From Cheilinus undulatus (taxonomy: Eukaryota > Chordata > Actinopteri > Labriformes > Labridae), in contig NC_054881.1 of NCBI RefSeq assembly GCF_018320785.1, positions 18,476,275-18,540,274 of the forward strand: a stretch of 64,000 bases of DNA. Direction: 5' to 3'. Made by a program: the position numbers and the translations under genes. This document shows positions 1 through 64,000 of the stretch, piece by piece; positions within the stretch are counted from its first letter, which is position 1; every line of letters starts with the position of its first letter. The notes below the pieces were generated by a model that had not been told where the DNA came from, made no database searches, and saw only the letters and a list, made by a program, of their open reading frames with translations.

Positions 1-1506
1 AAGAGGGCCAGGGTTGAGTGCCCTTTCATTTTTTGTAAACCATGATTTTATAAGTTTATTCTATAATAGCAGTGTCTCCCTCGTAATGCAGTTACAATAG
101 CAATTTTTGCTCTAAAACCCATAAAACTGATTTAAAATGTATACAGATAGTATCTACTTAACCATAGTATACCACTGATGAACATTTGAGCCAAAACTGA
201 TGGATATTCTGTTTTGACTTTGTACAGTTATTGCCAATTGTTGGTTACCCCACATGACAGATAGTCGCCCCAAATGATGAAAAGGTAGTGAAAAGTCTAT
301 TTAAAATGTACACAAAACAGTTCAGACAAAAGTAAACTGAACACACTTTTAATTCAAACAACATTTCAACAATTCAGCATTCAAATATTACAAATGATAA
401 GAAATAATTTAAAAAGTTAAAGTGTAACACACATTATATGTTTCAGGAACTTGTTCAAGAACAAACATTTCACAAATGAAGAAGGGTTAAGTAGCATCAC
501 TTTTGTGGACCCTGGTAGTCACACTAGACAGAGATGAACAATTTTGGTCCTGTTCCATCATATCTGTAAGTCCATAGGTTTCTGTGAGAGAGAGCAGCAG
601 ACAAGTTCTAGTCAACAACATCAACCATAGAAAATATTGGACTGCTGTTGGACATTCACTGCAACCATGCACCGGCGCATGGAGACGCTGAGCCATGCAG
701 TTATTTGGGTGAAAAAACACCCTTTCCATGCATATTGGCCTTTCTGCATTAAACATCTAATGATGAGGTTGGTAAAAGCACAGTGTTAATAGAGTAAACA
801 TCAGTCTACTGTCTGTAAGAGATGATGGAAATGCGACACAGTCTTTAAGATGCACAAACTTTCCAGAGATCAGGAAAAAAATCCACCTCTGTGTAATTAT
901 AAAGGTTGATAAATGCATGTAAATAAAGTAGATAAACATTACTTTGACACTGCTGTTACTAAGCCATAACTAGGAGTCAAATCAGACTGAAGCTCTCAGC
1001 TGTTTGTGTGAGGCACCGTTGTAAATGATGATGTGACGAGTGTTCTGGTTGTTTTCTTGGACTTTTCCTTTATTAAGGAAGGAAACTTTGTGAAGGTGGT
1101 GCTTAAATAAACATGTAATATATTACCATTCCTTCAATTAAACACGCTGTTGCTCCGAGTATTTATCATGGATAGTCAGAATCCATGGAATGCAGGTTGG
1201 ATTGGACACATCTGCTGCGGTGAACACTCAAGGACCTTCTTTTTTTGCGCTTTATTTTTCAACCACAGGGGTTACCCCTTGGTAAACACCTGAAACAAGA
1301 TACTGCAAACCATACCTTATAACAGGGCAAAACATGCTAAATAGTGGACCACTCTTTTAAGTTCAAAGTATTACAGAAAAAGTCATTCTTAATCCTACAA
1401 ACATGACAGTTTGAAATACAAATAAATAAGATATACTGTATGTTACCTAGAGTTTTTTTTTACCTTGCTCTTTTCCTGGCAAGATATTCTGCTCTTGCTG
1501 CAGGGT
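1..1506. other. Non-coding flank, no gene recognised
   Basis: AT-rich. Two CCCCACATGAC / CCCCAAATGAT motifs sit at 243-278. The short open frames have no recognisable similarity. Presumably an intron of, or the flank left of, ccdc152. Confidence 0.3.
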
Positions 1507-3037
1507 CTGAGGCTCCGCCCACAAGGAGATGAAAACAATATAATGCTGTTTCGTTTTAAAAAAGTTTTCTATAAATACGGAACCACTGAAAACGCTGTAG
1601 TATATATGCCAAGCCTGTAATGCTGCCACGGAAATGCACCAAAAGAGAGAAGAAGAAGATCACAGAAAACTGACACAAACTTTCCTCTAGTTGCCCTTCT
1701 GGTTTGTCTCCGTGTTGGATATAAGAACATCTGGTGTGTGTGCTTTGCAGTGGTGGTAAAGAAGCATCAGATTTTGCTGTTAAAGCCATAACGAGCTCAG
1801 TAGCTCTCTGCAGCACGAACACAACCCTGTAATCCACCATTATTGTTTTGGTCAGACCCGTGCAGGCGTCTTAAGAGAGCTTCGCTATGTGTGATGGAAT
1901 CGTTTCAAGAGAGATACAGTTGGCTGTTCACACGGAGATGAAACAGTATTCGTTTATGGATTTGTGCACTCAGGGACCTGGTTTCTAAAAGTAGCATTTA
2001 CAGTCACTCAAAACGCTGTTTTCGTGTGGATGAAATGCCGATACAACAAAAAACTTTGCCGTATACTCCTGAATTGGTCTCCGTGTGGACAGGGCCTGAG
2101 TTGAGCTGCTGCCTATAGCAAGCCGTCTTCTCTTTGTTTGTTAATGATGCGATCTAGAAAATAGGTTAAACGAGTTAAACATGACTAATACATGTACAAT
2201 TACCTTAACAGAATGTCATGCTACACATCTTTTAAAATTTCTCTCATAAGATTGTACAATAATCAAAAATAAATAGTTATTCCTAAATAGGAATGGAAAA
2301 TGACTGAATTTAGAAAAATATATGTTAAAGTACACAAAGAGTTATGCTTAAACAATGAACTTTATGTATATAAACCATGTATAAAATATAAATATACAGA
2401 AACTACAAATACAGGACATATATTATCATTAAAAACACCTAGCAGTGGTTGCCCCACATGATACTTGGTCACCCCACATGATGTTTTCAAGTTCACTCAA
2501 ATATTACGGGCTAACGGTTAGCTACAGAAACCAAGCTAGCTACTTTTTATGATGTGTCTATATCAAATTTATCATCAAAATAAAGATTTGCAGATCAAAC
2601 TTATAATTCACACTTTTGGGGTGGTCGCCCCACATGATAGCCAAAAGTGGCCCGTACATTACAGCAGTTAAAAAACAGATTTTTTTGCAAATATGAGAGG
2701 GACTTACTAACCTCCCAGATGTTTTGCTGGGTCCCTCACATGTGTCTGGATGATGCAATATCTTGTCCTTGAGGTCGTTTCAAAATAAAAGTCCCAAAAT
2801 TGTGTTTTCTTGATGGTCGCCCCACATGATATTTCATAAAATGAAAATCTGGGGACAACATTCGTTTTTATATTATGATGGAAATAAATGTGCAAATGCT
2901 TCATAATTTTTTCAGTGAATGCAAAACATGTTAGAAATTATGCCAAAGAGGGCAAGGGATATATTTAAATTGATTTAAAGTTATTTTAAACCGGTTGTTC
3001 AAATAGAAGTCAAGGGGGGACGGTCGCCCCACATGAT
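243..3037. repeat. Seven dispersed GGTCGCCCCACATGAT motifs
   Basis: Copies at 243, 263, 2447, 2467, 2623, 2815 and 3022. Three are exact 16-mers and the others differ by one to three bases. Both pairs (243/263 and 2447/2467) have an offset of exactly 20 bases. All are on the + strand. Family unknown; possibly subterminal repeats of a DNA transposon. Confidence 0.6.
1507..2099 (-). mobile_element. hAT-like MITE, copy 1
   Basis: The - strand begins CAGGCCCTGTCCACACGGAG and ends ...CTTGTGGGCGGAGCCTCAG, imperfect inverted termini. Internal blocks (CTTTAACAGCAAAATCTGATG, TGGCAGCATTACAG) align in order with the element at 49977-50641. No complete transposase. Confidence 0.55.
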
Positions 3038-3218
3038 GTTTTGACACTTCAGATAGCAGAAAAATGACTAATGACTAATGACTAATAACTAACAAGTTAG
3101 AGTGGCTCCATATATGGGAAAGGTACAAGACATACATGTTATCTTTTTATGTATTTTGAGGGTTTTTTAATGGATAAAATTCCGTGGGACAGAAAAAGTG
3201 AGCGTCACGTCATTGACC

Positions 3219-3401
3219 CAGGCCTTGTCCACATGTAGGCATGTAGAGTTTTTCCTCTTCCATTTCCAAAAATTTTCCTGCCCACAAACAGTACTTTCTC
3301 AAAAATATCTTCATCAACTTGAAAATGCAAAACACACTGTTGCGTACAGTTAAGAGCACACATTAGCAGTCGCCTATTCTTCACTGTGTGGGCCAAGTGT
3401 T
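3219..3401. mobile_element. Short MITE-like element with CAGGCC(T)TGTCCACA end
   Basis: Starts AGGCCTTGTCCACATG and closes with CTGTGTGGGCCAAGTG, a loose inverted repeat. It resembles the ends of the hAT-like MITEs but the interior differs. Confidence 0.3.
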
Positions 3402-3899
3402 AATTTCGTTGACTACAACTATGACTAAAGATGCTCATCAACAGCCTTTTTCCATGAGAAAAACTAGACTAAGACTAGCCAAAAATAGATCCCCTATGAC
3501 TAAAACTGACTAAAAGTAAGTCTAGTTTTTGTCAAGATGACTAAAACTAGACTAATATGTAATTTAGTTTTTCTTGGACATTCAAAATCCACGATATTTC
3601 TTCACTGTGGGTAAATCTGTCAAAATACAAAGCATTTGTATCTCTTCTGCCTTTCAGCTGTAGAAAGCAGGGAGCCCAGGTTTGGCAGAGTGCACATAAA
3701 ACACTACTATTATTTGTTACCAGATTCAGGCAAGGATATAAATGCTTAGACTAAAAGTAAAGACTAAAATGTGAGTACTTTTACTGGACTAAAACTATAA
3801 ACGGCAGAAACAACTAAAATGTGGCTAAAACTAAAAGGCATTTAATCTAAAGATTAAGACTGAGAATAAAATTAAAAATAGCTGTCAAAATTAATACTG
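3397..3899. repeat. AACTAAAA-rich interspersed repeat, copy 1
   Basis: Opens GTGTTAATTTCGTTGAC and closes TGTCAAAATTAATACTG, which is a loose inverted repeat. The interior is many variations of GACTAAAACTAGACTAA. A shorter copy in the opposite orientation is at 44010-44200. Abundant in fish genomes from memory; class not assigned. Confidence 0.6.
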
Positions 3900-4705
3900 G
3901 TGTGGGCGTAGCAGCTCACTCAGAGACATCAAAGACTTTCTTGCCGATCTCCTTCAATCATCATTTTATTGTCAAAGTTGTCCCACCCACTGGCACAGGT
4001 CTTATCCAAAACTGCCAGTATCAACAGCAGGGTTTGTTTCTATGAATTGTTTGAGACAGCACTGACCTCTGTGGTCCATTTGGGCATCTTCATTCATCAA
4101 CATAGTTGGAGGTCCACTAAGTGTGTAAGTTTAAGCATGTCAAAAGTGCAGTATTGCAACGTTAACACCAGCACAAGTTTGCCAATATCTGCCATCACCA
4201 TGCAAACGAAAGTGGTAACATTGCACACCAGTGGCATTAAACAGAGGACAAACTGGAGCAAAGTGTGGCATTACAAGCCCCAAACTCTGTTTTCTACATC
4301 CACATATACACTGAGTCTCTTACAATCTGCACCATACACACCATACTGTCACTGCAATTCAGTTTTAGTGTGTTAGAAAGGCCAATATGCATAGAAAAAA
4401 CTTCAAATAATATGATAAATAGTCTAGTCTGAGGTTGCATTGCCCTGCTGAATGAATGTCTGTCTGCATCAGCTTTAAAGTCACTACAACAATGTCTCTA
4501 ATTATTCTGACATCATTCTCTAACTGGCACAATTTGTAGAATAAGATTTAGAGTAAGTCGGTTTTGTTTTTGTAGGTCATCTGCGTCATGTCTGAGCAAT
4601 CTGTGCATGTGGTTCTTTGTAGTGCTTCCTTGTTGTGAGCTTTTGTTTGTTTGTGGATTAACTGTGTGTGTGTGTGTATGTGTGTGCTTGTTTGTGTGTC
4701 TTCAG

Positions 4706-4843
4706 AAGCTTCAGTTCTTCCAGGAGGAGAAGAACAGAGAGATTGAGGCCTTGCGTCAGAGAATCAAAGAGCTGGAAGAGAACCAGCGTGCCGGAGGCCA
4801 CAGTGTTAACTCTCTAAAGAGGAGAAAGGTCCAGTTTGTTTAG
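4706..4843 (+). CDS. ccdc152: Last coding exon of ccdc152 (coiled-coil domain-containing 152)
   Basis: Seen: a polypyrimidine/TG-rich tract and an AG acceptor (4704-4705) open an exon of 45 codons ending in TAG at 4841-4843. It encodes a charged helical coiled-coil tail, begins KLQFFQEEKNREIEALRQRI and ends in a basic patch (LKRRK) four residues before the stop. Known: from memory the C-terminus of human CCDC152 has the same order (KLQ-FQEEKN-EIA-LR, then a basic LKRRR end). The protein is a small coiled-coil protein of unknown biochemical role. Context: nim1k follows in the same orientation 2.7 kb downstream, a neighbourhood I recall from human 5p12. The earlier exons must lie to the left; none could be recognised in 1-4700. 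AATAAA at 5233-5238 is a possible poly(A) signal. An in-frame extension to an ATG at 4607 runs through the TG-rich intron and is not believed. Confidence 0.8.
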   Translation, partial: KLQFFQEEKNREIEALRQRIKELEENQRAGGHSVNSLKRRKVQFV

Positions 4844-7591
4844 ATGCTAACGAGCGTCTGACCCGCTTGTTCTGCAGGGGCGTGAGTCATATGATCTTTC
4901 AGCAAGAAAGACTCAAGTGTTGTGACATTTCTGCATTTTCATTGTAGTTCTGTTTTGATGCAATTCCTTGGATGTGTTGACTGATGTTACAGAGTTTATA
5001 GCACTCAGGCTTTGTTTAATACAGACTCATGTTCAGATCTGCAGCCTCATCACGGCTTGCAGGTGACCGGTGTGCAGAGAGCACATTCTGAACACATGCT
5101 GCAGACCGGTGTAAGGCTTTAATCCAATCAGAGGCCGACATGGGAGTGACAGAGGGCGGGGCCGGTGTAGATGTGGGGAGGAGACGCCCTTGGGAGTGAA
5201 TACAGTAGCTTGAAGGCCAGTCTCATTCAAGGAATAAATCCTTTTAATCTCTTTTCATTCAAGGAATGAAGAGTCTGTTTTACTATTTTATCTTAAATTT
5301 ATAACCCACTCAGTGTCAAGCTAGGCTCTTCTTCACTACTAAAACTCAAATGTTAAATGTGTTATTTGGCCAAGTTCTTCTCAGAAATATCTTACTACAC
5401 TTATTGAGCATTCACATGAAAGTCAAGAAAAGCATTTTATTTTAAAATATAAAGCAAAAATTAAGGCCAGCATTGCTAGTTTAAAGTATAGCAAGTATGC
5501 CAGTGGATCAGTTAGATAAAAATGACATTTTTTTTTACATAAGTTATCCCACTGACTGGAAAAAAAAACTTTTTAGCATTGCTTGGTTTCCTTTCAGTCC
5601 ATTACAAGTTCCTTTTTCAGTCCATGTCATAATCTTCAATCCGACTGAAGTTCTGACAAAAAAGGATCCATATACAAAAGTGAAGCTTGATTTGATTTGC
5701 ATATCTGAAAAAGACTGCAATGAAGCACACACTTATTCCATCCCAACCATTTTTCCTTAAATTATTAATAGTAAATTACAGCATGTAGCTTCCTTGGAAA
5801 TATAACCTTTACAATAATTAGTTTCTCAGACTTATTCTAATAAATGATAACCAACTATCCATCTTTAAAAAAAACTACACATTTATTACAAATATATCTA
5901 TCTTAAAAACATCCCTGCTCACATATTAGAACTCTGAATGTTTAAATACTCTATAAGTTTACAGTTGATTAGAACATAATCCAAAATCCATAATCCAATA
6001 ATCCAAAAATGAACCTATCACTGCTCTCTGTAAGCAACATATGCAATTGAAATGTGACATTTTTGAATAGTCAGAAGCATTACTTTGAGATCGGCAGACT
6101 AAAATTTACATATGTCAGAGTTGTCTGCATTTTTTCAGTATAACCTCAAAGTTCTGGTTCTGGTTGGCCTATAAAGAAATAGCAGATTTGATTGGACTCT
6201 TGTCTTGCTGTTTTCTGACTGCACTGTCTGCCTGCTGTCCCTGCACTGCTCCTCACTGGGAGAACACACCTGAATGAAAGACACTGTGCCTACCGTTAAC
6301 CTCATGGTCTTTAATCTCTTTAAGTGTGCTGCTCAGCCAGCCCTTAAAGGGGACAGGGAGCTAATCTCTCTGGGAACATTGAGTAATACCATTGCATAAC
6401 ATATCACCTCCACAAAAGCCAAGAGATCAACCTTTGCTGCATAACACGGCCATGGGTATGATACACTTGTGCTCTACAAACTGAAGCATTCTGTTCATAT
6501 GCAATGTAGATACAGAGACATGCATGCTATTTTACATCTGTTGCATCCTCCTGGCCTCATTTTTGCCTCCCTGGAAGGATGCTAGCTGCTGAAGTGACTG
6601 GGACAGGCCTAAATTGCGACAGGATTAGAAATCATGACACCCTTTATCCTTTGTCACTTGGTGAGGAGGAGGCTGTACACTTGCTTGGTAGCTCAGACAC
6701 ACCCCCCCTTCACCTCTTGTGCCCATCAGTGTACAGTCATTTGTTAGCGGGACAGAGAAGGACACTATGGCAAGGAGTTTTTTCCCACTAGGATCTGACT
6801 TTTTGGTGGGATTTTGGATTTTGATTTCAGCATGCGATTCACCAAAGTTGATCTTTCCTGGTCCTGCTGGGCCAGAAGAACAATGTTTTTGTGTCGGTGC
6901 TTGCAGTGGATAATACAACTGTGATTTGATGCAGAACATTACCCTCAAAACTTGGTAAGACATGAGATTTTTATGTGTTTAATGCCTTTTGTGTTTGAAT
7001 TTTCATATCTTATTGCAGAAACTCGCCAGTTTTAAGTGTCTTATTCATTGTATTAGGACTTTGAAATATGTAATAATACTGTATTTTTAAGAATTAGTCA
7101 TGAATATGTAGATTTTGTCTTAAAAAAGGGTTTTATTTAAGTGAGGGGGATGCAAGTGGGGATTAATTGCTGTATTTGTGTTGTTAAGAAAAACTTTATT
7201 GTGTCAAAAGTAAACCTTGACGATTGTATTTACTGACTTTAGGGTTCCATTGAGCAAATATTCATCATTTTTGTTGCAAATGCATCCTTTCTTGATCCAT
7301 AGATAATCAAATGCATTCACCTCTTCTGCAGAGGTAGAACCTTTAAATGCTTTATAACATTAACAGTTAAATTAAGGACATTAAAAGACAAGTGAGATCA
7401 AATTAAGCAATGGAATAAAATGATGATCTATCACCAAATAGTAACAAAAGCTGTTCACCAAGATCAATAAATTGTAAAAAATGCAAGTGCTTTTTTAAAG
7501 TCTTGGTGGCAATTTTAAATGGAAATGACTTGCTGCATGTCTAATGGCATTATCTTTATTGTATATATGACCCTATCCTCCCCTGCTGCAG
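4844..7591. other. Interval between ccdc152 and the nim1k coding start
   Basis: Contains CCAAT (5112) and a GC box GGGCGGGGCC (5154-5163) with a GC-rich patch to about 5200, a candidate nim1k promoter or 5' exon. The remainder is AT-rich with no recognised exon; open frames at 6579-6963 overlap on both strands and look random. Confidence 0.35.
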
Positions 7592-7593
7592 AA

Positions 7594-7867
7594 ATGCCTG
7601 GAAGTCAGTACCAAGTGCCAAGCGCCAAAATCCACCACAGTCAGTACAGTCTGACAGACAGCTCTGATTTCGGCCCAGAGGATGAGGATGCTAATGGCCA
7701 GCCACGCCTCACACCCCTGCAGAAGCTCACCACTGACCTCTGCAAGGATGAGAAGACCATCAAGGAGCTTATTATTGGCCGCAGGGTGGGCTTCTACAAA
7801 GTCCGAGGGGAGATTGGGAGCGGGACCTTCTCCAGGGTCAAAATGGCTTTCAATGCTCTGACCAAAG
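7594..7867 (+). CDS. nim1k: nim1k exon 1 (coding): N-terminus and glycine-rich loop of NIM1 kinase
   Basis: NIM1K is a cytosolic Ser/Thr kinase of the AMPK-related (CAMK/SNF1) group. This exon gives residues 1-91 and the first base of codon 92. Start choice: an AG acceptor at 7590-7591 lies two bases before ATG 7594, so a 5' UTR exon must exist upstream; the longer frame reading back into the intron (ATG 7519) is rejected. Seen: an acidic, poorly ordered N-terminus, the family segment RLTPLQKLTTDL (38-49) and the glycine loop IGSGTFSRV (74-82). The exon ends AAAG|GT at 7867/7868 and splices in phase to exon 2. The three exons together encode 434 aa, against about 436 for human NIM1K, so the gene looks complete and intact. 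Confidence 0.93.
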
Positions 7868-8938
7868 GTTGGTATATGTGCGCTGTTAACTGTCACTACC
7901 ATTAAGTTAAATACTCTCATGCCAGTTTTGTTTCACTGTTGGTCAACTTCATTCTCAAAGTGAGAAACTGAACTGTGTAAAGTTAAGGGATGTGCATCAG
8001 CCAACAACCATAACGCTTGGCTGGTACAATTGACCTTGGTTTCAAGTGTGAAACCAAGGTCAGACATACACTTTATGGTTCAGCTTGTGTCTGTGTCGTC
8101 TTCTGGCTGCATCATTAGCATTGTACTTGCCTAGACACAGTGCTTGTTACTGGACACTGACAGAGACTAGAGAGATCAGGCTGTATACACCTAATGTGTG
8201 GGATGTAAACTATATAACTTAGGATATGAAATGCCCCAAGGCTTTAACTAATTACACTTGAGATAGATTCAGTCTAGGGAAGCACCAAAGCATTTGTCTG
8301 TAGGGTATCAGCTGATCATTAGTAGTAGTCAGTATCGTCCCTGTGTTCAGCTAGTGGCAAAAAAAATGTGGCATACTTTAAACTAAAATAAGTAATAAAA
8401 AAAGACATCCAAATTAGCAATTGGCAATTTTTGTTTCTTTTCCATTGGCATCAGGCCCTGCTTTCCCTATGTGTGCATCTCTAATTCGATCCAAATGCAT
8501 AATTGGCGTGAAAATCTCAAAAACAATTGTACAAAAACATCAAATTACAACATGTTCAAAACGTTAGAACAATATATTAGAATGGTAATATCAGCAACTC
8601 CATAAAATTATTAATGAAAGCCTGAAACTACAGAAAAATTGTGAGAATTCACTGTGTATTAACTTGAAATAATACATTTGTATTAAAATTAAGGTGCATG
8701 GACACTGAATATATGAAAAGTAGTTCTTCATGTCAATCCAAGCATCCAAACAACACTTAGTTTGTAATCAAGCACCCACATTAATATTATCTTTACATTA
8801 ACTTTCCACCTCAGCTTTCACTGATTAAATTTAGGCTTATTATGTTTTGCCTTAATGTTTGTCTGTTGTTGTAGTAAAGTAGTTTTACAGAACCCTCTCA
8901 TAACACAGATTCCTCTCTTTCTTCTCTCCTTCTCTTAG
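7868..8938 (+). other. nim1k intron 1
   Basis: 1.07 kb, GT (7868) to AG (8938), with a strong CT tract before the acceptor. No repeat family recognised. Confidence 0.85.
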
Positions 8939-9207
8939 ACAAAGTAGCCATAAAGATCCTGGACAAGACCAGGCTGGACCACCAGGCCCAGCGTCTGCTC
9001 TCCAGGGAGATCAGCAGCATGGAGGCCCTCCAGCACCCCAACGTTGTCCGTTTGTACGAGGTGGTGGACACGCCGAGCCGCCTCTACCTGGTGCTGGAGT
9101 ATGCAGGAGGAGGAGACCTCCACAACAGGATCTGCAATGAGGGAAAACTGTCAGACAACAGCTGCAAGATCACCTTTGCCCAGATCCTGTCTGCCATCAA
9201 ATACATG
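8939..9207 (+). CDS. nim1k: nim1k exon 2: kinase N-lobe and hinge
   Basis: Residues 92-181. Acceptor AG at 8937-8938 follows a long CT-rich tract; the donor is ATG|GTTAGT at 9207/9208. The exon carries the catalytic lysine in VAIK (K97), the alpha-C glutamate in LLSREISSME (E115) and the hinge LVLEYAGGG, a hallmark of the family. It has 269 bases and closes the codon split with exon 1, ending on a codon boundary. The 4.0 kb intron after it (9208-13231) contains a MITE with a tRNA-like insert. No frameshift or stop is seen. Confidence 0.95.
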
Positions 9208-10080
9208 GTTAGTAAAGACACATCAAATACTTTTAATCTACACTAGTATAAATGACTGTGAAATCACACTGTTGGATATTTAAGGGAAAATTTGAGAACA
9301 GCAAGGGAAATTAAACCAAGGTATGCTTCAACGTGAGTTAAGAGAAACAAAACTGTATTTGATTGATATAATTAGTATATCTCTGGAAAAATGTAAGAAA
9401 CCACAGAAAAACTCTATTTTTCTGTGTTTATATAATTTAAAGGATAGGGTTTTATCTGAAAAAATACTTTTTTGTTTACAAGATTTCATCCAACTTTCAA
9501 GTAAAATATTCTCATTTAGGTTTTTTATTTGCTGACATTGACACCTGGTCAAGTTATTATGAAGACAGTGTATTTTCAGACTGCAAATAATACAACAAAA
9601 ACAAGCTGTTACCCAGTTTCAATAACATCAATCAACATTTGTTGTAGTAGACCAGATTTTTATGTCAGTTTTCTTACATAATGGCATGTTTTCCATCAGT
9701 CCCTCTCAAGGTCGTTATTGGCTATAACCATATCAGTGCCTCATAAGAGGTAAGAGGTGGGTTGGAATTCAGCAGAAACTGGAACAGAATGACTTCCATG
9801 CAGGAAGGAAAGCTGATTTAAAGGATATTTCGATTAGTCTTTATTTTTAAAGAGACCATCTGGAGTTAAAATGTTAGTATTCTGTTCTGGTTAGTATGAA
9901 AGTAACTGGTGTTCATTCAGTCATTCCTGTTGTCTGCAGTTTTACAATTATGTTACCTTACCTTAATGCTTTCTTGTGTTTTTGTTATTAAAGAAGAAAA
10001 AAATCTGGTAGATGAACTGTATTAATCCCTATGAAAATAATGGGGAAAATTTTATTTTTTATAATGAAACAATAGCAGCA

Positions 10081-10698
10081 TTTAAAGGGGACATATTTTA
10101 GCCTTTTAAGACAAGTTTATATTGGTCTCAGAGGTCCCCAAAACATGCATGTGAAGTTTATTGCTGAAAAAAACACTCTAGTATAGGATTTTTGCATATC
10201 TAAAAGCCCTCTGTTTCAGCCCTGCTCAGAACGAACCGTTTCTGTGTCTGTCTTTAAATGGTAATTAGCTGTCTGACTCTGCCCCTGACCATACCTTTCT
10301 CAGGAAATTGATGCAGAACTCCTGATGTTACAGACACTTTTATCCAAAGTTAAGGACCTGTCTGGGATTTGAACCATCAATCTCTCAGTCAGCAGGGTAA
10401 CCCACTGAGCTATCCAGCATCTCAGCTGGTAGCTGAGAGGATCAGTAGAGGAGGGCAGAACTTTCCTCCAAGCGGGGGAGGGCCAGCCAAACCCTGGGGG
10501 TGGGTGCTTACTCCCCATGTGAGGTCACTAGGTGTAAAATCTGAGAATGGCTTGTTTCAGCACACATTTTCTGAAAGGTGGAGAAAGAGAGGGCATGGAT
10601 TTTTCTGGTACTTGAGGGGACTGTGGACAGGCCAGGGACACATATTTGTGTTAGAAAATCCTGAAAAGGTGATTTTTGCATAATATGTCCACTTTAAA
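10081..10698. mobile_element. MITE with TTTAAAG(G/T)GGACATATT inverted ends
   Basis: Terminal inverted repeats TTTAAAGGGGACATATT and TTTAAAGTGGACATATT (reverse complement of the right end) differ at one base. The right half carries text common in fish repeats (CAGGCCAGGGACACATAT; ACCTCACATGGGGAG on -). A tRNA-like segment interrupts it. Confidence 0.65.
10297..10435 (-). mobile_element. tRNA-derived SINE fragment inside the MITE
   Basis: The - strand reads GCTGGATAGCTCAGTGGGTT (A-box-like) and then GGTTCAAATCCCAGAC (B-box GGTTCAAATCC), followed by a tail. Not a functional tRNA: the arms do not form a proper cloverleaf by eye. Confidence 0.5.
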
Positions 10699-13231
10699 AA
10701 AAATAATGAAAAAAGAATCTCTCCCTCTCAAAATGATTTAATTTGAAACTTTATTCACATTCGATTATGATTCGATTTACTGATGATTCTTTAAAATGAA
10801 GGACGATTTGGTTTGATCCGATCCAATTTAGTTTAGTTCGATTTGATCAGATGCATATAATTGTGAAATCTATGTAACATTTTGCTTTATAAAACTCAGA
10901 AAAAATGGGGGACTCAAGATCATTTCAAAACAGGCTTAGTGTCCTTGAGTTTATTTATAAGAGACCAAATCCCAGGTCTCCAGCACATTCTGCTATTATG
11001 TTCATGAACTGAAGTCTTCATCACACACACCTGCCCAGGTGTCTCATTGTAGGAAAAATATAAAAATGAGCATTTACTGGTACATAGATTGTGGCCCTTT
11101 CTCTACTTGTAACTTTTCTGGCTTTATTAATCCTGATAATAGAAAAAACTTCAGTTTTAATTTAACTAGTTTAACAATTAAAAGGAGATTTGAATAAAGG
11201 GACAGATCTCTGTGTGTTTGCTAGAACAGGAGGATGAGTTAAAATAATATTGTAAAGAGTATAATAAACACCTTGCTACCTCATGTGCATCTACAGCTAA
11301 CTAACTCTTTTAGAAAAGTTAAAGGTCATTGCGATTGGTGACACTGAGCAAAAGCATGGCGGTACAAGCTGGGGTAACATGCTGCAGCGCTGCAGTGAGC
11401 CACTCTCTAAGATTAAAGCCGATGCATTGACCCATTCATGTAACATTTATACCAATCCAGGGCTTCACGGGCAGATGATCTTTGACATACAGATCAGTTA
11501 ACCGATTCAGATTGGTTTATCTTTACACCACTAAGTAGGATAAAACCAAAAATGATCATTTTATAGATAGACTCAGCTAGCACTGCAAAAAAGATTTACT
11601 AAAAAGAGAGAAATGTACAAACTAGCTACATCTCAACTGTTTTCATTAAGTGCACTGTTTTGTCACAACTCGTTGAAATCCATCTGGAAGTTTTTCAAAA
11701 ACCACAATGAAGGTATCGTGATTCCAGGCTGTGCAATTACATAATTGCATATATAAGGATACAGTTAATTTTGTATGAAGTAGTACTTCAAAAGTTGACA
11801 AAATACCAGCAACAGTGCCACTATTGAACTATGTAGAAGTACCTTTATTTTTCAAAACTAACATTATTCTCCACATTTTTCTTGACAATCAAGCGAGAAC
11901 ACCCATGATACCATTTATGTTTTACATCATAATTGCATTATATATAACAGAGAACATCTCAGTGTATCTCACTGGCTCATCTTGTCCCTTTCTCCTCTGA
12001 TCTAATAAACAAGTTACGTACTTTTCCTTTAGTAGTGTACACATCTTCCTTCATGTTTGTTCATTAGTTATCTGCTATGACTTCCTAGATGGTTAATTTG
12101 GTCCATTATGTGAAAGTCTGCACAGTGAGCAGCGGGAGGGACATGACAGGCATCAAGGACTAGAATGTTATGTCCCCATCAAACAGGAGTAGACCGTCTG
12201 CTATAAACACATGCCCCTGTATCAGCTGTAGTCTTCTACTTAATCTTTAAAGTTTGATTCAGGACAGAGAGCTCTGTTCAGCATCAGCTTTGGAATAGGG
12301 TAAATGTAGCTTGTTTGGACGCCACCACACTACTTAAAAAAAAAAAACAGAGCTTAGCTACTATTTTAGTAGCTAAGCTATTTGATTCAGAAAACAATGG
12401 CACTACCACTGAGCTACTGGACATGTATTAAACTACTAATGTTGCTATATGCTGTGATGTTACAGGCCAACACTCTTTATGTCACATATATCTTGTATGT
12501 AAGGGCATTTAACACCTGATCTGCCTTTATCAACCAGTAGCTTAACTGTTATACACAGTCCACAATGGAAAATGAGCCTTAGAAGCCTTTAAGGTGAATT
12601 CCACTGTGTAGGAACTGAATATTTACATAACCAGTCAACAAGAAGCAGTTTAAGGACAGAGAAGCTATCTGCAGGTTTTTTATAGCAGATACTTGACGTC
12701 ACAGAAGGAAACTCCTCGGTTTAATCAAATTAAATCATGGCTTCCTTCCATTAATCTTCTTTGTGACTGTGTAAATAGTAGTGACTGTAAAAGAGTCTGC
12801 AGCAGGTCAGCAGCGGTTTGTAGGGTGAGAGCTATTAGTGACCGGGTTTAAGTGTTGTCGTAGAAAAACTTGATGCAGGCTAGTTTCTTTTTAGCAGGTA
12901 ATCAGCCACAGATTTTTGATTATCTTTGGATTATTTTGAGGTTCTTTTTTTTTTTTACCTTGATTGAGCAGGTTAGTAAGGGAGAGACAAGAAATATGAA
13001 GAGTGAAGGACCATGCATTAAACGGAGCTGTGATTGGGTCATACCTAGTTGTGCATTAGGGACTGAATCTTCTGTGTATGGGCACCTTTATAACTGAAAT
13101 AATAGAGCATCCAATCATGTCAAATCTTGTTCAGCTGTCAAAAGATGAAAGTTTTTAATTGTGATAAATCTCAGGAAAAAAAGCAAAAAAAAAAAAAAAA
13201 ATCAACGGCTTTTCTGTTTTTTCACTTGCAG

Positions 13232-13993
13232 CACAACATCAACATCATTCATAGGGACCTGAAGGCTGAGAACGTTCTGTTCACCTGCACTGGCTGTGTG
13301 AAGGTTGGAGACTTTGGATTCAGCACGAGGGTTTCAAATCGCAACGACACCCTGGACACCTTCTGTGGCTCCCCACCGTACGCCGCCCCCGAGCTCTTCA
13401 GGGACGAGTACTACCTAGGCCCTCAGGTAGACGTATGGGCCATGGGGGTCCTGCTTTTCTTCATGGTGACTGGCACTATGCCCTTCCGTGCTGAGACCAT
13501 GGGGAAGCTACGCCGCTGCATCATTGAAGGCATCTACATCATCCCCCCCTGGGTGCCGGGCCCCTGCCAGAGGCTCATCAAAGGCATCTTGAAGCCAGTC
13601 CCTGCCGAGCGCTACGCCATTGACCAGATGCTGGGCTGTGATTGGCTCTTACCTGTGGAGTTTCCCTGGTCCTTAGTGCCTCCTGAGCCTGTGAGCCCCT
13701 TGCAGAGCTTGCTGGATCTGGATCGAGGAGATCTAGAGGAGGAGGTGGAGGAGGAGGTCAGGGGCATGATGGAGGAGCTGGGCTTCACCCCAGAGCACCT
13801 GGAGAACAATCTGGTCAAGGACAGCCGCAGCCCGCTCACTGGCGTTTATCGAATCCTGCTGCACCGGGCCCAGAAGAGGAGGGGCTGTGACACTCCCCCT
13901 GTGGTCAGAGGGATGGTCAGGGACCCCAAGAGGGAGGGGCTCCGGGCCTACAGGGGCCTCAGACACACCTCCAAATTCTGTGTGATATCATAA
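13232..13993 (+). CDS. nim1k: nim1k exon 3: catalytic and activation loops, C-lobe and C-terminal tail
   Basis: Residues 182-434, stop TAA at 13991-13993. Acceptor AG at 13230-13231. Seen in order: catalytic loop HRDLKAEN (188-195, D190), DFG (208-210), activation loop [12 protein letters not shown] (224-235) with the AMPK-family T-loop threonine T224, and the C-lobe segment ending in MPFRAET and RLIKGIL. A glutamate-rich linker follows, then the NIM1-specific C-terminal tail with [15 protein letters not shown] and the ending [14 protein letters not shown]. All catalytic residues are present, so an active kinase is expected. The tail matches the human protein (TGVYRIILHRVQ, RHTSKFC), which separates NIM1K from other AMPK relatives. 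The frame upstream of 13232 is intron. Confidence 0.96.
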
Positions 13994-14514
13994 CACAAAG
14001 AAGGACACTTAGGCACAGTTTTATACTGACATCTTTTATATCTATAAAACATAACAAGAACTATTTTTCTATATTACGGGAGAGTGACATCTAGCTTCTA
14101 ATGACTTTTATTAATATTCTAAAACTTTTCATAAATTTGTTATACTGCGCTTCAATGCAACTTTTTGGGCTAGTGTGTGAAATGTGAAAGTGCCTGAAGT
14201 TATCTTTAAAACTTATGGAAGTATTGGTTTCAAATACTAACTTGAATAACTTGATATTCACCCTTTAGAGGCCTGAAAACAGAAGAGCACCCACAGAGAA
14301 AACTCAAAGTGTAAACATTTTCTTCTAAAAGTCCCCAAGTTTATAAAAAAGAATCCACCAAGCAGCCCTAAGAATGTAGTTTGCTCTCAAAGAAGCCTAA
14401 AATTGCAGTGGTTTGCGATTTGTCTTTATGATTTAATTGAATGACTGTGTGAGCTATGATTGTAGCTTTCTTTAGAATGCATATACACAACACATCTCCA
14501 AATATTGGACTATT

Positions 14515-14553
<39 letters not shown>

Positions 14554-15999
14554 AAACTGCATTTAAAAAGCAAAACTTTTACACTTACTAGGTTTATACG
14601 CATACAATATTTCAAGGCTTTTTGTTTTAATCTTCTTGATTACAGTTTAAAGCTCATGAAAATCATAATCCATGACCTCAGCTGTCAAAGGATTACAATT
14701 TTTAATCCCAATTATCTGAGAATTTCCCATGTAAATTGCAATTAATTCCCCTTTTCTTGCACTTTGAAATTCCACAATTTTGCTCTAAACACTAGTTTTG
14801 TTTTGTTTTTTCAATTTTTTGTGACTTTTTTAACTAAGGGTAGTTGTCTTCCTGCTTTTATTTTGAAAGACAGCTTTGTGTGGATCAAATCTTATGGCAT
14901 GAGCTAAACTACAGAAAAGAAACTTGTTTGAAAAGAATATAAGGGAACAGAAAAATGTAAAGTTGTCTGCCAGAGTAGAGAGACAGAAGTTGGGATTAAA
15001 TTTACTGTTTTCTGGTATAAATCTGTGCGTGATTAGGCTTTTGATGACTATTAGGCCACTTTGGCTGATTTGAGAAATGTACCTCACAATGAAAAAAAAA
15101 AACACATCATGAGGCTGGCTGTTAACTTTCAGTGAAGACATTGACTAGAATTTGTAAAAGAATAGTTTTTTAAAAAGCCATTAAAATGTATATTCTTTAA
15201 AAGAAAAGTTTGGTGATTTTTTTCATTAATAAAGGAGTTTAAAAATCAACAGAGTATAAACACAGAAAAAAGACAATATTGCAAAACATTTAAAAGACAA
15301 AAAATATATAAGGATATAAAAGATTTTTTTTTCTAACAATAAAAAAGCAGGGCAAGCAGAGATATGACCCCTAAGTTTGATTTTTAATTGACACAAATAA
15401 AGGCTGTAAACAGTTACCTTTTATCAGTCTTGATTGATTTTGTGTTTTTTGTAGCTGGTTGTGATTAATCTCACATTTTTGTCACAATTTGAAATCCCGC
15501 CATTTTGCATTCAAACTGCTTTTGTTTCATTTTGATACTTTGTTAGGATAACTAACTTTGGATACAGACATGCTTTTGTTCTGAAGGGCAAGGAACTTTT
15601 GGTAAAGAGAAGATATGACTTAACAATGGAAAAAGAAACTTGTTATGGTTTGAAAATGAATGAAGGGAGCATTAAAAGGGTAAATATTTCAATCTCACAA
15701 GGTGTAGATGACTTGAATGGTCCACTGAGCTGCCTGAGAGTGAGTTAAAGGAGTGGTGGACTGAATTTAGATCACTGTGGCTGCAGGGAGATGCTGATGT
15801 GGAAGAACCAAAAGGGACAAAATGTTTTTGCATGGTTGTTTTTAGCTGTTTTTAGCTTTGCATTTCTCTTAAATGCACATGTACATTTTACTTTTGTCCC
15901 TCATGAGCCCACTCTGCTCCTGCAGGAGTCTCTGATTGTTTGCATGAACTAAATAAAGTGGTGCAAAAAAAATCGTGCGTCACGCAGCCTCCTTTATTA
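13994..15999. other. nim1k 3' UTR/flank, AT-rich
   Basis: Long poly(T) at 14517-14549. Two related segments at about 14735-14900 and 15462-15600 share ATTTTTGTCACAATTTGAAAT-like text and GATTAAT motifs and look like fragments of one repeat. The nim1k poly(A) site was not located. Confidence 0.35.
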
Positions 16000-16400
16000 G
16001 AGCACAGAGCAGGTGGCTGCTGCTGCTGATCTCGCGTCTTTGTGTCCTGTTTACCAAAGTTTCACTAAGTGCATGCGAGTAAACAGCAGTCCCGACAGCA
16101 GCTGGCAGGACACCAGATGATACTCGGGACCCCTCATCATCTCCCCAAACCGGTCCAAACCAGCCAGAACCCATCTTAGCTCGCTGCACCCCTCTGGCAC
16201 TGTAAACTGACTGACCCCCACGACTCCTCCCACTCGAGCCCTGCCCCCGACCCCCACCCTGAGGAAGCGGCAGATGGCGCGGCGTGGCTGCGGAGACATC
16301 TGCAGGACAGACAATAGGCGCTCTGTGCGGACCGCTGGAGCTGACAGGCCCAGAGCTGCGCTATTGTGCGCTGCGCCATACACATGCAGATGAGCTCTGC
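16000..16400. other. GC-rich unique island downstream of gadd45 copy A
   Basis: Much higher GC and CpG than the surroundings, with two Sox-type ACAATAG/CTATTGT motifs (16311 and 16361) and CAGATG E-boxes. Open frames here show no recognisable protein. Possibly a regulatory island; not proven. Confidence 0.35.
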
Positions 16401-17348
16401 TGGAGGAGGGACAGCACGTTTTTTTTTGTTACAGGGAGCAGATGACAGGCCTTAGCGCCTAACATGCAAATCTGCTGAGTTTTACACTTTTGTCAATTTC
16501 ATAACCCTCCACCCCCCCCCCACCCTGACCTCTTGGCACCCAAATTAAAAACTCTTATCTTTGCAGAAAGTGAACACACATCACAGAAACATCATGTTTT
16601 TGAACTTTTATTTTTCTTTTTCCACTTACAATCTCCAACAATTTGTTGAAATAAGTTTGTTTCCAAGATTTTTTCCATCATGATCCAAACATTATAAATC
16701 AGATCTTTTCATTCTATAAGTATCTAAATACAATTCTTTCTTTCTTAGCATTAACTTAATTTAGTCATTTCCTAAAGTGAAACCTTTAGAGAGTTGACTT
16801 TCTTTCTTTTTTTTAATTTTAGAATATATGTTTGTCATTGTTAAACTTCTAAAGTGAAACCTTTAGAGAATTAAGACAATTCTGGAAAGTGGGAAACATT
16901 TGCGCTGACTGCAACTGTTGTCATGTTGCTCAGCAAAGAAGCCATCTTTAAAAAGTCCTTTTTAAAAACGCCTCTTTCTCAGCACCGCTTCTTCTCCTGC
17001 TGCGCGTGCTTCAGGGTGCGACATTTGCTCTGTGGGGGCCACAGGACGCAGAACTCGCTTCTCCTTCCTCTCCAAACCTCATCCGCACAAAGAATGAGGG
17101 TCGATGTGTCGCTCTTGTGGCATACCTGACCTCATTCACATAAAGAATGAGAGTCATCTTGGCATGGACGGGACAAGAGGCGACGGTTCACGGGGGGCCC
17201 CTCGGGCCGGCGCCGTGCTGCCTGGACGGGAATCCTCCTCAGGAGTATCCAGGGATGAGCAGAAACAGGGTCATCCTGTTCATCAGGATGAGTATTTCCT
17301 CATAAGAAGCTTCACAGCATCAGATCAAGAGAGGAGCAGAGCCCCAGA

Positions 17349-17462
17349 TCAACGCTCAGGGAGGCTGATCTCAGGGACCCAGTCGTTCAGACGACGACTC
17401 TCCTCACAGAACACGTGCAGCTTCTCCAGAGCTGGATCCTCCCACGACCCTTCAGCTGGGTT
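17349..17462 (-). CDS. gadd45g: gadd45 gamma-like copy A, exon 3 (C-terminus)
   Basis: 114 bases including the stop (17351-17349). It encodes NPAEGSWEDPALEKLHVFC, then EESRRLNDWVPEISLPER, the GADD45 gamma-type C-terminus ending in LPE(R). The intron before it is 111 bp (17463-17573). This exon is identical to copy B exon 3. The 3' UTR and flank (to 16772) remain inside the inverted repeat and contain three stem-loops. Confidence 0.94.
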   Translation of the reverse strand, partial: NPAEGSWEDPALEKLHVFCEESRRLNDWVPEISLPER

Positions 17463-17573
17463 CTGTTCACACAAGAGAAGAGAGGCACAGTTAGGCTCGT
17501 GTTTTCTTTAAACATCTTAAGGATCTGTGAGACGATCAGATGATTAAAACGTCTGCAAGAGAGCTGAACGTAC

Positions 17574-17781
17574 CGTGATGAGGACGCAGTGAGCATCTTC
17601 GAGCTGCTCGGCCTTGTCACCAACAATCTCAGCCAGACGCTGCATGTCGCTCACTCTGACGATGCTGATGTCGTTGTCGAAGCAGAAGGACTGGATGAGG
17701 GTGAAGTGGATCTGCAGAGCGATGTCACACTCAAACTCCTCATCCATGGCCAGGACGCAGAAGGACACACTGTCCGGGTCA
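17574..17781 (-). CDS. gadd45g: gadd45 gamma-like copy A, exon 2
   Basis: 208 bases, acceptor CCACAG|TGACCC at 17781, donor ACG|GTACGT at 17574/17573. It encodes the core [19 protein letters not shown], the L7Ae-like strand-helix segment [18 protein letters not shown] and the variable acidic loop [13 protein letters not shown]. The sequence lies inside the inverted repeat shared with copy B and I find no nucleotide difference from copy B exon 2. The antisense frames over it are shadows. Confidence 0.94.
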
Positions 17782-17892
17782 CTGTGGACAAAATAAAAGA
17801 AGCACACATGAGATTTCATCCAAAGAAAATGAATCATTCTTCTCTAAACGTGTGATAAGCTGTTAAACTTAAGCAGAGAAACTCATACTTAC

Positions 17893-18035
17893 AGATTCAT
17901 CACTTTTGCGCACTCGTAGACGCCCACGGTGAGGGAGTCGTTGTCCTTAGCAGACACCAGGACCTCCTCTAGGGCTTTGCCGGTGCACTGGGCACGCTCG
18001 GTGCTTTTCTGGATCAGAACTTCCTCAAGAGTCAT
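17893..18035 (-). CDS. gadd45g: gadd45 gamma-like copy A, exon 1
   Basis: GADD45 proteins are small acidic stress and differentiation regulators with an L7Ae-like fold that bind MEKK4, PCNA, p21 and CDK1, acting in nucleus and cytoplasm. Exon 1 runs from ATG (18035-18033) to the donor CT|GTAAGT (17893/17892): 47 codons plus two bases. The N-terminus MTLEEV is the canonical GADD45 start and is followed by GKALEEVLVSA and LTVGVYECAKVMNL. Family genes usually have an intron near the GKAL segment; here that junction is continuous, giving a three-exon gene of 154 aa (human GADD45G is 159). An upstream in-frame ATG (18233) would lie above the TATA box and is rejected. The gene is transcribed leftward, head to head with copy B 7 kb away. 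The paralogue letter (ga or gb) cannot be decided from this window. Confidence 0.92.
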
Positions 18036-18139
18036 GATGAAGATGCTGAAGATAAGTCCACAAAGGGAGAGCTTTAGAGAGCTGATGAGATAGAAATCCG
18101 TAAAGGGAGCAGAGTGATGAGGCAGCTGCAGCCTCCTGC

Positions 18140-18190
18140 TTTTATACCCTTCAGCTCGTGCGGCGCAGAGAAAGCGCTGCGCTCTGATTG
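18140..18190 (-). promoter_or_regulatory. Copy A core promoter: TATA box and CCAAT box
   Basis: On the - strand a TATAAAAG motif lies at about 18139-18146 and CCAAT (ATTGG on +, 18187-18191) about 45 bases further upstream, giving a 5' UTR of roughly 75-80 bases before ATG 18035. Spacing is typical of an inducible TATA-type promoter. Confidence 0.7.
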
Positions 18191-18312
18191 GCTGAGGCTG
18201 AATGGTGTATTGGTATGATAATGCTATTGTCACAGCGTGGCTCGTGGCAGATTGATGGGGGTCATCGTGCCACGCACGCTCCCCCTCTGAGCAGCAGCAG
18301 CTTGGGCAGACA

Positions 18313-18322
18313 CTAAAAATAG
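18313..18322. promoter_or_regulatory. MEF2-type site CTAAAAATAG upstream of gadd45 copy A
   Basis: Exact match to the MEF2 consensus CTA(A/T)4TAG, about 170 bp upstream of the copy A TATA box. Binding is inferred from the motif only. Confidence 0.4.
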
Positions 18323-21249
18323 CTCAGTAAGAAAAGAAAGTTTCACCACTTCTTAGCACTTTAGTGCAAATGAATGAAAACACAGAAGTTGGTGCAAAGT
18401 GTAGGGGTGGAAAATGAACATGTAGTGCACTTTTGCATGCATTTCTAAAAGCTTTTGAACATTTACAGAAGCTTAAGCACTTTTTGGAAAAAGATCCAAC
18501 TTGTCAGAGCACCACTGGCCTTGTGATACATTTTATAACGTTTAAAAGCATTTTAAGACTTTAACACATGGAAAACTCAGTTCTGACACTTTTATTTTAA
18601 ACTTATATTGTAACTTTTTCATAACAAACTCAGAGAAAGTGTGCAGCTCCCTTCCCCCTCTCTAGCTGCAGAGAGAAAGGGCAGGTGGATGATGCCATCT
18701 GTGGACTAGAGGCTGGCCATAAAACGGCTCTATTGTGCACCAGAAGCCCTCTATTATCACGGTACCCCATACAAATGCAAATGAGCAGCGCGTGCCAGAA
18801 CGCTGTGCGTGCTGCGCAATCTGCGCCACCGGCCCATGCGTACCACGTGGCTATCAGCTGTCCTGAAAATCCTCGCTTGGTTTTTATTTATTTACTCTGG
18901 GGAGTTCAGGGGCCACACGGACTGAATTCTGCAGGAACTCTTGCAAAGTTTACTGCACTTTTGTTTGGTGTTTGTTGTGTGTGGATCCTCCCAGTGTTCT
19001 AGTCTGTGCCTGTCCTATGACAATCTTTAATAAAAACAACAGTTTCCACCACTTTTACGCAAAACAAAACGTTTACGCACAGCACCATTTGTCATGCTTT
19101 ATATTTCCATTTGCATCTCGTGCATAATTAGTGATACTAGCAAGGATTTCGGCGCACTCAACTATATCATATGTGTTTTCCTCTGAAAAAAAAAATAGCG
19201 TTGGCAGTTTGATTATTTTAGATCACTTTTACGCACAACAGAACTTTTACGCACAGCTCCATATGCCCTGCTTAATCATTCCCTTGCATTCCGTGCGTAA
19301 TTATTAATATAATCAAGGATTTAGGTTGCACTCATATAAATATTGTTTGTTTACCTCCACAGATATCTACTTTTCTAAGTTTCACTTTTACGCATGAAGA
19401 CTTTTACGCACGGTTGTTTTTCATCTGCACTACATATAAAACAGTTTCTCCCAAACTAATTGTGCTTATTTATTTTATTTTGTCTACATAATAAGTCCAC
19501 ACTCCCTGCATCAGGTCAGGCCTGCTGCCACTGCTGTGTAAAAATAAGAGGGGCTGGAGGGGAGAGGAGGTGCCGCAGACACAGGTTGGCGATGATTGAT
19601 TCAGCACTATTGTTCTGCTATGGGTAGAGCGGCAGATGGAGAACTGTCGCTATGAGGGAGGGACCCCCCTCTCCTCTCCTCTCTCCTAAACCCAGGTCAA
19701 CCCCGACCCCAGGGCGCGCCGCTCTTTTGTCTGCAAGTCTCCACATTGGCCGATCTGTTGTCTGAGTTTTGATTAAATTTGAATGGCAAAGAGACGCGCT
19801 TATGGTCTAAACTTTCACAATGAAAAGTGTTATCTGCAGACGATGGCACACTTTGAGGAGAGATAAAACTCACTGTTAGTTTGAGCTGTAAACACGTAAG
19901 AATGCTGAACCTGTGTTTTGCACAACAACAAAAAAAGTCTTATCTGCACGTTACAAATCATTTATTTATTTACACCACTTTCAGTTTCAACTCATCAGCG
20001 CATCAGCTGGCCGAGAGGCTTATCTGCGCCGATGTTTGATGTGGATCCAGCTGATAGTCACTCAAACACTGAGCTATTTTAGGAAGGATCAGCTTGCGTG
20101 GCCACAGGGCAGGCGCGTGCAAATCGATACCGACCTATTGTTGCTGAGGCACATCTGCCACACGGAGGCAACGCGCGACAGGTGCTGCTGGTCAAATCTC
20201 TTTTCTGGTGACCTGCGGCGGCGCAGTGAAGCCTTTAAACCTATTTGTAAAGATGGCTGGTGTCTGAAGCTGCAGGATAAGATGTTTAAATGTTTGTATT
20301 CTGGTGCTTTCAAGGATCATTGGATGATGCAACAAATAAAAAAAAATGGCAATCTTATATGTCACTGATTAAAGAGATGTTACATCACGTACGCTCACAT
20401 CATAACTTTTACGCACAGTTCATTCCCATATGCGTCATGATATTCTCTTCTAACTCGTACATAACTGGCAGTTTTGGCAAGAATTTTCCAAAAAAAAACT
20501 ATAGTTTATATTTTAGTTGAAATCAGTGCAGGCCTCTCAGTTTAATTTATGAAGTTTTTAGAGCTTTAAAAGACAAAACCCTCGACAGACATGGTTTCGG
20601 TTAAGGTAAACTTCTGCGCTCAGATTTAGTTTCACCTAAACGCATAAAAATCATAATCCACACAAAACCATCACGCCCAGCAGGTGCTGCCTGACTTCCT
20701 TTGTGCGCCCCTCCCTTCACCCCTCCCCTCCCCAGGGACAGATGGTATCTCCTGGTTGCTATGGAGAGTGATGCAGACAGAGAGATAAAGCATGCAGGCA
20801 TCTCCAGATGCCACGCGCCTCAAGTGAGGTCCAGCTTTACGCATGCAAAACAGCGGCGCGTGCCACTGTCTAATCAACAAAAAACACACCATGTAGTAAA
20901 ACTGCTGATGAGTTTGGAAGGTCTGACATGCGGATAGTAGAATGGCTGATGTAATAAAGTTATAAAACAGCATCAAACTGAAGAGGACCAAAGTTTTAAA
21001 GATGTGCAAAACAGCGTTTATTCTACACTTTTTATTTCACCAATCATTTTTTCAACTCTGATATGGCACATGGGATTTTAACACATTCATGTTTTATCCA
21101 AAGATCCAATCAAACCCGTTTAATTTTTCCAGAGAAGCAGAAATACTAAAGATAAGATCAACTTTATTGATTCCTCATTAGGAGACATTTGGATGCTAAG
21201 AGTGCTCACAACAGAGGGTCAGTTTAGAAGTAATAGAAAAAATAGACTT
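18323..21249. other. Spacer between gadd45 copies, left half: unique sequence, putative enhancers
   Basis: No exon recognised. Holds an octamer ATGCAAAT (18775-18782), CTATTGT Sox-type motifs (18730, 19607, 20135), the TTTTACGCA repeat and GC-rich patches near 18790-18850, 19560-19740 and 20700-20860. Little transposon sequence is visible. Confidence 0.4.
19051..19410. repeat. Degenerate tandem repeat with paired ACTTTTACGCA motifs
   Basis: Units start at 19051, 19225 and 19384 (about 174 and 159 bp apart). Each opens with ACTTTTACGCA followed 16-20 bases later by a second TTTACGCA copy; units 1 and 2 then share a TTGCATnnCGTGC(A/G)TAATTA block and CAAGGATTT. A lone related unit lies at 20405. 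It sits in the spacer between the two gadd45 promoters. Confidence 0.65.
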
Positions 21250-21359
21250 TCAAACATAAAATAAAGAAGAAAAATATTGATAATAATATAAAACAAAAAG
21301 TAATAATCTTATTTTGGACTCTATAATAACTGTAATGACATTGCATTCAAATACATGTA

Positions 21360-21772
21360 CTTTAATATGGAATTGGCCTGCCTTTTGCCACTTTAACAGC
21401 CACCATTTCTCTTGGAAGGATTTCAAAAGATTTTGGAGTGTTTCTGAGGAAATTTGTGCCTGTTCTTCCCGTAGCGCATTTATGACATCAGGCACTGATG
21501 TTGGACGAGGAGGCCTGGCTGGCAATCTCCATTCCAGTTCATCCCGAAGGTGCTAAGTGGGGTTAAAGTCAGGGCTCTGTGCAGGCCAGTCAAGTTCTTC
21601 CACACCAAACTCATCAAACCATGTCTTTATAGTCCTTGCTTTGTGCACTGAGGCACAGTCATGTTGGAATACAAAAGGGTCTTCCCCAAACTGTTGCCTC
21701 AAAGTTGGAAGCACAGCATTGACCAATGGACAAAGGGCACAAATTGACTTCATGAGTGAAAACACTGGCTAG
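21360..21772 (-). pseudogene. Tc1-type transposase, 3' fragment
   Basis: The - strand encodes the C-terminal catalytic part: LPTLRQQFGEDPFVFQHDCASVHKA (second catalytic Asp region) and WPAQSPDFNPT. A stop follows, then RDELEWRLPARPPRPTSVPD and a typical C-terminal helix segment. The N-terminal half and both inverted repeats are absent. Inactive. Confidence 0.85.
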
Positions 21773-22299
21773 ATGTTCCAGGTCAAGTATTACTCAAATA
21801 CCAGTGGATGTCCTACAGTCAAATTATCACTGAAGTTCAATTACTAGACTACTTCCTTCTAAAGATGCTAAAGCATTCAACCTGCTTTTTAAATGAACAG
21901 TTTTGAAACTTTGTTGTATTTTCATAATGCATTAGTGCAGTCCAGAATACACAGGTGTAATTCTAAAACCTAAACGAATCATTGCTCATTTAAAAAAGTT
22001 CAGACATAGTCTTAATATTTGGCCACTAAATGATCTGCCTAAATAATCTGTCTGGGTGACCTGTGCTCTGTGTTTGCTCTAGATTCAACCATGGAGACTC
22101 ATAGCGCACAGGTATGGCTACACCAACTACACACAGAACAACATGAGCACAGGATGTTATCTTAAAGGTCTGATTTTAGAAAAGAGAAGAAAGGGAGTGA
22201 AAGGAAAATATTTATCTTGCAAATGTAGGTGAGTAAAGGTGAAAAAAATGACCCCCAAATAATGCTCTACTAAGGCACAGACACTGAAAAATTGATTAA

Positions 22300-22518
22300 C
22301 CCTTCATAGCCAGTTGTGTCATATTTGATACACAGTTTTATGAGATCTTAATCTAATCAACATAATAATAATAGTAATAATAATAATAATAATATCATGA
22401 TATCATAACATGATCCAAAATTCCCTTTAAAACCTTTTGTTTACAACCTGATAAATGATAAAAATGCCCTTCAGTGAATTATCACTAGCCAAAAACACCT
22501 TGTGTTTAAAAATCAATA

Positions 22519-22559
<41 letters not shown>

Positions 22560-22645
22560 TGTGAAATGTTGTGGCATTTTTTCTTTTTATGGACTTTGTT
22601 CTAAGGTTAAATAAACATCTCATTGAAAAAAGAATTTTCTGGCTT
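22300..22645 (+). mobile_element. piggyBac-type MITE, truncated copy
   Basis: Starts at TTAA (22296-22299) then CCCTTCATAGCCAGTTGTGTC. It shares order and text with 52466-52769 (ATTTGATACA, GATAAATGATAAAAATGC, AAATAAACAT). A (CT)n(AT)n microsatellite has expanded inside it, and its right end is replaced by the L2 fragment. Confidence 0.6.
22518..22558. repeat. (CT)n(AT)n microsatellite
   Basis: A run of CT dinucleotides passing straight into AT dinucleotides. Confidence 0.9.
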
Positions 22646-22649
22646 TTAT

Positions 22650-23960
22650 TTGAGGTCTCAGACTATACCTGTACCTGTGTACTCTATCTGTGATGTACAG
22701 CAAGGTTCAGTTTTAGGTCAGATTTTATTTCCTATTACCTGCTGCCCGATGACCAAATCATTGAGAATCACAGAGTGTCCTTTCACTGCTACGCAGATGA
22801 CACACAGATATACCTGGCTCGTAAGACCTGAGGACCCTAGAAGCCTAGCTGTTGTAAAAGACTGTCTGCATGATATCAACTGCTGAATGGTTCAATAACT
22901 CAAAATCAGAAATACTTTCAAACTCTCAAAACTCCACCCTGTAAAGCCACATTATGTAATAATGCTGCATTATATAATAACCCTAACCATAGGACTTAGT
23001 GTGGCTCCAAGGTATGCCCTACCCAACTACCTTGCCCTAACTCTAACTGCTTAGTGACTCATGCCTAAACCTAACCCCCCTTCAGGGCTCTAGACTAAAC
23101 ACCTACCCTACTAACCCTAACCGCTTAGTGGCTTAGAAAATGCGGCGTTATTACATGATGGATGGAAAATGCATTACATTATTACATAATGCAGCATTAT
23201 TACATAATGCGGCGCTACACACCCACCTCATACAGTCTAGTCTCTGTGCTGTCTCAGAAAACATCAGACCCACGGCCAGAAATCTTAGAATAGTATTTGA
23301 TTCAGACCTCACATTCTCAAGGCATGGTTGTTGTTCAGTCCTGCTTTTTTTCAAATCAGAACCATTACCAAAATTAAAACAGTACTCACTCAGTCAGACC
23401 TGAAAAAAACCATCCATGCCTTCATATTCTCCAGACTCGATTACTGTAACTCTCTTCTCTCTGGCATCACTCAAAAACCCCTCTCTCGATTACAGCTAGT
23501 CCAGAACGCAGCAGCGAGGCTTCTAACTGGTTTTAACAGACGACATCCCATCAGTACCATTTTAGCATCCGTACACTGGCTCCCTGTAAGTTCTAGAATT
23601 GATTTCAAGATTTTACTCATTACTTTGGCTCTGCGCTACTTAATAGAACTTTTGGCCCCTTATGAGCCAGGCCGCAGCCTTAGATCTTTGGGCGGGGGCC
23701 TCCTGGTCATTCCAAAGTTGAGACTTAAGACTAAAGGTGACAGGGCCTTTTCCATCAGGGCCCCTTGACTTTAGAACAGCCTGCATACAGATCAATCACC
23801 TCCTTTAAATCACTTTTTAAGACTCAATTTTATAGACTTGCTTTTATGTTCATCTTAAAGCTTCTATGTCTACACTGTTCTGTATTTTATGCCTTGATTT
23901 GATTCTTATTGTGCTTTTAATCTTCTTAATTGAGTTTTATTTACTATTATTATTACCTTA
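22650..23960 (+). pseudogene. L2-type LINE, 3' reverse-transcriptase fragment
   Basis: Frames carry QQGSVLG and, near 22780, SFHCYADDTQIYL (the YADD polymerase motif). At 23390-23768 come the typical L2 C-terminal blocks AFIFSRLDYCNSLLSG, LQLVQNAAARLL, ASVHWLPV and GDRAFSIRAP. Frameshifts and a 270 bp insertion break it. The 5' part is missing. Confidence 0.85.
22945..23215. mobile_element. MITE with CATTATGTAATAATGC ends, inserted in the L2
   Basis: The left end CACATTATGTAATAATGCTGC and the right end (reverse complement GCATTATGTAATAATGCTGC) form long inverted repeats. The middle contains several CCCTAACC/CCTAACC telomere-like repeats. It separates the YADD part of the L2 from its C-terminal part. 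Confidence 0.6.
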
Positions 23961-23984
23961 TGGTTTCTCCCTTTTTATTGTTGT

Positions 23985-24310
23985 ACTCAGGTGTGGACAA
24001 AAGTAATTGGCCACACCTGTTAATTATTGAATTCAGGTGATTCAATCAGACCTGTTGCCACCAGTGTATAAAATAAAGCACCTAGCCATACAGTCTCCAT
24101 TTTCAAACATTTTTGATGTGTTGTTCTGAGGAGCTCAGCAACTTCAAGCATGCTACTGTGATGGATGCCATCTGCAAAAAGACAGTTCATGAAATTTAAT
24201 TTCTGCAGGTTACATCACAGTCAACTGTAAGTGATATTATTAGAAAGTGGAAGCGTTTAGGAACAACAGCAACTCAGCCACAAAGTGGAGTATGTATTGG
24301 TAGCAGTTCC
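23985..24310 (+). mobile_element. Tc1-type element, 5' fragment
   Basis: Reads TTGGCCACACCTGTTAATTA, then GTGTATAAAATAAAGCACCTAGCC and a decayed N-terminal transposase with helix-turn-helix text (CACAGTCAACTGTAAGTGATATTA; AAGTGGAAGCG). Same lineage as 57285-58030. No catalytic part. Confidence 0.75.
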
Positions 24311-24740
24311 TGGTTTTGCACATTTAAAATAATTATGGAAATCAGTGGCTGAAGATTGTGTTAATTCTTACACTAAAGATCTACAGCATGCTTTGTAAAA
24401 TGTTTCACCATGATGAGTCCTGTAGATCGAAACATGAAGGACCCCCTGTATGGTCCTCATTTAAATTAGAGTCAGTCCTTGCTCCTAATTCATCCAGAAC
24501 TTTGAGGACTTTGACGACAGCAGTCTGCTCTTCCTGTGTGGTTCCTTTATGCCTTTAAGTTGAAAGAATCATTTAAAGGTCAGAGAGTTTCTACATCTGA
24601 TCCTTTCAACCAAAGCTGCCCCCGACTCTCTAAGACTTTCTATAGGCACGCGTCCCAGAGGGTGGGGCAGGGGCTGCAGGCCTGTTGTTTCCATTGTGGC
24701 CCCGACAGCGAATCAGAGGGTGAGCGTGTGCCGGCTCTGT

Positions 24741-24750
24741 GGTATAAAAG
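24741..24750 (+). promoter_or_regulatory. Copy B TATA box
   Basis: GGTATAAAAG, 84-93 bp upstream of ATG 24834. Within the preceding 100 bp are a GC-rich GGTGGGGCAGGGGC stretch and CCATTGTGG. The promoter shows no obvious similarity to that of copy A. Confidence 0.65.
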
Positions 24751-24833
24751 CCAACAGAATCTTCAAGGCAGCACAAACACTTGTCTCTGGACTTTCTGAC
24801 CACATCGACTGAACTGTTAGCTGAAGCATTATC

Positions 24834-24934
24834 ATGCAGTCTCCTGGAAAATCTCTGAAGGAAGCCCTGCTCTGTGCTCAGAGCGAGGATCGACTCACTG
24901 TTGGAGTCTACGAGAGCGCCAAAATCATGACTGA
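24834..24934 (+). CDS. gadd45g: gadd45 gamma-like copy B, exon 1 (short N-terminus)
   Basis: ATG at 24834, the first in-frame Met after TGA 24822-24824; donor GA|GTAAGT at 24934/24935. It encodes 33 codons plus two bases, beginning MQSPGKSLKEALLCAQ and including LTVGVYESAKIM. The usual MTLEE segment is missing, so the predicted protein is 140 aa against 154 for copy A. It aligns to copy A only from the GKAL region, at roughly half identity, whereas exons 2 and 3 are identical. The short N-terminus could be a real loss of the first coding segment, or an upstream coding exon may exist; a TATAAAA at 24743-24749 favours the short form with a 5' UTR of about 60 bases. Transcribed rightward. Confidence 0.88.
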
Positions 24935-25041
24935 GTAAGTAAAGTTTAAGGGATTTAAAAGTAAAGTTGCATCTGGACTTTGAGATCCTCCTTGAAAATT
25001 TAACATGCAGCTAACAGTCGGTGGTTTTTCTTTGTCCACAG

Positions 25042-25249
25042 TGACCCGGACAGTGTGTCCTTCTGTGTCCTGGCCATGGATGAGGAGTTTGAGTGTGACA
25101 TCGCTCTGCAGATCCACTTCACCCTCATCCAGTCCTTCTGCTTCGACAACGACATCAGCATCGTCAGAGTGAGCGACATGCAGCGTCTGGCTGAGATTGT
25201 TGGTGACAAGGCCGAGCAGCTCGAAGATGCTCACTGCGTCCTCATCACG
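25042..25249 (+). CDS. gadd45g: gadd45 gamma-like copy B, exon 2
   Basis: 208 bases, acceptor CCACAG at 25036-25041, donor ACG|GTATGT. Joined to exon 1 it reads [18 protein letters not shown], against NLDPDSV in copy A. The core L7Ae-like fold residues are the same as in copy A. The block of identity with copy A starts about 11 bases upstream of this exon, close to the splice acceptor. Confidence 0.94.
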
Positions 25250-25360
25250 GTATGTTCAGCTCTCTTGCAGACGTTTTAATCATCTGATCACCTCACAGAT
25301 CTTTAAGATGTTTAAAGAAAACACGAGCCTAACTATGCCTCTCTTCTCTTGTGTGAACAG

Positions 25361-25474
25361 AACCCAGCTGAAGGGTCATGGGAGGATCCAGCTCTGGAGA
25401 AGCTGCACGTGTTCTGTGAGGAGAGTCGTCGTCTGAACGACTGGGTCCCTGAGATCAGCCTCCCTGAGCGTTGA
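25361..25474 (+). CDS. gadd45g: gadd45 gamma-like copy B, exon 3 (C-terminus)
   Basis: 37 codons plus TGA at 25472-25474, identical to copy A exon 3 and ending NDWVPEISLPER. Intron 2 (25250-25360) is 111 bp, the same length as in copy A, but I count five differences from it, all transitions. The 3' flank stays paired with copy A to 26048. The nearest good poly(A) signal is AATAAA at 26301-26306, outside the shared block. Confidence 0.94.
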   Translation, partial: NPAEGSWEDPALEKLHVFCEESRRLNDWVPEISLPER

Positions 25475-25531
25475 TCTGGGGCTCTGCTCCTCTCTTGATC
25501 TGATGCTGTGAAGCTTCTTATGAGGAAATAC

Positions 25532-25552
25532 TCATCCTGATGAACAGGATGA
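25532..25552 (+). ncRNA. 3' UTR stem-loop 1 of gadd45 copy B
   Basis: Perfect 8-bp stem TCATCCTG / CAGGATGA with a 5-nt loop ATGAA, 58 bases after the stop codon. The same hairpin is in copy A (17271-17291). A cis-acting mRNA element is an inference. Confidence 0.5.
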
Positions 25553-25671
25553 CCCTGTTTCTGCTCATCCCTGGATACTCCTGAGGAGGATTCCCGTCCA
25601 GGCAGCACGGCGCCGGCCCGAGGGGCCCCCTGTGAACCGTCGCCTCTTGTCCCGTCCATGCCAAGATGACT

Positions 25672-25746
25672 CTCATTCTTTATGTGAATGAGGTCAGGTA
25701 TGCCACAAGAGCGACACATCGACCCTCATTCTTTGTGCGGATGAGG
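25672..25746 (+). ncRNA. Pair of related 3' UTR stem-loops in gadd45 copy B
   Basis: Hairpin 2 (25672-25692) has stem CTCATTC / GAATGAG and loop TTTATGT. Hairpin 3 (25724-25746) has an 8-bp stem CCTCATTC / GGATGAGG with one T-G wobble and loop TTTGTGC. Both share a 7-nt TTTRTGY loop, so this looks like a duplicated element. Hairpin 2 in copy A is at 17131-17151. Function unknown; a post-transcriptional role is inferred. Confidence 0.5.
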
Positions 25747-26048
25747 TTTGGAGAGGAAGGAGAAGCGAGTTCTGCGTCCTGTGGCCCCCACAGAGCAAAT
25801 GTCGCACCCTGAAGCACGCGCAGCAGGAGAAGAAGCGGTGCTGAGAAAGAGGCGTTTTTAAAAAGGACTTTTTAAAGATGGCTTCTTTGCTGAGCAACAT
25901 GACAACAGTTGCAGTCAGCGCAAATGTTTCCCACTTTCCAGAATTGTCTTAATTCTCTAAAGGTTTCACTTTAGAAGTTTAACAATGACAAACATATATT
26001 CTAAAATTTAAAAAAAAGAAAGTCAACTCTCTAAAGGTTTCACTTTAG

Positions 26049-27780
26049 CTGACAAAAATATTAACTTAAAAGTATCAGAAAAATTGTATCTAAAGGTTTC
26101 TCTAGATTTATAACATCTAAGGAAAAAATGTCTGAAAAAGTGTTCACAGGATCACAAATGTCTGACTTTTATTTTTGTAATGGAAAATTGTGAAGAAAAA
26201 GTACTTAACTGAACATTACTTTCATGAATGCCATTCATGCCAGCAACTTGTTAATTGCTATTCTTGTTTTGTTTTTGTTTTTTAAATATAGACAATTAGA
26301 AATAAAATATTTGAATTCACATTTGTCTTCTGACTCCATTTTAACTCTTTTCACCTGAATGTAAAGCTGTCTACAGTGACATGAGTCAGCTGTCTGGCTG
26401 ACTCCTCTGTTTCCTGAGCTCATTTTTTTGGGACTTTTAAAATTTTGTCAAGATTTTGAAGATCAGTCTTATCTGAAAACCTGTAGTAAGTCAGTGTCTT
26501 TAAGCAACAGCAAACAGTTATTTTAGCTGTTGACCTCTGTGCATTAAAATTCATCAGGTCAGCTCTAAGGAGACTTTGAAACAGCAACTTCAAAGACTAC
26601 TTTCACTCAGATGCTGAAAATGAAGTTTTTGGCATGTAAACAGGATCCAGTTGAAAAGTTTTTATCCATGGCTCAGGAAAATGTTTAGTACATGGTGAAA
26701 TTTGAAGTAGAGGTCTGATCTGGGCAGATTTACACATGTGCCATATGATGATGGATTTACCTGAACATTACTAGTAGAAGTCTGTTTTCACGTTGATGTT
26801 AAAGAGGTTTATTGTTGGTCAAATAAGTTAAATTATATTGACCAGCATTGATTTATAAAATCAATAAAAGGGTATGGGTGTTAATGTATCCTGGAACTTG
26901 TAAGAATTATATAAACTTGGGGGGAAAAATTCAACTCTGTAGGAGTTGATGTTAATGTAACACTGATGATTTTGTTGTCTAAAGTAACATCAGTTAGGGT
27001 TAAGAAGCATCTTTTTTTTTTACCCATATAACCACTGTGAATGTCTAAGTATTAACTCTTGACAGTCTTAGTCTGACTACACAGATTTTGCTATGCAGCT
27101 GGATTGTTAATCTCACTGTTTATTTGGCTGAACAAGGTTGATTTTCCACCTACTCAACTGTGTATATTTGCAGGGGCTTCAAAATAAATCTCAAATTAGT
27201 CATTATATATATTATAACATTTTGCCATTAACACATTTGAAGTCTAAAGCCACTTCAAGAAAAAAAATGCTTTCTCACTCTGCTTGTGTACATTTGACAT
27301 GCGTGCATATGACACTCAAGCAGCCCTTACAGTAAAGAATGTTATGGTTGATAAAGAAAAGCTTGATTTGGTTGGCTTCACAAGAAACAAATAGCTACAA
27401 ACAGCTTTAGCTAAAGGTAATACTAGTCCAAAAATTACAGTCTGTATTATTATCACAATCTTCACAATCGTTCTTTTTTTTTAAATTGCAAAATAGATCA
27501 AGGATAAAAAAAGACATTGCAGCTACACTTTACCCCAATATTGCTAGTCCTTCATGCATGCAAACAGCTTGGTTGAATATCTGCTGTCCTAAAGCTACAT
27601 GCTAAGCCTGGCACATACTTCATGTTTCTAAAAATCTTAACCAGTTTCATAAATGTCAGAGACCCCACACATGACACCAAACATTCACACATCAATAGTT
27701 CTATTTTTATAGAGTGTGATGTCTCCACCCTCAAAACTTAAATCTCACATGTGGCTAGTTGTTAGCTACCTGCTACAGAG
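26049..27780. other. Flank of gadd45 copy B, no gene recognised
   Basis: AT-rich unique sequence. Poly(A) signal AATAAA at 26301-26306 fits the end of copy B. No further exon or repeat family seen. Confidence 0.35.
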
Positions 27781-27784
27781 ATCC

Positions 27785-28060
27785 ATCCATTTTCTCACAC
27801 TTATCTGTTGGGTGTTGTGGGAAGCTGAAGCCGACCCCAACTGTTACTGGGCAAGAGGTGATGTACTGATCACCAGCCAGTCACAGGGTAGGGAGGCAAG
27901 CAACCAGCCATGCTCACATTAACACCTACAGCCGATGTAGAGTCACCAATTGACCTAATGAGCATGTCTTTGGACCGTGGGAGGAAGCCAGAGTACCCAG
28001 GAGAGCTGATATAAACACGGGAGAACATGCAAACTACACACAGAACCAGGAGCCTTGTTC
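27785..28060 (+). repeat. Interspersed repeat (TCTTTGGACCGTGGGAGGAAGCC type), copy 1
   Basis: Begins ATCCATTTTCTCACACTTATCTG and ends with the common vertebrate text CATGTCTTTGGACCGTGGGAGG ... GAGAACATGCAAACTACACAC. Related copies are at 37951 and 53043. Class not assigned; some versions carry a tRNA-like head. Confidence 0.6.
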
Positions 28061-28439
28061 CCTTGTGGCAACAGAGCTAACAGCCCTGTATGACCATGCA
28101 GCTTTAATACATCTAGAGCGGTGGCATTTTGATTCAATGTTGTATGTTTTACATGACATGTTTCTTACATTCATGCTCCCTGTTTACTATCATTGTCATG
28201 GCTGTGCTGGTTGTGCTTCCTCCAGCTTGCTTTCTCATTCCACTGAACAAGCCACACTGTGCAGCTAAGCTGTCCTTTATGCCCCCTGCCCCCATGCAAG
28301 ATTTCTAATAAAAAATATTAAAATATCTTAGAATATGTGTAAGATTTAGGATTTTAACTTAATGCAGATACAAATGGCTTCAGAGCACACAAGACTTTAT
28401 CTTGTCTTACCTATTTTTTTCAAGATTTATATTTGGGCT

Positions 28440-28585
28440 TTTTAAGCCTTTATTGATAGATAAAGGACAGTGGATGAAATTGGAGAGAGCTGGGGAGAGA
28501 CATGCGGTAAGATGCCACAGGCCAGACTTGAACCCGGGTCAACCGCATATGTGAGGCATGCCTTAGACCACTAGGCCACCTTGTT
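28440..28585 (-). mobile_element. tRNA-derived SINE
   Basis: The - strand starts GGTGGCCTAGTGGTCTAAGG (A-box) with GGGTTCAAGTCTGG (B-box) about 30 bases later, then the body TCTCTCCCCAGCTCTC. A decayed tRNA head, not a tRNA gene. Confidence 0.7.
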
Positions 28586-28589
28586 GCAA

Positions 28590-31500
28590 AATGAAAACTC
28601 AAAATTTGACCCAAAAGACTTGTTTTTGGAGCTGTCGCCACATTTGAGGAAAAATTGACCGGGCAAGAAACAACTCAGAATTTGACCAAAAAGTCAAACT
28701 TTTTCCCCTGTGCTCTCTAAAAATACTACTGCAACATTATTTTTTATTACGCCTTTTCTGTCTAGTTTGAATTTTCTTTCTTTCTCCCTTTTAAACTCCC
28801 TTTTACATTAAGGTGCTGCCAAACACTGAAGGTTTTAAAGCTAAATATCACAGTAACTCCAGGCTGAAAGGGTTCTTTCTCTTGATCCTTCCCCAGAATA
28901 TGTGAGGTTTCATATTAATGAAAGTGATCTTTGGCTTCTGGCACACGCTGGTTATTATTTTCTGTCTCTCATTTGTGATTCAAAAGTATCAGCAGACTTT
29001 TATGTGTCTGGATTCAAACTCTAAAGTCACTCTGACCTGCTCGTTGTATGTCACCAGAGACTATTGTGGAGAGAACAGCTGCTGCAGGCCCCACGCCCCA
29101 CTGAGACACACTCACACCACGCACTGACTTCTTTTATACTCCGCTCTCTCTTTAAGTTCTCATTGTTTCCCCTGAATTTAGAGATGCATCATCAAAATGA
29201 ACCAAAGTAGAAGAGTGGCTGATTTTAAGCTGCACAGGTGCATAGTACAGCTCTGCAGAAGTGTCATCATTCATTGACCTGTACTAGCACATGTACACAA
29301 ACACAAACACCCTCTGTGAGGAGGAAAAGAAAGACCAGCTGAAACGTAATCAGCCCTTTAAATCTCCACGGCAACCAACCGAGCTCTCACTCCATCTGCT
29401 GCCCAATTTAATGACGAGGTGAAAAGGAAGAGAGGAGGAGGAGGAGGAGGTGGCCATGTGCCTGGCACAAGCCTGCTGCCACTCATCCACTCAGGATCAA
29501 ATCCTGACTTAATGACGACAACAACAGAAACCCCCGACAGTCAGCAGAAACACCGAGGAGAAACCAGAGCCCCTGCAGCATGGAGCAGAAAGAGAACCAG
29601 TCTTTGCTCATCTGATTTTAAGATGCAGACTAAATGTACAAAAGAAACGAGAAAATCCAAAGACTGCAGCTGGAGTCAGATAAGCTTGGCTCAGCAAAAG
29701 ACTGAAAGCAAAGACCTGCATGGTAGTGATGCACAGAAATCCAGGCCCATCCTAGGACCCGGGACCCTTGGATGGCCTAATAAAGCCAATACCCTTTATA
29801 CATTTTATCATTATCTTTATATTTTACACTGTAGGAGATACAGAATCTCTTGTCATAGCACTGATTCAATGTTACAAAATGTATTGATGTACTTTATTGT
29901 GTTCTGTTGACTTCTTTGTCACATTTTGAAAAATAAAAAACATATTATTTTTAAAGTTCACCAATTTTGCATACTCTGATTGATCTGCAACTATTAAAAA
30001 ATACTTGGTCATTCCCTCTGAACTCAGTCACCCTGAATAACCCTGACTGCCCTCTGTGTCAACCCTGGTCATAAAGAGCTCTGCTGCTGCAGCCACATGC
30101 TGCTTCTCAAGTGTCCTTTCAACATAAAAGCCTCCTCCTCTTTTCTCCTCCTCCATCCCACATCTATTCTGTGAGCTGGAGAGCAGCGGCAGATGGTTCT
30201 GATAGACTCTGTGTTTCTGTGCTCTCAGTTTGTTGATGTTTTGGTTGTGCAGGTTGCCTTGGACACAGGCATCAGCATCATTGTTTAAAATATCTCAAAT
30301 TCTTTTCATATGCATTTTCGGTCTATGAAGCAACTTTTATTTTCATTTATTGTAGCTACACCACTCTAAACTATTGTTTTATACTGTTATATAACTTTTA
30401 CATCCAGTTGAGTTAGAGTGATGTATTTTCTTCTTTTCCTCAAATATTGGATTTTCTCTCTCTTGTTAATTCACAAGGTTTGTCCCTGTGAGATAAGTTT
30501 GTACAAAGGGATTTATTTTGGAAAGAGGTTAAGGTCTGCTGACTTGCTCTGTCTGACAGCTATGCTAATATATTTCTTAGCTATGCTAATGATCTCTCCT
30601 CCATCATTTCCACACGTCTGCTGCAGCAGAGCTGCAGGTCACAGCAGCCTCAGGGTCACACAACACACATGTTACTACGTGTGTTCAGTCTGATCTGTGT
30701 ATACACACACAGAAACAACCCCTTTTCTTAGTTATCAGCTGTTTATGCTAATTCCTGATTGTGATATCAATCACTTGGCTCCTGATGAGTGTAATCACTA
30801 ATTACATTAACAAACCTGAAGACCCTCAGGCTGCCGCTCTCTGGCTACACAGACGATGATTTTAGGCATAACGCAATCATCTTGATTGGAAAGATGTGGC
30901 CCAATATAGGGCTTCAAACAGTCCTCAAATATGTGGTGTTGCAACTATTTTACTACTGCTACAAGTCTGAGCCTCCCCGATCTTGTATCTTTAATATCAA
31001 ACATGTTTGATATTTACAGCTGCAGACTGGGCGACCTACAACAGATTACTTACATTAGCCAGTGAGAGCAAGCAGACTGGGAAGCATCATCAATTGAATG
31101 TTGCATTGCAAATATAAACATGGACATCTTGTGTCAGTGGAACCACAACTGTGAAACTGTAACCACTAATAGCAGTTGCATGGTCTCATGCAGCTGAAGT
31201 GTCTTGCATTCTCCTTAGGTTCTACTTGAAAATGTTGGAGTTTGTATCTTAGATGGAACAAAACATATGAATGAATACAGAGGCAGGACAAACCATGTTT
31301 AAAGAGAGCATCATTACAGAAGCCTTAGGTGGAAATGCATTTATCTGATTTACCCATTTCTTATAAGAACATGTACATTTCAGTTGTTTCCTAGGGATCT
31401 CTAAAGTTAACAAAAACAGAATTAAAATAATATGTACTCAGAGAAATCACAGTCTGGTTTGTACCCGGGTTTTGGGGTTAAGGTTCATTTCATAGGGGGA

Positions 31501-31820
31501 AAGCATTATAAAGTCCTGGCTGTAATAATTGCAGGTTTGCCTTATGTATCACTGCCTCATTCTCCTCAAATGATGCTGATTGGTCTGAACCATGTTTGGT
31601 TTGGCACAAACATTATGGATTAAAGTTTTTCAAGATGGATCTTCTTGGTGACAGAAATGCAATCTGGCCAATCCACTGGCTTTGCAAAGTAATGATTGCA
31701 ACACACTTAAACAGCTCCACAACCCATGTGTTGAGAACTGCTGGCCTTAAGATTTGCATATAGTCCACTGTGAAGCCAGCCTAAAGTAACACTAAGCAGC
31801 TTTTATACAAACTGTTAAAA
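28590..31820. other. Gene-poor interval
   Basis: No supported gene. A 163-codon frame at 29419-29910 begins in a GGA repeat and matches nothing I recognise. A non-repetitive island at 30720-30860 has TAATCACTAATTACATTAA-type motifs and may be a regulatory element. Confidence 0.3.
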
Positions 31821-31825
31821 TATAC

Positions 31826-32440
31826 TTACCAATTTATTAGGTATACCTTTACAAATGCAAGCAACTTTTCAGCAATATACGTCAGCAAACAGTGCAGTAG
31901 TCTTGTGGACTCAAGGAACACCTCAAGATCCTTCAGGAAGAGCTGGAAAATAACTTCCCTAGCCTGCTGCCACCATGAGGTCAGGTAAGAGAGAATATAC
32001 TGTGTCATGCTCTGGCCTCCTGATGACCATCCTTCAAGACGTGCCAGGCCCTCTTCAGCTGTCTTCCCAGCTGAACCCCCCACGACCCATGCGGTTGCCC
32101 CTGGCATTTGGACCAGCCTGGTCCTGGGCACCCAGGATAGATCAGGCTGTATAAGCGCAGCTGCCATTCCCGTATCAGGCAGCTGACCCTTCCCATCTCC
32201 ACTCTCCTTAGCACATTACCATTAGAAGCACAAAATTTCCAACAACACACAAAGATGCTCTTATGCTCAATGTCAAGACCTCACAAGAGTACAGTAAGAA
32301 CGGAAGGACAAAGGAATGAAAGACTTTATCCACATATTCATACCGAGGATGCGACACCGTCTTGTCCAGTGAGCCCATCGCCCAATGTGTGAGCCCAAGT
32401 CTATGGTTTATCTCAGCCTTGCAGTCAGACAATGGATGAA
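31826..32440 (-). pseudogene. RTE-like LINE, C-terminal fragment
   Basis: The - strand frames contain GLTHWAMGSLDKTV, FHSFVLPFLLYSCEVLTLS (cf. LVLPVLLYGCETWTLT), then in another frame MGRVSCLIREWQLRLY and the downstream GHQEARA. This order matches the C-terminus of fish RTE/Rex-type reverse transcriptase proteins from memory. Broken by frameshifts; 5' part absent. Confidence 0.7.
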
Positions 32441-32894
32441 TTACGCTGCCATGGTAGGTGAACTGCCACTACGACCTGCCTGAATAAATGGAAAAAATGG
32501 ATGGATGGACAGATGGATACTGTGTTTTGGTAGAAAGAATCAGTTTTGAGAAGAGAGAAACTGGTGTTAGTTATGTTCTTTTGCAAAACATATCAACATT
32601 TTTTTTAAAAGTAGTTAAATTTATCAGTTTGTGTTTAGAGTTTCATTAGAATTTTGGGAAATGTAGCCAAAGTTTTTTGAGTCACATTTATAGTTTTGGA
32701 AAAACTCTTAATTTTATTGTTTTTGTTCAAAAAAAACTTCACAAAAATGTTGTTTATTGTAAACTAAACACTACTTGCAGGTTGATCAGATGTTAGCTTG
32801 AAGTGAAGGTTCATTTGTTTGTGTTTGATTTTATCTTTAAAGGTAACAAGATTGTCAGGAAAGATGAAGATAAGTTTACGAACAGAGCTGCAGC

Positions 32895-32950
32895 TTGAGA
32901 GAGAGAGAGAGAGAGAGTGAGAGAGACAGAGAGAGAGAGAGAGAGAGTGC
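32895..32950. repeat. (GA)n microsatellite
   Basis: Nearly pure GA dinucleotides. Confidence 0.95.
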
Positions 32951-34417
32951 CAGCTGTTGCCTAAACACTACTCTGCTGGGGCCCTCAAGGGCCTCAGTCA
33001 AACACAGCACCATCATAGAGAATTTGTGTATGTTGTGCATGAGTGTATTTAAGCTAACCAATGTCTTTATACACTTTGAATGTAGAGCATCAACATTCAT
33101 CCTGGGACAGTTTGAGTTGCAGTTTGACAAAATGAATGATAGTTTAAAATCAGGTTGTGCAACAAATTTTGACCCACTAACTAACTTTCTCTTAAGCTAA
33201 CAACCACATACACTAGAGTGAAGAATAAAAGCATCCTTTAATTGAAGACTCTATAGAAAATGATGCATGCAGTATGGTAATGAGTGCAGGATTGCCAAAA
33301 TGCAGACTGGAGACCAGACTTGAGACTAATTCAGGACAACACTTGTCTGCAAGTTGTTGGACCTGATCAGATGGCTAAATGTGCTTGTAGTGCATGCGCC
33401 CCCACCCTTTGCACACCCTCACCAAAACAAAACTCAGACAAAAGCTACAGCCAACACTTCTACACCCTCCTCAATGGGCACAAAGAGCAGAAAACGACAG
33501 GAGGGGTCCTGCACAAAGGTGCACTGAGACCCTGGCCCTCTCTCCTCTTTTGTGCAGAAGAATGGCGAGGTCCAGGAGCAGCTGCTGCTGGCTGCAAGGG
33601 ACATTTGAGACGGTCCCTTTCACCAAAAACAAAGTCTGGAGCTGTGAGTGTGCAGGCTGCAGGGCTGCAGGGGCGAGGGGTGAGGAGGAGGAGGAGGAGG
33701 AGGGGGTGGGTTGTATACAAAACGAAAGGCACACTTTGCCAGCTCAACGTGGAGCTGACTCCATTCATCCTGCAGATCAGCCGCAGATGGGGGTGTGTCT
33801 GTGGGAGGGTCTTAGAGCGAAGGAGGAAGCCTTTAAAGTTGACATGAGTCACATCAGTCACAGCACAAAGGAGTCCCCGAGGTCTGCCATATGGACGCAG
33901 GCACATCATCTGTTCAGCAATCACAATAAGAAATCCAGCCTAAGCCAATAACAAAACCAGCCCTGCACCCTGCTCTACCCAGTTACAACACAGCTCTGCC
34001 TTCTGATTGGCTGCTGTGTCATCATTTAAAGTGTCTCCCTTAGCCAAATAGAGAGTTAGACACGTTGTTGTTTTAATACCTGTGGACGATCTGTGTGTCT
34101 GATTGATTAGAGCTGGTGCATATTAAGATGGCGTGGTAAATAATACAATATTTCCTCTCTGAATAATGGAAAATAAGATGTCAAAGGATTTGTCTATTAA
34201 TTTTGGATTTTTCAACAACAGTTTTCCTTTTTGTGGAGTTAATTCATGACAAAAGAGTTTTACTAACCCTAGAAATGTAACTCATCTACCAAAACTGATG
34301 CCAAACTCAGCGTTAGATAGCAACCTCTACCATTTCCACTGTAATTCATTTAAAAAACTCTTTTTATTTTGAATGCAAGACAATTGCTTTTTCTGCAGTA
34401 TCTGTAACAGAACAAAA
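32951..34417. other. Unique interval with a GC-rich patch at 33380-33850
   Basis: Overlapping frames of 187, 185 and 154 codons on both strands cover 33284-33951. Three mutually overlapping long frames with low-complexity GGA text indicate high GC rather than a gene. No domain seen. Confidence 0.3.
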
Positions 34418-34850
34418 AGTTACAATACAATACCATACCATTTCATACCATGCAAAGATCCCCTCTGATGCACATCAGTAGATCTCGGATGTCAGTCCAC
34501 GGTCCTCCAACCAGTCTAAGGGCTTTAAAACAGTCTTTAAGAAAGTGGGTGAGAAACACTTCCAGTCCGACTGATGAAATAAATGACTTGAATTATATGG
34601 GACATGAATGCAAGGATGGATTGAATACCATATAAGATGGTATAATACAATAAATTACAATAGGACAGGGAAGGGTATGAATTATACGATGGGGTTTAAA
34701 CTGATACAATCTGATACAATCTTCTACGATATGATATGATACGATGCAATACCAAATGACCTGATCTTATCTGATTAATTACAGTAAGATGTGAAACAAC
34801 ATGATCTAAAACAATACGACGACATGGCAAGATACTAACTTGACACGCAA
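34418..34850. repeat. Degenerate GATAC/ATACAAT low-complexity tract
   Basis: Many variants of GATAC, ATACAAT and ATACCAT. Similar text resumes at 36124-36185 (GATACAGTACGATATGGTAC), on the other side of the helicase-like element, so that element probably inserted into this tract. Confidence 0.6.
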
Positions 34851-35042
34851 GATGGATTTGTTTCATACATCCACCTGGAAAACCCCCATAGACTGTGATT
34901 GGGAAAGGTCAGAGCCTTTGAAAAAAATACTCAGGGTGATTAGGTGAACGTTCTGTCTGTCACATCTTTCCGGGCCAATCAGAGCAACAAAACATGTGAC
35001 GATTAGACTCTAGCCGAATCCAGTCAGGAGAAAGGTAAAAAC

Positions 35043-35869
35043 TAGTGGTGGGACTCGATTAAAGAATTAATCTAATTAATTAGAGGCTTTGTAACTAAAG
35101 AATCTCAATTAATCGCATATCAATATTTAACACAAGAAGCAACATTTTGCAATTGAAATGGATTTTGGTATATGACTGAATCAATGAATGGACACATAAA
35201 TGAGCTTAAACAACAAAATCGTGTTGATTTTCATCACTGAGTGTTAACATAAAGTGCAATACGAATAAGGAATATTATGATTGCATTGTTTGAAATTTTC
35301 TTTCTGCATGGCAGTTCATAATTTGGGTCAGACAACGCTAACTGTAGCACCGCTTCTACCCCCTTATCTTCTACCACCAAGAGGGGTCGACAGTCCACTT
35401 CAATCCATTTTGCCAGTGAGTTTGTTAATTTGTCAGTCGTGGACTTACTCATTTTGGCTCTGAACCCAGTCATCTTGTCGAGTGTGGATTGGCGACGCTG
35501 CCTGCTTGAACTAGGAACATTGTCTGTGCCAGCTGCAGCATGTTTGGCTTCGAGGTGGCAGTGCAGGCTAGAAGGCAAATTCTTTCTTGCACAATTTGCA
35601 CACAACTGTGCTTTTATCCAGGTGTCCATCCGGTAGTTTTTTAAAACTAAATTTTCTGCCCACCAAACCCAGCAACGGCTTCTCATCGGTTTCCATGGTG
35701 TTTGTCGTGTTGTGTCCTGTGCATCAGTATTACGTGTTTACCGGCAACTCGTGCAATGAGAAACGTTCCGCGCTGTTTGGAGTTGCAAAAATAAATTGAG
35801 ATTAAATGCATTATTTTTTTAATCGCATTATTTTTTCTGTAATTAATTAATCTTAATTAACGCGATAAA
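35043..35869 (-). mobile_element. hAT element with perfect 8-bp target duplication
   Basis: Flanked by GTAAAAAC at 35035-35042 and 35870-35877. Ends are AT-rich: TAGTGGTGGGACTCGATTA on the left and TTAATTAACGCGATAAA on the right, with AATTAAT-rich subterminal text on both sides. It carries a BED-finger transposase fragment. At 827 bp it is non-autonomous. Confidence 0.85.
35234..35686 (-). pseudogene. Truncated BED-finger hAT transposase
   Basis: About 150 codons. A BED-type zinc finger is visible (CANC ... HCHLEAKH), followed by STLDKMTGF and the hAT N-terminal block TDKLTNSLAKWIEVDCRPLL, then VEDKGVEAVLQLALSDPNYELPC. The catalytic core and dimerisation region are absent, so the fragment cannot be an active transposase on its own. 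Confidence 0.8.
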
Positions 35870-36199
35870 GTAAAAACATCTTTTCCACAAAGAAAACAAC
35901 TCAATGCTGTTCTTTGTTCTTCTTTTAACGAAGAAATGTCATCAGTTCTGATAAGACTGACGCTATAGCAGCATCAACACCTATTTCTTCCACCATAATT
36001 GCAACTGCCTCTTGTCGCTGCTTGCTTACGTCACGACTCTGCTGTGCTCGAAAGTACTGCCTCTTACTCCTGATTGGTCCTGTCTCTTTCATACAGGGCC
36101 CATTCTGTTCAGATTGGAGCTGTGCAAAATGGATTTGATAGATTTGAGACAATGCAATCTGATACAGTACGATATGGTACAAGAGGGGTGTCCAAACTT

Positions 36200-38215
36200 T
36201 TTCACTGAGGACCACATAGAGAACATTATAAGGATGGTGGGCCACCTTCATACTAATGTATGAAGTTATAAATATTAACATACCAATGTTATGAATCCCT
36301 AGCATGTACAGAATGTTCAGTAACAGAGTGCAAGAATTGAATTACCCCTTGAGGAATTTCTAAATTATATATTTTTTGACTTCTTTTTCAAGTGAACCTC
36401 AAAGAACTTGTAGATACTTCTGTGTCAGCTGTGTATGAAAGTATTTTACAACCTCAACATCTTTTTACTGCTGGATATCAACATGGTCATTGACATGTTT
36501 TGATTTAGTTTCAAAGATCGAGTCTCTCCTCAGTGAAGTGTCAGTGTGAGGCAGAGAACACAGCCATGCATAGAGGCATTGTAACAGCGCCCCCTAGTGA
36601 CAGAATACATTATAATTCCACATGCTGCAACTGCAGCAGCAGGACTACACGAACCAGAAAAAAAAAAAAAAATTTTGTTACTTTTACAATTAATATTATA
36701 TCTTGCAAAATTGTAAGCCTATATGCAGTACATAAGGTTTGGTCTGAACTGAATTATTTTAAATAAAATTGCGTAAAGGAAGATTTATTTTTTTACTCTT
36801 GGCCTTAAATTTAGTCCAAAAAGATCTGCTGATCACTTCTTCCCTGTAAAATGATTGTGTGACTCTGTGAGACATGACTCAGAAAAAGTATTCTGCTTGT
36901 TTTCATAGTATTAGTAAATACTGCAGACCACTTGAATGGACTTACAGCAGTTTTGTATCAAAAAGACTTTGAAATAGTTTTAAAATGTTTGATTATTTAT
37001 TAGTTCAAAGGTAAATTTAGTCTTTGATACCTTTTAAGCATCAAAATTAGTGTGTTGATGTTACTAAAGAATCAAAAAGTCTGATCAAAGTTATGTGTAA
37101 ATTCATGAATGAATTGAAAAAAAAAAAGTATCATCTGTGAAAGAAAATACTCCTGAAAGTATAAATTTGTGACACCAGGTCATTTTTCTCTGATTCTTAC
37201 AGCCATTTACCTACAAAGAGACAATAAGTGACAGTTAAAAATCCCCTCTGACTGACTTATTTCTCTACCTGCCTCTCCTATTCTCCTTCAAGAATCTCTG
37301 TTCTAAATGTTGAGTTTGATGTTCGCAGAGTATGTACAGCTATTGTCTGTGTGTGGTGTGCCATCTAGTGGTGTCACCGTGGTACTACAGGCTTCAATGT
37401 GTCCTTGACACAATGCAACAGTCAACCTACTGAACACATCTCCCTCTGGTGGTTAAAAGTAGCATCTGCATCCAACTCCACATCAGGAATGTCACAGTTA
37501 TAGATAATCTGGTTGAAAAAAGGGGAAAAACACAACTTTCTTAATGTATTTCAAATTAAACGATACAAAAAGATGTGTAACCAAATATTATAACATATTT
37601 CATTTATTCCAAAACTATCCAGTTGCCTTTGGTATAATTTGCTCTATGAAGGATACATACAGATCTACTGTTAGTGGAAAAGTGATTATTTTAATGTTTT
37701 CTTCTACATTTATTGCATTTATGCCATTTTAACTGCTTCTATTATGCTCTTTAGAGTGAAAATTTGTGTTGTATACACTTTGAATCCAACAAAATAGCAC
37801 CTGTGTGAAAAGTCTGGCACAGTGCTTTGATTAATCTATTAAAAACAGACCCAGGTTTTTTATATGAAGTAAAAACAACTATCTTTTTTAAGATTTGTAA
37901 CTATTATAATTAGAAGTCAACTATTCTCTTATACATTATATGTAATATACCACTGACCCAGTCTGGGTCACAAGGGGCTGGCAAAATATTATCAGTACAA
38001 TCAAGAGTCATTGATCTGCCTAACCAGCATGTCTTTGGACTGTGGGAGGAAGCCAAAGTACCCAGACAGAACCCACAGATAGAGCAGCACTAACCCCTGT
38101 AGCAGCTGCACCAAAATCAGCTATTATATATCAAAGGTGCATTCCAAAATTTGAATTTTGTGGAAAGCTACCATTTCATTTAAAAAGTGAAACTTGATGA
38201 TTTCAGATAACGTAA
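36200..38215. other. Gene-poor interval
   Basis: Fragment CCAAACTTTTTCACTGAGGACC at 36190 resembles a common fish repeat. Poly(A) near 36658-36674. Copy 2 of the GGACTGTGGGAGGAAGCC repeat at 37951-38075. Nothing else recognised. Confidence 0.3.
37951..38075 (+). repeat. Interspersed repeat (GGACTGTGGGAGGAAGCC type), copy 2
   Basis: CTGACCCAGTCTGGGTCACAAG then CATGTCTTTGGACTGTGGGAGG, diverged relative of 27785-28060. Confidence 0.6.
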
Positions 38216-38960
38216 ATATATAATAAAACTCCAGAATGCAGTGATTTGAAAATCCTTTTCAAGCTTAATTCCATTAATCACAGACCAAAGACACAGTATT
38301 TAATTATCAAACTGATGGGCTATTGTATTTCAGAAAAAAACTCACACATTCTGAATTTAAAGCCTTCATTAATGTTGGTACATGAGCATGTTTACCGCTT
38401 TCTTACTACTTTTCAACACTCTGGGAGAATCAAGGGACTGAAGACAATAATTGTTGAAGTATTTAAAGTGAAATTCTTCCTCATTCTTACTTGTTGTTCA
38501 TCTTCAGATGCTCAAGAGTGTGGGATTTCTATGGTTGTATTTTGAGCTTCATTATGAGCTATACAATTTCAGAGGGACACACGTCTGGACTGCATGCAGG
38601 CCAGTCTTGGCCTTGCCTTTGTTGTGAAGCCATGCAGTTGTAACTCGTGCAGAATGTGACTTGGTATTGTCTTGCTGAAATAAGCAGGGATGTCAGGGAT
38701 TGTCCAGATGGAAGCATACCTGGTTGTACCTCTCAGTATTACTGGTACCTTACTGATGTGCAAGTTACCCATGCAATGAGCACTAATACACCCTCATACC
38801 ATCTCAGATACTGGCTTTTGAACTCTGTGTTGATTAAAATGTCAATAGTCCTTCTCATCTTTAGCCTAGAGGCCAATATGTCCAAAAAACAATCTTAAAT
38901 ATGGACTCGTAAAAACATAGCAACCTTTTCAAGTTAAGGTCAATTTATCTTAGATGAGCT
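38215..38960 (-). mobile_element. Abundant teleost DNA transposon remnant, copy 1
   Basis: + strand text such as CAGTGATTTGAAAATCCTTTTCAA, GCATGTTTACCGCTTTCTTAC, GCAGAATGTGACTTGGTATTGTC and CATGCAATGAGCACTAATACACCC is, from memory, a very common fish repeat whose - strand derives from a transposase. Many deletions; superfamily not assigned. A 5' end of the same family is at 63002-63115. Confidence 0.6.
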
Positions 38961-40420
38961 GGGACCCTGAGAGGCGGGTAGGGCCTCTGGATGTTGTTGA
39001 ATGTGAGCCTTTAATGAGTGGTCTTTATACCCTATCATCCTAACTGTTATCAATAACCTACTAACCTGTGTAACAGGCACCCACTTGGAGAGCTATGCCC
39101 TCAGTGTATGTGATGCAATTTCACCACTATAGGCCATTAGCGCTCCATGTTCACATATGGATAATAAATAAAGTCCTTCTCTTTGTACATAGCTCAAAGT
39201 TTTAATAATTATTCAGAATATTCAGTAGAACTGAGGACTTATCCCTGCATTCAGTTTTTTGAGTCTCTGTACAGCTTTGTCTTTTTCCCTCTTCCTCTCT
39301 CACCCTCTCTCCTGTCTCCCTCTCTGTCCCATGGCGAACACACTGGAAGTCATTTCAAACAGAAATTAACACACAGTCTGATACTCTAATTCTCCCACAC
39401 AGCAAATTGGATTAGAGCGCTTCACTGACTCAGAGTATCGGTGTGTTTCAGTGACATAAAGCCCCCTGAAGAGAGACACAGAGAGTCAGAGGAGAGGCAG
39501 CAGAGCTTATAATAATATAATGTTTATTTAAAAAGGACAGTGCACATTAACGAACAGTAAGAGACTAAATTCTGTAAATATGCCAGCTTATAGCCACTGG
39601 CTAATTTCCATCTGCTGTCCCTGGTAGATGTTACTTAAAGAACATAATTAAAACACTGCTGAACTTTAAAAATGAAGAACTTTTTCTGTCTTTGAATACT
39701 TTTGTCACTTTTAGCTGGATTTTTATCCCCATAGACTTTTTCCTATTTGAACTTAAAGGCTAAAATCACAGAAAACAGTCAATAATGCACAGTATGTTAC
39801 AACCATCATATCACTGTACAACACTGGACAATGCTGCAAGAAGATATTTTATTTGCTCTGATAATTTCCACTCCAACTGTGATAAAAACATCAGTGTAGC
39901 ATTGGGCTGATAGTCATGAACAGTATGAAGTGGCCCGGATGAACCCAATTAATTTCAACAGTTAAGCCAGTGTATCATCCATCTCCATTTATACTGGTCT
40001 TTGGTGCAGCAATCTGAAGGGAAGCACAGTCTAGATCAAATCGCACCATCGTCCCAGAAGTGCCACTCTGCTTTGCTCAACTCAAGATAAATGTCAAGTC
40101 TATTTTTAGCACTAACCAATGCCAAATCCTCAGTCAACACAGAGCAGATCGATTCAAACAGCTGGAAAAAAATAATCCACTTTTTGTAATTTTAGATAAT
40201 TTTTCCATTTAACCCATTTTTCTGAACTTTTTTTTTTGTTTTTGCATATTTTCAGGCCTCCTTCAACCCATTTTTGGTTTATTATGCACAGGAAAAAGGG
40301 GGGGAATCCAAGTGTCCGGAGAGTGAGGGGAAATCTTCGTGGGTGAGAGTGCTGGAGCCGAGCTGCTGGTGAGCAGTGAGTGAGGCACTGGAAAAGAGGA
40401 GAGACACGTTAGTAACGAAG
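38961..40420. other. Gene-poor interval
   Basis: CT-rich patch at 39285-39330; GAGAGTCAGAGGAGAGG purine-rich text near 39480. No exon or clear repeat family. Confidence 0.3.
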
Positions 40421-40424
40421 CCAC

Positions 40425-40790
40425 AGGTAAGTACTGGAATTAATCAAAGAATCACGGCAAGAGTCGTGACGTAAACAAGCAGCAGCAAAAGGGGGAACAA
40501 TTATGGTGGAAGAGCTTAGTGTGGATGCTGCTAAAGTGTAAGTTTCATCAGAACTTGACAACAATTCTTCGTTAAAAGAAGAACAAAAAACAGCAGTGAG
40601 TTGTTTTCTTTTCAAAAACGACAAAAGTCGGGTACTTACATATCTATAGTCGCCAGATATCGCGTTATTCCCCGTAGCTGCACACGTGCAGCTCGATAGC
40701 TGCTACGTCACGTGTTTTGTTGCTCTGATTGGCCCGTAGAGATGTGACAGAACATTCATCCAATCACACTCCATTATTAAGCCACTTTTT
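40425..40790 (+). pseudogene. RecQ-like helicase fragment, copy 2
   Basis: ATG 40503 opens MVEELSVDAAKV, then an in-frame stop, then SSELDNNSSLKEEQKTAV and a diverged region. Flanking text ACGTGTTTTGTTGCTCTGATTGGCCCG (40711-40737) matches the flank of copy 1. Confidence 0.6.
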
Positions 40791-41029
40791 TCATTCCTTT
40801 CCACCACTTTATCTGCCCGTTGTTTCCACTACAAACTCATTTTTGCCATTTTAGATTCATTTTTTTCACTTGAAACCCATTTTTGCCACTTCTCACTTAT
40901 TTCTAACCTCTGTCAACACATTTTTGCCACTTTTAAAACCCTTTAATTCTGGTCTTAGAAAAGGGGTTAACATTTTGAAGAAGGATATATGCTACGGCAT
41001 ATATCAATCTAAAGTGTAATGATCCTGAT

Positions 41030-41745
41030 TATGTTTAGTTAAGTTTCTTAAGTGTTTCCTATAGCCGTTGTGTTTCTGTGTATTTTGTGCTCTCTGTTTT
41101 ATCATGTTTCTAATGTTTAGTCAGTGACCTTTTGTGTCATTATTTCTTGTATAGTTCTAGTGAGTTTTGTAAATCCTTTTCCCTCCCTGTTTGAGTTTCC
41201 CCCCTTGTGTTGTGTTCTTTGTATTCCCTTTGGTTGACAGTTTGTTGCCTTTGTATCCTCAAGTGTTTCCTTAGTTGTAGTTTCTAGTGCACTGTTTTGT
41301 AGTCTTTCAGTCGTTGTGCATTTTTTGGCACTGTCTTGTGAAATGTTCCGTGTTTCTTGTTTTATTTTGTAGTTGCCTTCTCTTGTGTGTGATTCCAGTT
41401 TTTCTTCCTGCCTCAGTTTCCCTCCACTGTGATTACCCTCACCAGTCTCACCTGGGTCTCGTTAACTACACCTGTCTCTCCTTGTGCAGTCACTCCCTGC
41501 GTATTTAGGGTCTGTGTTTCTCCCTGTCCTTCGTCAGATCGTCATATGTCTCCCTCCTGGTTACTCCTTGTGCATTCCATGTATTTTGCCCTTTAAGTAA
41601 GTTTTGTTTTATGGCTTTTTTCCCTTGTGGATCCTCAGTTGTTTTTTCCTTGTGTTGGACTTTAGTTTGTTTTATTAAATCCTTTTTGAGTTCTGCATTT
41701 GGGTCCTCGTTTTGAATTTTTTACAACCCTGACACTGAAGAATGT
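41030..41745 (+). mobile_element. LTR-like or LINE-tail-like repeat
   Basis: T-rich text ending CCTTTTTGAGTTCTGCATTTGGGTCCTC then AACCCTGACA, with a TATTTAGGG/ATTAAATCC arrangement resembling promoter and poly(A) signal of fish LTRs. No target duplication or coding region found, so the class is uncertain. Confidence 0.35.
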
Positions 41746-43385
41746 GTTGCTTTGATAAGAGTGGGTATTATTTAGGTAGAAAATAAAATCTGGTTGTTAC
41801 AGTTTATATTTTTCAGTGGACTTTGACGACCTCCATGGGCCCCCAGTTGGTCTGGGACCAGCCTTGGCCTCTGTAGAAAAATATCCCCATGAATTAAATA
41901 GAAATCTAAACATAAGTACTTGAAAGCAGAAACTTTCATGCAAAAAAACCTACATGCAAGAAGAGCTGGAGGTTTTAACAAGTCTCACATACATATCAAA
42001 GCTTTTAATGTGAGGTTTGAGTGAAAATAATCTAATTGGGGGATGAAATGGAAAAGGTTGGAAGGAGCGAAGGCTGGTATGTAAAGAAAGAGAAAAGCAG
42101 CGTCTTTAGTTTTCAAAAAGCTGGAAAGAGGTAAGAGATAAACAGAGCTCAAAGCTGAAATGGACTCAGTTTAAATGGCTGATCTGTTTCCATCCATCAG
42201 TGTGTTTGTTGTTCTGACCTCTGTGGAGTCTGAGTGGAGCTGTAGGACAAAAACAGCTCATCAGCAAACACATCAGACTTTATTTACTCCTGCTAACCCA
42301 CTCAGCGGCGTCTTTACACCACAGATGAAGCCTGCTGCTTTGATATCCATTACCGTATTATTCGGCAGTAATATCTCTGGCAGCATTATGACAGCGATTA
42401 TGACTGTCATTCAAGCCGGCCTTTTAACATAATTGAGTCATAAGAAATTAGCATAAAGGCTAATTTGTTTGATTATGCGTGAATTTGGGGAATTACGGGG
42501 CTAAATGATGACGGCTGTGTGGCAGGTTAAAAATGAGCTGAGGGGAAATCGTTCAAGGAGCTCGACAGAAGTGCGACGGTGCTGCGGCCATTCATAATGT
42601 GTCCGTCATGCTGAAACCTGAAAAACACAAGCTCTGACTTTCATGGTTTAATATCAGCTGAATGATCACATACTAAGCCATCTAAGGTCAACAGATGATG
42701 TTTTATAGACAAGCACACATGTTCACTCCCACTGAATAGCCTAAATGACGAAGCAAATCCCAGTGATCCCAAACAGAAATAGTGCAGCATGGCATAAGCT
42801 ACAACCAGAAGAGCAACAAGCTGCATGCTATTATATGAAATAATGTACAAGAGGTAAAGATAGTATCCTATTTACATATACTGATGGTACAATTGCTTAT
42901 TTTTCATGTACCTCTTATATTATTAAGCCTGATTTACTGGCTGTAGAGCTGGGTAATATGGGTGTTAATCATATCCTTAAGTTTACCTCGGCGTTAAATC
43001 TATGGTATAGCATCCTTTGTTAGTTAATGAAGTGTTGAACCTACAGAGAAGCCTATGCACCTCCTTGAAAAAGTAGCTATTTGCGGAAATAATACAGAAC
43101 AAAGTATTGCAGGCATGTCAGTTATCACAAAGATTACCACTGGAATGGACTCATAAATATTCGTACGTATGTGGAAACAAGGGATAATATTAAAGTTGTT
43201 ATTGTGAGTGGGTTATCCAGCGCATCCTAGAGTAGATATTATCCCATTTGTTAAAAGGGGGGTTCTGATTTTTACTGATATCCCATATGTCAATATTTAT
43301 CTTCAGTCCAGACCTTAAACTTCAGTACATAAAACACAAAAGTTAAAGTTTGAGGATAACCAAATTAACAAATTTCAGTCCTTAA
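41746..43385. other. Gene-poor interval with a conserved-looking island
   Basis: 42300-42600 is non-repetitive with ATTAGCATAAAGGCTAATTTG and TTGATTATGCGTGAATT motifs, possibly a developmental enhancer. No gene supported. Confidence 0.3.
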
Positions 43386-43545
43386 AACCAGTGTTGGAGT
43401 AGTTACTCAAAAAAGTAATGTATTACACTTTACTGATTACTTTTGTTAAAAAAGGTAAGAAGTTACATTACTTAGTCACAGCTAAAAGTAAGTCGTTACA
43501 CTACTTGTTACATTACCTTTTGCATTGTCACCTTAGATCTTCCGT
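43386..43545 (+). repeat. Fish repeat of the GTGTTGGAGTAGTTACT type
   Basis: CCAGTGTTGGAGTAGTTACTC then repeated AGTTACATTACTT variants, typical of a MITE family widespread in teleosts. Confidence 0.5.
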
Positions 43546-43718
43546 GACTTCATTGCCACTCTGGATGTCCTGCTGGCTTTGTGTTAGCATGCTCCCTTTA
43601 CAGATGTTTGGAAAGAAGATGCAGCGGAGAGTTTTTTCTGACCTGGGCACAGTTTACACTTCTTTACATTATTCTCCTTTGGTGCAAAAAATTCAAATTA
43701 CTGTTCACTACACTTATT

Positions 43719-43968
43719 ACCTCTGCCAAGGAAGTTATGTGATCAGCAGGGTTTGTTAGTTTGTTAGCAACATAACTTTAAAAAGTTGTGGACGGATTTT
43801 GATGAAATTTTCAGGAAATGTCAGAAATGGCATAAGGAAGCACTGATTAGATTTTGGGAGTGATCCGGATCACCGTCTGGATCCAGGAATTTTTTAAAGG
43901 ATTCCTTATACTATTGGGAGATAGGGCTAATAGTGGAGGTCTGCGCTCTCCGAAGGCTTTTCTAGTAT
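43719..43968 (+). repeat. ATTACCTCYGCCAAGGAGGTT repeat, copy 1
   Basis: Starts TTACCTCTGCCAAGGAAGTTATGTG and contains GGCATAAGGAAGCACTGATTA, GATCCGGATCACCGTCTGG and GGGAGATAGGGCTAATAGTGG, ending GCTCTCCGAAGGCTTTTCTAG. Near-identical blocks at 50773-51046. A third fragment, CATTACCTCTGCTAAGGAGG, follows at 43980. Confidence 0.8.
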
Positions 43969-44009
43969 AAAGATGTACTCATTACCTCTGCTAAGGAGGT
44001 TATGTGAAT

Positions 44010-44200
44010 GTCTGATGAAAACTAAATTACATTTTAGTCTAGTTTTAGTCATCTTGATGAAAACTAAACTTAGTTTTGTCAGTTTTAGTCATCACAGATA
44101 TATTTTGGTTAGTCTTAGTCTAGTTTTTGTCATGGAAAAAAAGGCTGTCAAGGAACATTTTTACTCATAGTTTTAGTCAACGAAACTAACACTGCTCCCT
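44010..44200 (-). repeat. AACTAAAA-rich interspersed repeat, copy 2
   Basis: TTTTAGTCTAGTTTTAGTCATC repeats ending GTCAACGAAACTAACACTG, the reverse complement of the opening of 3397-3899. Confidence 0.65.
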
Positions 44201-47200
44201 CCTCCATGGGCTCCAGCTGTGTCAGTGAGTGTGGCACTTGATTTGTTTACTCTGTAATTTCATTTTACATGTAGTTAGAGGACTAAAACTCCACTAATTT
44301 ATTTGTTCGTACGGCTAATATATCTATCTGATTTAAGCAGATATCTATAGCTAAATTCTCAGCTGTAAATATCAGCAGAAATGTTCATATCTGCTGCAAC
44401 AGATAACTAGCTTTTTTTTTAGCTAATATCCGCTGATAATGATATCATGCCAATATACTGTGAATCTGTGTATTACAGGTGTTGACTTTTCAATGGGATG
44501 TTTCCTTGGTGAAAATGAAGACAACGTGTTAGCCTCATGCAAAGACAAATAAGTCAGCCAAATTAATGATGGTTTAATCATTTGCTTTCTTCATGTGATT
44601 TAAGACCCACAGAGACCCAAAAACATCTTAATCATAGGCTGAAGTCTCAATTCCAGGAGAAGAGGAGACAAAGAAACAGCTCTCCTGGCAAACACAGTGA
44701 TGGATTCCTCTGCTTATTACAGAAAGTCATCAGGAGGATCTTTTTTCAATCATGGCCGCTCTTTTTCAGAGCGTTGGAATCTAAAAAGCACCACTGGACT
44801 CATGACAGATAGCGGCAAAGAATGAAATCAAACCATGGTTGTTTTTCAGAGGAGCACAGGAGCCAAGAGTTTGTGTCGACAGAATAATGGGACATTTTGA
44901 GGCCTGGATGTCGAATTTCTTTGGGGAATGATTTTTCTTGTTTTCATGATGGATTGATTGTGTTTTGGAAAATTTCCATTGCCTCCCTGACTCCCTATCC
45001 TTGGGGTCAGTGATCAAACTTGGCTTTGACTTGGGATAGTGTCCTCCCTAAATGTTGATTTCCTGTTGTGTATCTCTGCTCAGGGGGGCGTACAACAACG
45101 AAACAATCATTTAGGTCCATATCTCTAAATCACTAAGGTGCTGATAAAAGTGTTACTGTTTCTTTGGGAATCACTGAGCGCTGTGATAGATGGATCTGGA
45201 GCAAGTACAGAGTAATTGCATATTTTAGGGCCCTCGGATGAATTATCCAGCACTGATCCGTCATTGTAATACTCAAACTCAGGCCGTCATTTGTGCTGAG
45301 AGATGTTGCTCAACACTCGTATTTGCACAGCTGCAGGGGGTCATAAATTTCAATAGAGGACTCGCACATTAGTTCAACTCCTCCATCACACAGTCTCTCA
45401 AAAGGTAGCCTCCTCAGTCCCTGCAAGGAGTCACTGTTAGGGCTGCTGTTCTTTATCTTTTATATACACATTATATGGAAGTTGACAGCATATGTGGCTC
45501 ACAGTGATGAAAAAGGCCATCAACGCCTACTTCATGCTTTACCATGGGCCTCAGAGAATTAAAGCAAATATCAATACCTTACAGAGAAATCCATTCTGAT
45601 CTGCAACCATTTAGAGAGTTTTACAATAAACAGAAAGCAGAAACAACTATTTGTGTTAATGCGAAATGCTGTCATCCCGTGATATCTGTTGTAGCTTTAA
45701 AAACAGATTTAGCAGAAGCCACCAGATAACACAGTCATTTTTTAAACTGTAACACCGCCGTTTTCACACTCAACACAAAGCAGGCCAACTCTGTCTCATT
45801 CTTCATCAAGCTGCTCCTTGAGTGCCTGCAAGGGAGTTCAGTCAACCCATGGTTCAAACTCATATTGCAGTGGGCTTCGATTTGCCACTGTGTTTGCCAC
45901 ATTTGCATAGCTGAATGACATTCTACAACTTTATTTTATTCACTCATGCTGTTTTCAGAAGGGGTGAAAGCACCTATCCCCCCTACCCATAAAGGATGCA
46001 CTCACACCAGGCCCTGTCAACCATAACCTCAAATTTCCACAGACTCCACCTGTGCTGTGATCTGCTAGCAAAGCGCCCTGTGTAGCAAATCATTTCCTTT
46101 CTAGTCAATTCTTGTAATTCCACTGTCCACGCTCTGGTCTGCTCATATGAACCAAAAGAGCCACTGTACTTGGCTTTGGGCTTTTGGCAACTCTGTATGC
46201 TTTATAAGATACAAATTAAGAATCAAAGTTGAAGAGGAAGAGGGTTTCAAAAATGGGAACACCTTCCAGCTTCAGGGTGCGAGTTACAAAACATTAGAAT
46301 TAGAATGCGAAGGCAGATGGCGTTGCCACCTGCAGCTTTTCTCCTTAGATATTAAAAAATATATCCAAAATTAAAAGCAGTAGTTTACTGATTTGTATAT
46401 ACTTGGCTGTCAAGATTAATTAGGTTAATCCAAGTACTCAAGGCCCACAATAAGTGCAGTAATTAATTAATTATTAATTAATTAATCCCGATTAATCACA
46501 TGCTTTATTGTCCCTTTCAACACAGTTTGGTGAAGGGACACCAGCGTCTCTCTGCAACCACAAAAACAAACAAACAAAAATAAAGAAAATCACAGAAAGC
46601 TCAGTGGACAAGTCAAAGTCATCTGAACCTTTTTTGTCTTGTCTTTTTCTCTTTACTATTCAGTCTGTAACGAAAGTTAGTTTTTCCATGGTAAAGTACA
46701 TGTTAAAATCTTCAATCTACCAATAAATGAACGTATGTATCTTAATAGGAAGTCAGTTACACCTAGTTGAAAAATAAACAGTTTAAAATGCAAAAAGAGT
46801 GAAATTTTATTTCTGAAATTGAAAGTTTTAATCTTTCAACAGCTCTAGTAAATATGTATTATGAAGAGTAGTTTTTATTGAGAAGACTAGCACAAAGGTG
46901 GATGGGCACAACTGTGGAGTAAGGATGTTTAAAGGTAAGAGGGCAAAAATAACAAAAAGGGGCAACTGCTGTTAGTCAGGGAATATGTCACATTTTGTCC
47001 TCTTTAATAGGCACGTTTTCATTTTTTGTCCAAATTGATGGCATCCTAGAGAGCATTTTAGGAGTTTAAAACATTAAAACATTCAGGTGATGGCCCTCTC
47101 TGCCCCGCCTCTGAGTCAAGCCATGGCAACATGCATGCTGAAATAAAAACCAAGCCGTCACACAGCTGGTTTGCAGAGGCCAAGCACCCTGTCTGAAATG

Positions 47201-49976
47201 GTCATAGGCTTAAAGAAAGGCATTCAAGTTAATTGCCCTTTCATGAATCATACTGTATGCAGAACCTAGAATCAGTTTAATGATCTGAGTCATATTGAAT
47301 CCAGCCCATTTCAAGAAAAAAATCAGTTATGTAATGACACTTGACTTCTAAATCAATCACCTCAAAGTCTATAAACGTAAAATAAAGCTGCAACATTCAA
47401 AATTCAAATACTTGGTTCAGTTTTGTGCCTTCAACTAATGATGACATTAGAGAGCACTCAGTGACATATTGCATTTGCTGTTGGTTTCAAGAGAGGATAA
47501 TTATCTTTGTGCACATTTGTAAACCAGCCTCGGCTATAAATCTAACCTGACATATTGGTTCTAAAATCAACACAATACGCTGAAGGTGTGTGTGTGTGCT
47601 AGTGTAGATGTATTTACAGCGCTGTGTGTGAATTGATGCATGTGTTTGATGCTCCTAATGTCTCTCTGTTCTCTCTTAACGACTCCTCATTCTCATTTGG
47701 AGCAGGATATGGATCACCGCTGCTCCCCGCTTCGCTGCTGCTGTTCACTGTCTGATAACTCTGTCCAATTAGATCACAGAAGCTGCTCGCACTCACCGCC
47801 TCAGCTTGCTTCTTAGGGTGACAAATATGACAATTACCTAAAGTACCAGGCGCTGCTGTTCATTCCTTATTAGAGAATCAATCAGGACCAGGAGCGGCGG
47901 GCCCCAAGGCGCCGCCACTTGTTTAGCAATGGAGAAGGAAGGCTTTTGGGTAAACTGCATGCTGGATTTTAAACAGGCTGACAGTGCTTGTTGCTTGTGG
48001 TGAAAACAAGTGAAATAAAATGCTATGTCACATACTTTGATGGTAGGTTGTGCCTTTTTAAGCACATACTGTAAAAAGCCCACCTGTATATTTAATGTAT
48101 TGACAATATGCCACCGCAGAAGTATTGCTTTTGACACAAATCAATCTAATTTGAAACTCCAGTAACCTGATAACTGTGTTATGTACATTACATCAGGGTC
48201 ATAGATCCACATCTGGAGAAAAAGCAGCAGAAAACCAATACTGCATATCCTGGTAGATCAGACCATAGAAAGCATTTCTGCAATATTTATAAGGAAGTAA
48301 GAGTCTGGCACTAAGTTTATTTTTCATAGAGAGAGCAGCAGCGTAAGTAGGAAACAGGGACCACTGAGTGAGGAGACTGGGTGGTATGTGAAGTATTTTG
48401 TGAAGAGATATCGTTTCCTCGTACGACATCCGTGAGCACAGAAATCACAGAAATGGTGACAGCCGGCAGGTCAGACTAAACAAACCCTCAAAACATAGTG
48501 TTCCCATTGCTGAAGGGACCTTCGCCAGTTTGCATTTTTCAGTGAGATTTGAGCTGAATAAACAACTTCATGTGGCTCTTAAATTCAGGTCTGTTAAAGG
48601 ATATTTGAAAGCTGTGCCTTAAATTAGACCTCCGTGTCAATACAGAGGATTTTAGGATAAAAATGAACAGTACTTTGGCAAAGTCCCTTTTTGTCTGGCA
48701 ATGTATTAGAGCTTTGCATTAGATCTGAGGGGTATGGCATAAAATTTTAATCACGTTTTTTTTTCTTGCTGTTATGGTATAGGTATTATATATTATTATA
48801 TTATGGTAAAGTAAAATTAAAAGGGTACACTTAAGTGTACACTGCATACTTTCACTCAGTGGTATGCATCCTTGCCCTTCTCAGAGCTACTCTGACTAAA
48901 AAACATTTTAGCAAGAGTATTAATCCAATCCCTATCAGGTAAGTACTGTAGGACGCTCTTCTTGTTTATCAATTACTTCATGTACCAAATGTGTGAACAG
49001 GATTACAAATGTACTGCCCACAAATGTAATAAACCAGAAACATAATGCAGATCTGCAGCTTTGAATGTATTAATCCCATTAGCATAACACATTTCCCACA
49101 AACATAATAGCAGTAACCTTCTTTAAAATGTAATAACTATTACATCTACATTTATGGGAAGGTAAAAAATCAGTGTCTAAAAATTGTTACCTTCCCTTAA
49201 ATGTGATTTGATTTATTGTTTTTACAGCTGCCAGGGGGTTAAGTTAGCTTGAAACCAAATCACATCAAAACACATTCATGGCATTTTTTTTTTGTTCACC
49301 ATGAAACAGGAAGTTTTTTCCAGATTCTAAAAACACTCATGGAGCCATGCATCTTAGCATACATTTTTTCAATAAGTAAAGAAGCGGATAGGCTCTGTGT
49401 CATGGCAGGCTGTGACGTATTTCCTGTGGAAAATAAAGCCGATTTTTAACTTCTGCCCAACAATACGTGCTAAGTCAAAATGGAATCCAAACCGTCCTAT
49501 ACTGCGCTTATTCATCAATTTTTGTTGGTTTCAATTGTTGTTGGTGTTTACTCTTTATTATAATGGCATCCAAGTATGCTAGAAGGATGTTTCAAAAATG
49601 GGTTGATAGCACTCCTGGTCATCATCGCTGTGTGCTGCAGTGTGCATCTTCAGCTAAATTTAACTCATCATTGACAGTCAGCTTGGGTAACTCATGCAAA
49701 CAGCGAGTTAACTGTAACATATCTTCCATCATACACCGTTCTCTTCCGGGTTCAATCTCCCAACTGGAAGTTTGAGAGCCGCCAAAAGCCAAATGCGGAA
49801 GCATAAACAGATTACATAAACATAACTTTTTCTGCACATGAACAAAACTCTCCCTATTAAAAAGCAAGTACTTGTGTCTTAACTTCCTGACTCTAGTGGA
49901 TGTACACTTAAATGTATTTTAAACCAATAATACTGACTCTGAACAATGCTTCTGTACATTATGCATAATTTAACTA
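44201..49976. other. Gene-poor interval with two unique islands
   Basis: No supported gene. Non-repetitive islands at 45160-45420 (AGTAATTGCATATTTTAGG) and 47600-47930 (CCAATTAGATCACAG, GCGCCGCC) could be conserved non-coding elements. AATTAAT-rich text at 46455-46500 resembles a hAT end. Confidence 0.3.
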
Positions 49977-50641
49977 AGGGGCCATCCACATGGAGACCAG
50001 TTTAGGAGAATCAGCAAAGGTTTTAATCGTATCTACATGTTGTCCACATGGATCTGGCACTGTGGGAACCAGAAAAATGCTACTTTTTGAAAGCGGGTCC
50101 CAAAGTGAACATACACCACCCCTTTCTGTGTGTACAACCAAGCGCATCTTCTCTGAAACGATCCTGCCATTAACCTGCATATGCTATCCCCGCCAACAAC
50201 AATAACAATAATGGCAATACATGATTGTGTCATGCAGCAGAAGATTTGAGCTTATTATGGTTCTTGCAGCAAAATCTGCTCCTGTACTGCCACCGTGAGC
50301 AACTAAAAGTCATGGAGAACAGCATACGCCACATGTTCTTAGATCCAATGTGGAGTGCACCCGGAAGGACAGCTAGGAGAAAGTTTTGGGTATGAGAAAA
50401 GTTTTGTGTTTGCTTTCTCTATAATGTTCTTCTCTTTATTTGGTGAATTTCTGTGGCAGCATTACAGCACCACTTAAACGCCTGGCATACAGTACTACAG
50501 TGTTTTAAGTAATTTCAATAGTTTCACTGGTTTGATGCTACACAGATATTTCTTGAAATGATGCCATGATTATGGATTTTTTTTTTTTTTTTCAAAAGAT
50601 AAAGAAATAGATTGGTTTAGTCTCTGTGTGAACAAGGCCTA
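49977..50641 (+). mobile_element. hAT-like MITE, copy 2
   Basis: Begins AGGGGCCATCCACATGGAG and ends CTCTGTGTGAACAAGGCCT, imperfect inverted ends. Internal blocks match 1507-2099 in order (CAGCAAAATCTG, TCTGTGGCAGCATTACAG). No transposase. Confidence 0.6.
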
Positions 50642-50772
50642 AGATTTGTGGTTTCATGGCAAACAAAAACTTGCCATAACTATTTTATGATGAGACCTGA
50701 GCCTGCCCACTGGCAGTGCTTAAAAAGCTACAATTAAACAATCAGTTATTATGTTTGAGGGAATTTGGTTAT

Positions 50773-50802
50773 TACCTCCGCCAAGGAGGTTATGTGATCA
50801 GG

Positions 50803-50842
<40 letters not shown>

Positions 50843-51049
50843 GTTTGTTAGCAACATAACTCAAAAAGTTATGGATGGATTTTGGTGAAATTTTCAGGAA
50901 ATGTCAGAAATGGCATAAGGAAGAACTGATTAGATTTTTGGAGTGATCCGGATCACCGTCTGGATCCAGGAATTTTTTAAAGGATTCTTTACTATTGGGA
51001 GATAGGGCTAATGGTGGAGGTCGGCGCTCTCCGAGTGCTTTTCTAGTTA
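50773..51049 (+). repeat. ATTACCTCYGCCAAGGAGGTT repeat, copy 2
   Basis: Long stretches identical to 43719-43968, with a (GTTA)n expansion at 50804-50840 in the place where copy 1 has only GTTTGTTAG. Confidence 0.85.
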
Positions 51050-52461
51050 CTTTTGTAGTAGGCAACTACTATCACATTTGTGGGAAATGTATTATGTTTG
51101 AGGATAATTACCTCAAAACCTTGTGGTTTATTGGCGGTTATTACATTGCATTATACAACAGGTAACTTAGTCTTTCTGTGGTTGATATGCTGTTCACTTG
51201 AATAATAACTGTTAGTAAGCTCATTTAGCAAGCTAATCAACATCTTTCTGGCTTATTTCAACACTGACTTCAGCAATGGCTTACTCTTTTAACCATTTGG
51301 ACTGACTACAAAGTATAGGAGACCTTTACACAGTACATCTGAGCAGTTTAGGATGGAGTCTGGAGTCTGAGGATAACTGTGTACAACACAGCTGCAGAAA
51401 TGATGGAGTAAGTAAAAGGGCTGCTATGGCGCCATTGACAAAGAACTGAGAATTTTCCATGTTAACATTTAACATGACTAATATGTTAACATATGTTTTA
51501 AGTATACTAGTCCAGTTTTTGAATTTAGGCATAAGGAAAGCCAAAATTTCAAGATAACAATTAAGGTTTTATCTGATTTACCACCCAGTTACCATCAGGA
51601 TAATGTCACTGCTCCTTTAAGTCATCTCAGCGTCTCTGTATCCTCATCTCAAAATAGTAGAAAATTGGAAACTCAGCATTAAATTCAGGACAGCAGAGTC
51701 ACCGTCTGACAAAAGCTGAGCAAACCATGCATTAAGATTTGACAATTATATGTTGTGCAGAGAATGCATTTTCAGGGCTGCAGAGAGCTTTTTGCAGAGA
51801 GTGATGACTGGCTAATCATTAGGTTCCTATTTCAGGGCAATCTTCAGCAATCTAGGTTGATCCCTCACGGAAATTGAACCCTACTTTAGAAAGGACAACA
51901 GCACATACTAATGTTCTTTCTCTGACAGAAAGTTTAAGGTTAAACAGTTTTGTTTTTGCTCCAACTGCTGCACAAAAGCTGGCAATCAGCTTTTACTTTT
52001 TGAATCAGTCACTGTTCTTTGGCAGTTTGTGACTTGGCATGCTGAATAACAATACTGGTTTTTGCAACTCTGTTTACTGATGTTCTGCTGTTTCCTAATG
52101 TTGTATTTACTCTGAAGTTTACAGGTTGCCTGTAGTAGAAACATCCTTTTATGTTCATTTTGAAAGCAATTTTTCAGATAGGCGATACGTTTGCCAAATT
52201 TTTCCTGTACACTTTTAAATTAATGCCTGATCAATGATGTCAACCAGCTGGCAGGTATAACATTATGGCAGGTATAACATAATATTTATCCACAGTAGGC
52301 ATCAAAACTATCTCAAATCAGAAGTTCCTCCATTGAAGCTTAAAGGTCTTGTTTACATTCTACATGATTCCTGTGGTGCTATATTTATTTTAGCATAAAC
52401 TGATCTTATTGCTGCTTAGAGCTGCTTAGTTTCAAATGGTCAAATTTCCACTTTTTTGCAT
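51050..52461. other. Gene-poor interval, nothing recognised
   Basis: AT-rich; short tandem GGCAGGTATAACAT at about 52248-52275. No exon or repeat family identified. Confidence 0.3.
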
Positions 52462-52465
52462 TTAA

Positions 52466-52769
52466 CCCCTTAAAGCCTGTTGTATCATGTTTGATACATA
52501 CTTTTATGATACCTCTATGTAATCAATATGCTCAATAAATTACTAAAAACAAACTTCTGAATACAATCTGATTAATGATAAAAATGCTCTCAAGTGGATT
52601 ATCAGTCACCAAAAACACTTAATGTAATAAATGAGATACAAAAAATATGTATGTTAAGTTTTATGGAAATTTTGATTTTTTTGGATTTCAGTGGAAAGTG
52701 AAATAAACATTTCAGTTCCAAAAAATGAGAATTTTCAGGTTATAATTTGTGGTTTCAGGCTTTAATGGG
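52466..52769. mobile_element. piggyBac-type MITE, complete copy
   Basis: Flanked by TTAA on both sides (52462-52465 and 52770-52773). Inverted ends CCCCTTAAAGCCTG and CCCATTAAAGCCTG (reverse complement of the right end) differ at one base. 304 bp, no coding region. TTAA duplication and CCC start are piggyBac hallmarks. Confidence 0.8.
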
Positions 52770-52858
52770 TTAAATCCGTTTTTATTTTGGATTTTTGTTC
52801 TGTCTTAATCTAAAGGTAACTGACTTCCTGTTCGGATACTGGTCTGCTTTTAATGCCA

Positions 52859-52990
52859 GATTTGGAATAAGGTTGCTGTAAACTAGAAATCACTGACATC
52901 CATATGTGACTGAATTTCTGATTCAGACTGTTAGAAAGTTTTTCACCTCCCTCCTTGCTTGGTTTAATTTGAGCTGCTATATTTGCCTCT
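52859..52990 (+). repeat. Unassigned interspersed repeat, copy 1
   Basis: TTGGAATAAGGTTGCTGTAAAC ... TGTGACTGAATTT ... CTTGGTTTAATTTGAGC; aligned over about 125 bp with 60424-60545. Family unknown. Confidence 0.55.
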
Positions 52991-53042
52991 GTATATATTT
53001 AATATACTGTGTTATTTTATTAATTTAAGAAAAAGATTAAAC

Positions 53043-53275
53043 AGTGGTGGACTGCACAGCGGCACAGAGGTTCGCGCTATTGTTTCAAAGCAAGAAGGTC
53101 CCTGGTTCGCTTCCCGGTCAGGGCCTTTCTGTGCAGTGCACGCCTGGGTTCTCTGCAGGTGCTCCAGCTTCCTCCCACCACCAAAGACACGCTCATTAGG
53201 GTGATTGGTGACTCTAAATTAGCTGTAGGTATGAATGTGAGCATGCCCGGTTGCCTTTACAGCCTGATAACAAGA
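53043..53275 (+). mobile_element. tRNA-headed interspersed repeat
   Basis: TGGTGGACTGCACAGCGGCA with GGTTCGCTTCCCGG (B-box-like), then TTTCTGTGCAGTGCACGCCTGG and CTAAATTAGCTGTAGGTATG, text shared with the family at 27785. A SINE-like copy; not a tRNA gene. Confidence 0.65.
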
Positions 53276-54275
53276 CATGTCCCGTAACATTTACACCAAT
53301 TCAGAATTTCTCTGGCTTTGAAAACTGTTGAAAATGTTTTAGAAGCAGAAACTAAACTTATATACATTAGAAGTGTTCTGTTTTAATTGATATAGAGATC
53401 TCAGTGCAAAGATTCTACACATTGCATCTTTGTGTTCATGTCCCGTTTAGACGTGGATGAATGGTGCCTAAGACCACCTCTTCAGTAACCAGGTCAGGGC
53501 CAATGTGAAGCCATACAATGAGGACCAAAGTCCTCTGGGATTTACTCACCTCACAAAAGCCGACCAAAAGTACATAATTCTCCAGTGATCTTAAAGTCAA
53601 CTCTCTATAGACCATGTTGTCACTATAAAGGACTTCTCCCATGTATCTTATGTGTATAATATTTTTCTAGTTCCTTTGTATCCACCCAGTCTGTCATGAG
53701 TGTTTATTGGCCTTTAATCATTGTTTTATTATGTCTACAGTTAACTGAAAACATGCTTTCTCATCAGCTGACACACTTGACTGGCATTCACATGGACACA
53801 TTATTTTCCTCCCTGGAATTCTCCCCCCTTGGAGAGCCTCCTCCAAGCTCACGGGATGACCGATATCTGATCCCGTAGAGGAGCCTCGGAGATCTTCTTC
53901 CCAGCCTAAACGACCTCCCTGTTTAATGAACAAATAACGGCCCAACCCGGTATGCCGGATCACAGGCAAACATGTTTTGAGTTAGTTCACGGCAGGAAGA
54001 GGTGACATAGATACTGCCGGGGAAATCCGATGAGAGCAGGAATAACATTTAGGGGGAAGAGAACATTGTAGCTGGTTTGGTGGTGGCCTCACTCACATCA
54101 GGACAAAGAGAAGGGGTGTTATCTCATGTGGTATCAAACTGAGAGGATATAGATCACTTAAAGAGAGTGATATCTGTGCAGGAAGTCATTACTGCAAGAG
54201 AGTCAGACTGATGGCTGTCAGATATTCACAGAAAATATTCATCAACAATTCAAGGGATTTTCTTTGAATTTTTCA
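53276..54275. other. Gene-poor interval
   Basis: A unique island at 53720-53960 (TGACCGATATCTGATCCCGTAG, CCGGTATGCCGGATCACAGG) is non-repetitive and GC-balanced; no reading frame of interest. Confidence 0.3.
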
Positions 54276-54279
54276 GAAA

Positions 54280-55390
54280 TGTTCACCATCACTCAAGGAT
54301 GCTTACACATCTGGTCAGTGTAATTTGCTCCATTCTCTTTACAAAACTGCTTAAGCTCTGTCAGGTTGCACAGGGACTGGACGTGAACGGCCCTTTTTAG
54401 GTCCAGCCACAAATTGTCTATTGGATTGAGGTCTGAGCTTTGACTCGGCCACTCCAGAATGTTGTTGTCTTTAAACCATTTCTGTGTAGCTTTTGGTCAT
54501 TGTCTTACTGGAAAAATAATCTTCTCCGAGCCGTAGTTCTCTTGCAGACTTAATAAGATTGTCCTCCATTTCCTTATATTTTTCCACATTCATTTGACCC
54601 TCTACCTTAACAAGCCTTCCAGGGCTGGCTGTCGAGAAGCATCCCCACAGCATGATGCTGCCACCACCACCACCGTACTTCACAGTAGGGATTATGTGTG
54701 GTGATGTGCAGTGTTTGGTGTCTGCCAAACATAGTGTCTCATCTGATGGCTGCTTTGATCTCATTAGACCAAAAAACGTTCTACCACTTGCGCATGGAGT
54801 CTCCCCATGACTTATGGCAAACTCTACTTGAGATTTAATAGACAAGTTTTCTTAAGCATGCTCCTCTCCTATAAACTGGTGAAGAACACAGCAACAGTTG
54901 TTGTATACAGGGTCTCTCCCATCTCAGCTGCTGAAGCTTGTAACTCTTTCAGAGTAGTCATAGGTGTCTTGATGGCCACTCTCACTCGTCTCCCTCTTGC
55001 ACGGCCACCTAGTTTGTGAGGACGTCCTGATCTAGGTAGAATTGCACTTAGGCCATATTCCTTCCATTTCTTGATGATGGAGTTAACTGAACTCCAGGGG
55101 ATGTTTCTTAGCCTTGGAATTCTTTTTGTATTCATCCCCTGACTTATACTTTTCAATAACCTTTTCTCTGAGTTGCTTGGAGTGTTCTTTTGTCTTCATG
55201 GTGTAATGGTAGTTAGGTATACTGATTAACCAGTGACTGGACCAGTTTTTAACTGTTATTTTGGCTCATTTTAGGTCAAAGAAATATTGCACCTTCAGTG
55301 ATTTGAAAATCACAAAGGACAATACTCAGACTTTTATTAAGAATTTTCAAGATATTATATTGGTCACATTTGGGATTGAGTAGGTCAGAG
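54280..55390 (-). pseudogene. Tc1-like transposase pseudogene, nearly full length
   Basis: - strand, ATG at 55199. N-terminal DNA-binding part TKEHSKQLREKVIEKYKSGD, then a frameshift, then WSSVNSIIKKWKEYG and SGRPHKLGGRARGRRVRVAI. After another break follow KYGGGGGSIMLWGCFS (catalytic region) and a frameshifted C-terminus with WPSQSSDLNPIDNLW-like text. Multiple frameshifts; inactive. Lineage differs from the other Tc1 copies in the window. Confidence 0.85.
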
Positions 55391-56820
55391 GAGTATTTTT
55401 TACAGGGCAAGGTTGAATATTTGTAAGGAGGAAGAAATGTGTCAAATTTGAATGAAACTAAGACTTTGAGGGACTCTCAAGATTACAAGTTTACTTCAGA
55501 CAGTGAGTGTGCTCTGATTTTGTTTGAATTCACTCACTCAATCATTTTGAGGATGAAAAATAAAGGCATTTATATTTGAAGATGAAAACTACTTTTAGTG
55601 CCTTACATTAAATGTTTCCAGCATGTTCAGTGATCTGACCAGTGTAGAAGTCCACGTATTAGATATATGTGTTTTGGAGCTGAAGTCTTGAGGTGCTCGA
55701 ATGAAATATCTTGTTTGTTGAGAAGGTTCATACATGAGGAGAACCCCCTGGGGCCCTCTCACTCATGTCAGCCTCGCTCCTCATGCCACGACTCGACTGT
55801 GACCCTCATCACTTCTCTCTTCCCGTTTCACATTTTCCCATCGACATAATAACCCTCTCCTGATGGCCTCCAAGCCTTTTTGATACAGCTGCCACCTTAT
55901 TTAATCTGAACCCAACACAGAGCCATGGGTCAAAGTCCTTTAATGTGTTTTCCTTTTTGTCCTTTTCAAAATAAACTCTCTCCTGCCGTTTCAGTGGCTA
56001 CAATAAAGGAAGAAAAAGAAAGGCTTGTTCTCAAATAAAAATGAGGTGTTAAAGCTTTGACATTGTTTAAACTGCGGGTGAAGGCTGTTTAAAGGTCACT
56101 CCGGAGGTTCTCTTTAGAGTGACAACCTTGTCAAATAAACATCAGACTAAGTGTGAGTGCTTGTTCTCTCATTTCCCCACAAAGCCAAACATGCAGCAGT
56201 CATTTTTATGCTACCAGCCCAGACCTCCCTCGAGAGTTCATCCTACATGTTTAACTGAATTTTAATGACCACTCATGAAACATATTTCCTGTGAAAAAAG
56301 TCTGTGTTTTAATGAAGTGGTGTATAATTTAAATGGCCGAGAAATATCATCTTTAACCATCAAGCAAAGAGAGAGGAAAGCTCCAGAGATGCACATAACT
56401 CCGTTGATATGCATCTAAGTCGAACATACATCTGTGAGGTATGTGCTCTTCCCACAGGGTTCACTGAACTCAAATGAGCACAACATTTATTGTTCCTTTT
56501 GAATTATTCAGAACTTTATTGTCATTTACACATTAATAAATCAATACCTTGTAGATGTTATCTTACATGTTTTATTCTGTACCCGTATAACATTAATCCT
56601 GGCTTATTTTAAATTACTCTCCCTCCCTTTACTTTGCATCTTTTGTCTGAAGTTTTGCATGCTGATGTTTGCATTTGAATTATTTAAGGGTGGCCAGATT
56701 CCATGTTTGTTATTAGGCTGATCCATCTTGCAAAGCATAAAGCTAAAACACTTGTTTCTGGTCAGAAAATGACCTGACCAATCAGTGCCATTTGAGGGAA
56801 TTGATGTGAAAGCTATGAGC
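55391..56820. other. Gene-poor interval, nothing recognised
   Basis: Unique AT-rich sequence; no exon and no clear repeat. Confidence 0.3.
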
Positions 56821-56965
56821 ATGGTTTAGTGGAAGTGACTACAAGTAAGAAAACAGTGGTGGCTGGTGAAGAGATTAAAGTGGATGCAGCTAAAGCTGCA
56901 GTTTTATGAAAACTGGACAATATTATTTATTTAAAGAAGAGCAACAAAAAAAAAAAAAATACAGA
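56740..56965 (+). pseudogene. RecQ-like helicase fragment, copy 3
   Basis: Text at 56868-56950 reads GEEIKVDAAKAAVL, a stop, KLDN and then LKEEQQ before a poly(A) run. Upstream TGACCAATCAG and GCAAAGCATAAAGC match the region upstream of copy 1 loosely. The most decayed of the three. Confidence 0.45.
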
Positions 56966-57084
56966 GAAAGTTTTTCTTGATGTAAAAGATGCTTTTGCAC
57001 ATCTCCAGGCTGGTTTTAGCAAAGTTTGATTTACCAACTCTCTGTTATGATAGTATCTACAACATCAGATTAGGTCCACTCTAA

Positions 57085-57290
57085 TAACTAAAACATGGAG
57101 AATTCTGGTGCCTTGCTCAGTTGGTCGACCAGGCGCCCAAATACAGAGGCTATTGTCCTCAACATACTGGTCTCGGGGTTGATTCCAGTTCTTGGGATAT
57201 TTGGTGCATGTCTTACCCATTCTCCTGTCCCATGTTTCCTGTCTCTCTTCTGCTGTCCTATCAAATAAAAGCAAAAAAGCCCTCAAGTAT
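57085..57290 (+). mobile_element. tRNA-derived SINE
   Basis: TGCTCAGTTGGTCGACCAGG (A-box-like), GGGGTTGATTCCAG (B-box-like), then CATGTTTCCTGTCTCTCTTC and TCAAATAAAAGCAAAAAAGCC. Abuts the Tc1 element that follows. Confidence 0.65.
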
Positions 57291-58030
57291 TTGGCCACAC
57301 CTGTTAATTATTCAATTCAAGTGTTTTAATCAGACCTGTTGCCACAGGTGTATAAAATCAAGCACCTAGCCATTCAATCTCCATTCGGAAACATTTGTGA
57401 TACTACATGGGTAGTTCTGACTTTGAGCATGGTAATTATTGTTTACAATAAAACGGTTCCTGAAATTGCATTCCTACTGGATATTCAGGAGTGGTGCAAA
57501 GCACACTGACACTGGTCTGTGGCGTAGTGAAAACTTTTTCTGTAGAGTGATGAATCAAGCTTCTCTGTTCAGACAGGGATGTCCAGATTTGGAGGATGCC
57601 GGGAGAACGTTACTATCTGACTGCATGGCGCCATCTGTTGGGTGGAGGAGGGATAATGGTCTGGGGCTGTTTTTCAAGGTTTAGGCTAGGCCCCTTGTCT
57701 CTGGTGAAGGACAATCTTAATGCTTCAGCATACCAAGACACTTTGGACAATGCTATGCCTCCAACTTTGTGGCAACAGTTTGGGGAAGGTCTTTATCTAT
57801 TCCAACATGACTGTACCACAATTCACAGCTAGACTGGCTTGCACAGAGCCCTGTCTTCAACCCCATCCAACCTTTGGGATAAACTGGAATGGAGATTGTG
57901 GGCCAGACTTTTTCGTCCAACATCAGTGCCCGACCTCATAAATGCTCTACAGAATGAATGGGCACAAATTCCCACAAAAACATCTTAAGGAAAGCCTATG
58001 TTGACTGGTTTCATTCAGCATAATCAAATG
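57285..58030 (+). pseudogene. Tc1-type transposase pseudogene with a large internal deletion
   Basis: 5' end TTGGCCACACCTGTTAATTA, then a jump into the catalytic part: GVQSTLTLVCGVVKTF-like text, PGERYYLTAWRHLLGGGGIM, VWGCFS, and LPTLWQQFGEGLYLFQHDCTTIHS. The C-terminal part is frameshifted. Same lineage as 23985 and probably 21360. Inactive. Confidence 0.85.
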
Positions 58031-60060
58031 GGTGACGACCCATACAGTATAATGGATGTATAAGCATTGGGGGCCTTTCTGCTGCATATATTTTCCTCTT
58101 TTACTCAGAAAGTTGCTGGTATGACATGAAAACAGCACTCAAACGAAGCAGTCTTAATTTGGATGTGCTGAGCTGCGAAAACTAGTAGGTTGTGTGCTGA
58201 AGCAAGGTAGTAGCATGAGGTTAAATATGGTACATCAAGAGAACTATCAGTATTAAGTATGCAAACATAAAGTAACTTATTTTACCTACATTTTTCAACT
58301 TTGACTCTTGTCTACCACAGAGTTCAAACTCCGGTCCCATGAGTGCAAGTGATGTGTTTGTTTGACCGATCCAGTGGCCCCATCTGCCACCCAAGAAGAC
58401 TTTCTTGCTTCATATACTCCTTCACCTGTAAGTAAAAGGCAATGCATTTGCAGCCAAATGAAAACAATGCTCATGTTCTATTTATGTGCAAAGTAAATCT
58501 GGGGGGGAAAGAAGCCCTGCTTATCAGCACATAGCTTATCAATGGTGTAATATTACAATGGATGAAATGGATATTTGCATTAAAGTGAATGTTCCCATTC
58601 ATCATAATTTGTGACTACTTCATACTTGGCTAAATGTTCTTGTATGACGGCTGTTTGCATGGGTTTAAGCTCAGCTTAATCAGTCAAACTGTGGGGAAAG
58701 CAGAGGTTGATGCAGCTTGTGTTCAAACATGCAGGTTACCATAAATGCTGTAATCAGGAGGCACTGAGTGATTGTGTGATTGCTGGGGTTGTTGTTGTTA
58801 TTGTTGGCACCCTTTGGCTCCAGCTCTCCACTTCTTCCAGACCTGGATCTATATTTAGAGAGCAGGACTCTAATGTTAATGGGATGATAAATGAACTCAG
58901 CGAGGCCTAATTTCATGGGGCAGGAAATCGCTGGAGAAAAGCTGAACTGTAGAGGCTGTAATTATCCTCGGGGAGAGATCAGTCACAAACTGCAACACAG
59001 GAAATGGATGGATCATGATTCCTGCTCAAAGAACATGTTGTTCATTCAATCTTCCACACTGATACCACCTTCACGTGCCTGTGCCCTTTTGTGGGAGTTA
59101 GCCAGGGATGTTTTCTCTCTTTTTTTAAGGTGATATACTATTCAAATGACCTCATCTCATTCCTCTACTCTGGAGACATGGAGCCACACACTGCTGGTCA
59201 CTCACCACTGTTTCCTCTGCAGCTGCAGCCTCACTGCATGACGTACATGCATATATAATGTTATAAGAAAACAGTGTTTAGAGAGTGATATATTGTCTGG
59301 CCTGTTTCATGTTGTTCTTTTTCACCCTGTGAGATTCTTTTGCTCCGTGTGCTCCGACCTGCACGGTAATATATTGTCAGTTTGTTTTTGCGTGCACGTA
59401 CGAAGGAATGTGGAAATAAAAACCTGGTGGGGGAGAACAGGGCCGGTTGCTTATAAGGGTCTTTAATTTCGTCTGCTTTTACAGCTGTACCAGGCGATAT
59501 AAGCTTTCGATCAAATACTCTATGGTGCTGTGAAACAGCTTGAGGGAAATGTTGACAAATCATCCTGAAACTAAATTTGTAGCCTGGGAATTTTACCCTT
59601 AAATTACTACACCTCCTTCCTGTGGTTGTTCCCATACTTTAGTGATGTTCATATTTCCTTTTATCTTTAAAATACTTGCTTGAAGCTAAACTAACTGAAT
59701 GTAATCTGCTTCTACCTTAGGTTTATGATATTAAAATGACAGAAAATATAATGACAGATTTGCCCCAATTGATTGAAAACCAATTACTATTGATCGACTT
59801 AAAGCTAAAATACGAAATCCCCAAAACACATAACCTGTGGTCAGTTCTCTGGTGTCTTTGGCTGAGAGCAGCACCTGTGATTGCAGTTTTAATATCCTAT
59901 CAATAAGGAGGAAGCACATCTGTATTGTGAATAAAAGTAGTACCTTATCTTCATCACCACTGTTGCTCAGTCATCCTCCACTCAAAGCGGTCCTGGCAAG
60001 GTCCCTTAAACTTTGTTGTAAGTTCTTTTAGTGAAAAATAATATTTAAATCTGTGATGAA
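58031..60060. other. Gene-poor interval with one unique island
   Basis: 58850-59000 (GGCCTAATTTCATGGGGCAGG, GCTGTAATTATCCTCGGGG) is non-repetitive and could be a conserved regulatory element. No gene. Confidence 0.3.
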
Positions 60061-60074
60061 ACCAGCAAAGTTAA

Positions 60075-60415
60075 AGTAAGGCCAAAACCACTGCTGACCA
60101 GAAAGAACACAAAGACTCCTCTCACAAAATATTCTGTTGACTGATGAAACAAAAGTTGAACTTTTTGGGAGGTGTGTGTGTCCCCTTACATCTTAAGTAA
60201 AACAAACACAGCATTTCTTTCAAGAACAGTCAAATATGGGGGTGGTAGTGTGATGGTCTAGGGCTGTTTTGCTGCTTCAGGACCTGGACCATTTGCCGTA
60301 ATTGATAGAGCCTTGAATTCTCTTCTTTAGCAGAAAATTCTGAAGAATAATGTCTGGCCATCAATTTGTGACCTAACCTTGTAAAGTGAAGTCCAAACTT
60401 TGTGTCTTGGAACAC
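60075..60415 (+). pseudogene. Tc1-like transposase fragment
   Basis: LLTDETKVELFG, then TVKYGGGSVMV-stop-GCFAASGPGPFAVIDRALNS. Another Tc1 lineage; only the catalytic middle remains, with an in-frame stop. Confidence 0.75.
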
Positions 60416-60423
60416 TAGATGTG

Positions 60424-60545
60424 TTGGAATAAGGTTGCTGGAAACGTGAAAACCCTGAGATCTACGTGTGACTAAATTTTAGTTTTAAGCAGAAAGTTGT
60501 TTTCCTCTTTCCTAGCTTGGCTTTAATTGAGCACGGCAAATGTCT
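60424..60545 (+). repeat. Unassigned interspersed repeat, copy 2
   Basis: TTGGAATAAGGTTGCTGGAAAC ... TGTGACTAAATTT ... CTTGGCTTTAATTGAGC, partner of 52859-52990. Confidence 0.55.
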
Positions 60546-60611
60546 GAGCCCGGGACATTGCCTTTCCTAATGGGAATTACGCCACCCCCTAACACTATGA
60601 TATAAAATAAC

Positions 60612-61078
60612 CAGAGGTGTCAAGTAACTAAGTACAAATACTTCGTTACCTTGCATAAGAAGAAATTTTGGGTATCTATACTTTACTGGAGTAATTATTT
60701 TTCAGGCGACTTTTTACTTTACTCCTTACATTTTCATGCACTTATCTGCACTTTCTACTCCTTACATTTTAAAAATAGCCTCGTTACTGCTATTTAATTT
60801 AAGCTTGTTTTCATCCTGCTTGGCATCTTTCAAAAAAAAACAAAAAAAAACTATCCAATATCCTATGGAATTGGCCCCTGTGGCGGGGCCTAAGCTTATG
60901 TCCTTAATGGAATTTGTTTCCCCTTACTTTTACTTTTATACTTTAAGTAGTTTTGAAACCGGTACTTTTATACTTTTACTTGAATAAAAAGCTTGAGTTG
61001 ATACTTCAACTTCTACAGAAGTCTTTTAAAACCCTAGTATCTATACTTCTACCTGAGTAATGAATGTGAATACCTCTG
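60612..61078. mobile_element. hAT MITE with 8-bp target duplication
   Basis: Target duplication AAAATAAC at 60604-60611 and 61079-61086. Ends CAGAGGTGTC and (reverse complement) CAGAGGTATTC. The interior is rich in TACTTTTACTTT text. 467 bp, no coding. Confidence 0.85.
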
Positions 61079-61086
61079 AAAATAAC

Positions 61087-63001
61087 AGCAGTTCATCTCA
61101 GTACAGTCTGTTGTAAGCGGTGTCACTGTCTTCACTGAAAGTTAACAGCTAGCTACTTGCAGTTTTTGTTCATTGTGAGATAAATTTCCCAAATCCATGA
61201 GCCACAATGGCCTACAGGTCATTGAAAGCATCATAATGTAGAGATTTGTGCCAGAAAACAGTAAATTTAATCCCTAAATTAGGTCTCTCTGCTCTGGCAC
61301 AGAGCCAGGCAGATGCCCTCTGATCAGAAGTTTTTTTTTTTTTTAATTGTCGAGGATTGTATTCCTCGTGAGTGGCGTGGCTTCAGCTCATTCAAACAAC
61401 AAGCCCACACCACCCTAGAGCAGATTTTACGGCCGAATTTTTCATGATTTTGAAACTTTAGATGTTTTTCATGACTGAAGTTTGGCCTAGTTTTTCATAA
61501 CACAGTGGCCTGTCATACAACAAACCTCAAATATACAGATTTTGTATACCTTTACAGGGACTCTAAGCTCAAACTCACTTGGGTTGTGCAATAGGATAAT
61601 GATACAGAGCACACAAGATGTTTTTAAAAACACTTTTTCTTCTTCAGAAACAGTTGGCAAATGAGGCATAAAGTCCTTTTTATATTCTCAGAAACAAGAT
61701 AAACATCTTTTTGTAATGCTTTTGCATATTTTTATCCAACATTTAAATAACTTATCAGCAAAGGTGGTTGTTTTCCTCTTGGCCAGCAGAGGGAGCCATT
61801 CTTTGCCAGATGGCTGAGATCAAGTTTCTCCCCTAAAGTGTCAGTCTTATCTCTGCCAGCTTTTGTCAGTTGTGTGCAGCAGCTCTGCTCTCAGTGTTTA
61901 TGTGTGTTGCTGTGTAACCCTATCTGGTCCGGTTGGAGAGCTGTTTGGCCTTGTTATTCTCTGGAGTAAATATGAAAATAAAGCTTCACGCAGGAAAGCC
62001 CTAATTAGTCTGTCACTCCTAACTTACCGTTAACCCCCTCTCCCCCTCCAGCCCCTACTCACCCGCAGTATTTCCTCCCCCGTGTCAGAGTCGGTCAGGA
62101 GTGTCAGATTTAATCTGTTGCAGGGGTCGAGTGAGCCCCGGGGTGCGGGGAGAAACCCATCATTTTGAGTTGGTTTGTGTGTGCTTGTGTTTGTGCGTGT
62201 GATGGATAGAGCAGATAGAGGGAAGGATCGGGCTGAAGAGAAGGAAACAACCTGACAAATTCAATAAAATACCTCTGAAGAGTGCTTGCCACCTCTCCTG
62301 CTTCACTTCAGCTCACAGAATAAATATGAGTTTGTCTAAATCCACTCCGCAGAGCATTACCAATGTGTATAATTGTCTCATTTTTTCCGGATCGTTCTTC
62401 TGTTCTCTTGTTTCACAGAGTGAATCCAATTACAGGTGTCACCATCACTCACCGTGCTGCATGGAGTGGATGATGCAGGAGGCGAAAGATGCAGGGATGT
62501 GGACAGCCGATTGGTCGTTTGAGGGGTGATTGCATCGATTATCCGTGACACAGACTGACTGACAGTTTCCACCGCTCGCTCTTAAATGAGACTCCAAAAA
62601 AAGCTCAACTTAAAGTCTTTGTAGGAGGAAAGAGTTTATCTCAGAGTGGCGTCTATTGACCGTTTCTTGCTCTGAATGATGCTGAAAGTAGACACAGAAA
62701 ATTTGTCTGGGGTGTTTGAGGAGTTTGAAGAACAACATCTTTTTGAAAATGACATCAATCAACCAATGACTTTGCTCACTTCAACTTTCCTGCAATTCAA
62801 CATACTCTCTGTGCGTGTGCAGCGTTATGTTCATGCTGCACTTCTGCTCCAACCAACAGTGCACGCTGTGGCCTATGAAGTCTCTGAATTGTGCGGCACA
62901 GAACCATGAGATCAGAAGGGAATTGACGATCATGTGACTTTTATTTAAAATGGTTTTATAGCAGGATACCACAATGCAGTTTGAAATTGTCTTACAACTA
63001 C
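61087..63001. other. Gene-poor interval with unique islands
   Basis: 61960-62110 (AGCCCTAATTAGTCTGTCAC) and 62400-62550 (GATTGCATCGATTATCCGTG) are non-repetitive and may be conserved regulatory sequence. No exon supported. Confidence 0.3.
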
Positions 63002-63115
63002 AAACCCTAGTTCCAAAACAGTTGGTACACAGTGTAAAATGTCGATAAAACCAGAATACAGTAGTTTGCAAATCCATTTCAACCTTTACTCAACTGATTA
63101 TAGAAAAAAAATGTT
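63002..63115 (+). mobile_element. Abundant teleost DNA transposon remnant, 5' end, copy 2
   Basis: AAACCCTAGTTCCAAAACAG, then GCAAATCCATTTCAACCTTTACTCAACTG, same family as 38215-38960 but covering the terminus. Confidence 0.6.
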
Positions 63116-64000
63116 CTAATGCTCTTACTGAAGCTTTTTTTGTTGTTGTTTGGGGGAAATATGCACATGAAATTAATGTCTGCTAATCTGACATGCTTGT
63201 AAAATAATATCTTAGGTAACAAGGCACCTAAAAACAACAGATCATAATATAGAAGTTGCGAGCTGTAGCGGGACAATTTTTACATTAAAAATAAACTTAA
63301 AATAGGCTGCAGGCCAAAGTTTCACAACCAGATTTAACAATCACAGTGATCTTTTCACAGGTTACCTAAAGTAAAAAGAAGCAGATGAAAAACTAGCTAC
63401 AGTATGGAGAATCAACTGATCTAAAGCTTCTTATTCACAAAACTTCTAAATTGATTCAATTTCACATCCATCACTAATGACCCGGGCTGATGTGAGCCTT
63501 CAGAGAAACATCAGGAAACTCGATTTGTGGCTACATATCAATGTCCACAGTCCAGGAAACACTATAGCTCTCTGTTGAGTCCAGATATCCCTAAGTTAAG
63601 CAGATATTAGTCTTTTTTCTCTCATTTTTGCTCACTCCTCATTGAGTAGACAGACATGTTTTGCATGTGTGTCGCGCGCTGAAAGTGGCATTAGTGAAAA
63701 CCCCTATTGTGTGTAGCTCCACCTTTTTAGGATGGATGGGTAACATTGGCACCCCTACAAAAAAGTGAGGCCGTACAGGTCGTTTTTTAAAATTTTGGAA
63801 CACTTTCCAATCTTTGATATGTGGAAATGCAAAAAAAAAAAAAAAAAAAAAAAAAAATGCGTGCTGCACCATACCAAACTGAACCTGACTGCTCATTGGA
63901 AACAACCTATTTGGAGAAACCCAAGCAACTGAAGCATTTGAGATTGCAGAGGCTTCAGCGACTTTTAAATCAGACGTGTGAAAGCATCTTATTTTCCCAG
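63116..64000. other. Window end, no gene recognised
   Basis: Poly(A) tract at about 63831-63857 inside otherwise unique sequence. Nothing else identified. Confidence 0.3.

Follow-up and report, generated by a model that had tools for sequence, protein, structure and literature searches.

A head-to-head pair of gadd45 gamma-like genes with near-identical 3′ parts and diverged first exons in Cheilinus undulatus

Two GADD45-gamma-like genes face each other head-to-head in the stretch of Cheilinus undulatus DNA analysed here (the window; 64,000 nucleotides, C17:18476275-18540274, in a genome of 1.17 Gb and 46 contigs). Gene A lies on the minus strand and encodes 154 amino acids; gene B lies on the plus strand and encodes 140. 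Between the two genes, synonymous divergence falls from dS 1.19 in exon 1 (dN 0.29) to dS 0.031 in exons 2-3 (dN 0), with the step at the edge of intron 1 and exon 2 (Fisher test on synonymous sites, p = 9e-9). The pair therefore shows an abrupt step in neutral-site divergence inside homologous genes, as interlocus conversion requires. The step is seen directly in the alignment, and conversion is the process we infer from it. An old duplication followed by recent interlocus gene conversion is the best-fitting explanation and very probably the correct one. Both genes are probably in use, and a single core would be joined to two different promoters and N-termini. A preliminary description of this DNA had proposed an old duplication homogenised by conversion, and the step bears this out.

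Gene models and genomic setting

Both genes have intact reading frames and splice sites, and exon 1 of each ends in the same phase. The coding part of exon 1 of gene A occupies 17893..18035 (MTLEEV..., 47 codons and 2 bases), followed on the minus strand by exon 2 at 17574..17781 and the coding part of exon 3 at 17349..17462. The corresponding parts of gene B are found on the plus strand at 24834..24934, 25042..25249 and 25361..25474. The L7Ae/L30e/S12e/Gadd45 domain (PF01248) is above its cut-off in both proteins, at 1.1e-9 for A (with a query that carried one wrong residue) and 1.6e-8 for B. The closest solved relative of each is GADD45 gamma: the best structure for A is 2wal at 198 bits, compared to 163 for GADD45 alpha (again with one wrong residue in the query), and the best for B is 3cg6 at 191 bits, compared to 149 for GADD45 alpha. 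No GADD45 beta chain appears among the solved-structure matches of A and B. Gene models, domain and structures thus agree with the head-to-head gadd45 gamma-like pair first described. Proteins of the GADD45 gamma type bind MTK1/MEKK4 and activate p38, an activity that is predicted for A and B.

The two genes begin differently. In the gadd45g gene on C5, the first coding exon (MTLEE...) is separated from the next by an intron. Comparison with that gene reveals that exon 1 of A consists of the first two C5 coding exons fused, and A thus lacks the first intron of C5 gadd45g. The start methionine of B aligns inside the second coding exon of other GADD45 genes, and when the six frames of the window were scanned for an MTLEE-like start for B, the sole instance was that of A. 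Clusters of the UGT1 or protocadherin type place variable first exons on a single constant region; such an arrangement is ruled out here, as A and B each own exons 2-3.

When the genome was searched at the protein level, at least 14 exon matches were found among the best candidates scored, and they were read as seven genes. There are thus at least seven GADD45 genes: A, B, one each on C5, C13 and C18, and two on C7. A genome search with PF01248 (11 matches) missed the GADD45 genes, in that L001-L019 contained no match to A by tblastn at E 0.01. Searches for counterparts in other species returned 134 pattern stretches in genome contigs and 19 in viral contigs, with none confirmed in either set.

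The nearest paralogue of the pair is C5 gadd45g. The locus is placed by a neighbouring open frame at 13106..13993 (plus strand), which carries a kinase domain and resembles an exon of NIM1K. We take this kinase to be NIM1K, a name that fits the gene list of the guppy interval discussed below. A Pfam scan of eight further frames in the window found a kinase in two and no family in six. The closest paralogue of the window kinase (62%) lies about 16 kb from C5 gadd45g; the kinase paralogues that come next, on C7 and C13, lie at a distance from the GADD45 genes of those contigs. With the nearest gadd45g and the nearest kinase paralogue in one neighbourhood on C5, the blocks on C5 and C17 have the appearance of an anciently duplicated region. 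C5 gadd45g and its kinase neighbour have the same orientation, as do B and the kinase in the window, and A is the inverted gene. In guppy, an ancient duplicated region on LG9 and LG12 was reported by Dor et al. (PMC6829149).

The 6.8 kb between the two start codons (18036..24833) contain diverged promoters and inserted repeats. One repeat, at 22940-23219, has 41-nt inverted ends and is 89-94% identical to copies on many contigs. It is nested in an older spacer repeat (22668-23849) that is 74-83% identical to its copies (best 40 of 6869 candidates). The sequence TTTTACGCA occurs six times at 19053-20415, between the genes and always on the plus strand, with 0.30 occurrences expected in the whole window; a regulatory or a repeat origin of these copies is possible.

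The homogenised tract and its edges

The homogenised tract comprises the last 11 bp of intron 1 and everything up to roughly 574 bp beyond the stop codon, at 16772..17792 in the A arm (minus strand) and 25031..26048 in the B arm (plus strand). The inverted arms match over 992 nt at 99% (16807-17798 and 25025-26016), and a gapped alignment extends them to 16772 and 26048. They are the longest of six inverted pairs of at least 60 nt found in the window. The tract core contains eight differences in 969 bases (99.2% identity), all of them transitions: one in exon 2, five in intron 2 (106/111 identical), one in the coding part of exon 3 and one in the 3′UTR. Outside this core lie a difference at the A-rich end (16814/26009), indels at the same end and two intron 1 differences upstream of the edge. 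The extent and the roughly 99% identity given in the preliminary description are thereby confirmed. Its statement that exons 2-3 are free of differences holds for the protein but not for the DNA, where two synonymous differences occur (17757/25066 and 17445/25378). When the genome was searched with the A arm, the best-scored candidates included eight matches, a lower bound: the two full-length arms and six exons of other GADD45 genes.

Several features accompany the outer part of the tract. At 16811-16816, A contains a polyadenylation-type hexamer, ATTAAA, which is absent in B through the difference at 16814/26009; the first such hexamer in B is at 26301, and for this reason the 3′UTRs of A and B may end differently. 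The tract 3′UTR (25475-26048) folds as RNA more stably than any of 100 shuffled versions (z -4.52), and a search of the whole window with Rfam found no family at gathering score. The 20-mer CTCTAAAGGTTTCACTTTAG, which can form a small hairpin, occurs four times in the window, twice at each arm end (16772-16868 and 25955-26048), and was not found elsewhere in the window with up to three mismatches. It was considered as a boundary signal of the tract, but the arm-end repeats yield no mechanism.

Similarity is largely lost on either side of the tract. The introns 1 of A and B align no better than expected by chance (74 of 300 shuffles score as well). In the promoters, which had been described as unrelated by eye, only short borderline matches are found: over 600 bp, a 16-bp match whose positions do not correspond (13/300 shuffles as good), and over 250 bp, an 11-bp TATA stretch (18/300). 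Both promoters contain a TATA box (111 bp before the ATG in A, 91 bp in B) and AATCAGAG farther upstream. A TATA box is likewise present in the C5 gene. Beyond the outer edge, where faint similarity had been taken as the trace of an older and longer duplication, a weak resemblance is confined to the first 60 bp (7/300 shuffles as good). This lends the longer duplication weak support there, but none beyond chance is left over 200 bp (88/300) or past 60 bp (166/300).

Origin of the pair

Trees and distances were computed from all seven genes, using an exon 1 block of 30 codons (90 nt) and an exon 2 block of 49 codons; the remaining coding sequence was left out because gene lengths differ, and the clades tested were named after the block distances had been seen. 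In the exon 2 block, A and B share 49/49 residues and each shares 40/49 with C5. In the exon 1 block, A and C5 share 23/30 residues, and B shares 17/30 with A, with C5 and with L035, a C7 gene. The protein leaves the descent of B exon 1 unsettled because it is equally near to these three; in DNA, the nearest row to B is A, at 68%. Conversion had been expected to separate the trees of exon 1 and exons 2-3. The comparison used paralogues from this genome, with a single block for each part. In the exon 2 tree A groups with B (98/96), and a grouping of A with C5 is rejected (AU p = 0.0245); the exon 1 tree unites A and B weakly (66/86) and rejects neither order (A with C5, AU p = 0.31). Exon 1 thus shows an old A/B split, without its order.

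The strongest alternative is a single recent partial event, in which a 3′ fragment of A of about 1 kb was inserted downstream of a first exon that was older or evolving fast, so that B would be a chimaera. Such an event would account for DNA similarity that is limited to the 3′ part, with intron 1 and the promoters unalignable apart from short borderline matches, and for B having no MTLEE start like that of A and C5. We nevertheless consider it unlikely. The first exons are identical at 67 of 96 bases in their aligned stretch, which none of 300 shuffles equalled, and they end in the same splice phase. Exon 1 homology between A and B is real. Exon 1 of B is a GADD45 exon in its own right, and B must therefore have been a gadd45 gene in this part already. 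At the protein level 18 of 32 residues are identical over the aligned part, in keeping with the earlier estimate of about one half, and A has 14 further N-terminal residues. The reported presence of the same layout in Poecilia (PMC6829149) also argues against a chimaera, as does the uneven divergence of the tract, which is unlike one copying.

This unevenness is observed directly. At sites that are likely neutral, 7 of 178 differ in the synonymous sites of exons 2-3 and intron 2, compared to 1 of 525 in the 3′UTR core (p = 4e-4) or 2 of 542 when the A-rich end is included (p = 0.001), a division of the tract that was chosen after the data had been seen. With synonymous sites alone, 2 of 67 differ compared to 1 of 525 (p = 0.035). 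The pattern suggests more than one conversion event, although it could arise partly from constraint on the 3′UTR in this lineage.

An assembly artefact, with one arm duplicated from the other or mistakenly polished to match it, is very unlikely. The core carries eight differences, five of them of CpG type, the flanks and first exons are distinct, and the window contains no N. According to the available text of PMC6829149, the same pair was found on a P. formosa scaffold and in guppy reads, with guppy RNA reads for both forms; the two cases are not fully independent, because the guppy reads were assembled onto the P. formosa scaffold.

That strong purifying selection alone has kept exons 2-3 and the 3′UTR identical since the old duplication is scarcely credible: the exon 2 protein is indeed conserved across the family, but synonymous sites and intron 2 (5/111 differ) are near-identical as well, the exon 2 blocks of the pair have dS of 0.65 and 0.74 against C5, and the tract 3′UTR resembles nothing at the C5 locus (best E 0.069), so that its identity between A and B is not deep constraint.

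Under old duplication and recent conversion, a teleost GADD45-gamma gene would have been duplicated locally and inverted long ago, at an age comparable to the split from the C5 paralogue. Ectopic recombination between the opposed arms, with one arm as template, would then have copied about 1 kb (the end of intron 1, exons 2-3 and the 3′UTR) from one gene onto the other. Repeated copying is probable, with the latest event in the 3′UTR. Promoters, first exons and intron 1 would meanwhile have diverged freely, and the outcome would be two promoters and two N-termini with one shared GADD45 core. All five core differences of CpG type keep the CpG in A (p = 0.06), and at seven of the eight core differences the base in A is G or C (p = 0.07), which is weakly suggestive of A as the likelier donor. 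With substitution rates assumed to lie between 1e-9 and 5e-9 per site per year, mean tract divergence would correspond to about 0.8 to 4 million years, an estimate that is not relied on here.

Published counterparts and implications

This arrangement of genes has been published before, for guppy and Poecilia formosa. On guppy LG12 and in P. formosa, Dor et al. (2019) described a GADD45G-like pair placed head-to-head about 4 kb apart, with three exons in each gene, exons 2-3 identical and exon 1 different in size and sequence (PMC6829149). The encoded proteins have 151 and 137 residues, and the longer form was expressed about 15-fold more, with no definite sex bias (PMC6829149). The wrasse-family pair (Labridae) is alike in its orientation, shared exons 2-3, different exon 1, 14-residue difference in length and NIM1K in the interval. 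It differs in its proteins, of 154 and 140 residues, and in its spacer, which at 6.8 kb contains inserted repeats; the nested and other repeats may explain the greater length. In the available text, both P. formosa copies fall within 6 kb of scaffold, compared to 9.3 kb in this window (PMC6829149), and the guppy assembly is given as 732 Mb (PMC5199103), compared to 1.17 Gb here. Both proteins are three residues longer than in Poecilia, a common shift that would be expected of a part evolving in concert and that agrees with a grouping of the converted segment by species. The shared part thus seems to have changed alike in both copies; this comparison is of unaligned lengths from one paper (PMC6829149).

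In the available text of Dor et al., the identity of exons 2-3 is not explained by conversion between the copies (PMC6829149), and the gene conversion discussed in the accessible parts of that paper and of PMC7534449 concerns sex-chromosome recombination. Among the matches listed for fish gadd45 duplication and conversion, as far as their text was available, the pair is nowhere presented as a conversion case.

Similar tracts are known from other gene families. The Drosophila hsp70 genes include an inverted pair. From the accessible text, hsp70 paralogues in Drosophila are homogenised by conversion in their transcribed part and differ in their flanks (PMC2871787), as here, and the same holds for adjacent inverted paralogues in nematodes, the hsp16-1/hsp16-48 modules and hsp70-7/8, whose conversion tracts can cover an incomplete reading frame and reach into introns (PMC3966223). 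Ectopic recombination between opposed arms is described in these sources as a known origin of such tracts (PMC3966223, PMC2871787). The heat-shock genes belong to other families, and in the gadd45g pair the edge at intron 1 and exon 2 leaves two different N-termini. In fish, conversion has been proposed for the poeciliid LWS opsins, likewise paralogues in opposed orientation but tail-to-tail and of another family, in the part of that report available (PMC3087554).

Published guppy RNA (PMC6829149) implies that both genes are probably used, and it fits two promoters and N-termini acting on one effector domain. It is possible, though doubtful, that the split design has been kept at least in this lineage and in Poecilia by selection, with repeated conversion holding one core and 3′UTR together, two promoters and long and short N-termini apart, and the edge of the tract in a fixed place where intron 1 meets exon 2. 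GADD45G is needed for male sex determination in mouse (cited in PMC6829149), and the counterpart region in guppy was proposed as sex-determining (PMC6829149), which the available text of later papers disputes (PMC7534449, PMC7643365). Should the two copies indeed evolve in concert, the locus would yield misleading gene trees, SNP calls and short-read expression counts, because most exon 2-3 reads cannot be assigned to A or B. The pair would also offer a clean natural case of conversion stopping inside a gene.
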